Shown here: positions 1 to 34,921 of the stretch, piece by piece
How positions within the stretch are numbered: position 1 is the first letter of the stretch
How the letters are laid out: each line of letters begins with the position of its first letter
Source of the DNA: a virus
DNA length: 34,921 bases
IMG/VR virus record: IMGVR_UViG_3300042939_000321
Coordinates: 1 to 34,921 of that record
Strand: one strand, 5' to 3'
The notes under the pieces: generated by a model
The model's input: only the letters and a program-made list of their open reading frames with translations
Database searches by the model: none
Told to the model about the DNA's origin: nothing
Position numbers and translations under genes: made by a program

Positions 1-7
1 GCCCCTA

Positions 8-91
8 CCCCCCCGGCCCCCGGGGCCTAGGTCCATGGGCCCGCCCGCCCCTACACCCCCGGCCCCTGGCGCCCCCCCGGCCCCCGGGGCC
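8..91. repeat. C-rich direct repeat, unit 1 (8-27 and 72-91)
   Basis: A 20-base block (seven C, GG, five C, GGGG, CC) occurs identically at 8-27 and 72-91. Each copy ends in GGCCCC-C-GGGGCC, a 6-bp inverted repeat with a one-base centre. Confidence 0.8.
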
Positions 92-116
92 GCCCGCCCC
101 TACACCCCCGGCCCCT
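41..116. repeat. C-rich direct repeat, unit 2 (41-67 and 90-116), G-quadruplex potential on minus strand
   Basis: A 27-base block is repeated exactly at 41-67 and 90-116. Read on the minus strand it has successive G-runs of 3-5 separated by loops of 1-4 bases (plus-strand C-runs at 40-42, 44-46, 48-51, 56-60, 63-66, and again at 93-95, 97-100, 105-109, 112-115, 120-122, 124-126). This satisfies the usual G-quadruplex rule of four runs of at least three G. Confidence 0.75.
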
Positions 117-135
117 ACACCCGCCCAGCAACCCT

Positions 136-248
136 AACCCACTGCGCCGCAACGTTTCTTGGGGGGGTACACCCAGGCGCCTCGGCCCCCCGGCGCCCCT
201 GCCGCTAATGAAACCGCCCAAACCCACTGCGCTGCAACGGCTCTTGGG
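136..248. repeat. Imperfect 28-base direct repeat (136-163 and 221-248)
   Basis: The block AACCCACTGCG(C/T)... ending in CTTGGG occurs at 136-163 and 221-248, with three mismatches over 28 bases. The spacing is 85 bases and both copies lie outside any supported gene. Confidence 0.7.
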
Positions 249-488
249 CTATTTGTTTATACCAATGGGCCGATCTACCAACGGGTCCCTTTTTCGTTGG
301 TGGCGGAAAAAAGGCGTGGGGGGCATGATGGTCGGCTACGGGGTCGGTCAGTAAGAGCCCATGCCCCCGCAATTTCTGAGCCCCTGGGAAATTTTACTAC
401 CCCTCCCCCCCTATTTTTTGGACCGACTTCTAAATAAATTTCGTCATAGCCAAAAATTTTTCGAGGAAAATTTCACCACCCCGAGGTA

Positions 489-495
489 GGGTAAA
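489..495 (+). promoter_or_regulatory. Near copy of boundary motif (GGGTAAAC)
   Basis: GGGTAAAC, one base off the GGGTAAAA element found at ten other gene boundaries. It lies 63 bases ahead of the first start codon. Confidence 0.4.
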
Positions 496-503
496 CCGTC
501 AGC

Positions 504-530
504 CTTACCTGCTGCATCCCACGCTAAAAT
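504..530 (+). promoter_or_regulatory. Putative sigma70-like promoter ahead of the topoisomerase region
   Basis: CTTACC at 504-509, a 15-base spacer, and TAAAAT at 525-530. It belongs to the TTTACY / TATAMT class seen at four other positions. The expected start of transcription is just upstream of the ATG at 552. Confidence 0.45.
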
Positions 531-551
531 ACATGCAGTCACACTTCAACC

Positions 552-689
552 ATGGCTCGCAGAAAAGCATTCAAAGTTCCCAACCTGCTAAAGCCCCCCA
601 AACGTCGTAAGAAAGGGCCTCTGCAGAAGCTAGCCAAGTGGCACGACGAGATACAGAAAAAACCATTCGGCCCGATGGGGTGGTGGTGA
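552..689 (+). CDS. Small very basic hypothetical protein (45 aa)
   Basis: I do not recognise this protein. It starts with ATG and encodes 45 residues beginning MARRKAFKVPNLLKPPKRRK, rich in Lys, Arg and Pro, and ends in Trp-Trp. Its TGA stop (687-689) lies two bases before the ATG of the topoisomerase gene, the arrangement expected for translational coupling. The basic composition would suit nucleic-acid or acidic-protein binding, but this is only composition. No clear Shine-Dalgarno sequence is visible. The alternative is that it is a non-coding leader and that topoisomerase translation starts at a GTG at 638 in another frame. Confidence 0.45.
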   Translation: MARRKAFKVPNLLKPPKRRKKGPLQKLAKWHDEIQKKPFGPMGWW

Positions 690-691
690 AT

Positions 692-2635
692 ATGTCCGAG
701 ATTTCTACAAGTCTCTCTCGCCAAGTTCAAGAAGACTACCTTGCCTATAGCATGGCCGTGCTCGTTGGCCGCGCCATCCCATCTCTAACCGATGGCATGA
801 AGCCAGTTCAACGTCGGATTCTTGCGGCAATGCGTAACTTGGGTCTCAAGCCCGATGGCCGCTACATGAAGAGTGCCCGAGTCGAAGGCGAAGTCATGGG
901 GAAATACCACCCCCATGGGAGCAGCTACGGAGCCATGGTGACACTCGCCGCACCTTGGAACAACAACCTGCCACTTATCGACGGCCACGGCAACTGGGGG
1001 TCGTCGGTTGACCCAGCCGCAAGCAGCCGCTACACGGAATGCAAACTCAGCCCGTTCTCCTGGGACTGCCTCCTCGATGATAACGAAACCTGGCAAACTA
1101 CGGCAAACTACGACGGTACGTTGCAGGAACCGGTTGAACTCAATGTGAAGATTCCGACGGTACTTCTCAACGGGCAAGACGGTATTGGAGTCGGATTTGC
1201 GACAAAGATTCCCCCGCACAACCTTCGTGACATTTGCGATGCTGTGGTCAATGGAGCACCCTTAACACCTTCCTTCCCTACCCAATGCGATATTGTAGAC
1301 GACGAAGGTCTAAAAGAGTATCAGCAAACAGGTTCGGGAACAATTCGATGCCGCGCAAAGGTTGAGCTTGGTAAGCAACCTCGCTCACGAGGGAAAGACC
1401 GACCCACACTCACATTCACAAATCTGCCGCCAGGTTCCAACCCGGAGAAACTCGGGGAGCAAATTAAATCAGAACTTGAAAAAGGTCGCCTGGACAGCAT
1501 CGCAGAGGTCATCGATGAATCTGATCGATCAGGCGACCGTGTCACAGTGGTTGCGAAACCCGGTGCTGACGTTACCCTTGTTCAACGACAACTCTACGCA
1601 TACACCGATCTTGATACTAAGTATTCGGCAAAGACGCTGGTTATTGAGAATCTCAAGCCCGTCGAGCTCAGTCCGAATCAACTTATTGCGCGATGGAAGA
1701 CATGGCGACTGGATGTGCTGGAGCGAAAATTCACTCACGAGCGAGACCTAAAAGAAACAAGGCTCGAGGTCGTTACCGGCTTGCTCAAGGCCATTGACAA
1801 AATTGACCTTGTTATTAAGACAATTCGCGCAGCCTCCTCCCCAAAGGAAGCGTTGATTGAGTTAGTCAGCAACCGCTCCCTGAAGTTCACGAGCGAGCAA
1901 GCGAGAGCTATCCTTGAGATGAAACTGCGGTCTCTCACCAACCTTGACTCCGAAGAGTTGCTTGCTGAGTGCACCGATCTAGAAGCACGGTTAGAAACAC
2001 TCAAGGATCTTATCGCCAACGAAAAGACTCGCAAAGCATACATGGTGAAGGAAATTAAGGCAATCGGAGTACGTTACGGCGAGACTCGCCGCTCGGAAAT
2101 TATTAACCCTCCCGAAACCTTGCGTGTTGAGAAGGGAGCTGCCCGCCCTGTCGCAACCGCCAAGCCTAAGTTCTTGCAGATTGACACTAAGAAGGGAATT
2201 ATCTCCCACGCAAAAGGACCTCGCGGTGCCCTGCTCATGGAAAAAACTGACAAACTTATTGCCATCTTAGAAAACGGTACTCTCAAGAAACTACCTGCAA
2301 ACTTCAAGGGAGCTATCGGTGCAGAATATTCCACCGTACTTCTAGCAAAGAAAGAAACAGACGTTGCTACTCGCAAATACCTTCTGGTGTTTGTCTTTGG
2401 CGACTGGCTCAAGGCCGTTTCAATCGAAGGGGCCGACCTCTGCAAAGTTACAAGCAAAGGCAAAAATATAATGCCGGTTGGCGCCAAGCTCATATACTTC
2501 GGAGAAGGAACCTACGCTGTGCCTTGGGTGTCATCTCGCAAGAAAAAAGTCGAGCTTTCCCCGCAAACAACAAAAACGGCTAAACCTGGAGCGAAAGGTA
2601 TCCAACTTGCCCACGTAGAAGAGGTGACTCTGTGA
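692..2635 (+). CDS. Type II DNA topoisomerase, A-type (breakage-rejoining) subunit
   Basis: Homologous to GyrA/ParC and to the T4 gp52 medium subunit. This subunit cuts and rejoins the transported-through duplex, relieving torsional stress at phage forks. Visible motifs are GMKPVQRRIL near residue 35, KYHPHG near 71, and SSRYTE with the predicted catalytic Tyr at about residue 114. A G-IGVGFATKIPPHN block and a long coiled-coil arm segment in the middle follow. At 647 residues it is longer than T4 gp52 (about 440) but shorter than bacterial GyrA. After the arm, ~150 residues (from PKFLQIDTKKGIISHAKG) look like a reduced beta-pinwheel tail without a GyrA box. I chose ATG 692, matching the family N-terminus; an in-frame GTG at 638 would add 18 residues. 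The ATPase subunit is not in the window and must lie elsewhere or come from the host. Confidence 0.93.
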   Translation: MSEISTSLSRQVQEDYLAYSMAVLVGRAIPSLTDGMKPVQRRILAAMRNLGLKPDGRYMKSARVEGEVMGKYHPHGSSYGAMVTLAAPWNNNLPLIDGHGNWGSSVDPAASSRYTECKLSPFSWDCLLDDNETWQTTANYDGTLQEPVELNVKIPTVLLNGQDGIGVGFATKIPPHNLRDICDAVVNGAPLTPSFPTQCDIVDDEGLKEYQQTGSGTIRCRAKVELGKQPRSRGKDRPTLTFTNLPPGSNPEKLGEQIKSELEKGRLDSIAEVIDESDRSGDRVTVVAKPGADVTLVQRQLYAYTDLDTKYSAKTLVIENLKPVELSPNQLIARWKTWRLDVLERKFTHERDLKETRLEVVTGLLKAIDKIDLVIKTIRAASSPKEALIELVSNRSLKFTSEQARAILEMKLRSLTNLDSEELLAECTDLEARLETLKDLIANEKTRKAYMVKEIKAIGVRYGETRRSEIINPPETLRVEKGAARPVATAKPKFLQIDTKKGIISHAKGPRGALLMEKTDKLIAILENGTLKKLPANFKGAIGAEYSTVLLAKKETDVATRKYLLVFVFGDWLKAVSIEGADLCKVTSKGKNIMPVGAKLIYFGEGTYAVPWVSSRKKKVELSPQTTKTAKPGAKGIQLAHVEEVTL

Positions 2636-2745
2636 GTAAAGGGTATAAGGGAACGCCTGGAAGCACGCAGGGTAAAACCGGGCAAGGCATTTACCAGGGC
2701 CTCGGCCACGCTATACTGCCAACGCTGGAGAAATACCGTGACTGA
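2632..2745 (+). CDS. Small hypothetical protein (37 aa), GTG start
   Basis: Not recognised. A GTG overlaps the topoisomerase stop (GTGA, four-base overlap) and opens 37 codons beginning VSKGYKGTPGSTQGKTGQG. The stop at 2743-2745 overlaps the GTG start of the next gene at 2738. This chain of overlaps is typical of a coupled operon and is the main reason to believe it. However, the segment also contains a GGGTAAAA element (2670) and a good -35/-10 pair (2690-2717), so it could be a promoter-bearing spacer with a fortuitous ORF. Confidence 0.35.
   Translation: MSKGYKGTPGSTQGKTGQGIYQGLGHAILPTLEKYRD
2670..2677 (+). promoter_or_regulatory. GGGTAAAA boundary motif
   Basis: Exact GGGTAAAA, 68 bases ahead of the GTG at 2738. 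It is one of ten exact copies at gene boundaries on this strand. Confidence 0.5.
2690..2717 (+). promoter_or_regulatory. Putative sigma70-like promoter
   Basis: TTTACC at 2690-2695, a 16-base spacer, and TATACT at 2712-2717, ending 20 bases before the GTG start at 2738. Same class as the sites at 5382 and 5945. Confidence 0.5.
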
Positions 2746-3286
2746 AATTTTCTACCCGGTTGAGCGCTTACTTGCCAACCCTCGAATTTTCTTCGCACTT
2801 GCCAATGCCCTCAATGGGCCAGACGGAGAAACGCTAAAACAAGCATTCTATGAGTTGATTGAATACGGGTTTAGCGAGTTCGAGGACCCTGAAGACATTG
2901 AATTCATGGCAGAAGAAGTCTGTTTTGCCCTAGACCCTTCTGATGGTACTCTTCAAATGACCCTGGACACGGGGTTGGCATCTGTCTTGAAGCCAATTGA
3001 AGGGGAAATTCGAGCTCAAATAACTAACGACCATGAGATGGCGGCCACAAGTGCCATCTATGATCGCATCGTGACTGCAATCGTTGAAGCAAATCCTGAG
3101 TTTCAAGGAAACATTGTTCTATGCTCCCCACCTACACCGGGAAACAGCTATCTTCGGTCCGACGACGGAGAAAGGTTTGAGGGAGCTTTTCACCTGCTAT
3201 CGGATCCAGAAACACAATATGCGTTTAACGTGGACATCATAGACGTAAACCACGACATACTGAAAGCAACCTACAAACCAATCTAA
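2738..3286 (+). CDS. Hypothetical acidic protein (182 aa)
   Basis: Not recognised. GTG start, 182 residues (TEIFYPVERLLANPRIFFAL...), strongly acidic in its first half with runs such as FEDPEDIEFMAEE. It is predicted to be soluble, with no membrane segment or signal peptide. The GTG is supported by its position directly after a -10-like TATACT box and by overlap with the preceding small ORF. Two bases separate it from the next gene, so the two are probably co-expressed. The second half (NIVLCSPPTPGNSY, DDGERFEGAFHLL) has no motif I can assign. Confidence 0.75.
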   Translation: MTEIFYPVERLLANPRIFFALANALNGPDGETLKQAFYELIEYGFSEFEDPEDIEFMAEEVCFALDPSDGTLQMTLDTGLASVLKPIEGEIRAQITNDHEMAATSAIYDRIVTAIVEANPEFQGNIVLCSPPTPGNSYLRSDDGERFEGAFHLLSDPETQYAFNVDIIDVNHDILKATYKPI

Positions 3287-3288
3287 AT

Positions 3289-4086
3289 ATGGCCGCCGAC
3301 AACCTCTTTTTCGCAACAAACAGCATGCGATCTTCAGTGTCTTCGCTGAAGAAAAAACTTTCGAACTTAAGAGTGCAGATCGAACAGTTTGATGCGGAGA
3401 TACAAAAAGTAGAAGGAAAGTTTGATAACATTGTTACACAAGCGGAGATATATAAATCAAAAGTCGAGCGGGAGATGGGTAGAGAAGTCAGACGCCTAGA
3501 ACGAGAACTGTCTCTTCTAGCTAAAGAATCAAAACCCTCATCGGAAGTTTGTGCGAGCGAGGTGGACCTAAAAATCGCATCCTCGATTGCCGTATTTGAG
3601 GCTCTCCTACGTCACATGTGTGCAAATGCGGACGATTTTAGACTTGCGTCTCAAGCATTCTTGTTCCCTTCGGTATATGAACGACTCATGAAGGGCGAAG
3701 AAGAAGCCTACTACATTGAGGAGGTTCCTCCTTCAGCACACTTGGTAATCAAGCGAGGGCAAGAGTATATAGCATGGTTGCGGTCAGAGTATGAAACTCA
3801 CCTTACCGATCCCCAAACCTGGGAGCTTTCCATTGATTACGTGGTGGAATGGTGGAGAAACGATGCTCTACCCTTACTTTACGGAGCTAGGGACGAACAG
3901 TGGGATATAGATGTCCCTTTGTCTCTAGGGGAGATGATCGCATGGAGGGATTCTCCCTCAGAGCGCCCAATGATGTACCCTTCCATCTTCGATGCCTACG
4001 AGGTATACAAAAAGAATAAAGACGCTATATACGAGGCATCCGGACTTCGAGAATTTGAATTCAAACACTTTTCTTTTTCAGAATGA
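3289..4086 (+). CDS. Hypothetical protein with N-terminal coiled coil (265 aa)
   Basis: Not recognised by family. Residues from about 15 to 80 form a heptad-rich charged helix (SSVSSLKKKLSNLRVQIEQF onward), predicted to be a coiled coil. A mixed alpha/beta C-terminal part follows, rich in Trp and Tyr (WELSIDYVVEWWRND, PSIFDAYEVYKKNKD). There is no signal peptide or transmembrane segment. The stop overlaps the next ATG (ATGA at 4083), indicating translational coupling. It lies between the topoisomerase cluster and the first virion gene, so it could be replication-associated or a minor structural protein; the sequence does not decide. Confidence 0.75.
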   Translation: MAADNLFFATNSMRSSVSSLKKKLSNLRVQIEQFDAEIQKVEGKFDNIVTQAEIYKSKVEREMGREVRRLERELSLLAKESKPSSEVCASEVDLKIASSIAVFEALLRHMCANADDFRLASQAFLFPSVYERLMKGEEEAYYIEEVPPSAHLVIKRGQEYIAWLRSEYETHLTDPQTWELSIDYVVEWWRNDALPLLYGARDEQWDIDVPLSLGEMIAWRDSPSERPMMYPSIFDAYEVYKKNKDAIYEASGLREFEFKHFSFSE

Positions 4087-4343
4087 AAACTCACGCATTA
4101 AACCCAGTCGACCACCTAATTGAAAAGATTGGTATCGGCATTGTGCAAACCGTCGAGAACTACTACCAAAAATATCTAGAAAACCCAAACGAGAAGAACG
4201 CAAAAGCGTACATCCTCTGGCGCCTCCGTCTTCATCGCCGTCTTAAGAATGACCGCGTCACTCTTGAGGCGATTAATGAGGCTCGGAATCTGGGTTTGAA
4301 TGACTCTTCGCCTGGTAAAACTTTCTGGGACTGTGAATTTTAG
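4083..4343 (+). CDS. Small hypothetical protein (86 aa)
   Basis: Not recognised. It has 86 residues, largely helical and basic in the middle (KAYILWRLRLHRRLKNDRV). Its ATG overlaps the TGA of the preceding gene. It ends with TAG at 4341-4343 directly abutting a GGGTAAAA element, which suggests that this gene closes one transcription unit and the next unit begins immediately. No domain can be assigned. Confidence 0.7.
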   Translation: MKTHALNPVDHLIEKIGIGIVQTVENYYQKYLENPNEKNAKAYILWRLRLHRRLKNDRVTLEAINEARNLGLNDSSPGKTFWDCEF

Positions 4344-4350
4344 GGTAAAA
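4343..4350 (+). promoter_or_regulatory. GGGTAAAA boundary motif
   Basis: Exact motif starting in the stop codon of the preceding gene and followed by CCTATATAT. It lies 30 bases ahead of the ATG at 4373. Confidence 0.6.
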
Positions 4351-4372
4351 CCTATATATCCTGAGTGGCGCA

Positions 4373-5380
4373 ATGATCCCACGCACAGTCCAGATGGCTG
4401 CGGAAGTCGCAGCTCAGTTCACAACAACTCAACTCAAAGACTACGGCAATATCATTATCAACGGTTACGCAACCACGGGCCCAAACACAACCGGCAAACT
4501 CGCTTGGCAGTACAAAGAGACGGCCACTGCTCCCCTCCCTCTCCCCTCAGCAACTTCAGTTCAACCGTTACTCCGAGGCTGGACGAATAACTATCAGGAG
4601 TACTACACTCAGCTTCAACCAAACGGTTACGATGTGAATCCTGGCGACCCAACAATGTTCGCCTATTCCGTACACTCTTTCACCCAAGAGACCGGAAGCA
4701 TTGCAACCACCGGATGGATATCTCCCGGTTCGGGGTACACTCCTGGAACATACCCAGCAGAACCCTTAAGTGGAGGAACTGGTTCGGGAGCTACCGCAAA
4801 TATTGTGGTATCTGTCCCAGTAGGCGCTGACTCAGGCCCGGCGACGGCCGTATCATTTGTTTCAGCTGGCTCAGGGTACCCTGCCAATAACTCAAGTTTC
4901 GCAGGCAGAGCGACAGTAACCTTAACCGGAACCGGAACCGGACTAAAAGTTCAAGGTCAAAGCAACAATAGCGTCCTTGTTCAAGTAACGGCCGTATCAA
5001 CCGGCGGTAGTGGTTACAAGGTCGGTGACACATTTAGTGTTACCCCTGGGACGGGTGTCGGCAAAGTTGATGCCATCACCCTTGGGGGAGTAGTTACCAA
5101 TTTCACTTTAGTAAACCCGGGAACTGGGTACACCCCTGGTGAAGCTCTAGAGGCTCCTGGACTGCCAGGTGGTAGCGGTTTCTACGTTCCAATTCAGACT
5201 GTAACCCCCGATGCAGGAACCGGAGCAGAACCTCGCTGGGCGCAAGCGCCTCGTCGCTTCTTCCAGAATCAAGTTGCGGATTTCGTTCCTCCCACGGCCA
5301 ATCAGCAAGCGATTCAGTACTCATTCATCTACCCTGTGGCCGACAACCTGGCACCTCCTCCGATCGGCCCCTTGACCTGA
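4373..5380 (+). CDS. Virion protein with Gly-rich beta repeats (335 aa)
   Basis: Probably a structural or fibre/baseplate-associated protein. After an N-terminal part of ~110 residues it has two or more copies of a beta-rich repeat. Their hallmarks are GSGY and GTGY turns (SPGSGYTPGTYP near residue 117, SAGSGYP near 163, TGGSGYKVGD near 210, NPGTGYTPGE near 247) separated by GATANIVV- or GKVDAITL-type strands. The same module is found inside the sheath protein (about 13790-13990) and the 1077-residue baseplate protein (about 30985-31180). The last 60 residues are Pro-rich. The ATG lies 30 bases after a GGGTAAAA element. The precise virion location is unknown. Confidence 0.75.
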   Translation: MIPRTVQMAAEVAAQFTTTQLKDYGNIIINGYATTGPNTTGKLAWQYKETATAPLPLPSATSVQPLLRGWTNNYQEYYTQLQPNGYDVNPGDPTMFAYSVHSFTQETGSIATTGWISPGSGYTPGTYPAEPLSGGTGSGATANIVVSVPVGADSGPATAVSFVSAGSGYPANNSSFAGRATVTLTGTGTGLKVQGQSNNSVLVQVTAVSTGGSGYKVGDTFSVTPGTGVGKVDAITLGGVVTNFTLVNPGTGYTPGEALEAPGLPGGSGFYVPIQTVTPDAGTGAEPRWAQAPRRFFQNQVADFVPPTANQQAIQYSFIYPVADNLAPPPIGPLT

Positions 5381-5381
5381 G

Positions 5382-5409
5382 TTTACTCTAGGCAAACCAC
5401 CCCTATACT
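5382..5409 (+). promoter_or_regulatory. Putative sigma70-like promoter
   Basis: TTTACT at 5382-5387, a 16-base spacer, and TATACT at 5404-5409, 21 bases ahead of the ATG at 5430. A mobile-type ORF carrying its own promoter is usual for intron-less homing nucleases. Confidence 0.5.
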
Positions 5410-5429
5410 TGGTTATACAAACCCTTAAA

Positions 5430-5963
5430 ATGAACCAAGAAAACTGGGTAACAACTTGCTTATCTGGATACAGAGTTAACCCCCCTAGGGGCTACCACTT
5501 TGAAAACGCGCATTACCCTTTATCTAAAAAATTGGGTGGCACAAAAACCATACGCCTGTGGTACCCTGATCATATTGTCCAAGGGTGTTTACAAACTCTA
5601 GAGAATAATTACCCTTGTGTAGATACCCGGAAAGCAGACCGAGAACGGAGCATATTAAGAGACGTATATCCGGAGTATCTTGATCTTTACGACCAAGCAA
5701 CTTTAATATGTAGACGTCACGCAAACAACAAACAAGCCCTGTCAGGACATAGGGAAAAAGCCCGGACAAGTGCCACACAAAAAAGAAAGAGGCCAGTTTT
5801 TATAACGTGCCCAAAGGGAGAAATATATTTATTTGAAAGCTGCACAGAAGCTGGCCGAAAGTTCAACTTGCATTTGGGAGAGTTAAGCAAGTGTTGCCAC
5901 GGAAAGATTAAGCATGTCAAGGGGTACTCCGCTTATTTTGCGGATTTACCTGACGCATTCTAA
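5430..5963 (+). CDS. Homing-endonuclease-type ORF with NUMOD1-like DNA-binding C-terminus (177 aa)
   Basis: The last ~45 residues (KGEIYLFESCTEAGRKFNLH, then LSKCCHGKIKHVKGYSAYF) match the pattern of NUMOD1. NUMOD1 is a helix-turn-helix-like module found at the C-termini of HNH and GIY-YIG homing endonucleases, where it helps recognise the target site. The N-terminal ~110 residues have Cys, His and Arg-rich stretches (ICRRHANNK) but no catalytic motif I can name, so nuclease activity is unproven. ATG 5430 is preferred over an upstream in-frame TTG at 5409, which lies at the -10 box. The gene stands directly ahead of the DNA polymerase gene, a classic neighbourhood for homing nucleases. It may be an active nuclease, a decayed one, or a DNA-binding protein. 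Confidence 0.6.
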   Translation: MNQENWVTTCLSGYRVNPPRGYHFENAHYPLSKKLGGTKTIRLWYPDHIVQGCLQTLENNYPCVDTRKADRERSILRDVYPEYLDLYDQATLICRRHANNKQALSGHREKARTSATQKRKRPVFITCPKGEIYLFESCTEAGRKFNLHLGELSKCCHGKIKHVKGYSAYFADLPDAF

Positions 5964-5971
5964 GCTATACT
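5945..5971 (+). promoter_or_regulatory. Putative sigma70-like promoter for the DNA polymerase
   Basis: TTTACC at 5945-5950, a 15-base spacer, and TATACT at 5966-5971, 30 bases ahead of the ATG at 6001. The box overlaps the end of the preceding ORF. Confidence 0.45.
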
Positions 5972-6000
5972 ACTTACATGAGAACAAAACTCAACGTCCG

Positions 6001-8766
6001 ATGACTGCACGATTTACAGAGCTTGGATACCCCGTCCTCGATGGCAATATGCATTCGAGGATTTTTGGTATTCAGAAACCCAAGGCAATGAGTCGCCTGG
6101 CGAAGCAGAGAGCAGAGAGTCTCCTTGGGGAATTTGACATCCCGATCCCAGTCGATTACCCCGAGCATCTATACGACGGTCCGCTACCTCTACCTAACCT
6201 GCAAGGTAACACTCTAACGGAACACTTTGAGAATATTGCCGAGAAGCAAGTCGGCGAATACAAGAAACTCGCTGACGAGTTTGCAAAGTGCAAGTTGCCT
6301 CTTTTGCCCCCGCCCGAGGTTTTCAAGTTTGAACCCGGATGGACACGATACGAATGGGTGGAGAATGAGGCCGCCGGTGGGTGGTACACTGAGTCTGTCA
6401 AGTGTCCCGAGGAAGACGTCTTTACTTTTGACTGTGAGACTTTTGTGCACGGCGGTGCTTTTCCGATTATTGGAACCGCTCTCAGTGCGAAAGCTGTCTA
6501 CATCTGGCTCGCCTCTGAACTAATCGACCCCTCGATTCCGGAGGAATCGTGGGACCAGCACAACCTGATCCCAATCGGTGAGAATCGCTTCGTTATCGGT
6601 CATAATATCAGCTACGACCGCGTACGTGCCCGCGAGGGGTACTCACTTAACCGAACCAAACCTGAGAACTTCTACTTTGATACACTATCTGCACACATTG
6701 GCGTTTCTGGTCTTGCCGGTGGTCAGCGCTGGCTATATGTTCTGGCTGGTAAGGACCCTGAGAACCTTACTGAGGAAGAGAAGCGAAAGCTAAGATATGC
6801 GCCGAAATGGCTGGACGAAGGATCCACCAACTCGTTGGTCGCTGTGTATAACTTCCACGTATACGAGGTGAGAAAATATTTCGGCGACGACGCCTTCCAA
6901 CTCGGAAAGGAAGACAAGGCAGTACGTGATATTTTCGTCAAAGCAACTCACCTGAGTCAGATTCGGCAGATGCTGACCGAGGCAGTTGACTACGCCGTCA
7001 AAGACGCCTTCTACACTGCCGAACTTTTCCAAGCACTCTGGCCCAAGTACCTCGTCTCCACCCCGTCTCTCACTGCTCTTTGTGGGCACTACCACTTGAA
7101 TGGTTCTATCATTCCCCTCGTCCCCGACTGGGAGGACTGGATCAAAGGGGTGGAAAAGGTCTTCGAGGACCACAATAACGAGATGACCCAGATCTGTAAG
7201 GACTTGGTGTGGAAAGTCTATGAGGAGTGGGTGGAGTCCGGTCGCGAGGACTCCTTCTGGCGCCGGGACCCGTGGTTGACGCAACTCAACTGGGAAGTTA
7301 AGACCCAGAAGGGCAAGTACGCAGGGGTTCCCGAGTGGGTTCGCCCGTTCGTCAAGGATCCTGACACGCACATTGGAGTCAAGAGCAACCTTTCTCACCT
7401 TCTACTGAAACTGACTTGGGAAGGCTCCCCCATGGTGAATACCCAAGATATGGGTTGGTGCTTCCACAATGAAGACGGAGTGCTTACGAAAATCCCCCAC
7501 CCTAAGGGCGCAGGAGCGAATGTTGGAGGGGTACTATCGAAGGACTTCGTTGACGACATGAAAGTTGGTCGGTTGAACTCCGATCTCCCTGAAGCTAAGC
7601 GGGCACTCGAGATTGCAAACGCGACATCATACTGGACTTCGGTCCGGAAACGAGTCATGGACCGGATCTACCTCCCGGTTTCAAACCCTCACGGTGCGGA
7701 CTCTCTGGTCACTCTCCCTGAAATTCTCTGCCACGGTACCGTCACTCGACGAACTGTGGAGTCGCTCATGGTGACCATGTGCTCCACGAAAAACTGGCGG
7801 ATTGGCACCGAACTCAAGTCCCGTGTGCAAGCACCGGACGGCTGGAAAATCGTTGGTGCTGACTTTGATGGTCAAGAGATGCAAATTGCCTCAATCTACA
7901 GTGACAAGTGGGAAGGCGGTCACGTTGGTTGCTCGCCTTTCGGTTACAACGTGCTGTCGGGATCGAAAGAGGCAGGCACGGATCCGCACTCCGCACTTGC
8001 AAAACTCTGCGGCATTGACCGAGACACGGCCAAGATCGTCGGGTTTGCCGTACTTTACGGTGCGGGGGCTCGTGGCGTCCAGACATACATCCGTCGTAAA
8101 TACCCAGAGAAATCCCCCGAAGAAGTAAAAAACATTGCGTTCAAACTCTTACAAAGCAAGAAAGGAGCGCAACGAGATGGTCTATATGAAGGCGGCTTAG
8201 ACAGCGGCTGCTTTAACTTTATGGAGGAAATTGCGATGAGAACGCGAATCCCCCAGCTACCGTGCCTCGGCACTAAAATCTCGACTGCGATGCGCCCTGC
8301 GGCTGTTGGCGACGATTTTAAGACGGGGCGGGTCAACTGGACAATCCAGTCATCGGGTGCGGAGATTCTCTCGATCATGCTAACCGCTGTGCACTGGCTC
8401 ATTGATGAGTACAAGATTCCAGCTCGTTTCATCCTTAGTATCCATGACGAAATATGGTTCCAAACCCCGGAAAGGTACGCAGAGCAGTTCGCTGTTCTAT
8501 TTCAAATCGCTCACATGTACACTTGGTCTCTATTCCATTCGGCAGTTGATATCCCCGAGTTGCCTCTTTCGCGTGCGTACTTCTCTTCAGTCGCCATCGA
8601 CGATCGCCTTCGGAAATCGCCAAAAGAAAAAACAGTCACTCTCTCTAACCCTGAAGGTGATGAAGAACCCTCAGGGGTAGAGTACTCTATGACTGAACTT
8701 TCCGAAATCGGAGCCATTGACAAACTAACTAACCGCTACACTGCAATCCAAAAAGGTCTTATCTGA
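6001..8766 (+). CDS. Family A DNA polymerase of the mitochondrial polymerase gamma type (921 aa)
   Basis: Replicative polymerase with 3'-5' proofreading. Exonuclease motifs: FDCET (Exo I, D ~144 and E ~146), VIGHNISYDR (Exo II, D ~206) and YAVKDAFYT (Exo III, D ~335). Polymerase motifs: VGADFDGQE (A, D ~620), RDTAKIVGFAVLYG (B, ~673-686) and SIHDE (C, ~814). Compared with human POLG from memory, similarity runs colinearly through the whole chain. Matching pairs are GWTRYE/GWTRYG in the N-terminal extension, NVGGVLSKDF/NVGSPFAKDF, RALEIANATSYW/RALEINKMISFW, GTVTRRTVES/GTITRRAVEP, GTELKSRVQAP/GSELKAMVQAP, GTDPHS/GTDLHS and RVNWTIQSS/RVNWVVQSS. This is much closer to POLG than to the T7 or Pol I pattern. 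At 921 residues it lacks much of the inserted spacer material of the ~1240-residue human enzyme. Motif B has Phe where POLG has Tyr951, which predicts discrimination against dideoxynucleotides. I chose ATG 6001 because it starts right after the -10 box; an in-frame ATG at 5914 lies inside the preceding gene. The stop overlaps the next start (TGATG). Confidence 0.95.
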   Translation: MTARFTELGYPVLDGNMHSRIFGIQKPKAMSRLAKQRAESLLGEFDIPIPVDYPEHLYDGPLPLPNLQGNTLTEHFENIAEKQVGEYKKLADEFAKCKLPLLPPPEVFKFEPGWTRYEWVENEAAGGWYTESVKCPEEDVFTFDCETFVHGGAFPIIGTALSAKAVYIWLASELIDPSIPEESWDQHNLIPIGENRFVIGHNISYDRVRAREGYSLNRTKPENFYFDTLSAHIGVSGLAGGQRWLYVLAGKDPENLTEEEKRKLRYAPKWLDEGSTNSLVAVYNFHVYEVRKYFGDDAFQLGKEDKAVRDIFVKATHLSQIRQMLTEAVDYAVKDAFYTAELFQALWPKYLVSTPSLTALCGHYHLNGSIIPLVPDWEDWIKGVEKVFEDHNNEMTQICKDLVWKVYEEWVESGREDSFWRRDPWLTQLNWEVKTQKGKYAGVPEWVRPFVKDPDTHIGVKSNLSHLLLKLTWEGSPMVNTQDMGWCFHNEDGVLTKIPHPKGAGANVGGVLSKDFVDDMKVGRLNSDLPEAKRALEIANATSYWTSVRKRVMDRIYLPVSNPHGADSLVTLPEILCHGTVTRRTVESLMVTMCSTKNWRIGTELKSRVQAPDGWKIVGADFDGQEMQIASIYSDKWEGGHVGCSPFGYNVLSGSKEAGTDPHSALAKLCGIDRDTAKIVGFAVLYGAGARGVQTYIRRKYPEKSPEEVKNIAFKLLQSKKGAQRDGLYEGGLDSGCFNFMEEIAMRTRIPQLPCLGTKISTAMRPAAVGDDFKTGRVNWTIQSSGAEILSIMLTAVHWLIDEYKIPARFILSIHDEIWFQTPERYAEQFAVLFQIAHMYTWSLFHSAVDIPELPLSRAYFSSVAIDDRLRKSPKEKTVTLSNPEGDEEPSGVEYSMTELSEIGAIDKLTNRYTAIQKGLI

Positions 8767-8951
8767 TGAAACGCAAAAAGTCCCGTGTTGAAACCGTAGG
8801 TATCGTCCTTTTTCAAGGCATTAACGACACTTACTACATGACAGTCCCCTATGACAAGAAAAACCGAGTTATCCCGTCCTCGGTTGAGTGTGCCTACAAC
8901 GCTCAGTATTTCTCTCCACAAGTGACTGTAAATATGCTGAGATCACTCTGA
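8766..8951 (+). CDS. Small hypothetical protein (61 aa)
   Basis: Not recognised. It has 61 residues with a basic N-terminus (MKRKKSRVETVGIVLF) and a predicted mixed beta fold. The ATG overlaps the polymerase stop (TGATG) and the TGA overlaps the next ATG (8951), so it belongs to a tightly coupled chain running from the polymerase into the tail-assembly genes. No motif identifies its role. Confidence 0.65.
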   Translation: MKRKKSRVETVGIVLFQGINDTYYMTVPYDKKNRVIPSSVECAYNAQYFSPQVTVNMLRSL

Positions 8952-9178
8952 TGGCTTTCCCTCTTCCCGCTGATCCAGACTTTCGCAAAATCTGCGTTGA
9001 GTTTTGGCTCGACGATGTTGACGATCGAATCGAACTCGGAAGATTCGTTGACGCTGAGTTTAGCTGGAAAGAGGCTAATACCATCTATCTCTCTCTGCCC
9101 GCTGGTTTTGGGGATATGTCTCTTGAAGACCGTATCTACGAACAAAGGGTAAAACTTGATCAAACTCAAACCAGTTAA
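8951..9178 (+). CDS. Small acidic hypothetical protein (75 aa)
   Basis: Not recognised. It has 75 residues (MAFPLPADPDFRKICVEFWL...), acidic, with several aromatic residues. I chose ATG 8951 because it overlaps the preceding TGA; an in-frame upstream start at 8888 would run deep into the previous gene. A GGGTAAAA element at 9147 lies within its last codons, so its 3' end doubles as the control region of the tail chaperone gene. Confidence 0.65.
   Translation: MAFPLPADPDFRKICVEFWLDDVDDRIELGRFVDAEFSWKEANTIYLSLPAGFGDMSLEDRIYEQRVKLDQTQTS
9147..9154 (+). promoter_or_regulatory. GGGTAAAA boundary motif
   Basis: Exact motif inside the last codons of the preceding gene, 35 bases ahead of the ATG at 9182 of the tail assembly chaperone gene. 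Confidence 0.5.
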
Positions 9179-9181
9179 ACA

Positions 9182-9511
9182 ATGCGCACCATTTCAGACA
9201 ACGAAAACCAAGTGACCACTACATCTAAAAAAGAAAAAACAATGCCTAAACTCGAAACTTTCTCAACTGTCATCAGCGACGGTCGCGAGATTACGATCCG
9301 AGAAATGACCGGTCGTGACTTGGTCTATATGGAGAAAGACCTGACGAAAGCAGGTGACGTGGAGAAAGGCATGAAAATTATTGAGCGCCTTATCGTCGGA
9401 GATGATAAAATCACGTACGACGAGATTCTTGACCTAGGAGTCAAAGACTTTCGAAAGCTCAGTGACCTTGTGGCTAAAGCTAACGGTACGGACGAAGAAG
9501 ACCCAAACTAA
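9182..9511 (+). CDS. Tail assembly chaperone, short form (gpG/gpE-like, 109 aa)
   Basis: Unshifted product of the tail assembly chaperone gene. Phage proteins of this type (lambda gpG, P2 gpE families) bind the tape measure and promote tail-tube polymerisation, and are absent from mature virions. The core begins LETFSTVISDGREITIREM and continues with TGRDLVYMEKDL and ITYDEILDLGVKDFRKLSDL, the usual alpha-helical pattern. Identification rests on this pattern, on the size and above all on the frameshift signal at its 3' end. The ATG at 9182 follows the previous stop by three bases; an in-frame ATG at 9242 (MPKLETF) is an equally plausible start, as the first 20 residues are low complexity. Confidence 0.8.
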   Translation: MRTISDNENQVTTTSKKEKTMPKLETFSTVISDGREITIREMTGRDLVYMEKDLTKAGDVEKGMKIIERLIVGDDKITYDEILDLGVKDFRKLSDLVAKANGTDEEDPN

Positions 9512-9930
9512 CTGTTGAGGACCAGGAAGATTTTACTTATTTAGTTTATCTTCCTGGCGGGCCCACACTTCATTTCAGGGAGGTTACTCCCAAAGATTTT
9601 TATTTCGCTCAAATTCTCCGGCAAACAGAACGAAGTCAACTTGAGTTAATTAGTCGTCTTCTGCTTAACGATAACGTTCTAGATGAAATAACCTCTACTC
9701 AATTTCGTCAGAGTATGAAGTGGGCTGGTGAAACACTTCTTGATCAAACTATCTTAACGGTAGAAAATTGGTTAGAAATTGCTTACCACCTTTGCAAACA
9801 GCGTTGGGATTCTTCAATCGACTGGTTAGAGTCCCAACCGATGAGCAAAATTCAAACAATGATCCAAATCGTAGAGAAACACGCAGAAGAGCAAGAGAAA
9901 GAAATGAAGAAAAAAGCCCGTAAAAAATGA
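9182..9930 (+). CDS. Tail assembly chaperone, -1 frameshifted long form (gpGT/gpE+E'-like, 249 aa)
   Basis: The -1 frame is open from 9484 to the stop at 9928-9930. It has no ATG, GTG or TTG before the internal Met at 9715, so it needs entry by frameshift. Slippage at CCCAAAC (9502-9508), in the correct C CCA AAC phase, joins residue 109 to LTVEDQEDFTYLVYLPGGPT and a 140-residue extension. That extension is helical, Trp-rich in the middle, and Lys/Glu-rich at the end (EEQEKEMKKKARKK). The shared N-terminus with a rarer extended product is the established pattern for tail assembly chaperones of dsDNA phages, where the ratio of the two forms matters for tail assembly. The next gene begins at 9927, overlapping the stop. 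Confidence 0.88.
9502..9557 (+). other. Programmed -1 ribosomal frameshift signal
   Basis: Slippery heptamer CCCAAAC at 9502-9508, in zero-frame phase C CCA AAC and immediately followed by the TAA stop. Thirteen bases downstream comes a perfect 10-bp hairpin: CCAGGAAGAT at 9522-9531, a 16-base loop, and ATCTTCCTGG at 9548-9557. Heptamer, adjacent stop and stimulatory stem together are a canonical arrangement. Confidence 0.9.
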
Positions 9931-10337
9931 TGATTCGCCTTAAAGTTCAAAACCTGGTCCCACTTAACACAAAGTGGTGGAAACCCACAAAAGAAGAATG
10001 GGTGCCAGTTCTTCTTGATGACCACCCGCAATTCTGGAAAAAACAGGTTGATCCAACTTATCAGCATCCATGGGCTCGTTTAACCCCTCGATACGCGAAC
10101 TGGAAGTCTCAAAACTTCCCCGGCCAACCAATTCTTCGGGCAACGGGTCTTATGCAGGATTTAGCCTACATTTACACTCGGGGTAACGTTTTTCTCGTGA
10201 AATCAACTCACTACGGTAAATACCATCAATCGGGGACCTCAAGGATGGCAGCTCGACCCTGGATGGGCGTCCCCGATATTTCGCTCAAGCAGATCGTTCC
10301 GATTGCCTGGCGCAACATACTCTCTCGCAAAAAATGA
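9927..10337 (+). CDS. Tail completion / virion morphogenesis protein (P2 gpS, Mu gpG-like; 136 aa)
   Basis: Resembles the phage virion morphogenesis family (tail completion). The middle reads WARLTPRYANWKSQNFPGQP, then ILRATGLMQDLAYIY, HQSGTSRMAARPWMG and a closing helix. That order (W..LTP.YA..K, ILR.TG.L/M, YA..HQ.G, RP..G) is characteristic of the family, which completes the head-proximal end of the tail before joining. It directly follows the chaperone gene with a four-base overlap and overlaps the next gene by four bases, consistent with a tail-assembly operon. Confidence 0.75.
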   Translation: MMIRLKVQNLVPLNTKWWKPTKEEWVPVLLDDHPQFWKKQVDPTYQHPWARLTPRYANWKSQNFPGQPILRATGLMQDLAYIYTRGNVFLVKSTHYGKYHQSGTSRMAARPWMGVPDISLKQIVPIAWRNILSRKK

Positions 10338-10720
10338 CCATGACACGTAACCAGACTAGCAAAAACCCCCAACCGGCAAAAAGCGACTTACAAGTAACTC
10401 CGGAACCCGCACGAATTGAAAATGTGGCGGTCAAAGCCAAAGAAGAAAGTCCGGTTGCCGCCGAACCGGTGAACCTTGAAACCGAGGCACCTGCGACCGA
10501 ACCAGTTGCTGCCCCGGAGGCAATCCCCGCAGTCAAAATTCAAACGGATGTTCGCGAAAAACTAATGAAAAAATCAGTTGACGAAAACGTCTTTGTTCCC
10601 TCAAATCCTGCTGCCCTTGAGAAAGCTGCAACAGAAGTGGCCAAGGATAGCGGATTTGAGCTTACTCGCGGAACTTCCATCGGTGCTCGCCTAATGGCCC
10701 GCGCACAGAAGAGAGTCTGA
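10334..10720 (+). CDS. Low-complexity Pro/Ala/Glu-rich hypothetical protein (128 aa)
   Basis: Function unknown. Residues ~10-75 are Pro, Ala and Glu-rich and predicted to be disordered (EPVNLETEAPATEPVAAPEA). The last ~55 residues are helical and basic (VREKLMKKSVDENVFVPS, then GARLMARAQKRV). ATG 10334 overlaps the previous stop; an in-frame ATG lies at 10340. Its place between the tail completion gene and a LysM-like tail gene suggests a tail-assembly or minor virion role, by context only. Confidence 0.65.
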   Translation: MTMTRNQTSKNPQPAKSDLQVTPEPARIENVAVKAKEESPVAAEPVNLETEAPATEPVAAPEAIPAVKIQTDVREKLMKKSVDENVFVPSNPAALEKAATEVAKDSGFELTRGTSIGARLMARAQKRV

Positions 10721-11094
10721 TGGCAGTTTCTTTCCCATTTCAACCACAGTTCACTTGGCGCAAACTCGGGTACCTTGGGTACACCAACTCCACATCTTAT
10801 CGCGAAGTAATCGAACAAAACCCTCAGTGGACGGTTTGGGAATTACCCCCCGAGGGTGCTCAACTTCGACTCTCTGAGATCGGAAATTCTTCGGGCACCC
10901 CTGGAACTTTAACTCAGGGATCGTTTATTACAGGTCTCCCTGTAGGTGAGTTTAGCGATGCAATATTTCCATATTCAACCGCAGAGGAGTATGACTCGGC
11001 TCTTTATCGCTACACCTTGCAAGGCGTCGTAGATCGAGAGGCCCTCAACGGCATCACATTTGATAGCACACAGGCCATCACAGGGAATCAGTAA
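10720..11094 (+). CDS. Possible LysM-like (tail protein X type) protein (124 aa)
   Basis: The first half (LGYTNSTSYREVIEQNPQW, then ELPPEGAQLRL) resembles the LysM-like pattern of phage tail protein X: a conserved Asn-Pro after a helix, then a Pro-Gly turn before the last strand. In contractile tails such proteins connect the baseplate hub to the tube. The similarity is short, so this is a tentative call. The remaining ~70 residues are Gly, Ser and Thr-rich, with no assignable domain. Its ATG overlaps the preceding stop (TGATG), making it the last gene of the small tail operon before the sheath. Confidence 0.5.
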   Translation: MAVSFPFQPQFTWRKLGYLGYTNSTSYREVIEQNPQWTVWELPPEGAQLRLSEIGNSSGTPGTLTQGSFITGLPVGEFSDAIFPYSTAEEYDSALYRYTLQGVVDREALNGITFDSTQAITGNQ

Positions 11095-11095
11095 T

Positions 11096-11123
11096 CGGGT
11101 AAAACTTACTGTCGTAAGACCCG
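11096..11123 (+). promoter_or_regulatory. GGGTAAAA boundary motif within an inverted repeat, sheath gene leader
   Basis: GGGTAAAA at 11097-11104 lies inside a two-part inverted repeat (CGGGT at 11096 with ACCCG at 11119; CTTAC at 11105 with GTAAG at 11114). It sits at the head of a 111-base gap before the sheath gene. The long, structured leader may control expression of this abundant protein. Confidence 0.5.
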
Positions 11124-11205
11124 AAACCCTGGCCCAAGGGCACCACGATGGAGTCGCCTTCGCCATCACAGGGGGACGGAATGGAAGGATTCTCCCCATA
11201 ACATC

Positions 11206-14200
11206 ATGGCAACATTTTCTCTCGGGACTTCAGGGGTCACCCCCGGCGCTCCTGGCGTGTATATCAACGAGCAACCCGGAAAGGTTGCTTTCGGAGGTAT
11301 CGCAGATTTTAGTACAGTTTACATGCTAGTGGAAACTGAGGAGGGCGTACCTGTAACTCGGTTCCCCTTCAACACTCCGATCGCAGTTTCCTCGCTGACT
11401 GACTACAAGGAACTGATTCGCATCGGTAACTCAACAGTACCAGAAGATCGTATCCCGCTCCTCAGCTACAACTGCGTCAACGAATTTTTCCAAAACTCAG
11501 TAACCGGTGACCTTCGTGTTGTTCGCGTTGGCACTCCTGACCAGATCGTTGAGGTGGAGTTCTTCCCTTCAGCCACTAAGATCAACAGCACCTCACTGCC
11601 CTCCTCTCTGCAGGCTGGCAACAAAGTGTTCGTACAAATGACTCTTAACGGCCAAAAGCTGGTATCAGGTGACGGTTCCACAGGTTACACCGCAGATGGC
11701 GAGTGGCTTGGCGTCCCCGTAACTATCCCTGTGACTTACGTTGCTGGCGACGAAGCCAACAACCGTAAGATTTCGGCTGCGATTGCTGCTGCTGTGGCCG
11801 AGGCCATCGAGTCTAACCCTGCCATTCGCAGTTCCGTGTATGTACGGAACACTGGTATGGTGAACGATTTAAACCCTGCCAGCAACTCTGAAAACAGTTT
11901 CGTCACGATTGCTTCCACAACCTTCAACGGTAGTGTGTCGGTAATCACCGAGGTTCTGCCCGTTGGCAGCAACTTCGTGTTCATGCAAAATGCCTACGAC
12001 ATCCAAAACGTTGTCGGTGGCAGCGTGACTCTGGAGCGTGTTCCTCAGGACTACACTCAAACCATCGACACTGCGTTTGACGGCGTTCAGGATCAAGGAT
12101 ATCTCATCACTCCTACTGCCTACGCCCAGTTCGACGCCAAGGGTCGTGCCCTCGTCGGCGCTGCTGCTGCTGCACATTGCGAGAACGGTAACTTTAAGTG
12201 GATGGCTCTGGCTGATCCCGGTCCTTACCTGGTCACCGATATCAACGAGTACCAGAGCTACACCCCTCATCAACCTGCCGCAGATCTGGTAACCGGGTTG
12301 AAGTACCTGGTTGACAACGCCATCTACGAGTGGGTGGGTACAGACGTAAGCTACAATAAGCTCGCCTACCAGACTATTGTGTTTGGCGAGTCAGCTCAGA
12401 CCGCTGTTAACGAGTCTGCCAACCTTGTTGCAAACGGTATCCAAGTTGGTCTTCTCGACAACGCTCAGTACACCATTAACGCTGCTCCGACTGCCGTTGA
12501 CGGTGTGTTCCAGCTTGACACTGATCAGTTCTGGCCTGTTACTCTCCCTATTCAGCAAGTCACTCTGACTGGCGCTGGCGTGGGCAATGATTTCACAACT
12601 GTGGACATCCAGGGTGGCGCAACAGGTGTGAACCTCAGCGGCACAGAAGTGTTCGTTGTGGCTCCCCCTTACAACACCACCACTGACTCAGAGTACTCGC
12701 TGAACTACGTGTTCCTGGCTACTACAGCTCAGGATGCTTCTGCAATCTACAACTTCATTGTTCTGCAAGGCGGAACTGCAGAGTGGCTTGCTACGGCACC
12801 TGCCACTCCCCCGAACGGCGCTATCTTTATGACAGCCCCTACGGGTGATACTGCTCTGCTAGCCTACGCCGATCCCTACTGGAATCTGCCGGTTAACATC
12901 AATGGGCAAACATCCAACCTAATTGAGAACATCTCCGGAGCTTCGGCTGGTGTTAATACTCTGCACCTTCCCGGCACACTGCAAAATCCCACTGAGTCCT
13001 ACGCTCTGAACTGGGTTTCTCGCACCATTTATAACCCCGCTGCGGCTGGTTTCATCACCCCTTATAGCGGTGCTCTGGTGACAAGTGGCGCAGCTGTGTT
13101 CAACGTGCCCAATCACGGTCTAATCAGCGGTCAAAAGATCTACTTCACTCAGCCGATTACCGTAACAAACCTGGGAGTAACCACGAACTTTATTAGCTCG
13201 ACCACCAAACTGGTGAGCCGCGCTTATTACGTCCGAGTACTGAGCAGCGGTCAGTTCGTTCTCGCTTCTACGCAATCAAACTATACAAGTGGGTCGTTCA
13301 TGGTTGTGCCCACCGGCACTTTCAGCACCACTCCTACAATCTTCTATTCACAGGTTCTAGGTCGCGGTCTAACCACCACCTCCCCGGTCGAACTCATCAC
13401 TCTTCCGATGGTTCGTGCCCGTAAGTACGAGTTTGACTCCAACAGCATCTTCAATCAGGCTGCAGATGCCTCCGTAGCACCGGCTTTTGCGGCTAATGCC
13501 CCCGGTTCCGCTATTTACCTGAACAACAGCGCCGTGATCCTTGGTAAGGATCAAATCACCCCTTACGGTGAGGACATGAGTGCTCCCAGCCTTTGCAGTT
13601 GGTTGCCTTCCCTAAACCTGGTGAATCCCACCACGTCCCCGGTAACAGGTATCTTCAACGCCTATGCAACTCCCACCGTTGACCAGTTCTTCCAACCTGA
13701 GGCCTACTTCGTCCCCGCGATTGAAGCGATTCTAGTTGGCAGCTACAACGGTGCTGCTGCTGGTACAATTGGTCCTGCTGCGACCCTCGGCGTTAGCGCC
13801 GGTGGTGCCCCCACTCTGTCCAACGGTACTTACAACAACGTCCCTGTGTCAGGTGGTGCTGGCACTGGCCTGACTGCCAACGTTGTGATTTCCGGCGGTG
13901 CTGTCACCTCGGCCACCGTGGCCAATGGTGGCCAAGGCTACTCTTCGGCTGATGTCAACCTGGCCCTGCCTGCTGCCTACGTTGGTGCTACTCTCGACGT
14001 TCTTACTGTCAATAGCGCTTTCGGTTCAGTTGCTGGTCCTCTGACTACCTACGGTACTCAAACCGGACTGGCTATTGGCGACACCGCTGCCCAGCTGAAC
14101 ACCATGCAGTCCCTGCTGGTTGGCACCTACTTTAATGTCACCGGTGCTGGTACAGCTCCCGACGGCGTAACCCCAGTGGTAATCGGCGATCGCGTCGCTC

Positions 14201-15177
14201 TTACCTACGACGGATCCACCTACATCTGGGTGGTTGTTCCCGCAGCAACTTCCGGTGGCGACCTGTCCTCCGTGGGTCAAGTGTGCTACAACGCCCAAGT
14301 CGAGCTGGTCTTCACTCCCGAGCAAGGTGTTCCCACCAACCTCTGGCGTTTTGACGCAATCACCGCTACCGAAATCATTGATGCTGCCCTGCGTGGTGTT
14401 GGATTCGGTGGTGTCCCCCAAGCCGTGTTCGTTGAAGCTGGTATTGACAACGTGAGCCGTCTTCTTGACGACTCCCAGCGTTACGGTAATCCGTTCGGCT
14501 TTATCGCCTACTACGGCCCGTACATCGAGAACGGAGCTGGCCAGTGGATTCCGCCCTCACCCTACGTGACTGGCGTTGCGGTTCGTCGCTACCGCGCTGA
14601 AGGCTATCAGTTCCCGCCTGCTGGTGTCAAGTACCAGCTGCGTGATGCCGTGGCAGCTCAGATTCCGGTTAGCTCGTCTCAGCAGAACCTGCTCAACCCG
14701 AAGGGTTGCAACGTGGTTCGCACTCTGCCTGGCTACCCTGATTTTGCCGTGTTCATCTGGGGCGGTCGCACTCGTCTGCTAAACCCCGACGACGCTCAGC
14801 AGAAACTGTACCAGTTCGTTAACACTCGCGTCATCCTTAACGTGGTGTATGGCTCGCTGCGTACTGCGTTCGACAGCCAGATCTTCAATGTTATCGACGG
14901 TTTCAACGTGATCTTTAACCAGATCGTTCTGATTGGTAACAGCATCCTGAACCAGCTGTATGTTCGTGGCGCTCTGTTTGGTGCTCGGCCTGCAGATGCC
15001 TTCCAGGTTATCTGCGACGGTCGCGTTAACCTGCCTGAAGACCTCGAGAACGGTATCGTCAACGCCAAGGTGTTCGTAACTCCGGTGCCTACCCTCGAGC
15101 GTATCCAGATCGACCTCATTCGTGTGGCCATTGGTCAGATGCAAAAGGAGCTTGATATCCAGGGTCTAGGTCAGTAA
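11206..15177 (+). CDS. Tail sheath protein, very long (1323 aa)
   Basis: Contractile sheath subunit. The N-terminus has the family signature PGAPGVYINEQPGK. The C-terminal ~300 residues hold the conserved sheath core: VEAGIDNVSRLLDD, GNPFGFIAYYGPYI, the NPKGCNVVRTLPGYPDFAVF region, WGGRTRL, NTRVILNVVYGSL, YVRGALFG, AFQVICDGRVN and a last strand LERIQIDLIRVA. The family is usually about 400-700 residues, so roughly half of this chain is inserted material. It includes several beta-rich domains and one Gly-rich repeat near residues 860-930 (ISGGAVTSATVANGGQGY) that is shared with two other virion proteins here. Codons are markedly enriched in CTG (Leu), AAC and GGT/GGC, as in the capsid gene, consistent with high expression. 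A 111-base leader precedes the ATG. Confidence 0.92.
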   Translation: MATFSLGTSGVTPGAPGVYINEQPGKVAFGGIADFSTVYMLVETEEGVPVTRFPFNTPIAVSSLTDYKELIRIGNSTVPEDRIPLLSYNCVNEFFQNSVTGDLRVVRVGTPDQIVEVEFFPSATKINSTSLPSSLQAGNKVFVQMTLNGQKLVSGDGSTGYTADGEWLGVPVTIPVTYVAGDEANNRKISAAIAAAVAEAIESNPAIRSSVYVRNTGMVNDLNPASNSENSFVTIASTTFNGSVSVITEVLPVGSNFVFMQNAYDIQNVVGGSVTLERVPQDYTQTIDTAFDGVQDQGYLITPTAYAQFDAKGRALVGAAAAAHCENGNFKWMALADPGPYLVTDINEYQSYTPHQPAADLVTGLKYLVDNAIYEWVGTDVSYNKLAYQTIVFGESAQTAVNESANLVANGIQVGLLDNAQYTINAAPTAVDGVFQLDTDQFWPVTLPIQQVTLTGAGVGNDFTTVDIQGGATGVNLSGTEVFVVAPPYNTTTDSEYSLNYVFLATTAQDASAIYNFIVLQGGTAEWLATAPATPPNGAIFMTAPTGDTALLAYADPYWNLPVNINGQTSNLIENISGASAGVNTLHLPGTLQNPTESYALNWVSRTIYNPAAAGFITPYSGALVTSGAAVFNVPNHGLISGQKIYFTQPITVTNLGVTTNFISSTTKLVSRAYYVRVLSSGQFVLASTQSNYTSGSFMVVPTGTFSTTPTIFYSQVLGRGLTTTSPVELITLPMVRARKYEFDSNSIFNQAADASVAPAFAANAPGSAIYLNNSAVILGKDQITPYGEDMSAPSLCSWLPSLNLVNPTTSPVTGIFNAYATPTVDQFFQPEAYFVPAIEAILVGSYNGAAAGTIGPAATLGVSAGGAPTLSNGTYNNVPVSGGAGTGLTANVVISGGAVTSATVANGGQGYSSADVNLALPAAYVGATLDVLTVNSAFGSVAGPLTTYGTQTGLAIGDTAAQLNTMQSLLVGTYFNVTGAGTAPDGVTPVVIGDRVALTYDGSTYIWVVVPAATSGGDLSSVGQVCYNAQVELVFTPEQGVPTNLWRFDAITATEIIDAALRGVGFGGVPQAVFVEAGIDNVSRLLDDSQRYGNPFGFIAYYGPYIENGAGQWIPPSPYVTGVAVRRYRAEGYQFPPAGVKYQLRDAVAAQIPVSSSQQNLLNPKGCNVVRTLPGYPDFAVFIWGGRTRLLNPDDAQQKLYQFVNTRVILNVVYGSLRTAFDSQIFNVIDGFNVIFNQIVLIGNSILNQLYVRGALFGARPADAFQVICDGRVNLPEDLENGIVNAKVFVTPVPTLERIQIDLIRVAIGQMQKELDIQGLGQ

Positions 15178-15482
15178 TGATTGTAGAGAGTCACAAAACC
15201 ATGTTTAGGGATCTCAAGCTAAGGATACCCGACTCTCTCTTTCTTCATCTTGAGGAGCAAGCCAAGGACCAAGGAGTCTCTCTTGAGACTCTTTGCGTCC
15301 TCTTGCTCTCGGGAGAAAACAAAGAGGACTCGTTAATCGATCCGACATACTATCCGTCGTTGACACTCGGTGTTCTTCGCACGGAAGTTCGAAAAGTTAT
15401 CGAAAGTAATCTACCTAAGGACGAAGTCCGCAAGAGGATTACAGGCCTTGAGTTACAGATTTCACGGAGATACATTCGATGA
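15177..15482 (+). CDS. Ribbon-helix-helix-like small protein (101 aa)
   Basis: Residues ~12-45 (RDLKLRIPDSLFLHLEEQAK, then GVSLETLCVLLL) follow the ribbon-helix-helix pattern. A short strand (LKLRIP) is followed by a helix, a Gly-Val-Ser turn and a second helix, as in Arc and HicB-type DNA-binding proteins. The C-terminal half is charged and helical. It overlaps the sheath stop (TAATG) and the next start (ATGA), so it is made from the structural transcript. It may be a transcription regulator of that operon or a virion-associated factor that only borrows the fold pattern. No operator is identified. Confidence 0.55.
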   Translation: MIVESHKTMFRDLKLRIPDSLFLHLEEQAKDQGVSLETLCVLLLSGENKEDSLIDPTYYPSLTLGVLRTEVRKVIESNLPKDEVRKRITGLELQISRRYIR

Positions 15483-15856
15483 GTGACCTCACCATACTAT
15501 CTCCGTCGATACGGGGACTCACTTATCCATTAACCGTTGCTAATGGTAATCTAGCGACAAGCACAGACTACGCACTCGTAACCCAGCACATTCGTAGCGT
15601 TCTGGAGACTCGGTATTACGAACGAGTCCTACGTGCGGAGTACGGCATTGGGAATTACGTTCTGGAGATTTTGGATCCGGGGCAAATCAACTCGGCAATT
15701 CAATATAGTATTTTACAAAACGTTGACGGTCTAAGTGAGTTGAGTGTACAAGGAGATTGGGTCACAGAGGGAGATGACGGGGTGTATAAGATTGTTATCA
15801 ACTACGCCATTGACGGTGCTATGCAGGCGCCGCTAAACTTTACTTTGGCGAACTAA
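15479..15856 (+). CDS. Baseplate wedge protein, gp25/GpW-like lysozyme fold (125 aa)
   Basis: Matches the gp25/GPW baseplate family: LTYPLTVANGNLATSTDYAL, then VTQHIRSVLETRYYERVLRAEYGIG, with the conserved helix and (R..)E-Y-G motif. A closing beta segment with a VDGLSELSV / YKIVINYAI pattern follows. T4 gp25 and P2 gpW nucleate sheath assembly at the wedge, and the family length (~100-135) fits. It is translationally coupled to the preceding gene. Its TAA stop forms the left edge of an 8-bp hairpin (15854-15872). Confidence 0.88.
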   Translation: MSDLTILSPSIRGLTYPLTVANGNLATSTDYALVTQHIRSVLETRYYERVLRAEYGIGNYVLEILDPGQINSAIQYSILQNVDGLSELSVQGDWVTEGDDGVYKIVINYAIDGAMQAPLNFTLAN

Positions 15857-15872
15857 ATCGCTGCGCGATTTA
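15854..15872 (+). other. Perfect 8-bp hairpin at the gp25 gene stop
   Basis: TAAATCGC at 15854-15861, loop TGC, GCGATTTA at 15865-15872, beginning in the stop codon. No U-tract follows, so it is not a standard intrinsic terminator. It may stabilise the upstream mRNA end or mark the insertion border of the next gene. Confidence 0.55.
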
Positions 15873-15886
15873 CAGAAACGGAAGAA

Positions 15887-15894
15887 GGGTAAAA
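15887..15894 (+). promoter_or_regulatory. GGGTAAAA boundary motif
   Basis: Exact motif followed by TAGATTATAAACG; 31 bases ahead of the GTG at 15918. The AT-rich block ending in AACG recurs after several other copies. Confidence 0.6.
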
Positions 15895-15917
15895 TAGATT
15901 ATAAACGCTGTTGCCGT

Positions 15918-16493
15918 GTGATTACCTACGCTGCGATAAATCTAACCAACAAGAAGTTCTACGTGGGGAGCGCTCAGGATTTCGTAAGGCGATGCCGAGG
16001 ACACCACGGCACCAAAAACGAGAATCCGCTGTTTCATCGAGCACTACATAAGAACCCTGAAAACTTCTATTGGATTGCGGGTGAAGACGACGGGTTGGAC
16101 ACTCGTGACGAGGAGCAGTATTACCTGGACTTCTATCACGGCACAATGTGGTGTGTGAATCACAATCCGAATGCTTCTGAGCCACCGTCACAAGCTGGAA
16201 CAAAATGGTGGAACAACGGTATCGAACAGGTGAAAGTTTTCGAGTGCCCCGGGGAAGGATGGGTTATGGGGCGCCTGGGCTGCTGGTGGAACAATGGTGC
16301 TGAAAATCGTTTTGGAGTGGAGTCTCCCCCCGGTGAGTGGGTTACTGGAAGAATTCAGATACCTCGAACTGCGGAGAGGCAGGGTATTTCGGGCAAAGGC
16401 AATGTGTGGTGGAATAACGGTATGACTTCAACCCGGGCTAAAACGTGCCCCGGCGAAGGTTGGGTTCGCGGTCGCATCAAAAGGAGTAAGTAA
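15918..16493 (+). CDS. GIY-YIG family endonuclease with three C-terminal WWNNG repeats (191 aa)
   Basis: Free-standing homing-type nuclease. The first ~90 residues have the GIY-YIG layout: ITYAAINLTNKKFYVGSAQD (the GIY-like and YVG strands), then FVRRCRGHHG with the conserved Arg. FYW and DEEQYYLDFYHG contain the expected catalytic Glu, and CVNHNPNASEPP closes the fold. The remaining ~100 residues hold three repeats of W-W-N-N-G followed after 8-12 residues by (C)PGEGWV.GR (near residues 97, 122 and 163). This is presumably a DNA-recognition module. The start is GTG. It lies between the baseplate gp25 gene and the portal gene, breaking an otherwise coupled gene series. The Shine-Dalgarno sequence of the portal gene (AAGGAG) lies inside its last codons. 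Confidence 0.85.
   Translation: MITYAAINLTNKKFYVGSAQDFVRRCRGHHGTKNENPLFHRALHKNPENFYWIAGEDDGLDTRDEEQYYLDFYHGTMWCVNHNPNASEPPSQAGTKWWNNGIEQVKVFECPGEGWVMGRLGCWWNNGAENRFGVESPPGEWVTGRIQIPRTAERQGISGKGNVWWNNGMTSTRAKTCPGEGWVRGRIKRSK
16481..16486 (+). promoter_or_regulatory. Strong Shine-Dalgarno of the portal gene
   Basis: AAGGAG, seven bases ahead of the ATG at 16494, inside the 3' end of the GIY-YIG ORF. It is one of the few strong Shine-Dalgarno sequences in the window and fixes the portal start. Confidence 0.75.
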
Positions 16494-18065
16494 ATGGCCC
16501 AAAGATTCAAAACTGCTCCGGTACCTAGTGGGGAGGTGGCTCGCTACACTTCTGACCCCTGGAATTTATCTGCGATCTATCAATTCGGGTCATCGAGCCC
16601 CTTCACGGGAGCTGGAAATACCATCGTCAGGCCTAACGACGATCTCTTAATCCAAAAAGGTGGCAACCGAGCCCTAATAGTCTATCAACGTCTCCTTTAC
16701 GACGAGGCAGTTCAAGCATCGTTTCGCAAACTTTTGCAAGAAGTAACCTCTCGGCCTTGGTACGTTCAAGAATACTCAGATAAACCAGGAGATCTCGCAG
16801 TTCGGGATTTCGTTGCCGAGGTTCTCGAGGAGATGAACATAGACCGTGTTTACACTGGAATGGCAGAATCCATGGTCACAGGTTTCTCAGTCGGAGAAAT
16901 AATGTGGAAGAAAACCAAGCGCGGAGTCATCCCTTTTGACGTTCGCATGCGAGATCAACGCCGTTTCGTCTTCCAGGAATCCGAGGATGCTCAAACAGGA
17001 TTCACAATGCGTTGCCTCACCTTTAACCGGATGTTTGAGGGCGTCGAACTACCCCAACGGAAATTTATTGTATCTCGATACTATGTTTCGCACAACGGTG
17101 ACCCGTACGGTGCTGCTTTGGGCCGGATTCTTTATCCTCTCGTCAAGTTTCGGCGCCGTGCCATCGAGTCTTACGTGCTCTACGGCGACCGTTACGCGAC
17201 GCCGACTGCTGTTGCGAAAGCACCGCTCAGCGCAAGCACGCGAGAACTGGATACTCTGTACGGACACTTATCCAATCTCTCCCAAGAAACTGCGATGATT
17301 CTTCCGGAAGGGTACGAACTTGAGTTTGTCGTACCGTCCGGTTCCCCCGAGGTTTTCAAAAACCTGATCGACTATATCGACAAAGAGATCTCACTGGTAA
17401 TCTGCGGGGAAGACGAAGCAGGTCAAGCCGAGGCTGGATCACGTGCTTCGTCTCAAGTAGCAAACACCATTCGCGTGGTTCGCGCCAGCGAACTGTCTGA
17501 AACCCTGTCTCAAACTTTAACACAAACACTGGTCAGGTGGATTGTTGATTTGAACTTTGGTACAGATGTTGCCGCGCCAATCCTAACTCGTGAATTCCGT
17601 ATTGAGGAATCTCCCCTTACAGTACCGGACGTTTCCCTACTAATCCAGTCGGGATATACCCCTCGCAAGGAATGGATTCAACGTCATTTCCGTGTCGAGT
17701 TAGAAGAGAAAAAAGATGACGAGGGCGAGCAAGAACAAGGGACTACTTTTGATCCGGAGCAAGATCAAGACCTGTTCGGCTCTATTTTCGGTGGCGACCA
17801 AGCCGGAGCCCCTCCGGCAGAAGAGGCAGCAGCGGGCCAAGAGCTTCAGGCTGCTGCGAATGCTATGGAAACCCCTGCTGGGGCAACTCCTGAAGAATCT
17901 CAAGCCGATGCGATTAGTGAGCCTCTCGAAGAGGATGAATTATCTGACCAAGACATCATGAGACTCTTAGGGTTGCCTTATGAAGATGAAGATGAGGAAG
18001 AAGGGAAGAAACCATTTGGCAATCAGATTATATCAGAAGACGAAGCCGTAGAGATGGATAAGTAG
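16494..18065 (+). CDS. Portal protein, Mu gp29 / DUF935 type (523 aa)
   Basis: Dodecameric head-tail connector through which DNA is packaged. The body matches the Mu-type portal: VYQRLLYDEAVQASFRKLLQ near residue 65, VTSRPWYVQEY, ESMVTGFSVGEIMW near 125, and VKFRRRAIESYVLYGDRYATP near 220. EISLVICGEDEAGQAEAGSR and SSQVANTIRVVRASELSETL then correspond to the conserved gp29 C-terminal region. From ~405 onward the chain becomes acidic and low complexity (long Glu/Asp and Ala/Gln stretches, ending EDEAVEMDK). Such acidic tails are seen in some portals but this one is long. The TAG stop abuts a GGGTAAAA element. Confidence 0.92.
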   Translation: MAQRFKTAPVPSGEVARYTSDPWNLSAIYQFGSSSPFTGAGNTIVRPNDDLLIQKGGNRALIVYQRLLYDEAVQASFRKLLQEVTSRPWYVQEYSDKPGDLAVRDFVAEVLEEMNIDRVYTGMAESMVTGFSVGEIMWKKTKRGVIPFDVRMRDQRRFVFQESEDAQTGFTMRCLTFNRMFEGVELPQRKFIVSRYYVSHNGDPYGAALGRILYPLVKFRRRAIESYVLYGDRYATPTAVAKAPLSASTRELDTLYGHLSNLSQETAMILPEGYELEFVVPSGSPEVFKNLIDYIDKEISLVICGEDEAGQAEAGSRASSQVANTIRVVRASELSETLSQTLTQTLVRWIVDLNFGTDVAAPILTREFRIEESPLTVPDVSLLIQSGYTPRKEWIQRHFRVELEEKKDDEGEQEQGTTFDPEQDQDLFGSIFGGDQAGAPPAEEAAAGQELQAAANAMETPAGATPEESQADAISEPLEEDELSDQDIMRLLGLPYEDEDEEEGKKPFGNQIISEDEAVEMDK

Positions 18066-18072
18066 GGTAAAA
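18065..18072 (+). promoter_or_regulatory. GGGTAAAA boundary motif
   Basis: Exact motif beginning in the portal stop codon, followed by AACGTATAACG; 36 bases ahead of the GTG at 18101. Confidence 0.6.
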
Positions 18073-18100
18073 AACGTATAACGGGTCACTACTAAACACG

Positions 18101-20752
18101 GTGTTCACAAAAAAGATTCATGTGTTCAAGGCGGGGGACCAAACTTCTGCCCAAGGTGTTCAGAGGCACTTCTCTGAAAAGGATCTTGAGCAGGTAGTGA
18201 AAAACTACGACCCCTCCATCCACGAAGCTCCCCTTGTTATCGGGCATGCCGGTGATAACGACAGCACTCCTGCCTACGGCTGGATCAAAGGGTTCAGCCA
18301 GCAAGGCGGAAATCTTTATGCTGACGTTGCTTTTACCGATACTGCTAGAGATTTAGTAAAAGAAGGTCATTACCGCAAGGTCTCGATCTCCTTTTACTCG
18401 CCTGACAGCGCAATAAACCCTCACAAGGGGAAGTGGAGTGCTCGCCACCTTGCTCTGCTGGGGGCCTCTCCCCCTGCAGTGAAAGGTTTAGAACCCTTCT
18501 CTTTCTCGGAAGCAGAGGGAGTCTACGACTTCGCCGTTTCTCTCGCTCCTTCCGACATCTTCGATGAGGACCTTGGGCCCACCTTGATTGTGGAAAAAAG
18601 CCCTCTCGAAATGCTCCGCGAGAAACTCGATGCCGTCCGAGAGGATGTGTCGAGTGCGGTCAAAGACCTGCAAGAGAACCAACAATCGCAAACAACTGAA
18701 AACACGCAAGAAGTTGCCGGGTCTTCGGCAACGAGTCAAGGGGACGCCGCTCAAATGGCAAACCCTGACGCTCCCCAATTCAAAGAAACCAGCAAACACA
18801 CGGGTCGCGAAGGCACTGAAATCTCTCAGCAGACGGCTGACCTCGAAACTCAATTTCCGGAAGAGGAATTTATGGACCAAGGAAAAATCAGCCGGAAGCA
18901 CGCCAAAGGTGCCCACGGCCAAGTTATGCAAGTCGTAGAGAATGTCTACGAAGAAGCTGACGAGAAAAAACTCGATGAAAAACACGGCGAAATGCCCGAA
19001 GCCTTCAAGAAAAAGGCCGAAGAAATGAAAGCCAAAACGAAAGGAAAAGGCATGGAAGTCAAGCATGCCGAAGACGACATGACCGACTCAGGCGTGATGA
19101 AACGTCACGGTGGCGACGGTGGCCCTGGCCCAGCTGACCACGCTGAAGACCCTACTGGCCGCTACGAAACCGCTCGCTCTGCCGATAACGGTTATGTCGA
19201 CCGCATGAAGACCGGTAAGTCCGACGCGGACGGCAATGTCGGTCGTATGAAGACCGCCAAATCCAGTGAGCAAGATCGCGATCGCATGCACACTGCTGAA
19301 AATGGTGAGCAAGACGAAGATCGTATGCACACCGCCAAGGACTCCGAAATGTCCTCTGACGGTGCAGAGCGCTGGGCTGGCCAAGCTGACAACTACGAGC
19401 GTGTCAACAACATGGACCAGTACGACGTAGACGCTAAGAGCTACGGTGTCAACGCCCCGAAAGTTTCAGACGGTAACGACCCTTATGGTCGTGATGACGG
19501 CGCTACCAAGATGCCCACTGAGTCGGAAGAAATGCCTGATGACGAGATCTTCGCTGTGAAGACCGTTAATGTCATGTCCGACGGATCTATGCGTGTTATC
19601 CGTCAAAAGTCCTCCGATGCCCGTGCCAAATCGGTTGGCACCCACAACCTGCTGTATGCTGAGCCCCAAGCTGACGAAATGACCGGCGAAGACGGTGTTA
19701 CAACCGCCCGCAAGTCAATGAAGGGTAGCAAGATGGTTGAGCACGCGGAGTATGAGACAGGCGACATCTCTGGCGAAGCCAACCTGGAAACCCTTCGCGA
19801 AGAAATCGGCGATGGCAAGAAGTCCAAGAATCGCCAGCTGACCCCTGGCGCTATGGACGACACTGACACTGCAGGTCAGATTGTTGGACCTGATGGAGCC
19901 TATGCTGAGTCCTACAAGGGTGAGCCCAAGGCTAAGTCCAAACAGCTGACCCCTGGCGCTATGGATAGTGTCGATGACGAGAACCAGGTAACTGGCCCCT
20001 CGGGTGTGTTCAAGGAAGCCTCTCTTGAGAGCCTTCGTGAAAACATTGGTGACGGCAAGAAGTCCAAGGCCAAGCAACTAACCCCAGGCGCTATGGGCAC
20101 CGTTAAGGACCCTGCTGAGATTTCGAAGAAATCTGGCGGTGTCTACGCGGAAGAGCACGGTGAGAAGAAAGACCCCTACACCAAGACTGGATTCGGATCT
20201 ACCTACGAAGAGGGTGAAGGCGACGACGGAGTTGATGAAGGAGAGGAGGACTACAATGAGCTGTCTGCCGACCACTCCAGCTGCGGCATGGACTACGGCA
20301 TGGGCTCAATGGGCCAATCCAAAGCCATGGGGTTCCCTCAGCAAATGTACGAAGAGCTGCAGTCTCTGAAGCACAAATACGCCGAACTCGAGCGTCGCCA
20401 CGCTGAAGAGAAGATGATGCATCGTCGTCGTCAGATGGCCAACTTCGTCGAGGCCCTGTACACCGAAGGTCGCCTGACCGACGGCATCATTCCCGAGCAA
20501 GAGCTGATTAGCTACTGCGAAGGTCTGGAGTTTGGCACCCTGGAGTTTAGCGAAGGCGAAACTGCTGCCACTAAACTGCTGGGCCTCTTGAGCAAACTTC
20601 CTCCGATGGTATCGTTTGGGGAAGTTGCAGGTGGGACTTTCCAATATTCCGAGGAAGATTTGGATCCCCACGCAAAAGCACTCCAGATGGTTGAAGCTTC
20701 TGAGGGCAAGATGGATTACGTCGAAGCTCTGAAGAAGGCGATGTTCTCCTGA
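18101..20752 (+). CDS. Prohead protease / scaffold fusion, Mu gpI-like (883 aa)
   Basis: The N-terminal ~150 residues match Mu gpI-type prohead proteases: RHFSEKDLEQVVKNYDPS, EAPLVIGHAGDND, PAYGWIKGF, GHYRKVSISFY and ARHLALLGASPPAVKGL. The C-terminal ~150 residues are scaffold-like: a coiled coil (MYEELQSLKHKYAELERRHA), then NFVEALYTEGRLTDGIIPEQ and LLSKLPPMVSFGEVAG. Between them lie ~550 residues of charged, low-complexity, probably disordered sequence. This includes four RMK/HTA repeats (about 19198-19336) and three QLTPGAM repeats (about 19840-20095). Family members are usually 350-450 residues, so the linker is a large expansion. The protein should line the prohead interior, cleave itself and other head proteins, and leave before packaging. 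GTG start. Confidence 0.88.
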   Translation: MFTKKIHVFKAGDQTSAQGVQRHFSEKDLEQVVKNYDPSIHEAPLVIGHAGDNDSTPAYGWIKGFSQQGGNLYADVAFTDTARDLVKEGHYRKVSISFYSPDSAINPHKGKWSARHLALLGASPPAVKGLEPFSFSEAEGVYDFAVSLAPSDIFDEDLGPTLIVEKSPLEMLREKLDAVREDVSSAVKDLQENQQSQTTENTQEVAGSSATSQGDAAQMANPDAPQFKETSKHTGREGTEISQQTADLETQFPEEEFMDQGKISRKHAKGAHGQVMQVVENVYEEADEKKLDEKHGEMPEAFKKKAEEMKAKTKGKGMEVKHAEDDMTDSGVMKRHGGDGGPGPADHAEDPTGRYETARSADNGYVDRMKTGKSDADGNVGRMKTAKSSEQDRDRMHTAENGEQDEDRMHTAKDSEMSSDGAERWAGQADNYERVNNMDQYDVDAKSYGVNAPKVSDGNDPYGRDDGATKMPTESEEMPDDEIFAVKTVNVMSDGSMRVIRQKSSDARAKSVGTHNLLYAEPQADEMTGEDGVTTARKSMKGSKMVEHAEYETGDISGEANLETLREEIGDGKKSKNRQLTPGAMDDTDTAGQIVGPDGAYAESYKGEPKAKSKQLTPGAMDSVDDENQVTGPSGVFKEASLESLRENIGDGKKSKAKQLTPGAMGTVKDPAEISKKSGGVYAEEHGEKKDPYTKTGFGSTYEEGEGDDGVDEGEEDYNELSADHSSCGMDYGMGSMGQSKAMGFPQQMYEELQSLKHKYAELERRHAEEKMMHRRRQMANFVEALYTEGRLTDGIIPEQELISYCEGLEFGTLEFSEGETAATKLLGLLSKLPPMVSFGEVAGGTFQYSEEDLDPHAKALQMVEASEGKMDYVEALKKAMFS

Positions 20753-20759
20753 GGTTAGT

Positions 20760-21524
20760 ATGGATCTCCTCTCGTTTGTTAGCATGGCAACCAAGCGCAG
20801 GGGAGATTACTTCACCCAAGCTCGAACCCTTGCTCGAAAATATAAAGAGCAGAACCGTCTGGAAGAACGGATGGCGGCAGAATCCACAGGGTTAGTGAAA
20901 GGACTGAGAGACAAGTTAATGAGATGGGAAGAGTACGAGCGAGCGATGCTCGACAAAACACTCACCTCTGCCCTTGCCGCCGTCTATTTGGGTGCAAAAG
21001 AAAACAAACCAGATGAAAAGATGGAGAAAGCGTGGCCGACAATCGTCGGAGATATGCTACCTCCTTTAACAAAGTTCTTGGCAGAGACCAAGGAATATAT
21101 CGACTCCGGCGTACTTCGCCTTGGCGATCAAACGCTTGATTTCGCGGATTACGACCTCCTTAGCGTCGTACCCGGAGCGATCGAACTCGATGCAGATGTT
21201 CTTGAAGGCGTCAACCCAAGTGAGGAAGGCACTCGAGAGGCCAGTCAGCAACGAGCACAAGGAAAAACATGGTTTTCTCTTGCCAAACGTGTTGCACGGT
21301 ACTTAGCGACACCAATCTTTGCATTCTTTAGCCTCGGTGAGTACATGGTTGCTCAAGACCAAGGGTTTAAAGAAATGCGTCGTTTGTCTAAACAGGATAA
21401 ACGTTGTTGTATTGACTGTAAGAACTACGACGCTCAAGGGTGGGCTCCTTTCGGAGAACTCCCGATGCCCGGAAAAGGTTGCCGCTGTTACGATCGCTGT
21501 CGATGTGTCGTAGAATACCGTTAA
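20760..21524 (+). CDS. Mu gpF-like minor head / head morphogenesis protein (254 aa)
   Basis: The C-terminal ~45 residues carry the gpF/head-morphogenesis signature: CCIDCKNYDAQGW (C-x-x-C), then ELPMPGKGCRCYDRCRCVVEY, corresponding to the conserved PxPP.H..CRC ending. The N-terminal ~130 residues are helical and charged (ARTLARKYKEQNRLEERMAA), as in minor head proteins that contact the portal. It follows the protease/scaffold gene by seven bases, an altered order relative to Mu, where gpF lies between portal and protease. Confidence in the exact role is moderate because the central part is divergent. Confidence 0.75.
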   Translation: MDLLSFVSMATKRRGDYFTQARTLARKYKEQNRLEERMAAESTGLVKGLRDKLMRWEEYERAMLDKTLTSALAAVYLGAKENKPDEKMEKAWPTIVGDMLPPLTKFLAETKEYIDSGVLRLGDQTLDFADYDLLSVVPGAIELDADVLEGVNPSEEGTREASQQRAQGKTWFSLAKRVARYLATPIFAFFSLGEYMVAQDQGFKEMRRLSKQDKRCCIDCKNYDAQGWAPFGELPMPGKGCRCYDRCRCVVEYR

Positions 21525-21534
21525 TTCCTGGCAA

Positions 21535-21542
21535 GGGTAAAA
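21535..21542 (+). promoter_or_regulatory. GGGTAAAA boundary motif
   Basis: Exact motif followed by CTGGTTACG, 90 bases ahead of the ATG at 21625. It heads a 100-base leader before the two most capsid-like genes. An AGGA Shine-Dalgarno lies 8 bases before that ATG. Confidence 0.6.
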
Positions 21543-21624
21543 CTGGTTACGTCAACTAGGTGACAAAACAAGTCCTAGAGCAAACAAACCTAAACATTGA
21601 AGTCCCTTACTATAGGATAAAAAC

Positions 21625-22086
21625 ATGGCTACAAATGCCGCACCCGTGTACGGAAAACAGTATATCCGTTACGCTGAGACCTGGGAAGCCGCCGTCGACA
21701 CCCAAGGTGGTGTTGTCGGTACCGTCGAAGTCGGCGAACTCCGTGCCGTTAGCTACGCTACCTGGGCTGGTCCCAACGTTGCCGCTGCCGGCGATGCTTT
21801 CACTGTGGCCCCTACCACAATCTGTGGTATCAACCAGGCCTACATGCCTTCCGCCCTGGCTCAGCCTTACACTGCCCGTCAACTGACTGTGGCTACCTCC
21901 GGCCTGCTGCTGGTTGAAGTGGATCCTGCTTCTGCCGCAATCAACCTGAACACCCCCCTGCAAGTCAACCTGCTGGGTCAGGCTACCGCCGCCGGAACCG
22001 CTGTGACTCTGGACGGCACCACCCCGCTGATCCGCGAGAACGTAACCATCGGCGGTCGCCGTCTGGTGCTCGTTTCGTTCGCCTAA
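21625..22086 (+). CDS. Probable capsid decoration / stabilisation protein (153 aa)
   Basis: The call rests mainly on position and composition. It lies directly before the major capsid gene and is compact, Ala/Val/Thr-rich and predicted all-beta (VAAAGDAFTVAPTTICGINQ, TARQLTVATSGLLLVEVDPA, GGRRLVLVSFA). Head decoration proteins occupy this place in many phages. Codon use is biased like that of the capsid and sheath genes (CTG for Leu, GCC/GCT for Ala), suggesting high expression. It has its own 100-base leader with a GGGTAAAA element. Confidence 0.6.
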   Translation: MATNAAPVYGKQYIRYAETWEAAVDTQGGVVGTVEVGELRAVSYATWAGPNVAAAGDAFTVAPTTICGINQAYMPSALAQPYTARQLTVATSGLLLVEVDPASAAINLNTPLQVNLLGQATAAGTAVTLDGTTPLIRENVTIGGRRLVLVSFA

Positions 22087-22097
22087 TAGTTAACTTT

Positions 22098-22129
22098 GGC
22101 TGGGCATCCTTCGGTGTAAGCCCCAGCCC
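22098..22129 (+). other. Hairpin in the capsid gene leader
   Basis: GGCTGGG pairs with CCCAGCC across a ~17-base loop that itself holds a short CATC/GGTG stem. It lies in the 89-base gap between the decoration and capsid genes. No U-tract follows, so mRNA processing or stabilisation is likelier than termination. Confidence 0.55.
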
Positions 22130-22175
22130 TGGTTGCAACCATTTGAAGACATTTTAATTTCGGAGACTCCCTCCC

Positions 22176-23228
22176 ATGATGAACCTCCAGCAAACCTATG
22201 CTGGTGTAGATCCGATTCTGACTACACTGGCACAAGGTTTCATGTTGCCGGCGACAAATATCGCCAACTTTATTGCTCCTGTTGTAGATACCCCGACTCG
22301 TGCTGGCCGCATTCTGCGCTTCGGCAAAGAGCAGTTCGCCATCAACGACTTCCGCCGTGCATATGGCACCAACATCCCCTACGTGCAATCACGTTATGAC
22401 TCGGAGCCTTATGCTCTCGAGCAAGAAGTGGTGGCTTGGGAACTGCCCGAAGAAGTCATTGAGAACGCTGGCGAAGGCCCCGCTCAGGTAGACCTGCGTG
22501 CGATCGAAACTCGCAACGCCATGAGCCGCCTGATGAACGCCTATGAGTACACCGTATCTCAGGCTGTTACCGTAACCGGTACTTACAACCCCTACGAGCC
22601 GAACACCGGTGCTGGTGCTCAAGACGGCCTGGGCTTCACTACCTGGACAACCTTTAACACCGCCTACGGTGCCGCCTCCGGCCCCTCGGCTTGGTCCTCC
22701 CTTACCTCCAACCCGATCGAAGACGTTCTGACCCTGAAGCGTTCCGTCGCTAACCAGATCGGTATCCGTCCTAACTCGATGGTTGTTGGTACTGCCGTAT
22801 TTGACCAGCTGCTGACCAACCAGGCGATCCTTGAGCGTATCAAGTACACTACCGCCGACAGCATCGACACCGACATGCTTGCCCGCTACTTCGGTCTCGA
22901 GCGCGGTCTGCGCGTGGCTGAGGGTCGTTATCTGGCCACCGACGGTAGCCTGCAGCCCGTGTTCCCTGAGAATGGAATTCTGCTGTTCTATAGCCCCAAC
23001 GGTCCTTCCGATTCTGTGATGCCTGCCGGTGGTGCTAATGCTGCCACCCCCGCTTTCGCTTACACCTACCAGCTGACCGGCACCCCTGCCGTTCGTCCTG
23101 AGTACTACATCCGTGAGCGTCGCGTTGTCCGCGCTGAGATTACTGTCGAGCGTGTTGTCAACCTGGTTGGCCTCGGTGCTACTGGTCTTATCGGTTCCGG
23201 CGCGATGATCACCGACATTCTGTCCTGA
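22176..23228 (+). CDS. Major capsid protein (350 aa)
   Basis: Shell-forming subunit. The call rests on length, gene context and typical capsid sequence. An N-terminal arm (PILTTLAQGFMLPATNIANF, then APVVDTPTRAGRILRFG) is followed by an ELPEEVIENA / ALEQEVVAWE strand region. A helix-rich middle comes next (DVLTLKRSVANQIGIRPNSM, VVGTAVFDQLLTNQAILERI), where the NSMVVG..VF..L block is typical of HK97-fold capsids of this group. The C-terminus is beta-rich (RPEYYIRERRVVRAEITVER). GGAG at 22162-22165 serves as Shine-Dalgarno. Codon bias is strong, as expected for the most abundant virion protein. Confidence 0.88.
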   Translation: MMNLQQTYAGVDPILTTLAQGFMLPATNIANFIAPVVDTPTRAGRILRFGKEQFAINDFRRAYGTNIPYVQSRYDSEPYALEQEVVAWELPEEVIENAGEGPAQVDLRAIETRNAMSRLMNAYEYTVSQAVTVTGTYNPYEPNTGAGAQDGLGFTTWTTFNTAYGAASGPSAWSSLTSNPIEDVLTLKRSVANQIGIRPNSMVVGTAVFDQLLTNQAILERIKYTTADSIDTDMLARYFGLERGLRVAEGRYLATDGSLQPVFPENGILLFYSPNGPSDSVMPAGGANAATPAFAYTYQLTGTPAVRPEYYIRERRVVRAEITVERVVNLVGLGATGLIGSGAMITDILS

Positions 23229-23253
23229 TATAGGATACTAAAGAGGTGTTATC

Positions 23254-23730
23254 ATGGCTATTCTCCGTCCGTTAACAAAAGCTCAATACGAAGTGAGCTT
23301 CACCGCGCTCTCCAATGCTGGAGCGCCCGCCGCGACTTTTGTTTCGGTTTTTACTCAGTTCAGCGGAATCAATGATTCCTCAGATAGCAGCACCTACGCT
23401 AACGGCACAGGCAACCGCCTGTACCACATTGTGGGACCTCGTACCGCCGACAACATCACGTTGACCGCACCGTACGACCCTACTATCTTTAAGTCCCTCG
23501 AGCAGTTTTGGCTGGATTACAACTGTAATCCGATCACTGTAACTGTGACCCCGACCTCTTGCGACGGTAGCTACCAGCAAGCATTCTCTGGTTTCGCAAC
23601 CACAAGTGGCCAGTACATCTGCTACGAGTGCCAGTTTGTTTCGATCACGACTGCTGACGTTGACCGTGAGAGCGGCGATGTTCAGACTATCGAAATTGAA
23701 CTAACGGTAAACTACTGGGAAAGAACGTAA
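23254..23730 (+). CDS. Tail tube protein (158 aa)
   Basis: Subunit of the inner tail tube. At 158 residues and predicted mostly beta it fits the gp19 / FII family. It has SAQ-like strands at the N-terminus (RPLTKAQYEVSFTALSNAGA), a GINDSSDSSTYANGTG loop, NRLYHIVGPRTADNITLTAP, and a C-terminal beta region ending in IELTVNYWE. Tube and sheath genes are normally neighbours, but here the tube lies 8 kb downstream of the sheath, after the capsid gene. AGAGG ahead of the ATG gives a reasonable ribosome site. A strong terminator follows. Confidence 0.75.
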   Translation: MAILRPLTKAQYEVSFTALSNAGAPAATFVSVFTQFSGINDSSDSSTYANGTGNRLYHIVGPRTADNITLTAPYDPTIFKSLEQFWLDYNCNPITVTVTPTSCDGSYQQAFSGFATTSGQYICYECQFVSITTADVDRESGDVQTIEIELTVNYWERT

Positions 23731-23745
23731 TCCCGCCGGGATTAC
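23727..23745 (+). other. Short hairpin at the tube gene stop
   Basis: GTAATCCC, loop GCC, GGGATTAC, starting in the last codons. It lies just ahead of the terminator and may protect the 3' end of the head-tail transcript. Confidence 0.5.
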
Positions 23746-23758
23746 CGTTCAATACCTT

Positions 23759-23790
23759 AAGGACCCTTGCTTCGGCGGGGGTCTTTTTGT
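23759..23790 (+). terminator. Intrinsic terminator closing the head module
   Basis: Stem GACCCTTGC (23762-23770), tetraloop TTCG, GCGGGGGTC (23775-23783), two of the nine pairs being G-T, followed directly by TTTTT. This is the only textbook intrinsic terminator I see in the window. Confidence 0.9.
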
Positions 23791-23796
23791 AGGGAG

Positions 23797-23823
23797 TTTA
23801 CTGCTCTAGACTAGCACTATAAT
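23797..23823 (+). promoter_or_regulatory. Putative sigma70-like promoter for the HNH ORF
   Basis: TTTACT at 23797-23802, a 15-base spacer, and a perfect TATAAT at 23818-23823, 22 bases ahead of the ATG at 23845. It lies directly after the terminator, so the ORF is insulated from the head operon. Confidence 0.6.
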
Positions 23824-23844
23824 GGAGCAAAATTACGTAGTAAT

Positions 23845-24525
23845 ATGCTCAACTTAGAACACATTGACCCCAAGAAAAGCCATCTCGTATCCGGTTTAAC
23901 CGGTAACGATTACAACGAGATTATTGCGGAAGAGTCTTACAATAAACGTAAGAATAATAGGTTCGTACCTTATCGAGTATGCGAGCACCCTGCACCGGTT
24001 ACTTTTGGCGACATTGGGGAGTTTTTGATTGAAGACAAGTGGATTGTGTGTGAGTTTGGGGGAGAGACCTGGTGGGCCGAAAGTAACCGAATTGGAAACG
24101 CCCAAGTGGAGGCGGGAAAGAAAGGCGTAAAAAATCAACCTCGCGAAGCCAAGGTACTTGGTGGTCAAAGAGGTACGGAAGTCATCCGGGAGAAAGGTGT
24201 CGGTATATATGGGTTAACGCCAGAGGAGAGGGAAGCAAACGGTAGAGCAGGGGGCGCCTTAGCTAGAGACTTAGGGTTAGGAATCCACTCTCCCGGTGTA
24301 AAAACCTTTGAAACTTGTAGCCAAGGTGGCAAAATAGGTGGTGCAGTTACTCGAGACTCTGGTAAACTCAAAGAGACATCTCGTCTGGGGGGAACAGTTC
24401 AGGGACCTCGCAATAAAGGGATGGCATGGTACCACCACCACGATGATTATGGCAACATTATCCGTAAACGGTCAAAGACACCGTTACCTGCTCCTTGGGT
24501 CTCAGGTAAGGGTAAAAGCAAATAA
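23845..24525 (+). CDS. HNH-type homing endonuclease-like ORF (226 aa)
   Basis: The N-terminus (LEHIDPKKSHLVSGLTGNDY, then NEIIAEESYNKRKNNRF) has the spacing of an HNH core: His pair, central Asn and a final N-x-x-K-x-N, as in phage HNH nucleases. The classical upstream zinc-type Cys pairs are absent, so the N-terminus looks trimmed. From ~95 onward there is a Gly-rich stretch with several G-G-x-x-G pairs (VLGGQRG, NGRAGGALAR, QGGKIGGAV, SRLGGTVQG), of the type seen in NUMOD3-like DNA-binding modules. The last ~35 residues (GMAWYHHHDDYG ... PAPWVSGKGK) recall the W-W-N-N-G ... GWV.GR module of the GIY-YIG ORF. It has its own promoter and sits after a terminator. It may be active or a mildly decayed copy. 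Confidence 0.7.
   Translation: MLNLEHIDPKKSHLVSGLTGNDYNEIIAEESYNKRKNNRFVPYRVCEHPAPVTFGDIGEFLIEDKWIVCEFGGETWWAESNRIGNAQVEAGKKGVKNQPREAKVLGGQRGTEVIREKGVGIYGLTPEEREANGRAGGALARDLGLGIHSPGVKTFETCSQGGKIGGAVTRDSGKLKETSRLGGTVQGPRNKGMAWYHHHDDYGNIIRKRSKTPLPAPWVSGKGKSK
24510..24517 (+). promoter_or_regulatory. GGGTAAAA boundary motif
   Basis: Exact motif in the last codons of the HNH ORF, followed by GCAAATAACG; 44 bases ahead of the ATG at 24554. It probably restarts expression of the baseplate module after the upstream terminator. Confidence 0.55.
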
Positions 24526-24553
24526 CGCATTGTGACGATCTGCTGGAACAAAA

Positions 24554-25111
24554 ATGAAGACAACGTTTTCAAGTGGCGTCATAGTCACATCCCAATTTCT
24601 TAATGGTTTTCAACAGATATATTTTGACGGTCAAGATATCGACCATCACTACCCGCCGCTCGGTCTGAATTCGCTCGTGCGCACGGGTCCAAACGGCCTG
24701 GACTCCGCTTACACCACACTTGGCACCAACCAGCCCGAACTTGACGCCACCGGATTGCTTGTTAGTGGCGCTCCCATCAGCGGAGACAAGGTAGTCTCCG
24801 GAATGTGGAACTTCGGTTACGACCCCTTAGTCGTAGGCAACCCCGCGAACGTTCGCGCCAACGCACCTCGCAGCTATACCACCAACGACAAGTTCAACTA
24901 TGCGTCGGGCGTACCTGTCCCCACGCCTGCTCAGAAGTTTGCCGCATTAGTTGCTGCTGACATCATCACGAAAGAAGTCTTAGAAACTTGGGTTCAGTCT
25001 TTGTTTGACGACCTCGAGATTGACAACGGTATATACGAATCCTCCTCGAACCCAGCTTGCCAAAACTACAGTGTTGGCGGGGGTAACTCCGACGTCATCT
25101 GCCCAGCGTAA
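24554..25111 (+). CDS. Probable baseplate or fibre-associated virion protein (185 aa)
   Basis: The N-terminus (FSSGVIVTSQFLNGFQQIYF, then DGQDIDHHYPPL) follows a pattern common in phage tail proteins: G-x-I/V-V-T-S-x-x-L-N-G, then a Y-F-D-G-Q-D motif. The rest is Gly, Asn and Pro-rich, with an Ala-rich helix (AALVAADIITKEVLETWVQS) near residue 140. It opens the baseplate module, immediately ahead of the J-like gene (11-base gap). I cannot assign a specific baseplate position. Confidence 0.6.
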   Translation: MKTTFSSGVIVTSQFLNGFQQIYFDGQDIDHHYPPLGLNSLVRTGPNGLDSAYTTLGTNQPELDATGLLVSGAPISGDKVVSGMWNFGYDPLVVGNPANVRANAPRSYTTNDKFNYASGVPVPTPAQKFAALVAADIITKEVLETWVQSLFDDLEIDNGIYESSSNPACQNYSVGGGNSDVICPA

Positions 25112-25122
25112 GGTACTAAAAA

Positions 25123-27945
25123 ATGGCCCGTTACGCACCTTTACCGTCCGTTAATATTGACCCCAGGAACGAAGCACAACTCGTGCAGCAAGCAGCTCAG
25201 CGAGTTTACGAGGCCTCCGGTCAAACTCTAAATGACTTTTCAGCCGGTAACCCTCTTGCAGCGTTACTGGAAGGGATGGTTTTTGCACAGGGGGAGTTTC
25301 TTTTTCGCGCGAACCAACTCCCTCAATCCATCCTTATTGAGTGGCTCGGCCCTTTTCTTGGGGCGATGCGGCGTCTTGGTACTCCTTCTGTCGCCCGCCT
25401 AACTCTTACGATCCCTCCTTCAGACACCCCTACAGCTATTCCGGCTGGGACCGCTTTCACGACTGACTCCAACTTAACTGGAGGCGAGACTTTTACTTTC
25501 GTTACTGACTCAGAAGTTATCATACCTCCTGGCGAGTCGATTGGATACGCCTCCGTCTCCTCACAGTTTGTAGGATCCATTTATAACTCGCCTGCAAACT
25601 CGATCACAGGGGTTTCCGCAACTCAGATCAACGGACTCACCGTAATTAATCCTCTCCCAGCCACCGGTGGCAGCGACGTTGAGACATACCCTGAGGTTCA
25701 GGAACGATTCTTTACGCTAATTCGCCGTCGAAATCCAGTCAGTGCCGAGGATTGGCAAGATTTCTTTACGGATTTTTACGGTGTTGGCACGCAGACTTCG
25801 GTTCAACCGAATCGGCCAAACCAAGGCACCTACAACTATGTTACAGACTACCTTAAGGCCAACGGGCAAGTTTCGTTTTTCGTGCTAGGCCCCGGCGGTG
25901 TTGAACTCAACCCTGCACAACTTGAGCGTGGGCAAAACGTAGTCAACTATTCCGTTCCAGTCGAGAACCAGGGACACTTGTACCCCATCACACTCAGCCA
26001 AGTTCAGTATAACTTAACTGTTGAGGTAGATGCCAACGGAAGCTTCGGGGTTAACCTTAAGGACTCATCCCTTAACTTTCGAGACCGTCTGTTTGAGATC
26101 CTGCAGCCAGGCAATGTGTTTCCCTCCACAACAAATCCGACGGTCAGTGACGTTGACGCAGCATTTTACTCCACGTTTGACTCCTCAACACGTTTCATTG
26201 ATCCGCATATCGAGTTCACGTCGGCTTACAACACGCCTCCTCTCCTTGAGGCAGGCGCCGCCACCTACACCAACGTTTATACTTTTGAGCCGACCGGAGA
26301 CCTACTAACAGTTAACGATCTTGTAGAAACCACCCTACCGGTTCCGATCTATTATCCGGTCCTTACCGACTTCACTCCCTATTCCGCGACAAAGAAAGAT
26401 CAAACGATTTACGGGAACCTGGTTCTCCAGCAGATTGAGTTTCTAGTCCCAGGTGATTACCTTCAGGGCCAAGTTTGTTACTGGGACCCTTCGGTAAACG
26501 GTGACGGTCAACTTCACATTATCAACGAAAACCTGACAATCGGGTCGCAGAACGAGATCCCAACGTTAATTACGAAAGGAAAAGTATCCTCAGCCAAAGC
26601 CTACTCCCCCTGGGTTGTAGGAAATTCCTACCAAGAAGTTACCTCGGGAGGTATTTACGACCCTGAAATTATTCTGTACGATTACGCACTCGATGAGTTT
26701 GTTCCCGATCCAGCTTCGATTATTCCCCTCGATCAGCGCCCTGGGGCATTTGTTTGGGTTGTGGCGCAAAACTTCACTCTTCAGCCCGCTACCAACGATG
26801 TTACGGGGGCTTTAGCGGCTTTCCAACTTGGTTCCCCTATAACCCCTCAACAACTGGAAGTTGGGCAATCCTATTCAGCAGCCACCTGGGTCTACACACC
26901 TCAGATTGGGTCCGGTCCCGACCCCGTGGCCGACCCGTACTACAACTACGTAGACATTCGCCTTGGTGTGGTAAATAAATACGCCTACGTCGTCAACGCA
27001 TTCACGTACGAGCCGAACGGTCGCACAATCAGCGAATACTTTGACGACCTTGTCGAACAAGGAATCGTTCGAGAAGTCGTTGTGCAAAATGGCGACAAAG
27101 GGTTGCCCATATACAAGTACAAACCTCGTTTCCCGGCAGGTACTTATTTGGAATACCGGTCCGATGCCACAAGTTCCCCCGAGTATTTCATTGCGGCTAA
27201 ATACTTCACCCCGACCAGCACTAACTCCCAAGTGATGGTGAACCAGGGACTGATCTTCCCCTTGTCTACTTCCAATGTCCAATACACACAACTTGAACTA
27301 GCGATTAAGAACGGTACTGTAAGAAAACCAACACGCATGTTCCGGTTTTTCAAAGGCGATCGCACTTTCTTCAGGCAAGGAAGTCAAGCCATAGCTTACA
27401 CGGCAACAACTAATGTCCACCCCTTGTTCGAGTTTTACATCTATCTGGAAAACGGAATCTTCGTGGAAACTGAGAAGTATGGTCCGAATCAATTTGAAGT
27501 TGGTAACTATATCCCTTATTTCGATCCTTTCTACGTCACTTACTCAGAAGACACAGTTCTGTCGGAAGACGGACGCAATCTGTACCGCACCATGTTGGCT
27601 TTTACGCCTGCCGACACAGTGGTAAACTGGACCAACACGACGGTGATAAACACAGCTCGAAATGAGGAGTATGCGGGTAATCTGTTACGCTACGTGGACC
27701 AGTACTCTTGTGAAGAGGATATCCTTTCTCAGCTTGGCCGAGATATTTCCGCAGTGAAACTCGGAGTCGCGCAAATTACAATCATCCCGAAGAACAACGG
27801 GCGATTCTCAAACGCTCGGCAACAATCGACTTTCGTGTGGGAGAATGCTTCCACTCTATCGGAAGTTCCACAACTCTCGTGGTATTCAGGCACAACCTAC
27901 CCTTATAGCCCTCCTCAATATAACGAGGGGACGATGAAGCTATGA
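25123..27945 (+). CDS. Baseplate J-like / gp6-type wedge protein (940 aa)
   Basis: The first ~350 residues match the Baseplate_J family: an N-terminal helical part (NPLAALLEGMVFAQGEFLFR), then TIPAGT-type strands (TAIPAGTAFTTDSNLTGG, FVTDSEVIIPPGESIGYASV). The diagnostic ATGGSDVETYPEVQERFFTL segment (family pattern A-T-G-G-x-D-x-E-x-x-x-x-Y-R/Q-E-R) follows near residue 180. In T4, gp6 joins neighbouring wedges into the baseplate ring. At 940 residues it is longer than T4 gp6 (660); the extra C-terminal ~500 residues are beta-rich and carry no motif I can name. The stop overlaps the next ATG. Confidence 0.88.
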   Translation: MARYAPLPSVNIDPRNEAQLVQQAAQRVYEASGQTLNDFSAGNPLAALLEGMVFAQGEFLFRANQLPQSILIEWLGPFLGAMRRLGTPSVARLTLTIPPSDTPTAIPAGTAFTTDSNLTGGETFTFVTDSEVIIPPGESIGYASVSSQFVGSIYNSPANSITGVSATQINGLTVINPLPATGGSDVETYPEVQERFFTLIRRRNPVSAEDWQDFFTDFYGVGTQTSVQPNRPNQGTYNYVTDYLKANGQVSFFVLGPGGVELNPAQLERGQNVVNYSVPVENQGHLYPITLSQVQYNLTVEVDANGSFGVNLKDSSLNFRDRLFEILQPGNVFPSTTNPTVSDVDAAFYSTFDSSTRFIDPHIEFTSAYNTPPLLEAGAATYTNVYTFEPTGDLLTVNDLVETTLPVPIYYPVLTDFTPYSATKKDQTIYGNLVLQQIEFLVPGDYLQGQVCYWDPSVNGDGQLHIINENLTIGSQNEIPTLITKGKVSSAKAYSPWVVGNSYQEVTSGGIYDPEIILYDYALDEFVPDPASIIPLDQRPGAFVWVVAQNFTLQPATNDVTGALAAFQLGSPITPQQLEVGQSYSAATWVYTPQIGSGPDPVADPYYNYVDIRLGVVNKYAYVVNAFTYEPNGRTISEYFDDLVEQGIVREVVVQNGDKGLPIYKYKPRFPAGTYLEYRSDATSSPEYFIAAKYFTPTSTNSQVMVNQGLIFPLSTSNVQYTQLELAIKNGTVRKPTRMFRFFKGDRTFFRQGSQAIAYTATTNVHPLFEFYIYLENGIFVETEKYGPNQFEVGNYIPYFDPFYVTYSEDTVLSEDGRNLYRTMLAFTPADTVVNWTNTTVINTARNEEYAGNLLRYVDQYSCEEDILSQLGRDISAVKLGVAQITIIPKNNGRFSNARQQSTFVWENASTLSEVPQLSWYSGTTYPYSPPQYNEGTMKL

Positions 27946-29237
27946 GCCAGCAACTAATCCCACTGAACAACGGCGTGGTCCCCCAGGTTCAAACAACGGT
28001 CACGCAAGATCGCCTCAATGTTCTGTCGTCCATTTACATCGATGTAAATAACTTACATAGCCGCCCGACCGAGTGGGTTCCAGGAGGTCGTCCGATTTAT
28101 CGTCGCCTGCCTGCGACTTCAGAAACATATCAAATCAACTTCTTCAATTTTGTTGCGAACTCAAACGTTCTCAGTCTAAACGAGAATATCGAGGGCATCG
28201 AGAAAGTAGGATACGTTTATTTACCGTACGGTGAGAACATCAACGGTCCGATTTCAGTTGAGGTGGTTGCCGCAGACGGCGACAAAGCGTTACTAGTTAA
28301 AGGTGGAGTCGTTATCTGGGAGTACGGTAAAGATGACGTTCTTCCGACGATCATCGATATTCGCACACTTGATATAGGTAGCGGCCAGTATGATCTCGCT
28401 TATCAGCTTATCTACGACGATTCGCCAGTACCGAAATTATACGCAGTTGAGGATTTTTCGCTGGTTGGGCAACCTCTGAATATAACCTCCAGCACCGACT
28501 CCATCGTCGGCTGGCGTTTCCCTGCAGTAAACGCTTTCCTAAACAACCCCCAACTGCGTTGGTCAAATGAGGACACCTTTTTTCAGTCCTGCATACAACC
28601 TAACGAAAGTTTCTTGCAGTGGGTGAGTTCTCAAACAGCAGCGTACTCCGACATTACGCTTAGGCTACCCCCCGGTTCAGCGTACAACGGTACCGCTACG
28701 TTGCAGTATGTGAATGGAAGTGCTTTCTCGGAGGTAGCCACAGTTGACGTGTCAACTGACGCTAATGGGCAATTTTTTAAGTTCGTCATTGACTCTCCCG
28801 TTTTGCAAACAGGGTGGAATATAGCATTCTCCTCCCCCAAAGTTTCGGTGCAGTCCATAACTGTGTCTGGAACTGTAACTATCTTGGAGAGACCCTCTGC
28901 ACCTTCGCCTCTCACGCAGTTGGTTATGTATCCCGTTGGTTTGTTGCCCCCGACTGTCACAGTCGGGAATGGGAGCGAAGTTCCCGCAACTTATTGCCGC
29001 CTCGCCATCGTAGATATCGGGTCTTCTTTCAATATCTTAAGGGTAGACGACCAGCGTACAATTATTCACAGAGACTATGTTCCAGTTGCTGACTGGTTGA
29101 CTCTACCTTTTGATGAAAATCTCATCTATTTCTACAACCAGGCACAAGAGTATCCGCGAAACTGGATGGATCCCACAACCTCCCTTAAACAGGAGTACGT
29201 CACACTTGAAAGCAAAGGTATCACCGTAGAGGCATGA
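27942..29237 (+). CDS. Baseplate-associated virion protein (431 aa)
   Basis: Not recognised by family. It is predicted mostly beta: an N-terminal helix-poor region, then a jelly-roll-like stretch (ITLRLPPGSAYNGTATLQYV, GQFFKFVIDSPVLQTGWNIA) that could bind carbohydrate or pack against neighbours. It is translationally coupled to the J-like gene (ATGA overlap) and one base from the 1077-residue gene. By position it would correspond to a wedge component such as T4 gp7 or gp8, but no sequence motif confirms this. Confidence 0.7.
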   Translation: MSQQLIPLNNGVVPQVQTTVTQDRLNVLSSIYIDVNNLHSRPTEWVPGGRPIYRRLPATSETYQINFFNFVANSNVLSLNENIEGIEKVGYVYLPYGENINGPISVEVVAADGDKALLVKGGVVIWEYGKDDVLPTIIDIRTLDIGSGQYDLAYQLIYDDSPVPKLYAVEDFSLVGQPLNITSSTDSIVGWRFPAVNAFLNNPQLRWSNEDTFFQSCIQPNESFLQWVSSQTAAYSDITLRLPPGSAYNGTATLQYVNGSAFSEVATVDVSTDANGQFFKFVIDSPVLQTGWNIAFSSPKVSVQSITVSGTVTILERPSAPSPLTQLVMYPVGLLPPTVTVGNGSEVPATYCRLAIVDIGSSFNILRVDDQRTIIHRDYVPVADWLTLPFDENLIYFYNQAQEYPRNWMDPTTSLKQEYVTLESKGITVEA

Positions 29238-29238
29238 T

Positions 29239-32200
29239 ATGACACAACTCACTCCTGTTTTTGACATCTCAGATTTTGAGCTTCGTAACTACACAAACCC
29301 GTGGTTGACTCCGGATCAGACAACCCAAGTAACAGAGACGGAAGATCGTGTAAACGCGCAGCTGGACTTTTTAGCTCAAATGTTAGGGTGGAATGGCCCT
29401 AACTATTGGGATAATCTTGCTGTCACTCCTGACCAAAAACGCCAACTTTTGGGAGGCACATTTGGTGTTTACAATAGTTTCTTTATTCCGCGAATATACC
29501 AGATTCGAAACTGGAATAACACCTTTGTAATTGACCGTTTACCTTTTCTCCGACCGGGACGCCCTAACAGAGTAGCTCGAGTTCTCCTTGGGGACACCGT
29601 GTACCGACTTCAGTCAGTGGAGGAGGAGGGTGACAAGTACGTAGTTTCTATTGGCGAGTTAACTCAGGATTTCTTCGATCAGATTGCAGCGAATGTCCCG
29701 CTTCGTGTCGACCTACCAACTTTCCGCCCAGCTCCTTTCAATCGCCCGAATGTAGGTGTTTCAGGTGATTACTCGTTTGTCTGTGGGAACGCAGGGTCAC
29801 AATTGATTCTATACCCCTCGTACGATACACAACAAAAATTTCCGGTAAAATCCCCCGTTCTTTTTGCCGGGTCAACTTATTACTTTAACCAACCGATTTA
29901 TTTATCCCTGGACTCGTCCCTGGTTCCGGAAGTTCCTCCAACTTACGACTCCGAACTTGGTCTTTGGTTCCTAAGTGTCCCAGAAAGTTTGTCAAATGAC
30001 CTGGGATTGACACCTTACCTTGCATGGTCTGGGTCGGACTGCGCTCAGTCCAATAACTACTCGCTCGAAGTTTTGATTAAAGAGTGGGTAGACCCCTCTG
30101 ACTGGAAGTCAGTGTCTACGCTCGATAACTTCCGAGGAACCTGGGGGAACAAAGGGGGAGACTTACCGTTTAACTTTGTGTTCGACGCTCTAAGTATTCA
30201 CGGTTTTAACGAAGCTGCGTCAGTGTACTTGCCAACCGTTGAAACGTCGCTCAACTTTAACGACATTGTAAATTTTATTTACTACCAAAAGACAACTGTT
30301 TCAGAGTTGGCCCCAGGTTCTCCAAAAATCGGCGATTTGTGGTGGAATGACACCACGGGGGCGCTCTCGGTCTGGTTACCTAACGAAACTAACTGCCAAG
30401 CTTGGGTTGAGATTGACTACCGGCAAGAGCCCCGTCAGACACCTGGTGCCGAAGTCGTGTATCCGGACGTTGCAACTTTTCAAGCTCAATCGGGTGCTTT
30501 GGCAATAGGAACCGTTGTTCGTATCGAAAACATTACTGGACTCGGAATATCTGACAACGTTCTCGGTGTGCAAGGCACGTTGACCACACCGGGATCTCTT
30601 GTTCTTCACAGGGCAAGTTCAGAACCTTATTGGTCTCCCGACGAGTTTAGGTATCTTAACGTCACGGATTTTGAAACGGATGCCTTATTGCTTCCCTATA
30701 AGATCCCGGTCTCCATCCATGACGCCAACGGGTTGGGTCCCACTGGTCCGACATTCAATGTGCAGAACCTCAGTATTACAATCTCGGGAGACTACGACGT
30801 TCTTCTGATGAAGTATTACAACAACCGGACGTGGGAAATCTATCCCGACTCGATTCTTAAGTACATTGCATACTCTGCACTCTTTGGGAGTCCACAACAA
30901 GGCGAAATGTGGTGGGATTTTGTAAACACCGACCCCAATACCCGCACAGCAGCTATTTATTATTCCAGCCCTTCCGCCGTCACTGGTTTGTCAATCGTGG
31001 ACCCAGGCGTTAACCTGCCGGACGGGGTTTACCCTGGCGTTCCCCTCGTGGCTCTCTCCGGGACCGGTGGACTCGGGACGGTAGACATTACCGTCTCAGG
31101 TGGAATAGTCACTGCAGTCACTATCCCAGGGGTAGGGGGAACCGGGGATAAATACCAGATAGGTGACTTTGTTGCCCCGGATGCTGCTCTGTACCCTCAG
31201 CTTATCGGTTGTACTTTCAAAGTTACCTCGACTTCTTCTGAAGCGTGGACGGCGGTAAACACACACTCGCAAAGTGGCCCTCCCTCCCCACCCCTTAACT
31301 TAGGGGTGGTTCTGTTCTACTGTAATGGTGTTCTACTGGTGGACGGGGTAGATTACGTAACTGATAACTTTATCTTCAGGTGCTCATCGAACCCCGCAAC
31401 GGGTCAATACGAGTTTTTCTACAACACTCTCTCGTTCGCAGCAAGGGCCCAGTTTCCAGTCATCACCATCTCAGACTCTCTCACAACCACATACCGGGCC
31501 AACATCACTGATTTGGTTTTTAGCGGCGTCACGTATTACGCGAGTCCCAACGTTTACAATGCTGAGACACCTCTTCGTCTGTGGAAAGCTCAAGCTCTCC
31601 AAGTGGCTGAAACGGTTGAGCATCTGGCTGAAGACAACTATATAAACCCCTTGTTGGCTGATTTGAACAATGGGCCTGGCCCTGATAACTGGGAAAAGTA
31701 CTTTGTGCGTCTCCCGCTCGATTATGGGCGAAATGGGGAAGTTTGGCAAAAAGTCGCGCTCATTTGTCAAAACTTCGCCTATTGGGGATCAAGCGTTGAG
31801 CCAGAAAAGATGCAGTGCCCCCCTGAGGACGCTTTACCAGCTATTTACGAAGAGTTGTTCCTATACGATGATAACATTTTAGACTACTCCTACGTTTACT
31901 CTGAGCCCTACCTTTATTCCAATGTTGCTTATTTCAATGTGAGCGAAGCGGGGGAGTTTGCCAACAGCTCGGTGTTTCCTGCAACTGATGTTCAATTTGA
32001 CGAGTTTCAAGAAGCAGAACTGGTTACCTACGAGCCTCTCCATAACCGTCAAGCGGATGTCATTTCCCCTGTGGGTCAAGGTTACGGGGACTGGGAGGGT
32101 GAGTACGTGAATGTAAACCCCTGCGTGGAGCTAACTGGTTTCTTTGAAACTGATCTGCTGAATCGAGGGATAGAACCAGTTGCCCCCCCGGTGTGGGACG

Positions 32201-32472
32201 CTTCCATCTACAAGTTTGCCCCCACTTGTCAAAACTCACCCGCATCTTACAGCGTTGACGCCAATCACTTTAAGATTGGGTATTGTTATTTTGTTGCCGA
32301 CGCTTCGGCGGCGGAAGACGCTTTCTTTGATATATCTCAGGAAGCAGCGTGGCGTTATCCTGTAACTCAACCGAAGACTCTGTACCTGTCTAAAACTCCA
32401 TCCGTTAACCGGGAGCCAGGTAGAAACTCTTCAGCAATAAATTACAGCTCTGGCGGCTATGGTAACGGGTAA
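29239..32472 (+). CDS. Large baseplate / fibre-network virion protein (1077 aa)
   Basis: Probable wedge or fibre-connecting protein. Two copies of a W-W-N/D repeat are visible (SPKIGDLWWNDTTGALSVWL near residue 366; SPQQGEMWWDFVN near 552), a motif common in phage tail proteins. A Gly-rich beta repeat follows at ~585-645 (GVYPGVPLVALSGTGGLGTV, SGGIVTAVTIPGVGGTGDKY), shared with the sheath and the 335-residue protein. The N-terminal ~250 residues are beta-rich and contain many aromatic residues; the last ~200 are Tyr-rich. The TAA stop lies inside a GGGTAAAA element, so termination of this gene and the start of the next unit share bases. Confidence 0.75.
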   Translation: MTQLTPVFDISDFELRNYTNPWLTPDQTTQVTETEDRVNAQLDFLAQMLGWNGPNYWDNLAVTPDQKRQLLGGTFGVYNSFFIPRIYQIRNWNNTFVIDRLPFLRPGRPNRVARVLLGDTVYRLQSVEEEGDKYVVSIGELTQDFFDQIAANVPLRVDLPTFRPAPFNRPNVGVSGDYSFVCGNAGSQLILYPSYDTQQKFPVKSPVLFAGSTYYFNQPIYLSLDSSLVPEVPPTYDSELGLWFLSVPESLSNDLGLTPYLAWSGSDCAQSNNYSLEVLIKEWVDPSDWKSVSTLDNFRGTWGNKGGDLPFNFVFDALSIHGFNEAASVYLPTVETSLNFNDIVNFIYYQKTTVSELAPGSPKIGDLWWNDTTGALSVWLPNETNCQAWVEIDYRQEPRQTPGAEVVYPDVATFQAQSGALAIGTVVRIENITGLGISDNVLGVQGTLTTPGSLVLHRASSEPYWSPDEFRYLNVTDFETDALLLPYKIPVSIHDANGLGPTGPTFNVQNLSITISGDYDVLLMKYYNNRTWEIYPDSILKYIAYSALFGSPQQGEMWWDFVNTDPNTRTAAIYYSSPSAVTGLSIVDPGVNLPDGVYPGVPLVALSGTGGLGTVDITVSGGIVTAVTIPGVGGTGDKYQIGDFVAPDAALYPQLIGCTFKVTSTSSEAWTAVNTHSQSGPPSPPLNLGVVLFYCNGVLLVDGVDYVTDNFIFRCSSNPATGQYEFFYNTLSFAARAQFPVITISDSLTTTYRANITDLVFSGVTYYASPNVYNAETPLRLWKAQALQVAETVEHLAEDNYINPLLADLNNGPGPDNWEKYFVRLPLDYGRNGEVWQKVALICQNFAYWGSSVEPEKMQCPPEDALPAIYEELFLYDDNILDYSYVYSEPYLYSNVAYFNVSEAGEFANSSVFPATDVQFDEFQEAELVTYEPLHNRQADVISPVGQGYGDWEGEYVNVNPCVELTGFFETDLLNRGIEPVAPPVWDASIYKFAPTCQNSPASYSVDANHFKIGYCYFVADASAAEDAFFDISQEAAWRYPVTQPKTLYLSKTPSVNREPGRNSSAINYSSGGYGNG

Positions 32473-32474
32473 AA
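32467..32474 (+). promoter_or_regulatory. GGGTAAAA boundary motif
   Basis: Exact motif containing the stop codon of the preceding gene, followed by CCTTAAAAACG; 30 bases ahead of the ATG at 32497. Confidence 0.6.
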
Positions 32475-32496
32475 CCTTAAAAACGAGAACATTACT

Positions 32497-32826
32497 ATGG
32501 CAACTCCACGCAAAAGGAACTCAGGGTTCTTATCAGAAGTGACTGAGAAGCCCCAAGAAGAGGTTGTGATTGTGACTCCGATCGAACCGGTGAGTGAGGG
32601 AGTTATTTGTGATCCGGAGGAGGTGACAGAGGAGAGACCGATTGAGGATACTCCCTTAGTTTTTGAGTCCATCGTGCCGGCAGAGGACTTTGGACCTCGC
32701 TTTATAGAAAAAGAAACTTCTGAAGAAGCCGAAAAAGTTCTCTCCGAAGTTAAGTCAGCGCCGCCGCTAGCACATCCGCCTAAACGCAGTCCTCGAAACA
32801 TTCCCAAATTTTCTCGCCATAAGTGA
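32497..32826 (+). CDS. Acidic, probably disordered hypothetical protein (109 aa)
   Basis: Not recognised. Glu, Val and Pro-rich (EKPQEEVVIVTPIEPVSEGV), basic at both ends (ATPRKRNSGF, PPKRSPRNIPKFSRHK), with no predicted globular domain. It sits between the baseplate genes and the spike gene, overlapping the latter's GTG start, so it may be an assembly factor or a linker subunit; this is context only. Confidence 0.65.
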   Translation: MATPRKRNSGFLSEVTEKPQEEVVIVTPIEPVSEGVICDPEEVTEERPIEDTPLVFESIVPAEDFGPRFIEKETSEEAEKVLSEVKSAPPLAHPPKRSPRNIPKFSRHK

Positions 32827-33644
32827 GCATGAGACCTAGTCAACGCTTGGCCCAGAACCCATTCATTCTGGCCACTGCTCAAATGATGCAGGCGACTCAG
32901 GCAAACATGCAGTATGCAGGGTTGCCGAGGGGGACAATCCGGGGGACAATCAAGGATGTGGATGACCCTGAGAATCGGGGTCGTGTTCGAGTCGTCTTTG
33001 ACGACATGAATCCTGAGATTCCCCAAGTGTTGGGGGCTGAGGATTGGTCCAAGGAGAGAGAAGGCGAGGAACCAGATTTATCCCATTGGATTGACGTTTC
33101 TCCGGCATTTAAAGGTAAGCAACCTGAGGGATTAGTTGGTAAACGAGTTAACATTTCGGTGTCGAATGGGCAGTATCAATACGCCGTTTTGCAGGATGTT
33201 TTGTTCGACCCTGAGTTACTGGCTCAGAAAGCAAAGGACAAACTGAAAATCCCGAACAACAGCTCCATGACTCGGTTGCCGTTGTATAAAGCGGGTAAAC
33301 TGCCTCCTGCCTCAGAGGAAAACCACGGCTGTATGGTGATTGAATTGAATGGCCCTATGGACTCGGATTGGCTTTGTGTTTGTCTTCGAAGGCAGGGGGA
33401 GTATTACTGGGTGCGCCATGCTGACTTAGCCCACGGTCATGCGGGAGAAAACGACGGTAAACAGCCGAACGACACGCACGGGGATGCCGAGTTTCCGGTC
33501 GAGGAGCAGTCTGTCTGGGATTATGTTTTTCCTACCACTGGTGGAGAAATGCAAAAATACTCTCGATATGGAACTGGTCCTAGGGCAAACCCTTTCGGGG
33601 GCCAAGCAAAATGGTACGAGCCACCTAAATCGGAGTCTAAATGA
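32823..33644 (+). CDS. Baseplate spike / hub protein with gp5-like OB fold (273 aa)
   Basis: Residues ~37-140 match the OB-fold domain of T4 gp5 / VgrG / gpV spike proteins: GTIRGTIKDVDDPENRGRVR, a VVFDD strand, an Asp-Trp segment, and VGKRVNISVSNGQYQYAVLQ closing the barrel. The remaining ~130 residues contain a SMTRLPLYKAGKLPPASEEN segment and a His/Gly-rich stretch (ADLAHGHAGENDG). I see no lysozyme domain and no beta-helix repeats, so a separate protein must form the needle. The start is GTG 32823 (four-base overlap with the preceding gene) or ATG 32829. Confidence 0.72.
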   Translation: MSMRPSQRLAQNPFILATAQMMQATQANMQYAGLPRGTIRGTIKDVDDPENRGRVRVVFDDMNPEIPQVLGAEDWSKEREGEEPDLSHWIDVSPAFKGKQPEGLVGKRVNISVSNGQYQYAVLQDVLFDPELLAQKAKDKLKIPNNSSMTRLPLYKAGKLPPASEENHGCMVIELNGPMDSDWLCVCLRRQGEYYWVRHADLAHGHAGENDGKQPNDTHGDAEFPVEEQSVWDYVFPTTGGEMQKYSRYGTGPRANPFGGQAKWYEPPKSESK

Positions 33645-33907
33645 TGGCAACACCGACTACTTACAGTCTGACTTATGACGCACCTTGCGATGTAGAGGCG
33701 GGGTGCGGTGATGCCCCCTGCGGAGGGAAACCCGAGTTTATCCCTCGCCCTCAAGTTTTTTGTAAGGACGTTAATGTCCTAGGGAGCGAAACGGTGCAAG
33801 GAGATCTGTTTGTTATTCCGGATCAGATTTTTGTAGGAGGTGCAAGTTACATTCCTCAGGAAGTTGTAGCCACAAACGGAACTTTCATCTGCTTAGCGAG
33901 GGCCTAA
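33641..33907 (+). CDS. Small Cys-rich virion-associated hypothetical protein (88 aa)
   Basis: Not recognised. It has a Cys/Gly-rich N-terminal half (CDVEAGCGDAPCGGKPEF) followed by a beta stretch (VNVLGSETVQGDLFVIPDQI). The size and four cysteines invite comparison with spike-tip proteins, but the conserved motifs of the PAAR family are not visible. Its ATG overlaps the spike gene stop and its TAA overlaps the next ATG, so it belongs to the same coupled set. Confidence 0.6.
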   Translation: MMATPTTYSLTYDAPCDVEAGCGDAPCGGKPEFIPRPQVFCKDVNVLGSETVQGDLFVIPDQIFVGGASYIPQEVVATNGTFICLARA

Positions 33908-34392
33908 TGGCAATTCGTCGTCCCAGCATCTCATCGCCCGAGTGGCTATTTCAAGATTTTCTCTACCAGGCTGCCGATGCGCCGGGCGGTTCAGATTTGC
34001 GCTACGTACAGGTGAAGTGGGACGGTGAGATTTACACAAGAGTCTCTCAAACCTACGATTACAGTAATCCCCCGTTCGTAGGTTCAGAGCAACGAGGGGG
34101 TAGCATTGTTGGGCAGATTGATTATGAGGTTAATGCTTCTACGCGCCTCGTCACGATTTACGCTTGGAATACTAACTGGCGAGACGAATGGCCCCTGAGG
34201 TTGGCAGTAAATTACCTGAGAGAATGCTTGTATCCGAGTGTAAAGGGGTATGTAATTCGCGTTGTTGGCGATCAAGTTTACAACCAGGCAGGCGAAGCCA
34301 TTGAGGTTGCTGGCAAGGACCCTTACGCATTCTGGGTATCCGAACAATTTTTTCCAATATCTAATCGCCCAAACGACTATTTGCTAAGGTAA
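33907..34392 (+). CDS. Hypothetical baseplate-region protein (161 aa)
   Basis: Not recognised. Mixed alpha/beta with a conserved-looking core (LVTIYAWNTNWRDEWPLRLA, then VNYLRECLYPSVKGYVIRVV). It follows the Cys-rich small gene with a one-base overlap (TAATG), and a GGGTAAAA element starts three bases after its stop. Its location suggests a baseplate or hub component of unknown type. Confidence 0.65.
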   Translation: MAIRRPSISSPEWLFQDFLYQAADAPGGSDLRYVQVKWDGEIYTRVSQTYDYSNPPFVGSEQRGGSIVGQIDYEVNASTRLVTIYAWNTNWRDEWPLRLAVNYLRECLYPSVKGYVIRVVGDQVYNQAGEAIEVAGKDPYAFWVSEQFFPISNRPNDYLLR

Positions 34393-34394
34393 CC

Positions 34395-34402
34395 GGGTAA
34401 AA
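34395..34402 (+). promoter_or_regulatory. GGGTAAAA boundary motif
   Basis: Exact motif followed by CCAGTTAACG; 31 bases ahead of the GTG at 34426. Confidence 0.6.
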
Positions 34403-34425
34403 CCAGTTAACGTTAGGTTTGTGCC

Positions 34426-34921
34426 GTGGGTTTGCCAACCATAAAAGAGATAACTGTACCCTCCACATCCACGGTAATGCTGTGGTTTGATGGGCCTCTA
34501 GACGCAAAAGTTCCTGTGCCCGTAGGGTGTTTTACAGTAAACTACGGGAACTACGGCGTAACCACGGTTAACTACGCCTCTGACACGATGATTGTCCTGG
34601 AGTTAGACTCGTTTTTGAGTCCCTGGGACGAAGTGTTCGTATCGTATGAACCCCCTTTAGACCTAAAACAATGCCTGCGGGGTCCAGTTCCTCCCACTGC
34701 CAATGATGTGGTTGTCAAAAGGAACGCTGTAAGGGCTTTCTATCGCGTTCCCGCCCGCAACCAGCTGGCGCCGGATGAAAAGACTGACGGTTCTCAGGTT
34801 CAGTCGAACTTAGGGCAAACCATTGGGGGCTACGGCTTCCCGATGCAAAATCGTAGCGGTACGCTTACAAATCACAAGTCAGACCCAAAGTCTGCTAGTG
34901 TTGACGATTTTATACTAGCGT
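34426..34921 (+). CDS. Partial virion protein with SwmB-like repeat, cut by window edge
   Basis: Open from GTG 34426 to the right edge (165 codons), with no in-frame stop. The first ~85 residues (ITVPSTSTVMLWFDGPLDAK, then VGCFTVNYGNYGVTTVNYAS, DTMIVLELDSFLSPWDEVFV, SYEPP) follow the SwmB-type Ig-like repeat pattern: V-x-L-x-(F/Y)-D-x-P-L-D, then F-x-V, V-x-L-x-L, and a closing V-x-V-x-Y. Such repeats are common in surface and fibre proteins. The following part (TDGSQVQSNLGQTIGG) is low complexity. The gene starts 31 bases after a GGGTAAAA element and probably encodes a tail fibre or spike that continues beyond the window. Confidence 0.6.
   Translation, partial: MGLPTIKEITVPSTSTVMLWFDGPLDAKVPVPVGCFTVNYGNYGVTTVNYASDTMIVLELDSFLSPWDEVFVSYEPPLDLKQCLRGPVPPTANDVVVKRNAVRAFYRVPARNQLAPDEKTDGSQVQSNLGQTIGGYGFPMQNRSGTLTNHKSDPKSASVDDFILA

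Follow-up and report, generated by a model that had tools for sequence, protein, structure and literature searches.

The open reading frame (ORF) at positions 6001..8766 (+ strand) of the window, by which we mean the whole 34,921-nucleotide stretch of viral DNA analyzed here, encodes a complete POLG-type family A DNA polymerase of 921 aa. Sequence comparison and a predicted fold confirm that, over its whole length, it resembles animal POLG and the yeast enzyme Mip1, with only a weak likeness to Pol I and T7 polymerase. With a probability of about 0.92, we read it as the polymerase that replicates the genome of a tailed phage, a relative of S-CBWM1 (Aokuangvirus) that probably infects a cyanobacterium, and as a proofreading enzyme of the POLG type without the spacer insertions of the animal protein.

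PF18136, the model for the 3'-5' exonuclease domain found in mitochondrial-type polymerases, matches residues 92-379 (6187..7050, + strand) at 214.6 bits (E = 2.1e-63; cut-off 26.7). It also matches all 19 other POLG records, but neither T7 nor any of 14 control cellular genomes. These 19 records, which consist of named phages plus 15 perhaps incomplete ones from IMG/VR, are not independent, as some contigs are near relatives. When the single sequence was searched against the PDB, yeast Mip1 (E = 4e-116) and human POLG (E = 1.6e-106) stood far ahead of the best Pol I (8e-4), and T7 polymerase was missing from the 51 matches obtained at E values up to 1; whole-chain POLG matches scored 351-392 bits, against at most 20.5 for Pol I. 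A profile built from five phage POLGs, with that of the window first, aligned with yeast Mip1 in a single stretch (profile 8-913, chain 15-950) at 658 bits and with 13 animal POLG sequences at 571-588 bits, where the best Pol I reached 51.6. By blastp, the window polymerase scores 418 bits with the yeast protein and 25.8 with that of T7; the best of 200 shuffled yeast sequences reached 26.2 bits, which rules out chance similarity. Identity is 32-33% to yeast; with the animal protein it is 28.5% in one segment and 37% in another. The best PHROG is the phage DNA polymerase family phrog_22619, at 765.9 bits.

The predicted model of the protein (pLDDT 81.8, pTM 0.82) points the same way. Foldseek places POLG at all of ranks 1-36 (E 4e-56 to 2e-23), followed by Klenow at 2.7e-12, and in the VIA comparison the best POLG chain reaches a Z of 37.0 over 829 residues at 3.3 A, versus 16.7 for the best other polymerase. 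Model residues 33-940 match the POLG fold including its N-terminal part and the spacer core; by alignment and by model, POLG sequence and predicted fold extend over about residues 30-946.

Residues are numbered here from an alternative upstream ATG (5914..8766, + strand, 950 aa). While the exact start is uncertain, the ATG at 6001 is likelier, since residues 1-30 counted from 5914 are predicted to be disordered, and since the proteins of S-CBWM1, S-TIM5 and A-HIS1/2 start a few residues before the block that aligns with window residue 37. Alignment with POLG locates, all on the + strand, Exo I as FDCET (D173, E175; 6427..6441), Exo II as GHNISYDR (D235; 6598..6621), Exo III as YAVKDAFYT (Y360, D364; 6991..7017), Pol A as GADFDGQEM (D650, E655; 7855..7881), the O-helix or Pol B motif as RDTAKIVGFAVLYGAG (including F711 and Y715; 8020..8067), and Pol C as IHDEIWF (D845; 8440..8460). 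The catalytic residues of these motifs, namely the D/E of Exo I, D of Exo II, Y/D of Exo III, D and E of Pol A, R/K/Y of the O-helix and D of Pol C, are intact and invariant in all 35 POLG rows compared. The preliminary description of this DNA had accordingly been right to call the three exonuclease and three polymerase motifs intact, and all eight motif pairs that it had quoted against human POLG are present in alignments with the human protein. Its proposal that the likeness reaches beyond the catalytic motifs is upheld by the single-stretch alignment with Mip1, by the distance between POLG and Pol I in the profile scores, and by the superposition of the model on POLG, spacer core included. 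Its description of the gene as a full-length match holds in that homology is collinear along the chain, and needs qualifying at the spacer, which is compact and misses the animal insertions.

This spacer (about residues 454-528; 7273..7497, + strand), located at the junction of the exonuclease and polymerase domains, measures 72 aa between two landmarks versus 119 in yeast, which likewise is without the full animal insertions. The animal spacer is longer than that of the window by about 195 aa, at two places, as estimated from the PDB search alignment; this alignment was used instead of the landmark comparison, which undercounts the animal length because the animal row is without stretches that the PDB alignments left unprinted. 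In animal POLG the enlarged spacer binds the accessory subunit; the window polymerase would act as a single chain. A second point of divergence lies in the O-helix, where we take F711 to occupy the position of Tyr951, and Y715 that of Tyr955, in human numbering. Whether Tyr or Phe is found at the Tyr951 position bears on discrimination against dideoxynucleotides. Phe is present in 29 of the 35 rows, the window included, and Tyr in yeast, human, Mic1, S-TIM5 and the loci L115 and L185. With Phe at a position held by Tyr in mitochondrial POLG and in T7, the window polymerase may be expected to discriminate against dideoxynucleotides.

The window is a fragment of the genome of a relative of the cyanomyovirus S-CBWM1. 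Upstream of the polymerase, as in S-CBWM1, lies a gene for a DNA topoisomerase II subunit (gyrase/topo IV A type; 638..2635, + strand) that is 46% identical to its counterpart, and both genomes share the order topoisomerase, two short genes, polymerase, one short gene, with blastp identities of 46, 27, 30 and 38% for the flanking genes in that order. Between topoisomerase and polymerase the window also has an ORF resembling tail fibres and one for a NUMOD-type homing endonuclease, both missing at that place in S-CBWM1. The kinship is also seen in the major head protein, which is 67% identical. The window gave no megablast matches among phage records when its first 20 kb were searched, and no match in an Rfam scan. 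The host is probably a cyanobacterium, since the isolates that carry a POLG-type polymerase infect cyanobacteria; a photosystem reaction-centre gene is found in 9 of the 19 POLG records, and none was shown in the other 10.

How widespread is this type of polymerase? The window protein is matched by 16 of 50,697 phage records, in 11 cases with a query coverage of 80% or more, and all 11 are cyanophages; most POLG phages found are myoviruses resembling S-CBWM1 and S-TIM5. One scan for relatives kept 80 of at least 132, and another the best 80 of at least 102 (79 loci), with single contigs recurring as loci under several ids. Grouping the 184 near-full POLG rows, which take in the window and the named phages, at 99.5% identity gives at least 110 groups. 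A scan of 84,980 genomes with two peptide patterns, not exhaustive because of that small number, gave 268 pattern matches and a single relative, an end fragment of 339 aa encoded on a 9.6-kb contig in a Microbacteriaceae MAG. The contig is likely to be stray phage DNA; this result speaks against a cellular bacterial home of the gene. Scanning with A-HIS2 alone yielded no relatives. Mic1-like scans returned Mic1-type loci only, three each and 96-98% identical to Mic1, and the branch beside the eukaryotes therefore remains thin. Around the split polymerases, no intron family reached the gathering score, and two tRNAs were the only elements detected.

In the main tree (25 rows, 540 columns, six outgroups, LG+C20, with yeast and human as the eukaryotes), the POLGs of phages and eukaryotes group together, split from T7 and Pol I at 100/100, and T7, CRP-143, CRP-171 and a Mesorhizobium phage form a separate 100/100 clade, which leaves the window polymerase outside the T7-type and Pol I clades. 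A T7-type or bacterial Pol I polymerase, with a POLG likeness confined to the common catalytic motifs, therefore has a negligible probability. All of these enzymes do belong to family A, PF00476 does match the window polymerase weakly at the polymerase motifs (48.7 bits), and Pol I folds do match its model at a Z of about 16; however, the curated NCBIfam models for bacterial Pol I score 26.9-27.1 bits against cut-offs of 600-720, and such an identity is refuted by the PDB search, the profile, the tree split and the fold comparison alike. Within the POLG group, the eukaryotes group with Microcystis phage Mic1, with support of 100/99 under six outgroups, 100/99 and 95/96 in two halves of the protein, and 94/99 and just 86/66 with fewer outgroups. 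The preliminary description had suggested that the lineage of the window might be close to the phage donor of eukaryotic POLG. Although it belongs to the same group and has the identity to yeast given above, that position is very improbable: Mic1 takes the place beside the eukaryotes whether the alignment is analyzed whole or by halves, is more yeast-like (38% identity over its N-terminal ORF versus 33% for the window; 588 bits by tblastn with the yeast protein versus 356-431 for the other ten POLG records), and constraining the eukaryotes to the clade of the window lowers the log likelihood by 58 units (p-AU 1.4e-6, for two eukaryotes and the LG+C20 model, the AU tests having been chosen after the first tree was seen). 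By these comparisons, the phage nearest to mitochondrial POLG is the siphophage Mic1, rather than the myoviruses of the S-CBWM1 and S-TIM5 kinds, the lineage of the window included. Descent from a eukaryotic gene, the other origin that had been considered, whereby a cyanophage captured a mitochondrial POLG, is unlikely, if less so. In its favor, the AU test does not reject a tree that unites all phage POLGs as a clade (p-AU 0.135 under six outgroups; 0.264 and 0.207 when fewer were used), and a passage in PMC12230644, citing Harada 2024, gives POLG as exclusive to opisthokonts, so that a single transfer in either direction is conceivable. On the other hand, the two eukaryotes stand beside Mic1, and therefore inside the phages, in all three best rooted trees, while phage POLG is diverse, with at least 33 clusters when grouped at 80% identity, and a phage helicase accompanies it.

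The same helicase bears on what the polymerase does. We propose that the polymerase would work with an SF3-like hexameric helicase of the D5 type to copy the phage genome; the 34.9-kb window has no gene for this helicase, which relatives encode and whose gene would lie outside the fragment. Annotated as 'DNA primase', the helicase is encoded in all nine genome-length POLG phage records (seven phages) and was found in none of the others among the 50,697 phage records (tblastn at E = 1e-5, which distant helicases can escape). It is matched in 17 of the 19 POLG records, the two without a match being IMG/VR contigs of 114 and 87 kb; conversely, POLG was not shown in 9 of 17 long helicase contigs. 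For PF19263 (cut-off 27.6), the helicase of S-CBWM1 scores 25.2 bits, just below, and that of A-HIS1 41.8, above. A helicase profile found nothing convincing in the PDB (best E 0.044), and its model (pTM 0.60) gives a best Z of 13.4, about the level that unrelated helical proteins can reach, with rows covering residues 48-462 only; that no primase domain is listed is no proof of its absence. A repair or auxiliary function, with the phage genome copied by the Pol III of the host, is improbable. The host does have Pol III, and a replicative role is a prediction, but POLG is the only family A match in all 19 records (one record has it as a single ORF matched in two pieces), polymerases of the family B or Pol III alpha type are matched in none, and the helicase accompanies it in most. 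Moreover, the polymerase and 'primase' of Mic1 share a middle-phase expression cluster, and its authors, in a passage of PMC11237433, deem both required for DNA replication.

In none of the 19 POLG records, the IMG/VR contigs among them, did we find a DnaB/Twinkle-type helicase or a T7-type RNA polymerase. Taken with the pairing of POLG and an SF3-like helicase, this is hard to reconcile with one T7-like source for the whole mitochondrial replisome; the animal mitochondrial replisome was still described in 2025, in a passage of PMC12230644, as wholly derived from T-odd phages. We tentatively consider that the mitochondrial replisome may be a mosaic, in which POLG came from, or shares its ancestry with, a cyanophage-type replisome of POLG and SF3 (D5-type) helicase, and T7-like Twinkle and RNA polymerase came from another source; this is possible, if rather doubtful. 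Should it be true, the account of animal mtDNA replication by one T7-like phage donor would be wrong for the polymerase. Sampling sharpens two questions, namely which phages are nearest to mitochondrial POLG, and which partners the ancestral POLG had. Among the literature matches listed, we found no description of the pairing, although Chan 2011/2015, Sabehi 2012, Xu 2018 and Shutt and Gray 2006 may treat the helicase or primase, and the Mic1 paper names polymerase, FEN, helicase and primase as common to Mic1, A-HIS1/2 and S-CBWM1.

Phage POLG itself, which the preliminary description had offered as new, has been in print since 2011, with cyanophage genes in A-HIS1/2, S-TIM5, S-CBWM1 and Mic1 (passages of PMC7156551 and PMC4928673). 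The closest of these is S-CBWM1, a Synechococcus phage, whose annotated DNA polymerase gamma is 56.8% identical to the window polymerase over 96%, with motifs identical in kind and Phe at the Tyr951 position. S-TIM5, A-HIS1/A-HIS2 and Mic1 have the same full-length POLG type at 30-38% identity, and the records of S-TIM5, A-HIS1 and Mic1 carry the SF3-like helicase; S-TIM5 and Mic1 differ in having Tyr where the window has Phe, and the POLG of Mic1, unlike that of the window, is split in two ORFs and nearest to the eukaryotes. T7 polymerase is likewise a phage-encoded, proofreading family A enzyme, but lies outside the POLG group and is without PF18136, and T7 has its own RNA polymerase and a DnaB-type helicase. 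Mitochondrial POLG, both yeast Mip1 and the animal protein, is homologous to the window polymerase from end to end and alike in exonuclease domain type, spacer core and fold; in contrast, the window protein has a compact spacer, Phe for Tyr951 and no mitochondrial setting, and its phage relatives have an SF3-like helicase where mitochondrial POLG works with Twinkle. The window gene is one more, fairly typical member of a phage POLG family known since 2011.

The preliminary description had taken this phage polymerase for a full-length homologue of mitochondrial polymerase gamma (POLG), to be checked by profile search, tree and structure prediction, and its identity as a POLG-type polymerase was borne out by a PDB search, a profile, Pfam and the predicted fold. 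In the single-sequence PDB search, yeast Mip1 (E = 4e-116) and human POLG (1.6e-106) were recovered, while the best Pol I reached 8e-4. The profile, built from five phage POLGs with the window sequence first, matched yeast at 658 bits in one stretch over nearly the whole chain and 13 animal sequences at 571-588 bits, with Pol I next at 51.6 bits. All eight motif pairs originally quoted are present in alignments with human POLG, and the yeast match scored 418 bits, compared with at most 26.2 bits for shuffled controls. Furthermore, PF18136, the Pfam mitochondrial polymerase exonuclease domain, scores 214.6 bits in the window polymerase and matches in all 19 POLG phage records, whereas T7 and all 14 cellular genomes used as controls gave no match. 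For the AlphaFold2 model (22 sequences, pLDDT 81.8, pTM 0.82), Foldseek ranks 1-36 are all POLG structures. In VIA superpositions the top POLG chain scored Z 37.0 (829 residues) and yeast 27.4 (849); next after the POLG chains came phage G20c Pol I (Z 16.7).

The ORF spans 5914-8766 of the 34,921-base virus record and encodes 950 aa; translation from a later ATG, at 6001, would give 921 aa. This later ATG is likely the true start, since residues 1-30, counted from ATG 5914, are disordered in the model, and the POLG proteins of the named phages begin a few residues ahead of the block aligned to window residue 37. Directly upstream, an ORF with an I-HmuI-like NUMOD domain (5409-5963) overlaps the first possible start; S-CBWM1 has no counterpart there. 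Some related POLG genes are split. In the relative L170 the gene lies in two ORFs (L170:9959-13643) divided at the exonuclease/polymerase junction, the same junction as in L176:9992-13761. Read by eye, the splitting ORF of L170 has an HNH-like start and repeated WWNNG-type modules, with a short palindromic sequence in copies on both sides; by eye, such repeats also occur in a GIY-YIG endonuclease ORF of the window (15918-16493). In Mic1 (L051:8986-11971) and its near-copies the split is at the Pol A motif, and the gap between the POLG ORFs is wider in L120 (L120:2731-6027) than in Mic1.

According to the Mic1 paper, DNA polymerase gamma genes were described for the cyanophages A-HIS1/A-HIS2 (2011), S-TIM5 (2012), S-CBWM1 (2018) and Mic1 (2020), and a common ancestor with the mitochondrial polymerase is proposed (PMC7156551); a 2016 article takes the same view of S-TIM5 and the Acaryochloris phage (PMC4928673). 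The window thus adds an ordinary representative to this known phage family. Its polymerase is matched by 16 of 50,697 phage records, 11 of them covering at least 80% of the query and all 11 cyanophages. IMG/VR adds many more: counting repeats and the named phages, at least 184 near-full POLG rows fall into at least 110 groups at 99.5% identity and at least 33 at 80%. In a MAG contig named Microbacteriaceae (L118:8600-9598), an end fragment of POLG with 55% identity to the window is probably binned phage DNA. The window shares with S-CBWM1 the order topoisomerase II (46% identity), two short genes (27 and 30%), polymerase (56.8%) and one short gene (38%), although S-CBWM1 lacks the three extra ORFs that the window has between topoisomerase and polymerase. 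Between these genes, with no counterpart at that place in S-CBWM1, is a glycine-rich-repeat ORF (4373-5380) weakly like virion structural and tail fibre proteins. For the major head protein, identity to the S-CBWM1 counterpart is 67%; the portal has its match in the Mu portal family. Megablast of the first 20 kb against the 50,697 phage records gave no match, and the window is therefore a new relative rather than a phage of that collection. From the hosts of isolates and the photosystem reaction-centre genes in 9 of the 19 POLG records, we infer that the host would be cyanobacterial.

In the main tree (25 rows, 540 columns, LG+C20, rooted on six family A outgroups; eukaryotes represented by yeast and human), phage and eukaryotic POLGs form one group apart from the outgroups (100/100). 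Within it, Mic1 is the phage that joins yeast and human (100/99), and A-HIS comes next (94/96); outside lie the S-TIM5-like phages and the S-CBWM1-like phages, which include the window. The Mic1-eukaryote group is recovered from the N-terminal (100/99) and C-terminal (95/96) halves of the protein, and is kept in the best trees with fewer outgroups: at 94/99 when the long Leptolyngbya phage row is dropped, and at 86/66 with T7-like outgroup rows only, where the root lies between Mic1 plus eukaryotes and all remaining phages. A topology uniting all phage POLGs in one clade is not rejected by the AU test, either with six outgroups (p = 0.135) or with fewer (p = 0.264 and 0.207). Placing the eukaryotes with S-TIM5-like phages (p = 5e-5) or with A-HIS (p = 0.002) is rejected. 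The suggestion that the window lineage is close to the donor of eukaryotic POLG did not hold, as a clade of eukaryotes and window is rejected (p = 1.4e-6). On these sequences, trees and AU tests together make Mic1 the phage nearest to eukaryotic POLG, and the window lineage is not near the putative phage donor.

Replication partners were surveyed in 19 POLG records (four named phages and 15 IMG/VR contigs), with T7 as the twentieth. None of the 19 matches T7-type RNA polymerase (PF00940) or DnaB-type helicase (PF03796), both of which match in T7, nor family B polymerase models (matched in 5 of 14 control genomes) or Pol III alpha models (matched in 10 of 14); their sole family A match is POLG. 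The family phrog_25243, annotated as DNA primase, matches in 17 of the 19 and in neither T7 nor the 14 control genomes; the two exceptions, both from IMG/VR, are 114 and 87 kb long. Examples of this phrog_25243/PF19263 gene lie at L216:30671-32656, L052:7828-9642 and L220:1498-3357. With the 'primase' of S-CBWM1 or of A-HIS1 as query, tblastn over the 50,697 phage records gives one identical set of 9 (7 phages), equal to the 11 POLG records minus two gene-only entries below 3 kb. Among the IMG/VR matches listed, POLG occurs in 8 of 17 long contigs with such a gene; the other nine, at 70-134 kb, may be cut, because this group includes contigs of up to 279 kb and in S-CBWM1 ~50 kb separates the two genes. 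The SF3-like helicase gene is absent from the window fragment, and in the large POLG contigs L232/L238, L234/L236 and L235/L237 it is in pieces, with a break near profile positions ~275-342.

This 'DNA primase' of POLG cyanophages looks like an SF3 helicase of D5 type. All eight aligned proteins carry the two Walker motifs, A and B (the latter DD), and a motif C of SF3-like type containing Asn. With E values up to 1 allowed, PF19263 matches all eight, the best at 3.2e-11, the S-CBWM1 protein scoring just below the curated cut-off. The best structural fits of the model (pLDDT 76.8, pTM 0.60) are SF3 helicases of D5, SaPI Pri-Rep, ASFV PrimPol and NrS-1 type. Foldseek E values start at 1.5e-6, and Z reaches 13.4 over 302 residues at 5.8 A, spanning residues 48-462. 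The alignment with full-length ASFV PrimPol (8iqi_A) sets in at residue 49 of the phage protein and residue 413 of PrimPol, so the protein seems to correspond to the helicase portion and to lack the N-terminal primase. The POLG-helicase pairing is a correlation across genomes, and we found no description of it or of the lack of T7-like partners in a search that excluded the original A-HIS, S-TIM5 and S-CBWM1 papers. Such a pairing, without T7-like partners, argues against a single T7-like donor of the animal mitochondrial replisome.

So how does the phage enzyme compare with its mitochondrial counterpart? At both active sites, the catalytic residues are identical in all 35 POLG rows. One O-helix position holds Phe in 29 of the 35, window included, whereas yeast, human, Mic1, S-TIM5, L115 and L185 have Tyr. 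Phe at this position goes with dideoxynucleotide resistance in Klenow and T7 work, and the window polymerase is by analogy predicted to be resistant. The Phe/Tyr difference was already noted for fewer phages in the Mic1 paper (PMC7156551). In the C-terminal ORF of Mic1 (L051:11237-11971), the phage nearest the eukaryotes, the O-helix is unusual, ending YSRRYSAG versus FAVLYGAG in the window. The stretch from Exo III to the WLxQLxW landmark is 138 residues long in the POLGs of L195 and L176 versus 90 in the window, 48 more. The spacer of the window enzyme is compact, with 72 aa between two landmarks against 119 aa in yeast Mip1, and human POLG has ~75 and ~120 residues more at two places. Besides the Phe and the spacer, a third difference from the mitochondrial enzyme is the phage setting.

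Follow-up and report, generated by a model that had tools for sequence, protein, structure and literature searches.

A programmed -1 ribosomal frameshift at the heptamer CCCAAAC, helped by a downstream hairpin, very probably gives rise to a long form, TAC-NC, of the tail assembly chaperone encoded in a 34,921-base virus record (IMG/VR IMGVR_UViG_3300042939_000321; the window, that is, the whole stretch of DNA that was analysed), which carries head and contractile-tail genes. A preliminary description of the window had proposed this reading, and the heptamer, the adjacent stop and the open -1 frame, followed through 79/79 non-redundant family members, support it. What the sequences show directly is how the gene is laid out, that relatives conserve this layout, that the -1 frame is coding, and that a hairpin occupies a set position.

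Organization of the Frameshift Site

The 0-frame ORF (9182..9511, + strand) encodes the short form TAC-N, a gpG/gpE-like tail assembly chaperone of 109 aa plus stop, and its end reads GAC CCA AAC TAA. The slippery heptamer C CCA AAC (9502..9508, +) lies in X XXY YYZ phase with this frame, and the stop TAA (9509..9511, +) stands immediately 3' of it. No stop interrupts the -1 frame between 9484 and 9927, a stretch of 148 codons in total and 140 counted from the junction, and the -1-frame extension (9508..9930, +; stop at 9928-9930) comprises 140 aa beginning L-T-V-E-D-Q. In the predicted frameshift fusion TAC-NC (join(9182..9508, 9508..9930), +; translation of 249 aa), base 9508 is read twice. 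Scanning for ATG, GTG and TTG past the heptamer, we find the first start codon of the -1 frame at ATG 9715, which lies 69 codons inside the conserved -1 domain. The in-phase CCCAAAC at 9502-9508, the TAA directly behind it, and a -1 frame open for more than 400 bases without a start codon before 9715 had all been claimed beforehand, and all are found. The site has the features expected of the XXXYYYZ type, namely an in-phase heptamer followed by a conserved long -1 ORF without a start at the junction.

The window's genes contain 49 in-phase XXXYYYZ heptamers, among which only CCCAAAC at 9502-9508 lies no more than 20 codons from its own stop and leads into a long open -1 frame; at the other four near-stop heptamers, the -1 frame stays open for 1, 8, 10 and 11 codons, versus 140 here. 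ORF 33907-34392 also carries an in-phase CCCAAAC, at 34368-34374 and five codons short of its stop; as its -1 frame closes after 8 codons, this one was rejected as a chance occurrence.

Sequence Constraint in Relatives

Scans of viral contigs yielded 88 distinct heptamer-bearing sequences, including the window and the isolate S-CBWM1, and removal of near copies left 79 non-redundant members; among cellular genome contigs, no relatives were found. CCCAAA is invariant in 79/79 members, while the seventh base of the heptamer (Z) is mostly C (72 members; A 5, G 2), changing several times at scattered places in the -1-domain tree with CCCAAA constant throughout. The 0-frame stop is the very next codon in 78/79 members (TAA 55, TGA 23); in the remaining one, L122, a single codon separates it from the heptamer. 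The residue before the proline differs among members (D, G, S, A, F, N, P), with the last base of its codon always C, and CCA is chosen for the proline in 79/79 cases at the heptamer versus 27% of the Pro codons elsewhere in these genes. Given this constant C and the constant use of CCA, it is the nucleotides, not the peptide, that are under selection.

The -1 frame is without a stop in 79/79 members over 390 nt. Stops per 201 nt average 5.1 in the 0 frame, 3.3 in the +1 frame, and zero in the -1 frame. A stop in the -1 frame of a relative had been named in advance as evidence against the frameshift, and none was encountered; conservation of the heptamer in related phages, also put forward as a check, held in every member together with the stop and the open -1 frame. 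Over the first 102 nt past the heptamer, substitutions among close relatives at -1 codon positions 1/2/3 number 786/568/2376, these being pairwise counts that are not independent. This third-position bias begins at the junction itself, upstream of any start codon of the window. Sequence comparison indicates coding selection on both frames, with translation of the -1 frame from the junction onward. The first -1 residues (L-x-V-E-D-x-E-D-F-x-Y) are among the most conserved, with residue 1 conserved, and the AlphaFold model of the -1 domain, predicted from an alignment of the window and IMG/VR loci only, is a confident domain from the first junction residues on (mean pLDDT 91). At the junction, the -1 frame reads CTA, ATA or GTA in 60/88 sequences (before de-duplication); therefore, an ordinary start codon cannot explain the -1 ORF.

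A single ORF split by an indel, whether through sequencing or assembly error or in a decayed gene, would look alike, since it too would shift the reading frame within two conserved adjoining genes. We regard its probability as negligible, for the layout recurs in 79 non-redundant sequences from many metagenomes, including the isolate genome of S-CBWM1, and both frames bear the marks of coding selection; the conservation of the layout refutes sequencing error.

RNA Structure Downstream of the Heptamer

A predicted hairpin with a 16-nt loop (9522..9557, +) begins 13 nt after the heptamer, its arms CCAGGAAGAT (9522-9531) and ATCTTCCTGG (9548-9557) being perfectly complementary over 10 bp. Stability was evaluated against a null in which synonymous codons are permuted within the -1 ORF, each sequence being compared with its own shuffles. 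For the window, the fold of the segment 10-60 nt downstream gives a z of about -3.1, a stability reached by 0/100 synonymous-codon shuffles. Across the family, stability beyond that of the shuffles forms a sharp peak at +10 to +60 (mean z -1.84 for 57 sequences, -1.57 for 79), versus about -0.9 to +0.3 in windows, upstream or downstream, that do not overlap this interval; z is above -1 in 44% of the 79 members. The downstream stimulatory RNA structure of a frameshift site is thus found here as an excess of stability over synonymous shuffles.

The perfect 10-bp stem of the preliminary description is present in the window, but only its position is shared: the arms of the relatives have other sequences, and we rejected the exact stem as a conserved element. 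RNAalifold on 20 close relatives gives a GGAC/GTCC outer helix in common, with essentially nil covariation for one shared structure (two-sided changes in 1/7 pairs). A hairpin at +10 to +60 appears to be selected while its sequence turns over, the support being statistical and not proof of one structure. In a control of 13 sequences from the S-TIM5 clade, described below, the mean z is -0.83 versus -1.57, weaker yet not flat, so the excess was discarded as a signature of frameshifting only.

RNA polymerase slippage, a transcriptional rather than ribosomal frameshift, can yield an identical fused product. It usually needs longer A or T runs, whereas the runs here are only CCC and AAA, followed by a variable Z base, and the placement of the stop and hairpin in codon phase fits slippage by the ribosome, which makes the transcriptional route highly improbable.

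Chaperone Identity and Likely Domain Duplication

The identity of the 0-frame product as a tail assembly chaperone, part of the preliminary description, is supported by Pfam PF10109 Phage_TAC_7, which matches this product in 27/28 members (E<=1e-3, best 2e-6); the window's own product scores 24.3 bits, 0.7 bit below the curated cutoff of 25. In a Foldseek search with the 0-frame AlphaFold model, which is of moderate quality (pLDDT 70), the top PDB match and best solved fold is the HK97 chaperone 2ob9 (prob 0.99, E 0.019), and the second is YqbN 3klu (E 0.13). These predicted-fold matches are singly weak and agree with the Phage_TAC_7 sequence match. A PDB sequence search with the 0-frame and -1 profiles returned no matches. 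We infer a chaperone function for the 0-frame product from these sequence relationships.

The 0-frame and -1 domains likely, though not as an established fact, arose by tandem duplication. In profile comparison, the 0-frame and -1 domains match each other with a score of 34.9 (E 1.9e-5; maximum of 200 column shuffles, 20.6) along the stretch TFSTVISDGREITIREMTGRDL versus TYLVYLPGGPTLHFREVTPKDF, and the 0-frame profile matches the -1 domain of the S-TIM5 clade with a score of 41.1 (E 1.5e-6; shuffle maximum 18.5). The predicted secondary structures of the two domains appear compatible. Because Foldseek with the -1 model gave nothing usable and no link to chaperones, it is the profile comparison that argues for duplication; the N and C parts of S-TIM5, compared directly, do not match each other.

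Separate Overlapping ORFs in the S-TIM5 Clade

The heptamer is missing from a distant sister clade, made up of cyanophage S-TIM5 and relatives of it from metagenomes (13 representatives). The S-TIM5 ORF pair AEZ65665/AEZ65664 is homologous to both halves of the window gene (E 7e-16 for the -1 part, and a score of 29.5 versus a shuffle maximum of 18.2 for the 0-frame part). In this clade, the two ORFs overlap, the ATG of the second falling within the last bases of the first (ATGAGTGA or a similar sequence). A Shine-Dalgarno-like AGG or AGGA stands just upstream of the overlapping ATG, and a stop ends the -1 frame two codons before this ATG. The clade forms one well-supported side of the -1-domain tree, which is unrooted and does not give the direction of change; from these sequences, one way of expressing the gene pair seems to have given way to another between the window clade and the S-TIM5 clade. 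Loss of the heptamer with both frames conserved, which had been set down beforehand as an argument against frameshifting, is absent from the window's clade and occurs in the remote S-TIM5 clade. Frameshifting in the clade of the window is not refuted by this loss, for in the S-TIM5 clade the second ORF comes with an ATG and a Shine-Dalgarno-like AGG of its own.

Two separate proteins and no fusion would result if ribosomes stopped at TAA and reinitiated on the -1 ORF by translational coupling. Such reinitiation fits the S-TIM5 overlap with its upstream AGG(A), the ATG provided by CCCAAAATGA in S-CBWM1 (gp79/gp80) and contig L026, where it carries heptamer and ATG together, and the GTG at the junction of L220. 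It has, however, no need of an invariant CCCAAA, S-CBWM1 retains the heptamer with an extreme hairpin, and in the window clade an own start codon or reinitiation was rejected on the missing ATG, GTG or TTG before 9715, well into the conserved domain, and on the CTA, ATA or GTA junction codons of the relatives. We consider reinitiation very unlikely as an account of the window gene and retain the programmed frameshift.

S-CBWM1 and L026 are intermediate in form between the heptamer and overlapping-start versions. GenBank lists S-CBWM1 gp79 and gp80 (L080:3621-4417; MG450654.1 47527-48323) as two hypothetical proteins; judging from the sequence, they are probably one frameshift gene annotated as two. 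The S-CBWM1 downstream hairpin (z about -6) is the most extreme among the 65 sequences first tested, and its high stability favours frameshifting in this phage, where frameshifting, reinitiation or the two together may operate.

Whether the homologous chaperone pair exists in two modes, as a -1 fusion of diverged copies of the same fold and, in S-TIM5, as separate proteins with overlapping starts, we judge to be an even question. If so, tail assembly would not depend on the fusion, and tandem duplication would be the origin of the G and T domains.

A Working Model and Its Precedents

In phage lambda, an abundant short chaperone and a rare -1 fusion (gpG/gpGT) load the tape measure and recruit the tube protein (Levin 1993; Xu 2004; PMC5009743). 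In the model we propose for the window, the majority of ribosomes would read 9182-9511 and stop at TAA, giving the 109-aa TAC-N. A minority, with tRNAs on CCA and AAC, would slip back one base, C CCA AAC re-pairing as CCC AAA; the downstream hairpin would aid slippage, and reading would continue in the -1 frame to 9930, yielding the 249-aa TAC-NC with the junction DPN-LTVEDQ. By analogy with gpG/gpGT, the abundant short form may coat the tape measure while the rare long form recruits tube subunits. Slippage itself, and its efficiency, we infer. Several points count against the frameshift: the stem starts 13 nt past the heptamer, the exact stem is unconserved and covariation is near nil, both ORFs occur in S-TIM5 without the heptamer, the gene position is atypical, and a more shift-prone A-site codon than AAC is known in E. 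coli.

Because C_CCA_AAG is highly shift-prone in E. coli and the haloarchaeal virus HCTV-1 uses G_GGA_AAC for its g-t frameshift (PMC5009743), C_CCA_AAC is by analogy a plausible slippery site. The HCTV-1 site shares the AAC second codon and differs in its first triplet, GGG, and in belonging to an archaeal virus. Lambda gpG/gpGT shares the XXXYYYZ heptamer, but it has GGGAAAG where the window has CCCAAAC with a stop directly behind it, and the window gene further differs in lying away from the tube and tape measure genes and in having a -1 domain that resembles the 0-frame domain. The 0-frame domain matches the same family, PF10109 Phage_TAC_7, as P2 E/E+E' and Mu gp41 (the window, at 24.3, just under the cutoff of 25), and in P2, too, a contractile-tail phage chaperone carries a -1 extension; the slippery sequence differs. 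The S-TIM5 ORFs are homologous and differ in having an overlap with its own start (ATGAGTGA) in place of the heptamer. For T4-like phages, Vladimirov (2022), by its title, reportedly proposes a mechanism other than frameshifting.

A closely similar argument was published in 2025 for Vandenendeviridae, with the motif GTTTTT (PMC12846349). In Vandenendeviridae/Andersonviridae (phage Adele), the -1 extension of TAC-N/TAC-NC is open family-wide and annotated as a separate hypothetical ORF (PMC12846349). The window resembles phage Adele in having a myovirus chaperone gene with a -1 extension that stays open across a family and is annotated separately, and it differs from that group in its motif and in position, the gene there lying directly upstream of the tape measure gene (PMC12846349). 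The library of open-access papers that was searched yielded nothing relevant on CCCAAAC in phage tail frameshifting. The frameshift mechanism itself is known and widely conserved; what seems new relative to the open-access library searched is the family, the CCCAAA-plus-stop signal, the gene position, the probable duplication of the domain, and the existence of two modes of expression. The analysis assigns a function to two ORFs of isolate S-CBWM1 annotated as unrelated hypothetical proteins (gp79/gp80), and it adds a heptamer family, CCCAAA with the stop next to it, which a large group of environmental phages conserves. The frameshift and overlapping-start versions of the gene pair let one ask directly whether a fused chaperone is required for tail assembly or whether a ratio between two proteins is enough.

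Genomic Surroundings

Sheath, baseplate, portal, protease, major head protein and a gp19-like tube are recognised in the window. The chaperone gene sits between a polA-type gene and the neck/sheath cluster: polA, encoding a family A DNA polymerase (5914-8766), lies directly upstream of the chaperone region, and the neck gene (9927-10337) is its neighbour on the other side. In S-CBWM1, polA likewise precedes the tail chaperone region, in the same order as in the window. The tail tube gene (23254-23730) is far away, no tape measure gene was recognised within the window, and the chaperone gene is thus not found at its usual position between the two; this adjacency is the usual arrangement for tail assembly chaperones and is not strictly defining.

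Other genes of the window have features of their own. A DNA gyrase/topoisomerase IV subunit A-like gene is present in this phage at 638-2635, and no B subunit was recognised among the window proteins scanned. The polA product contains an exonuclease domain of the mitochondrial-polymerase-gamma type (PF18136). The putative tail sheath (11206-15177) is very large (1323 aa), the sheath match covering its C-terminal third only and leaving the long N-terminal part unmatched. A Homing/HNH endonuclease-like ORF (15918-16493) is inserted between the baseplate and portal genes, and an 883-aa ORF (18101-20752) matches a head maturation protease at residues 3-324, the rest of which may be a fused scaffold or an unknown domain.
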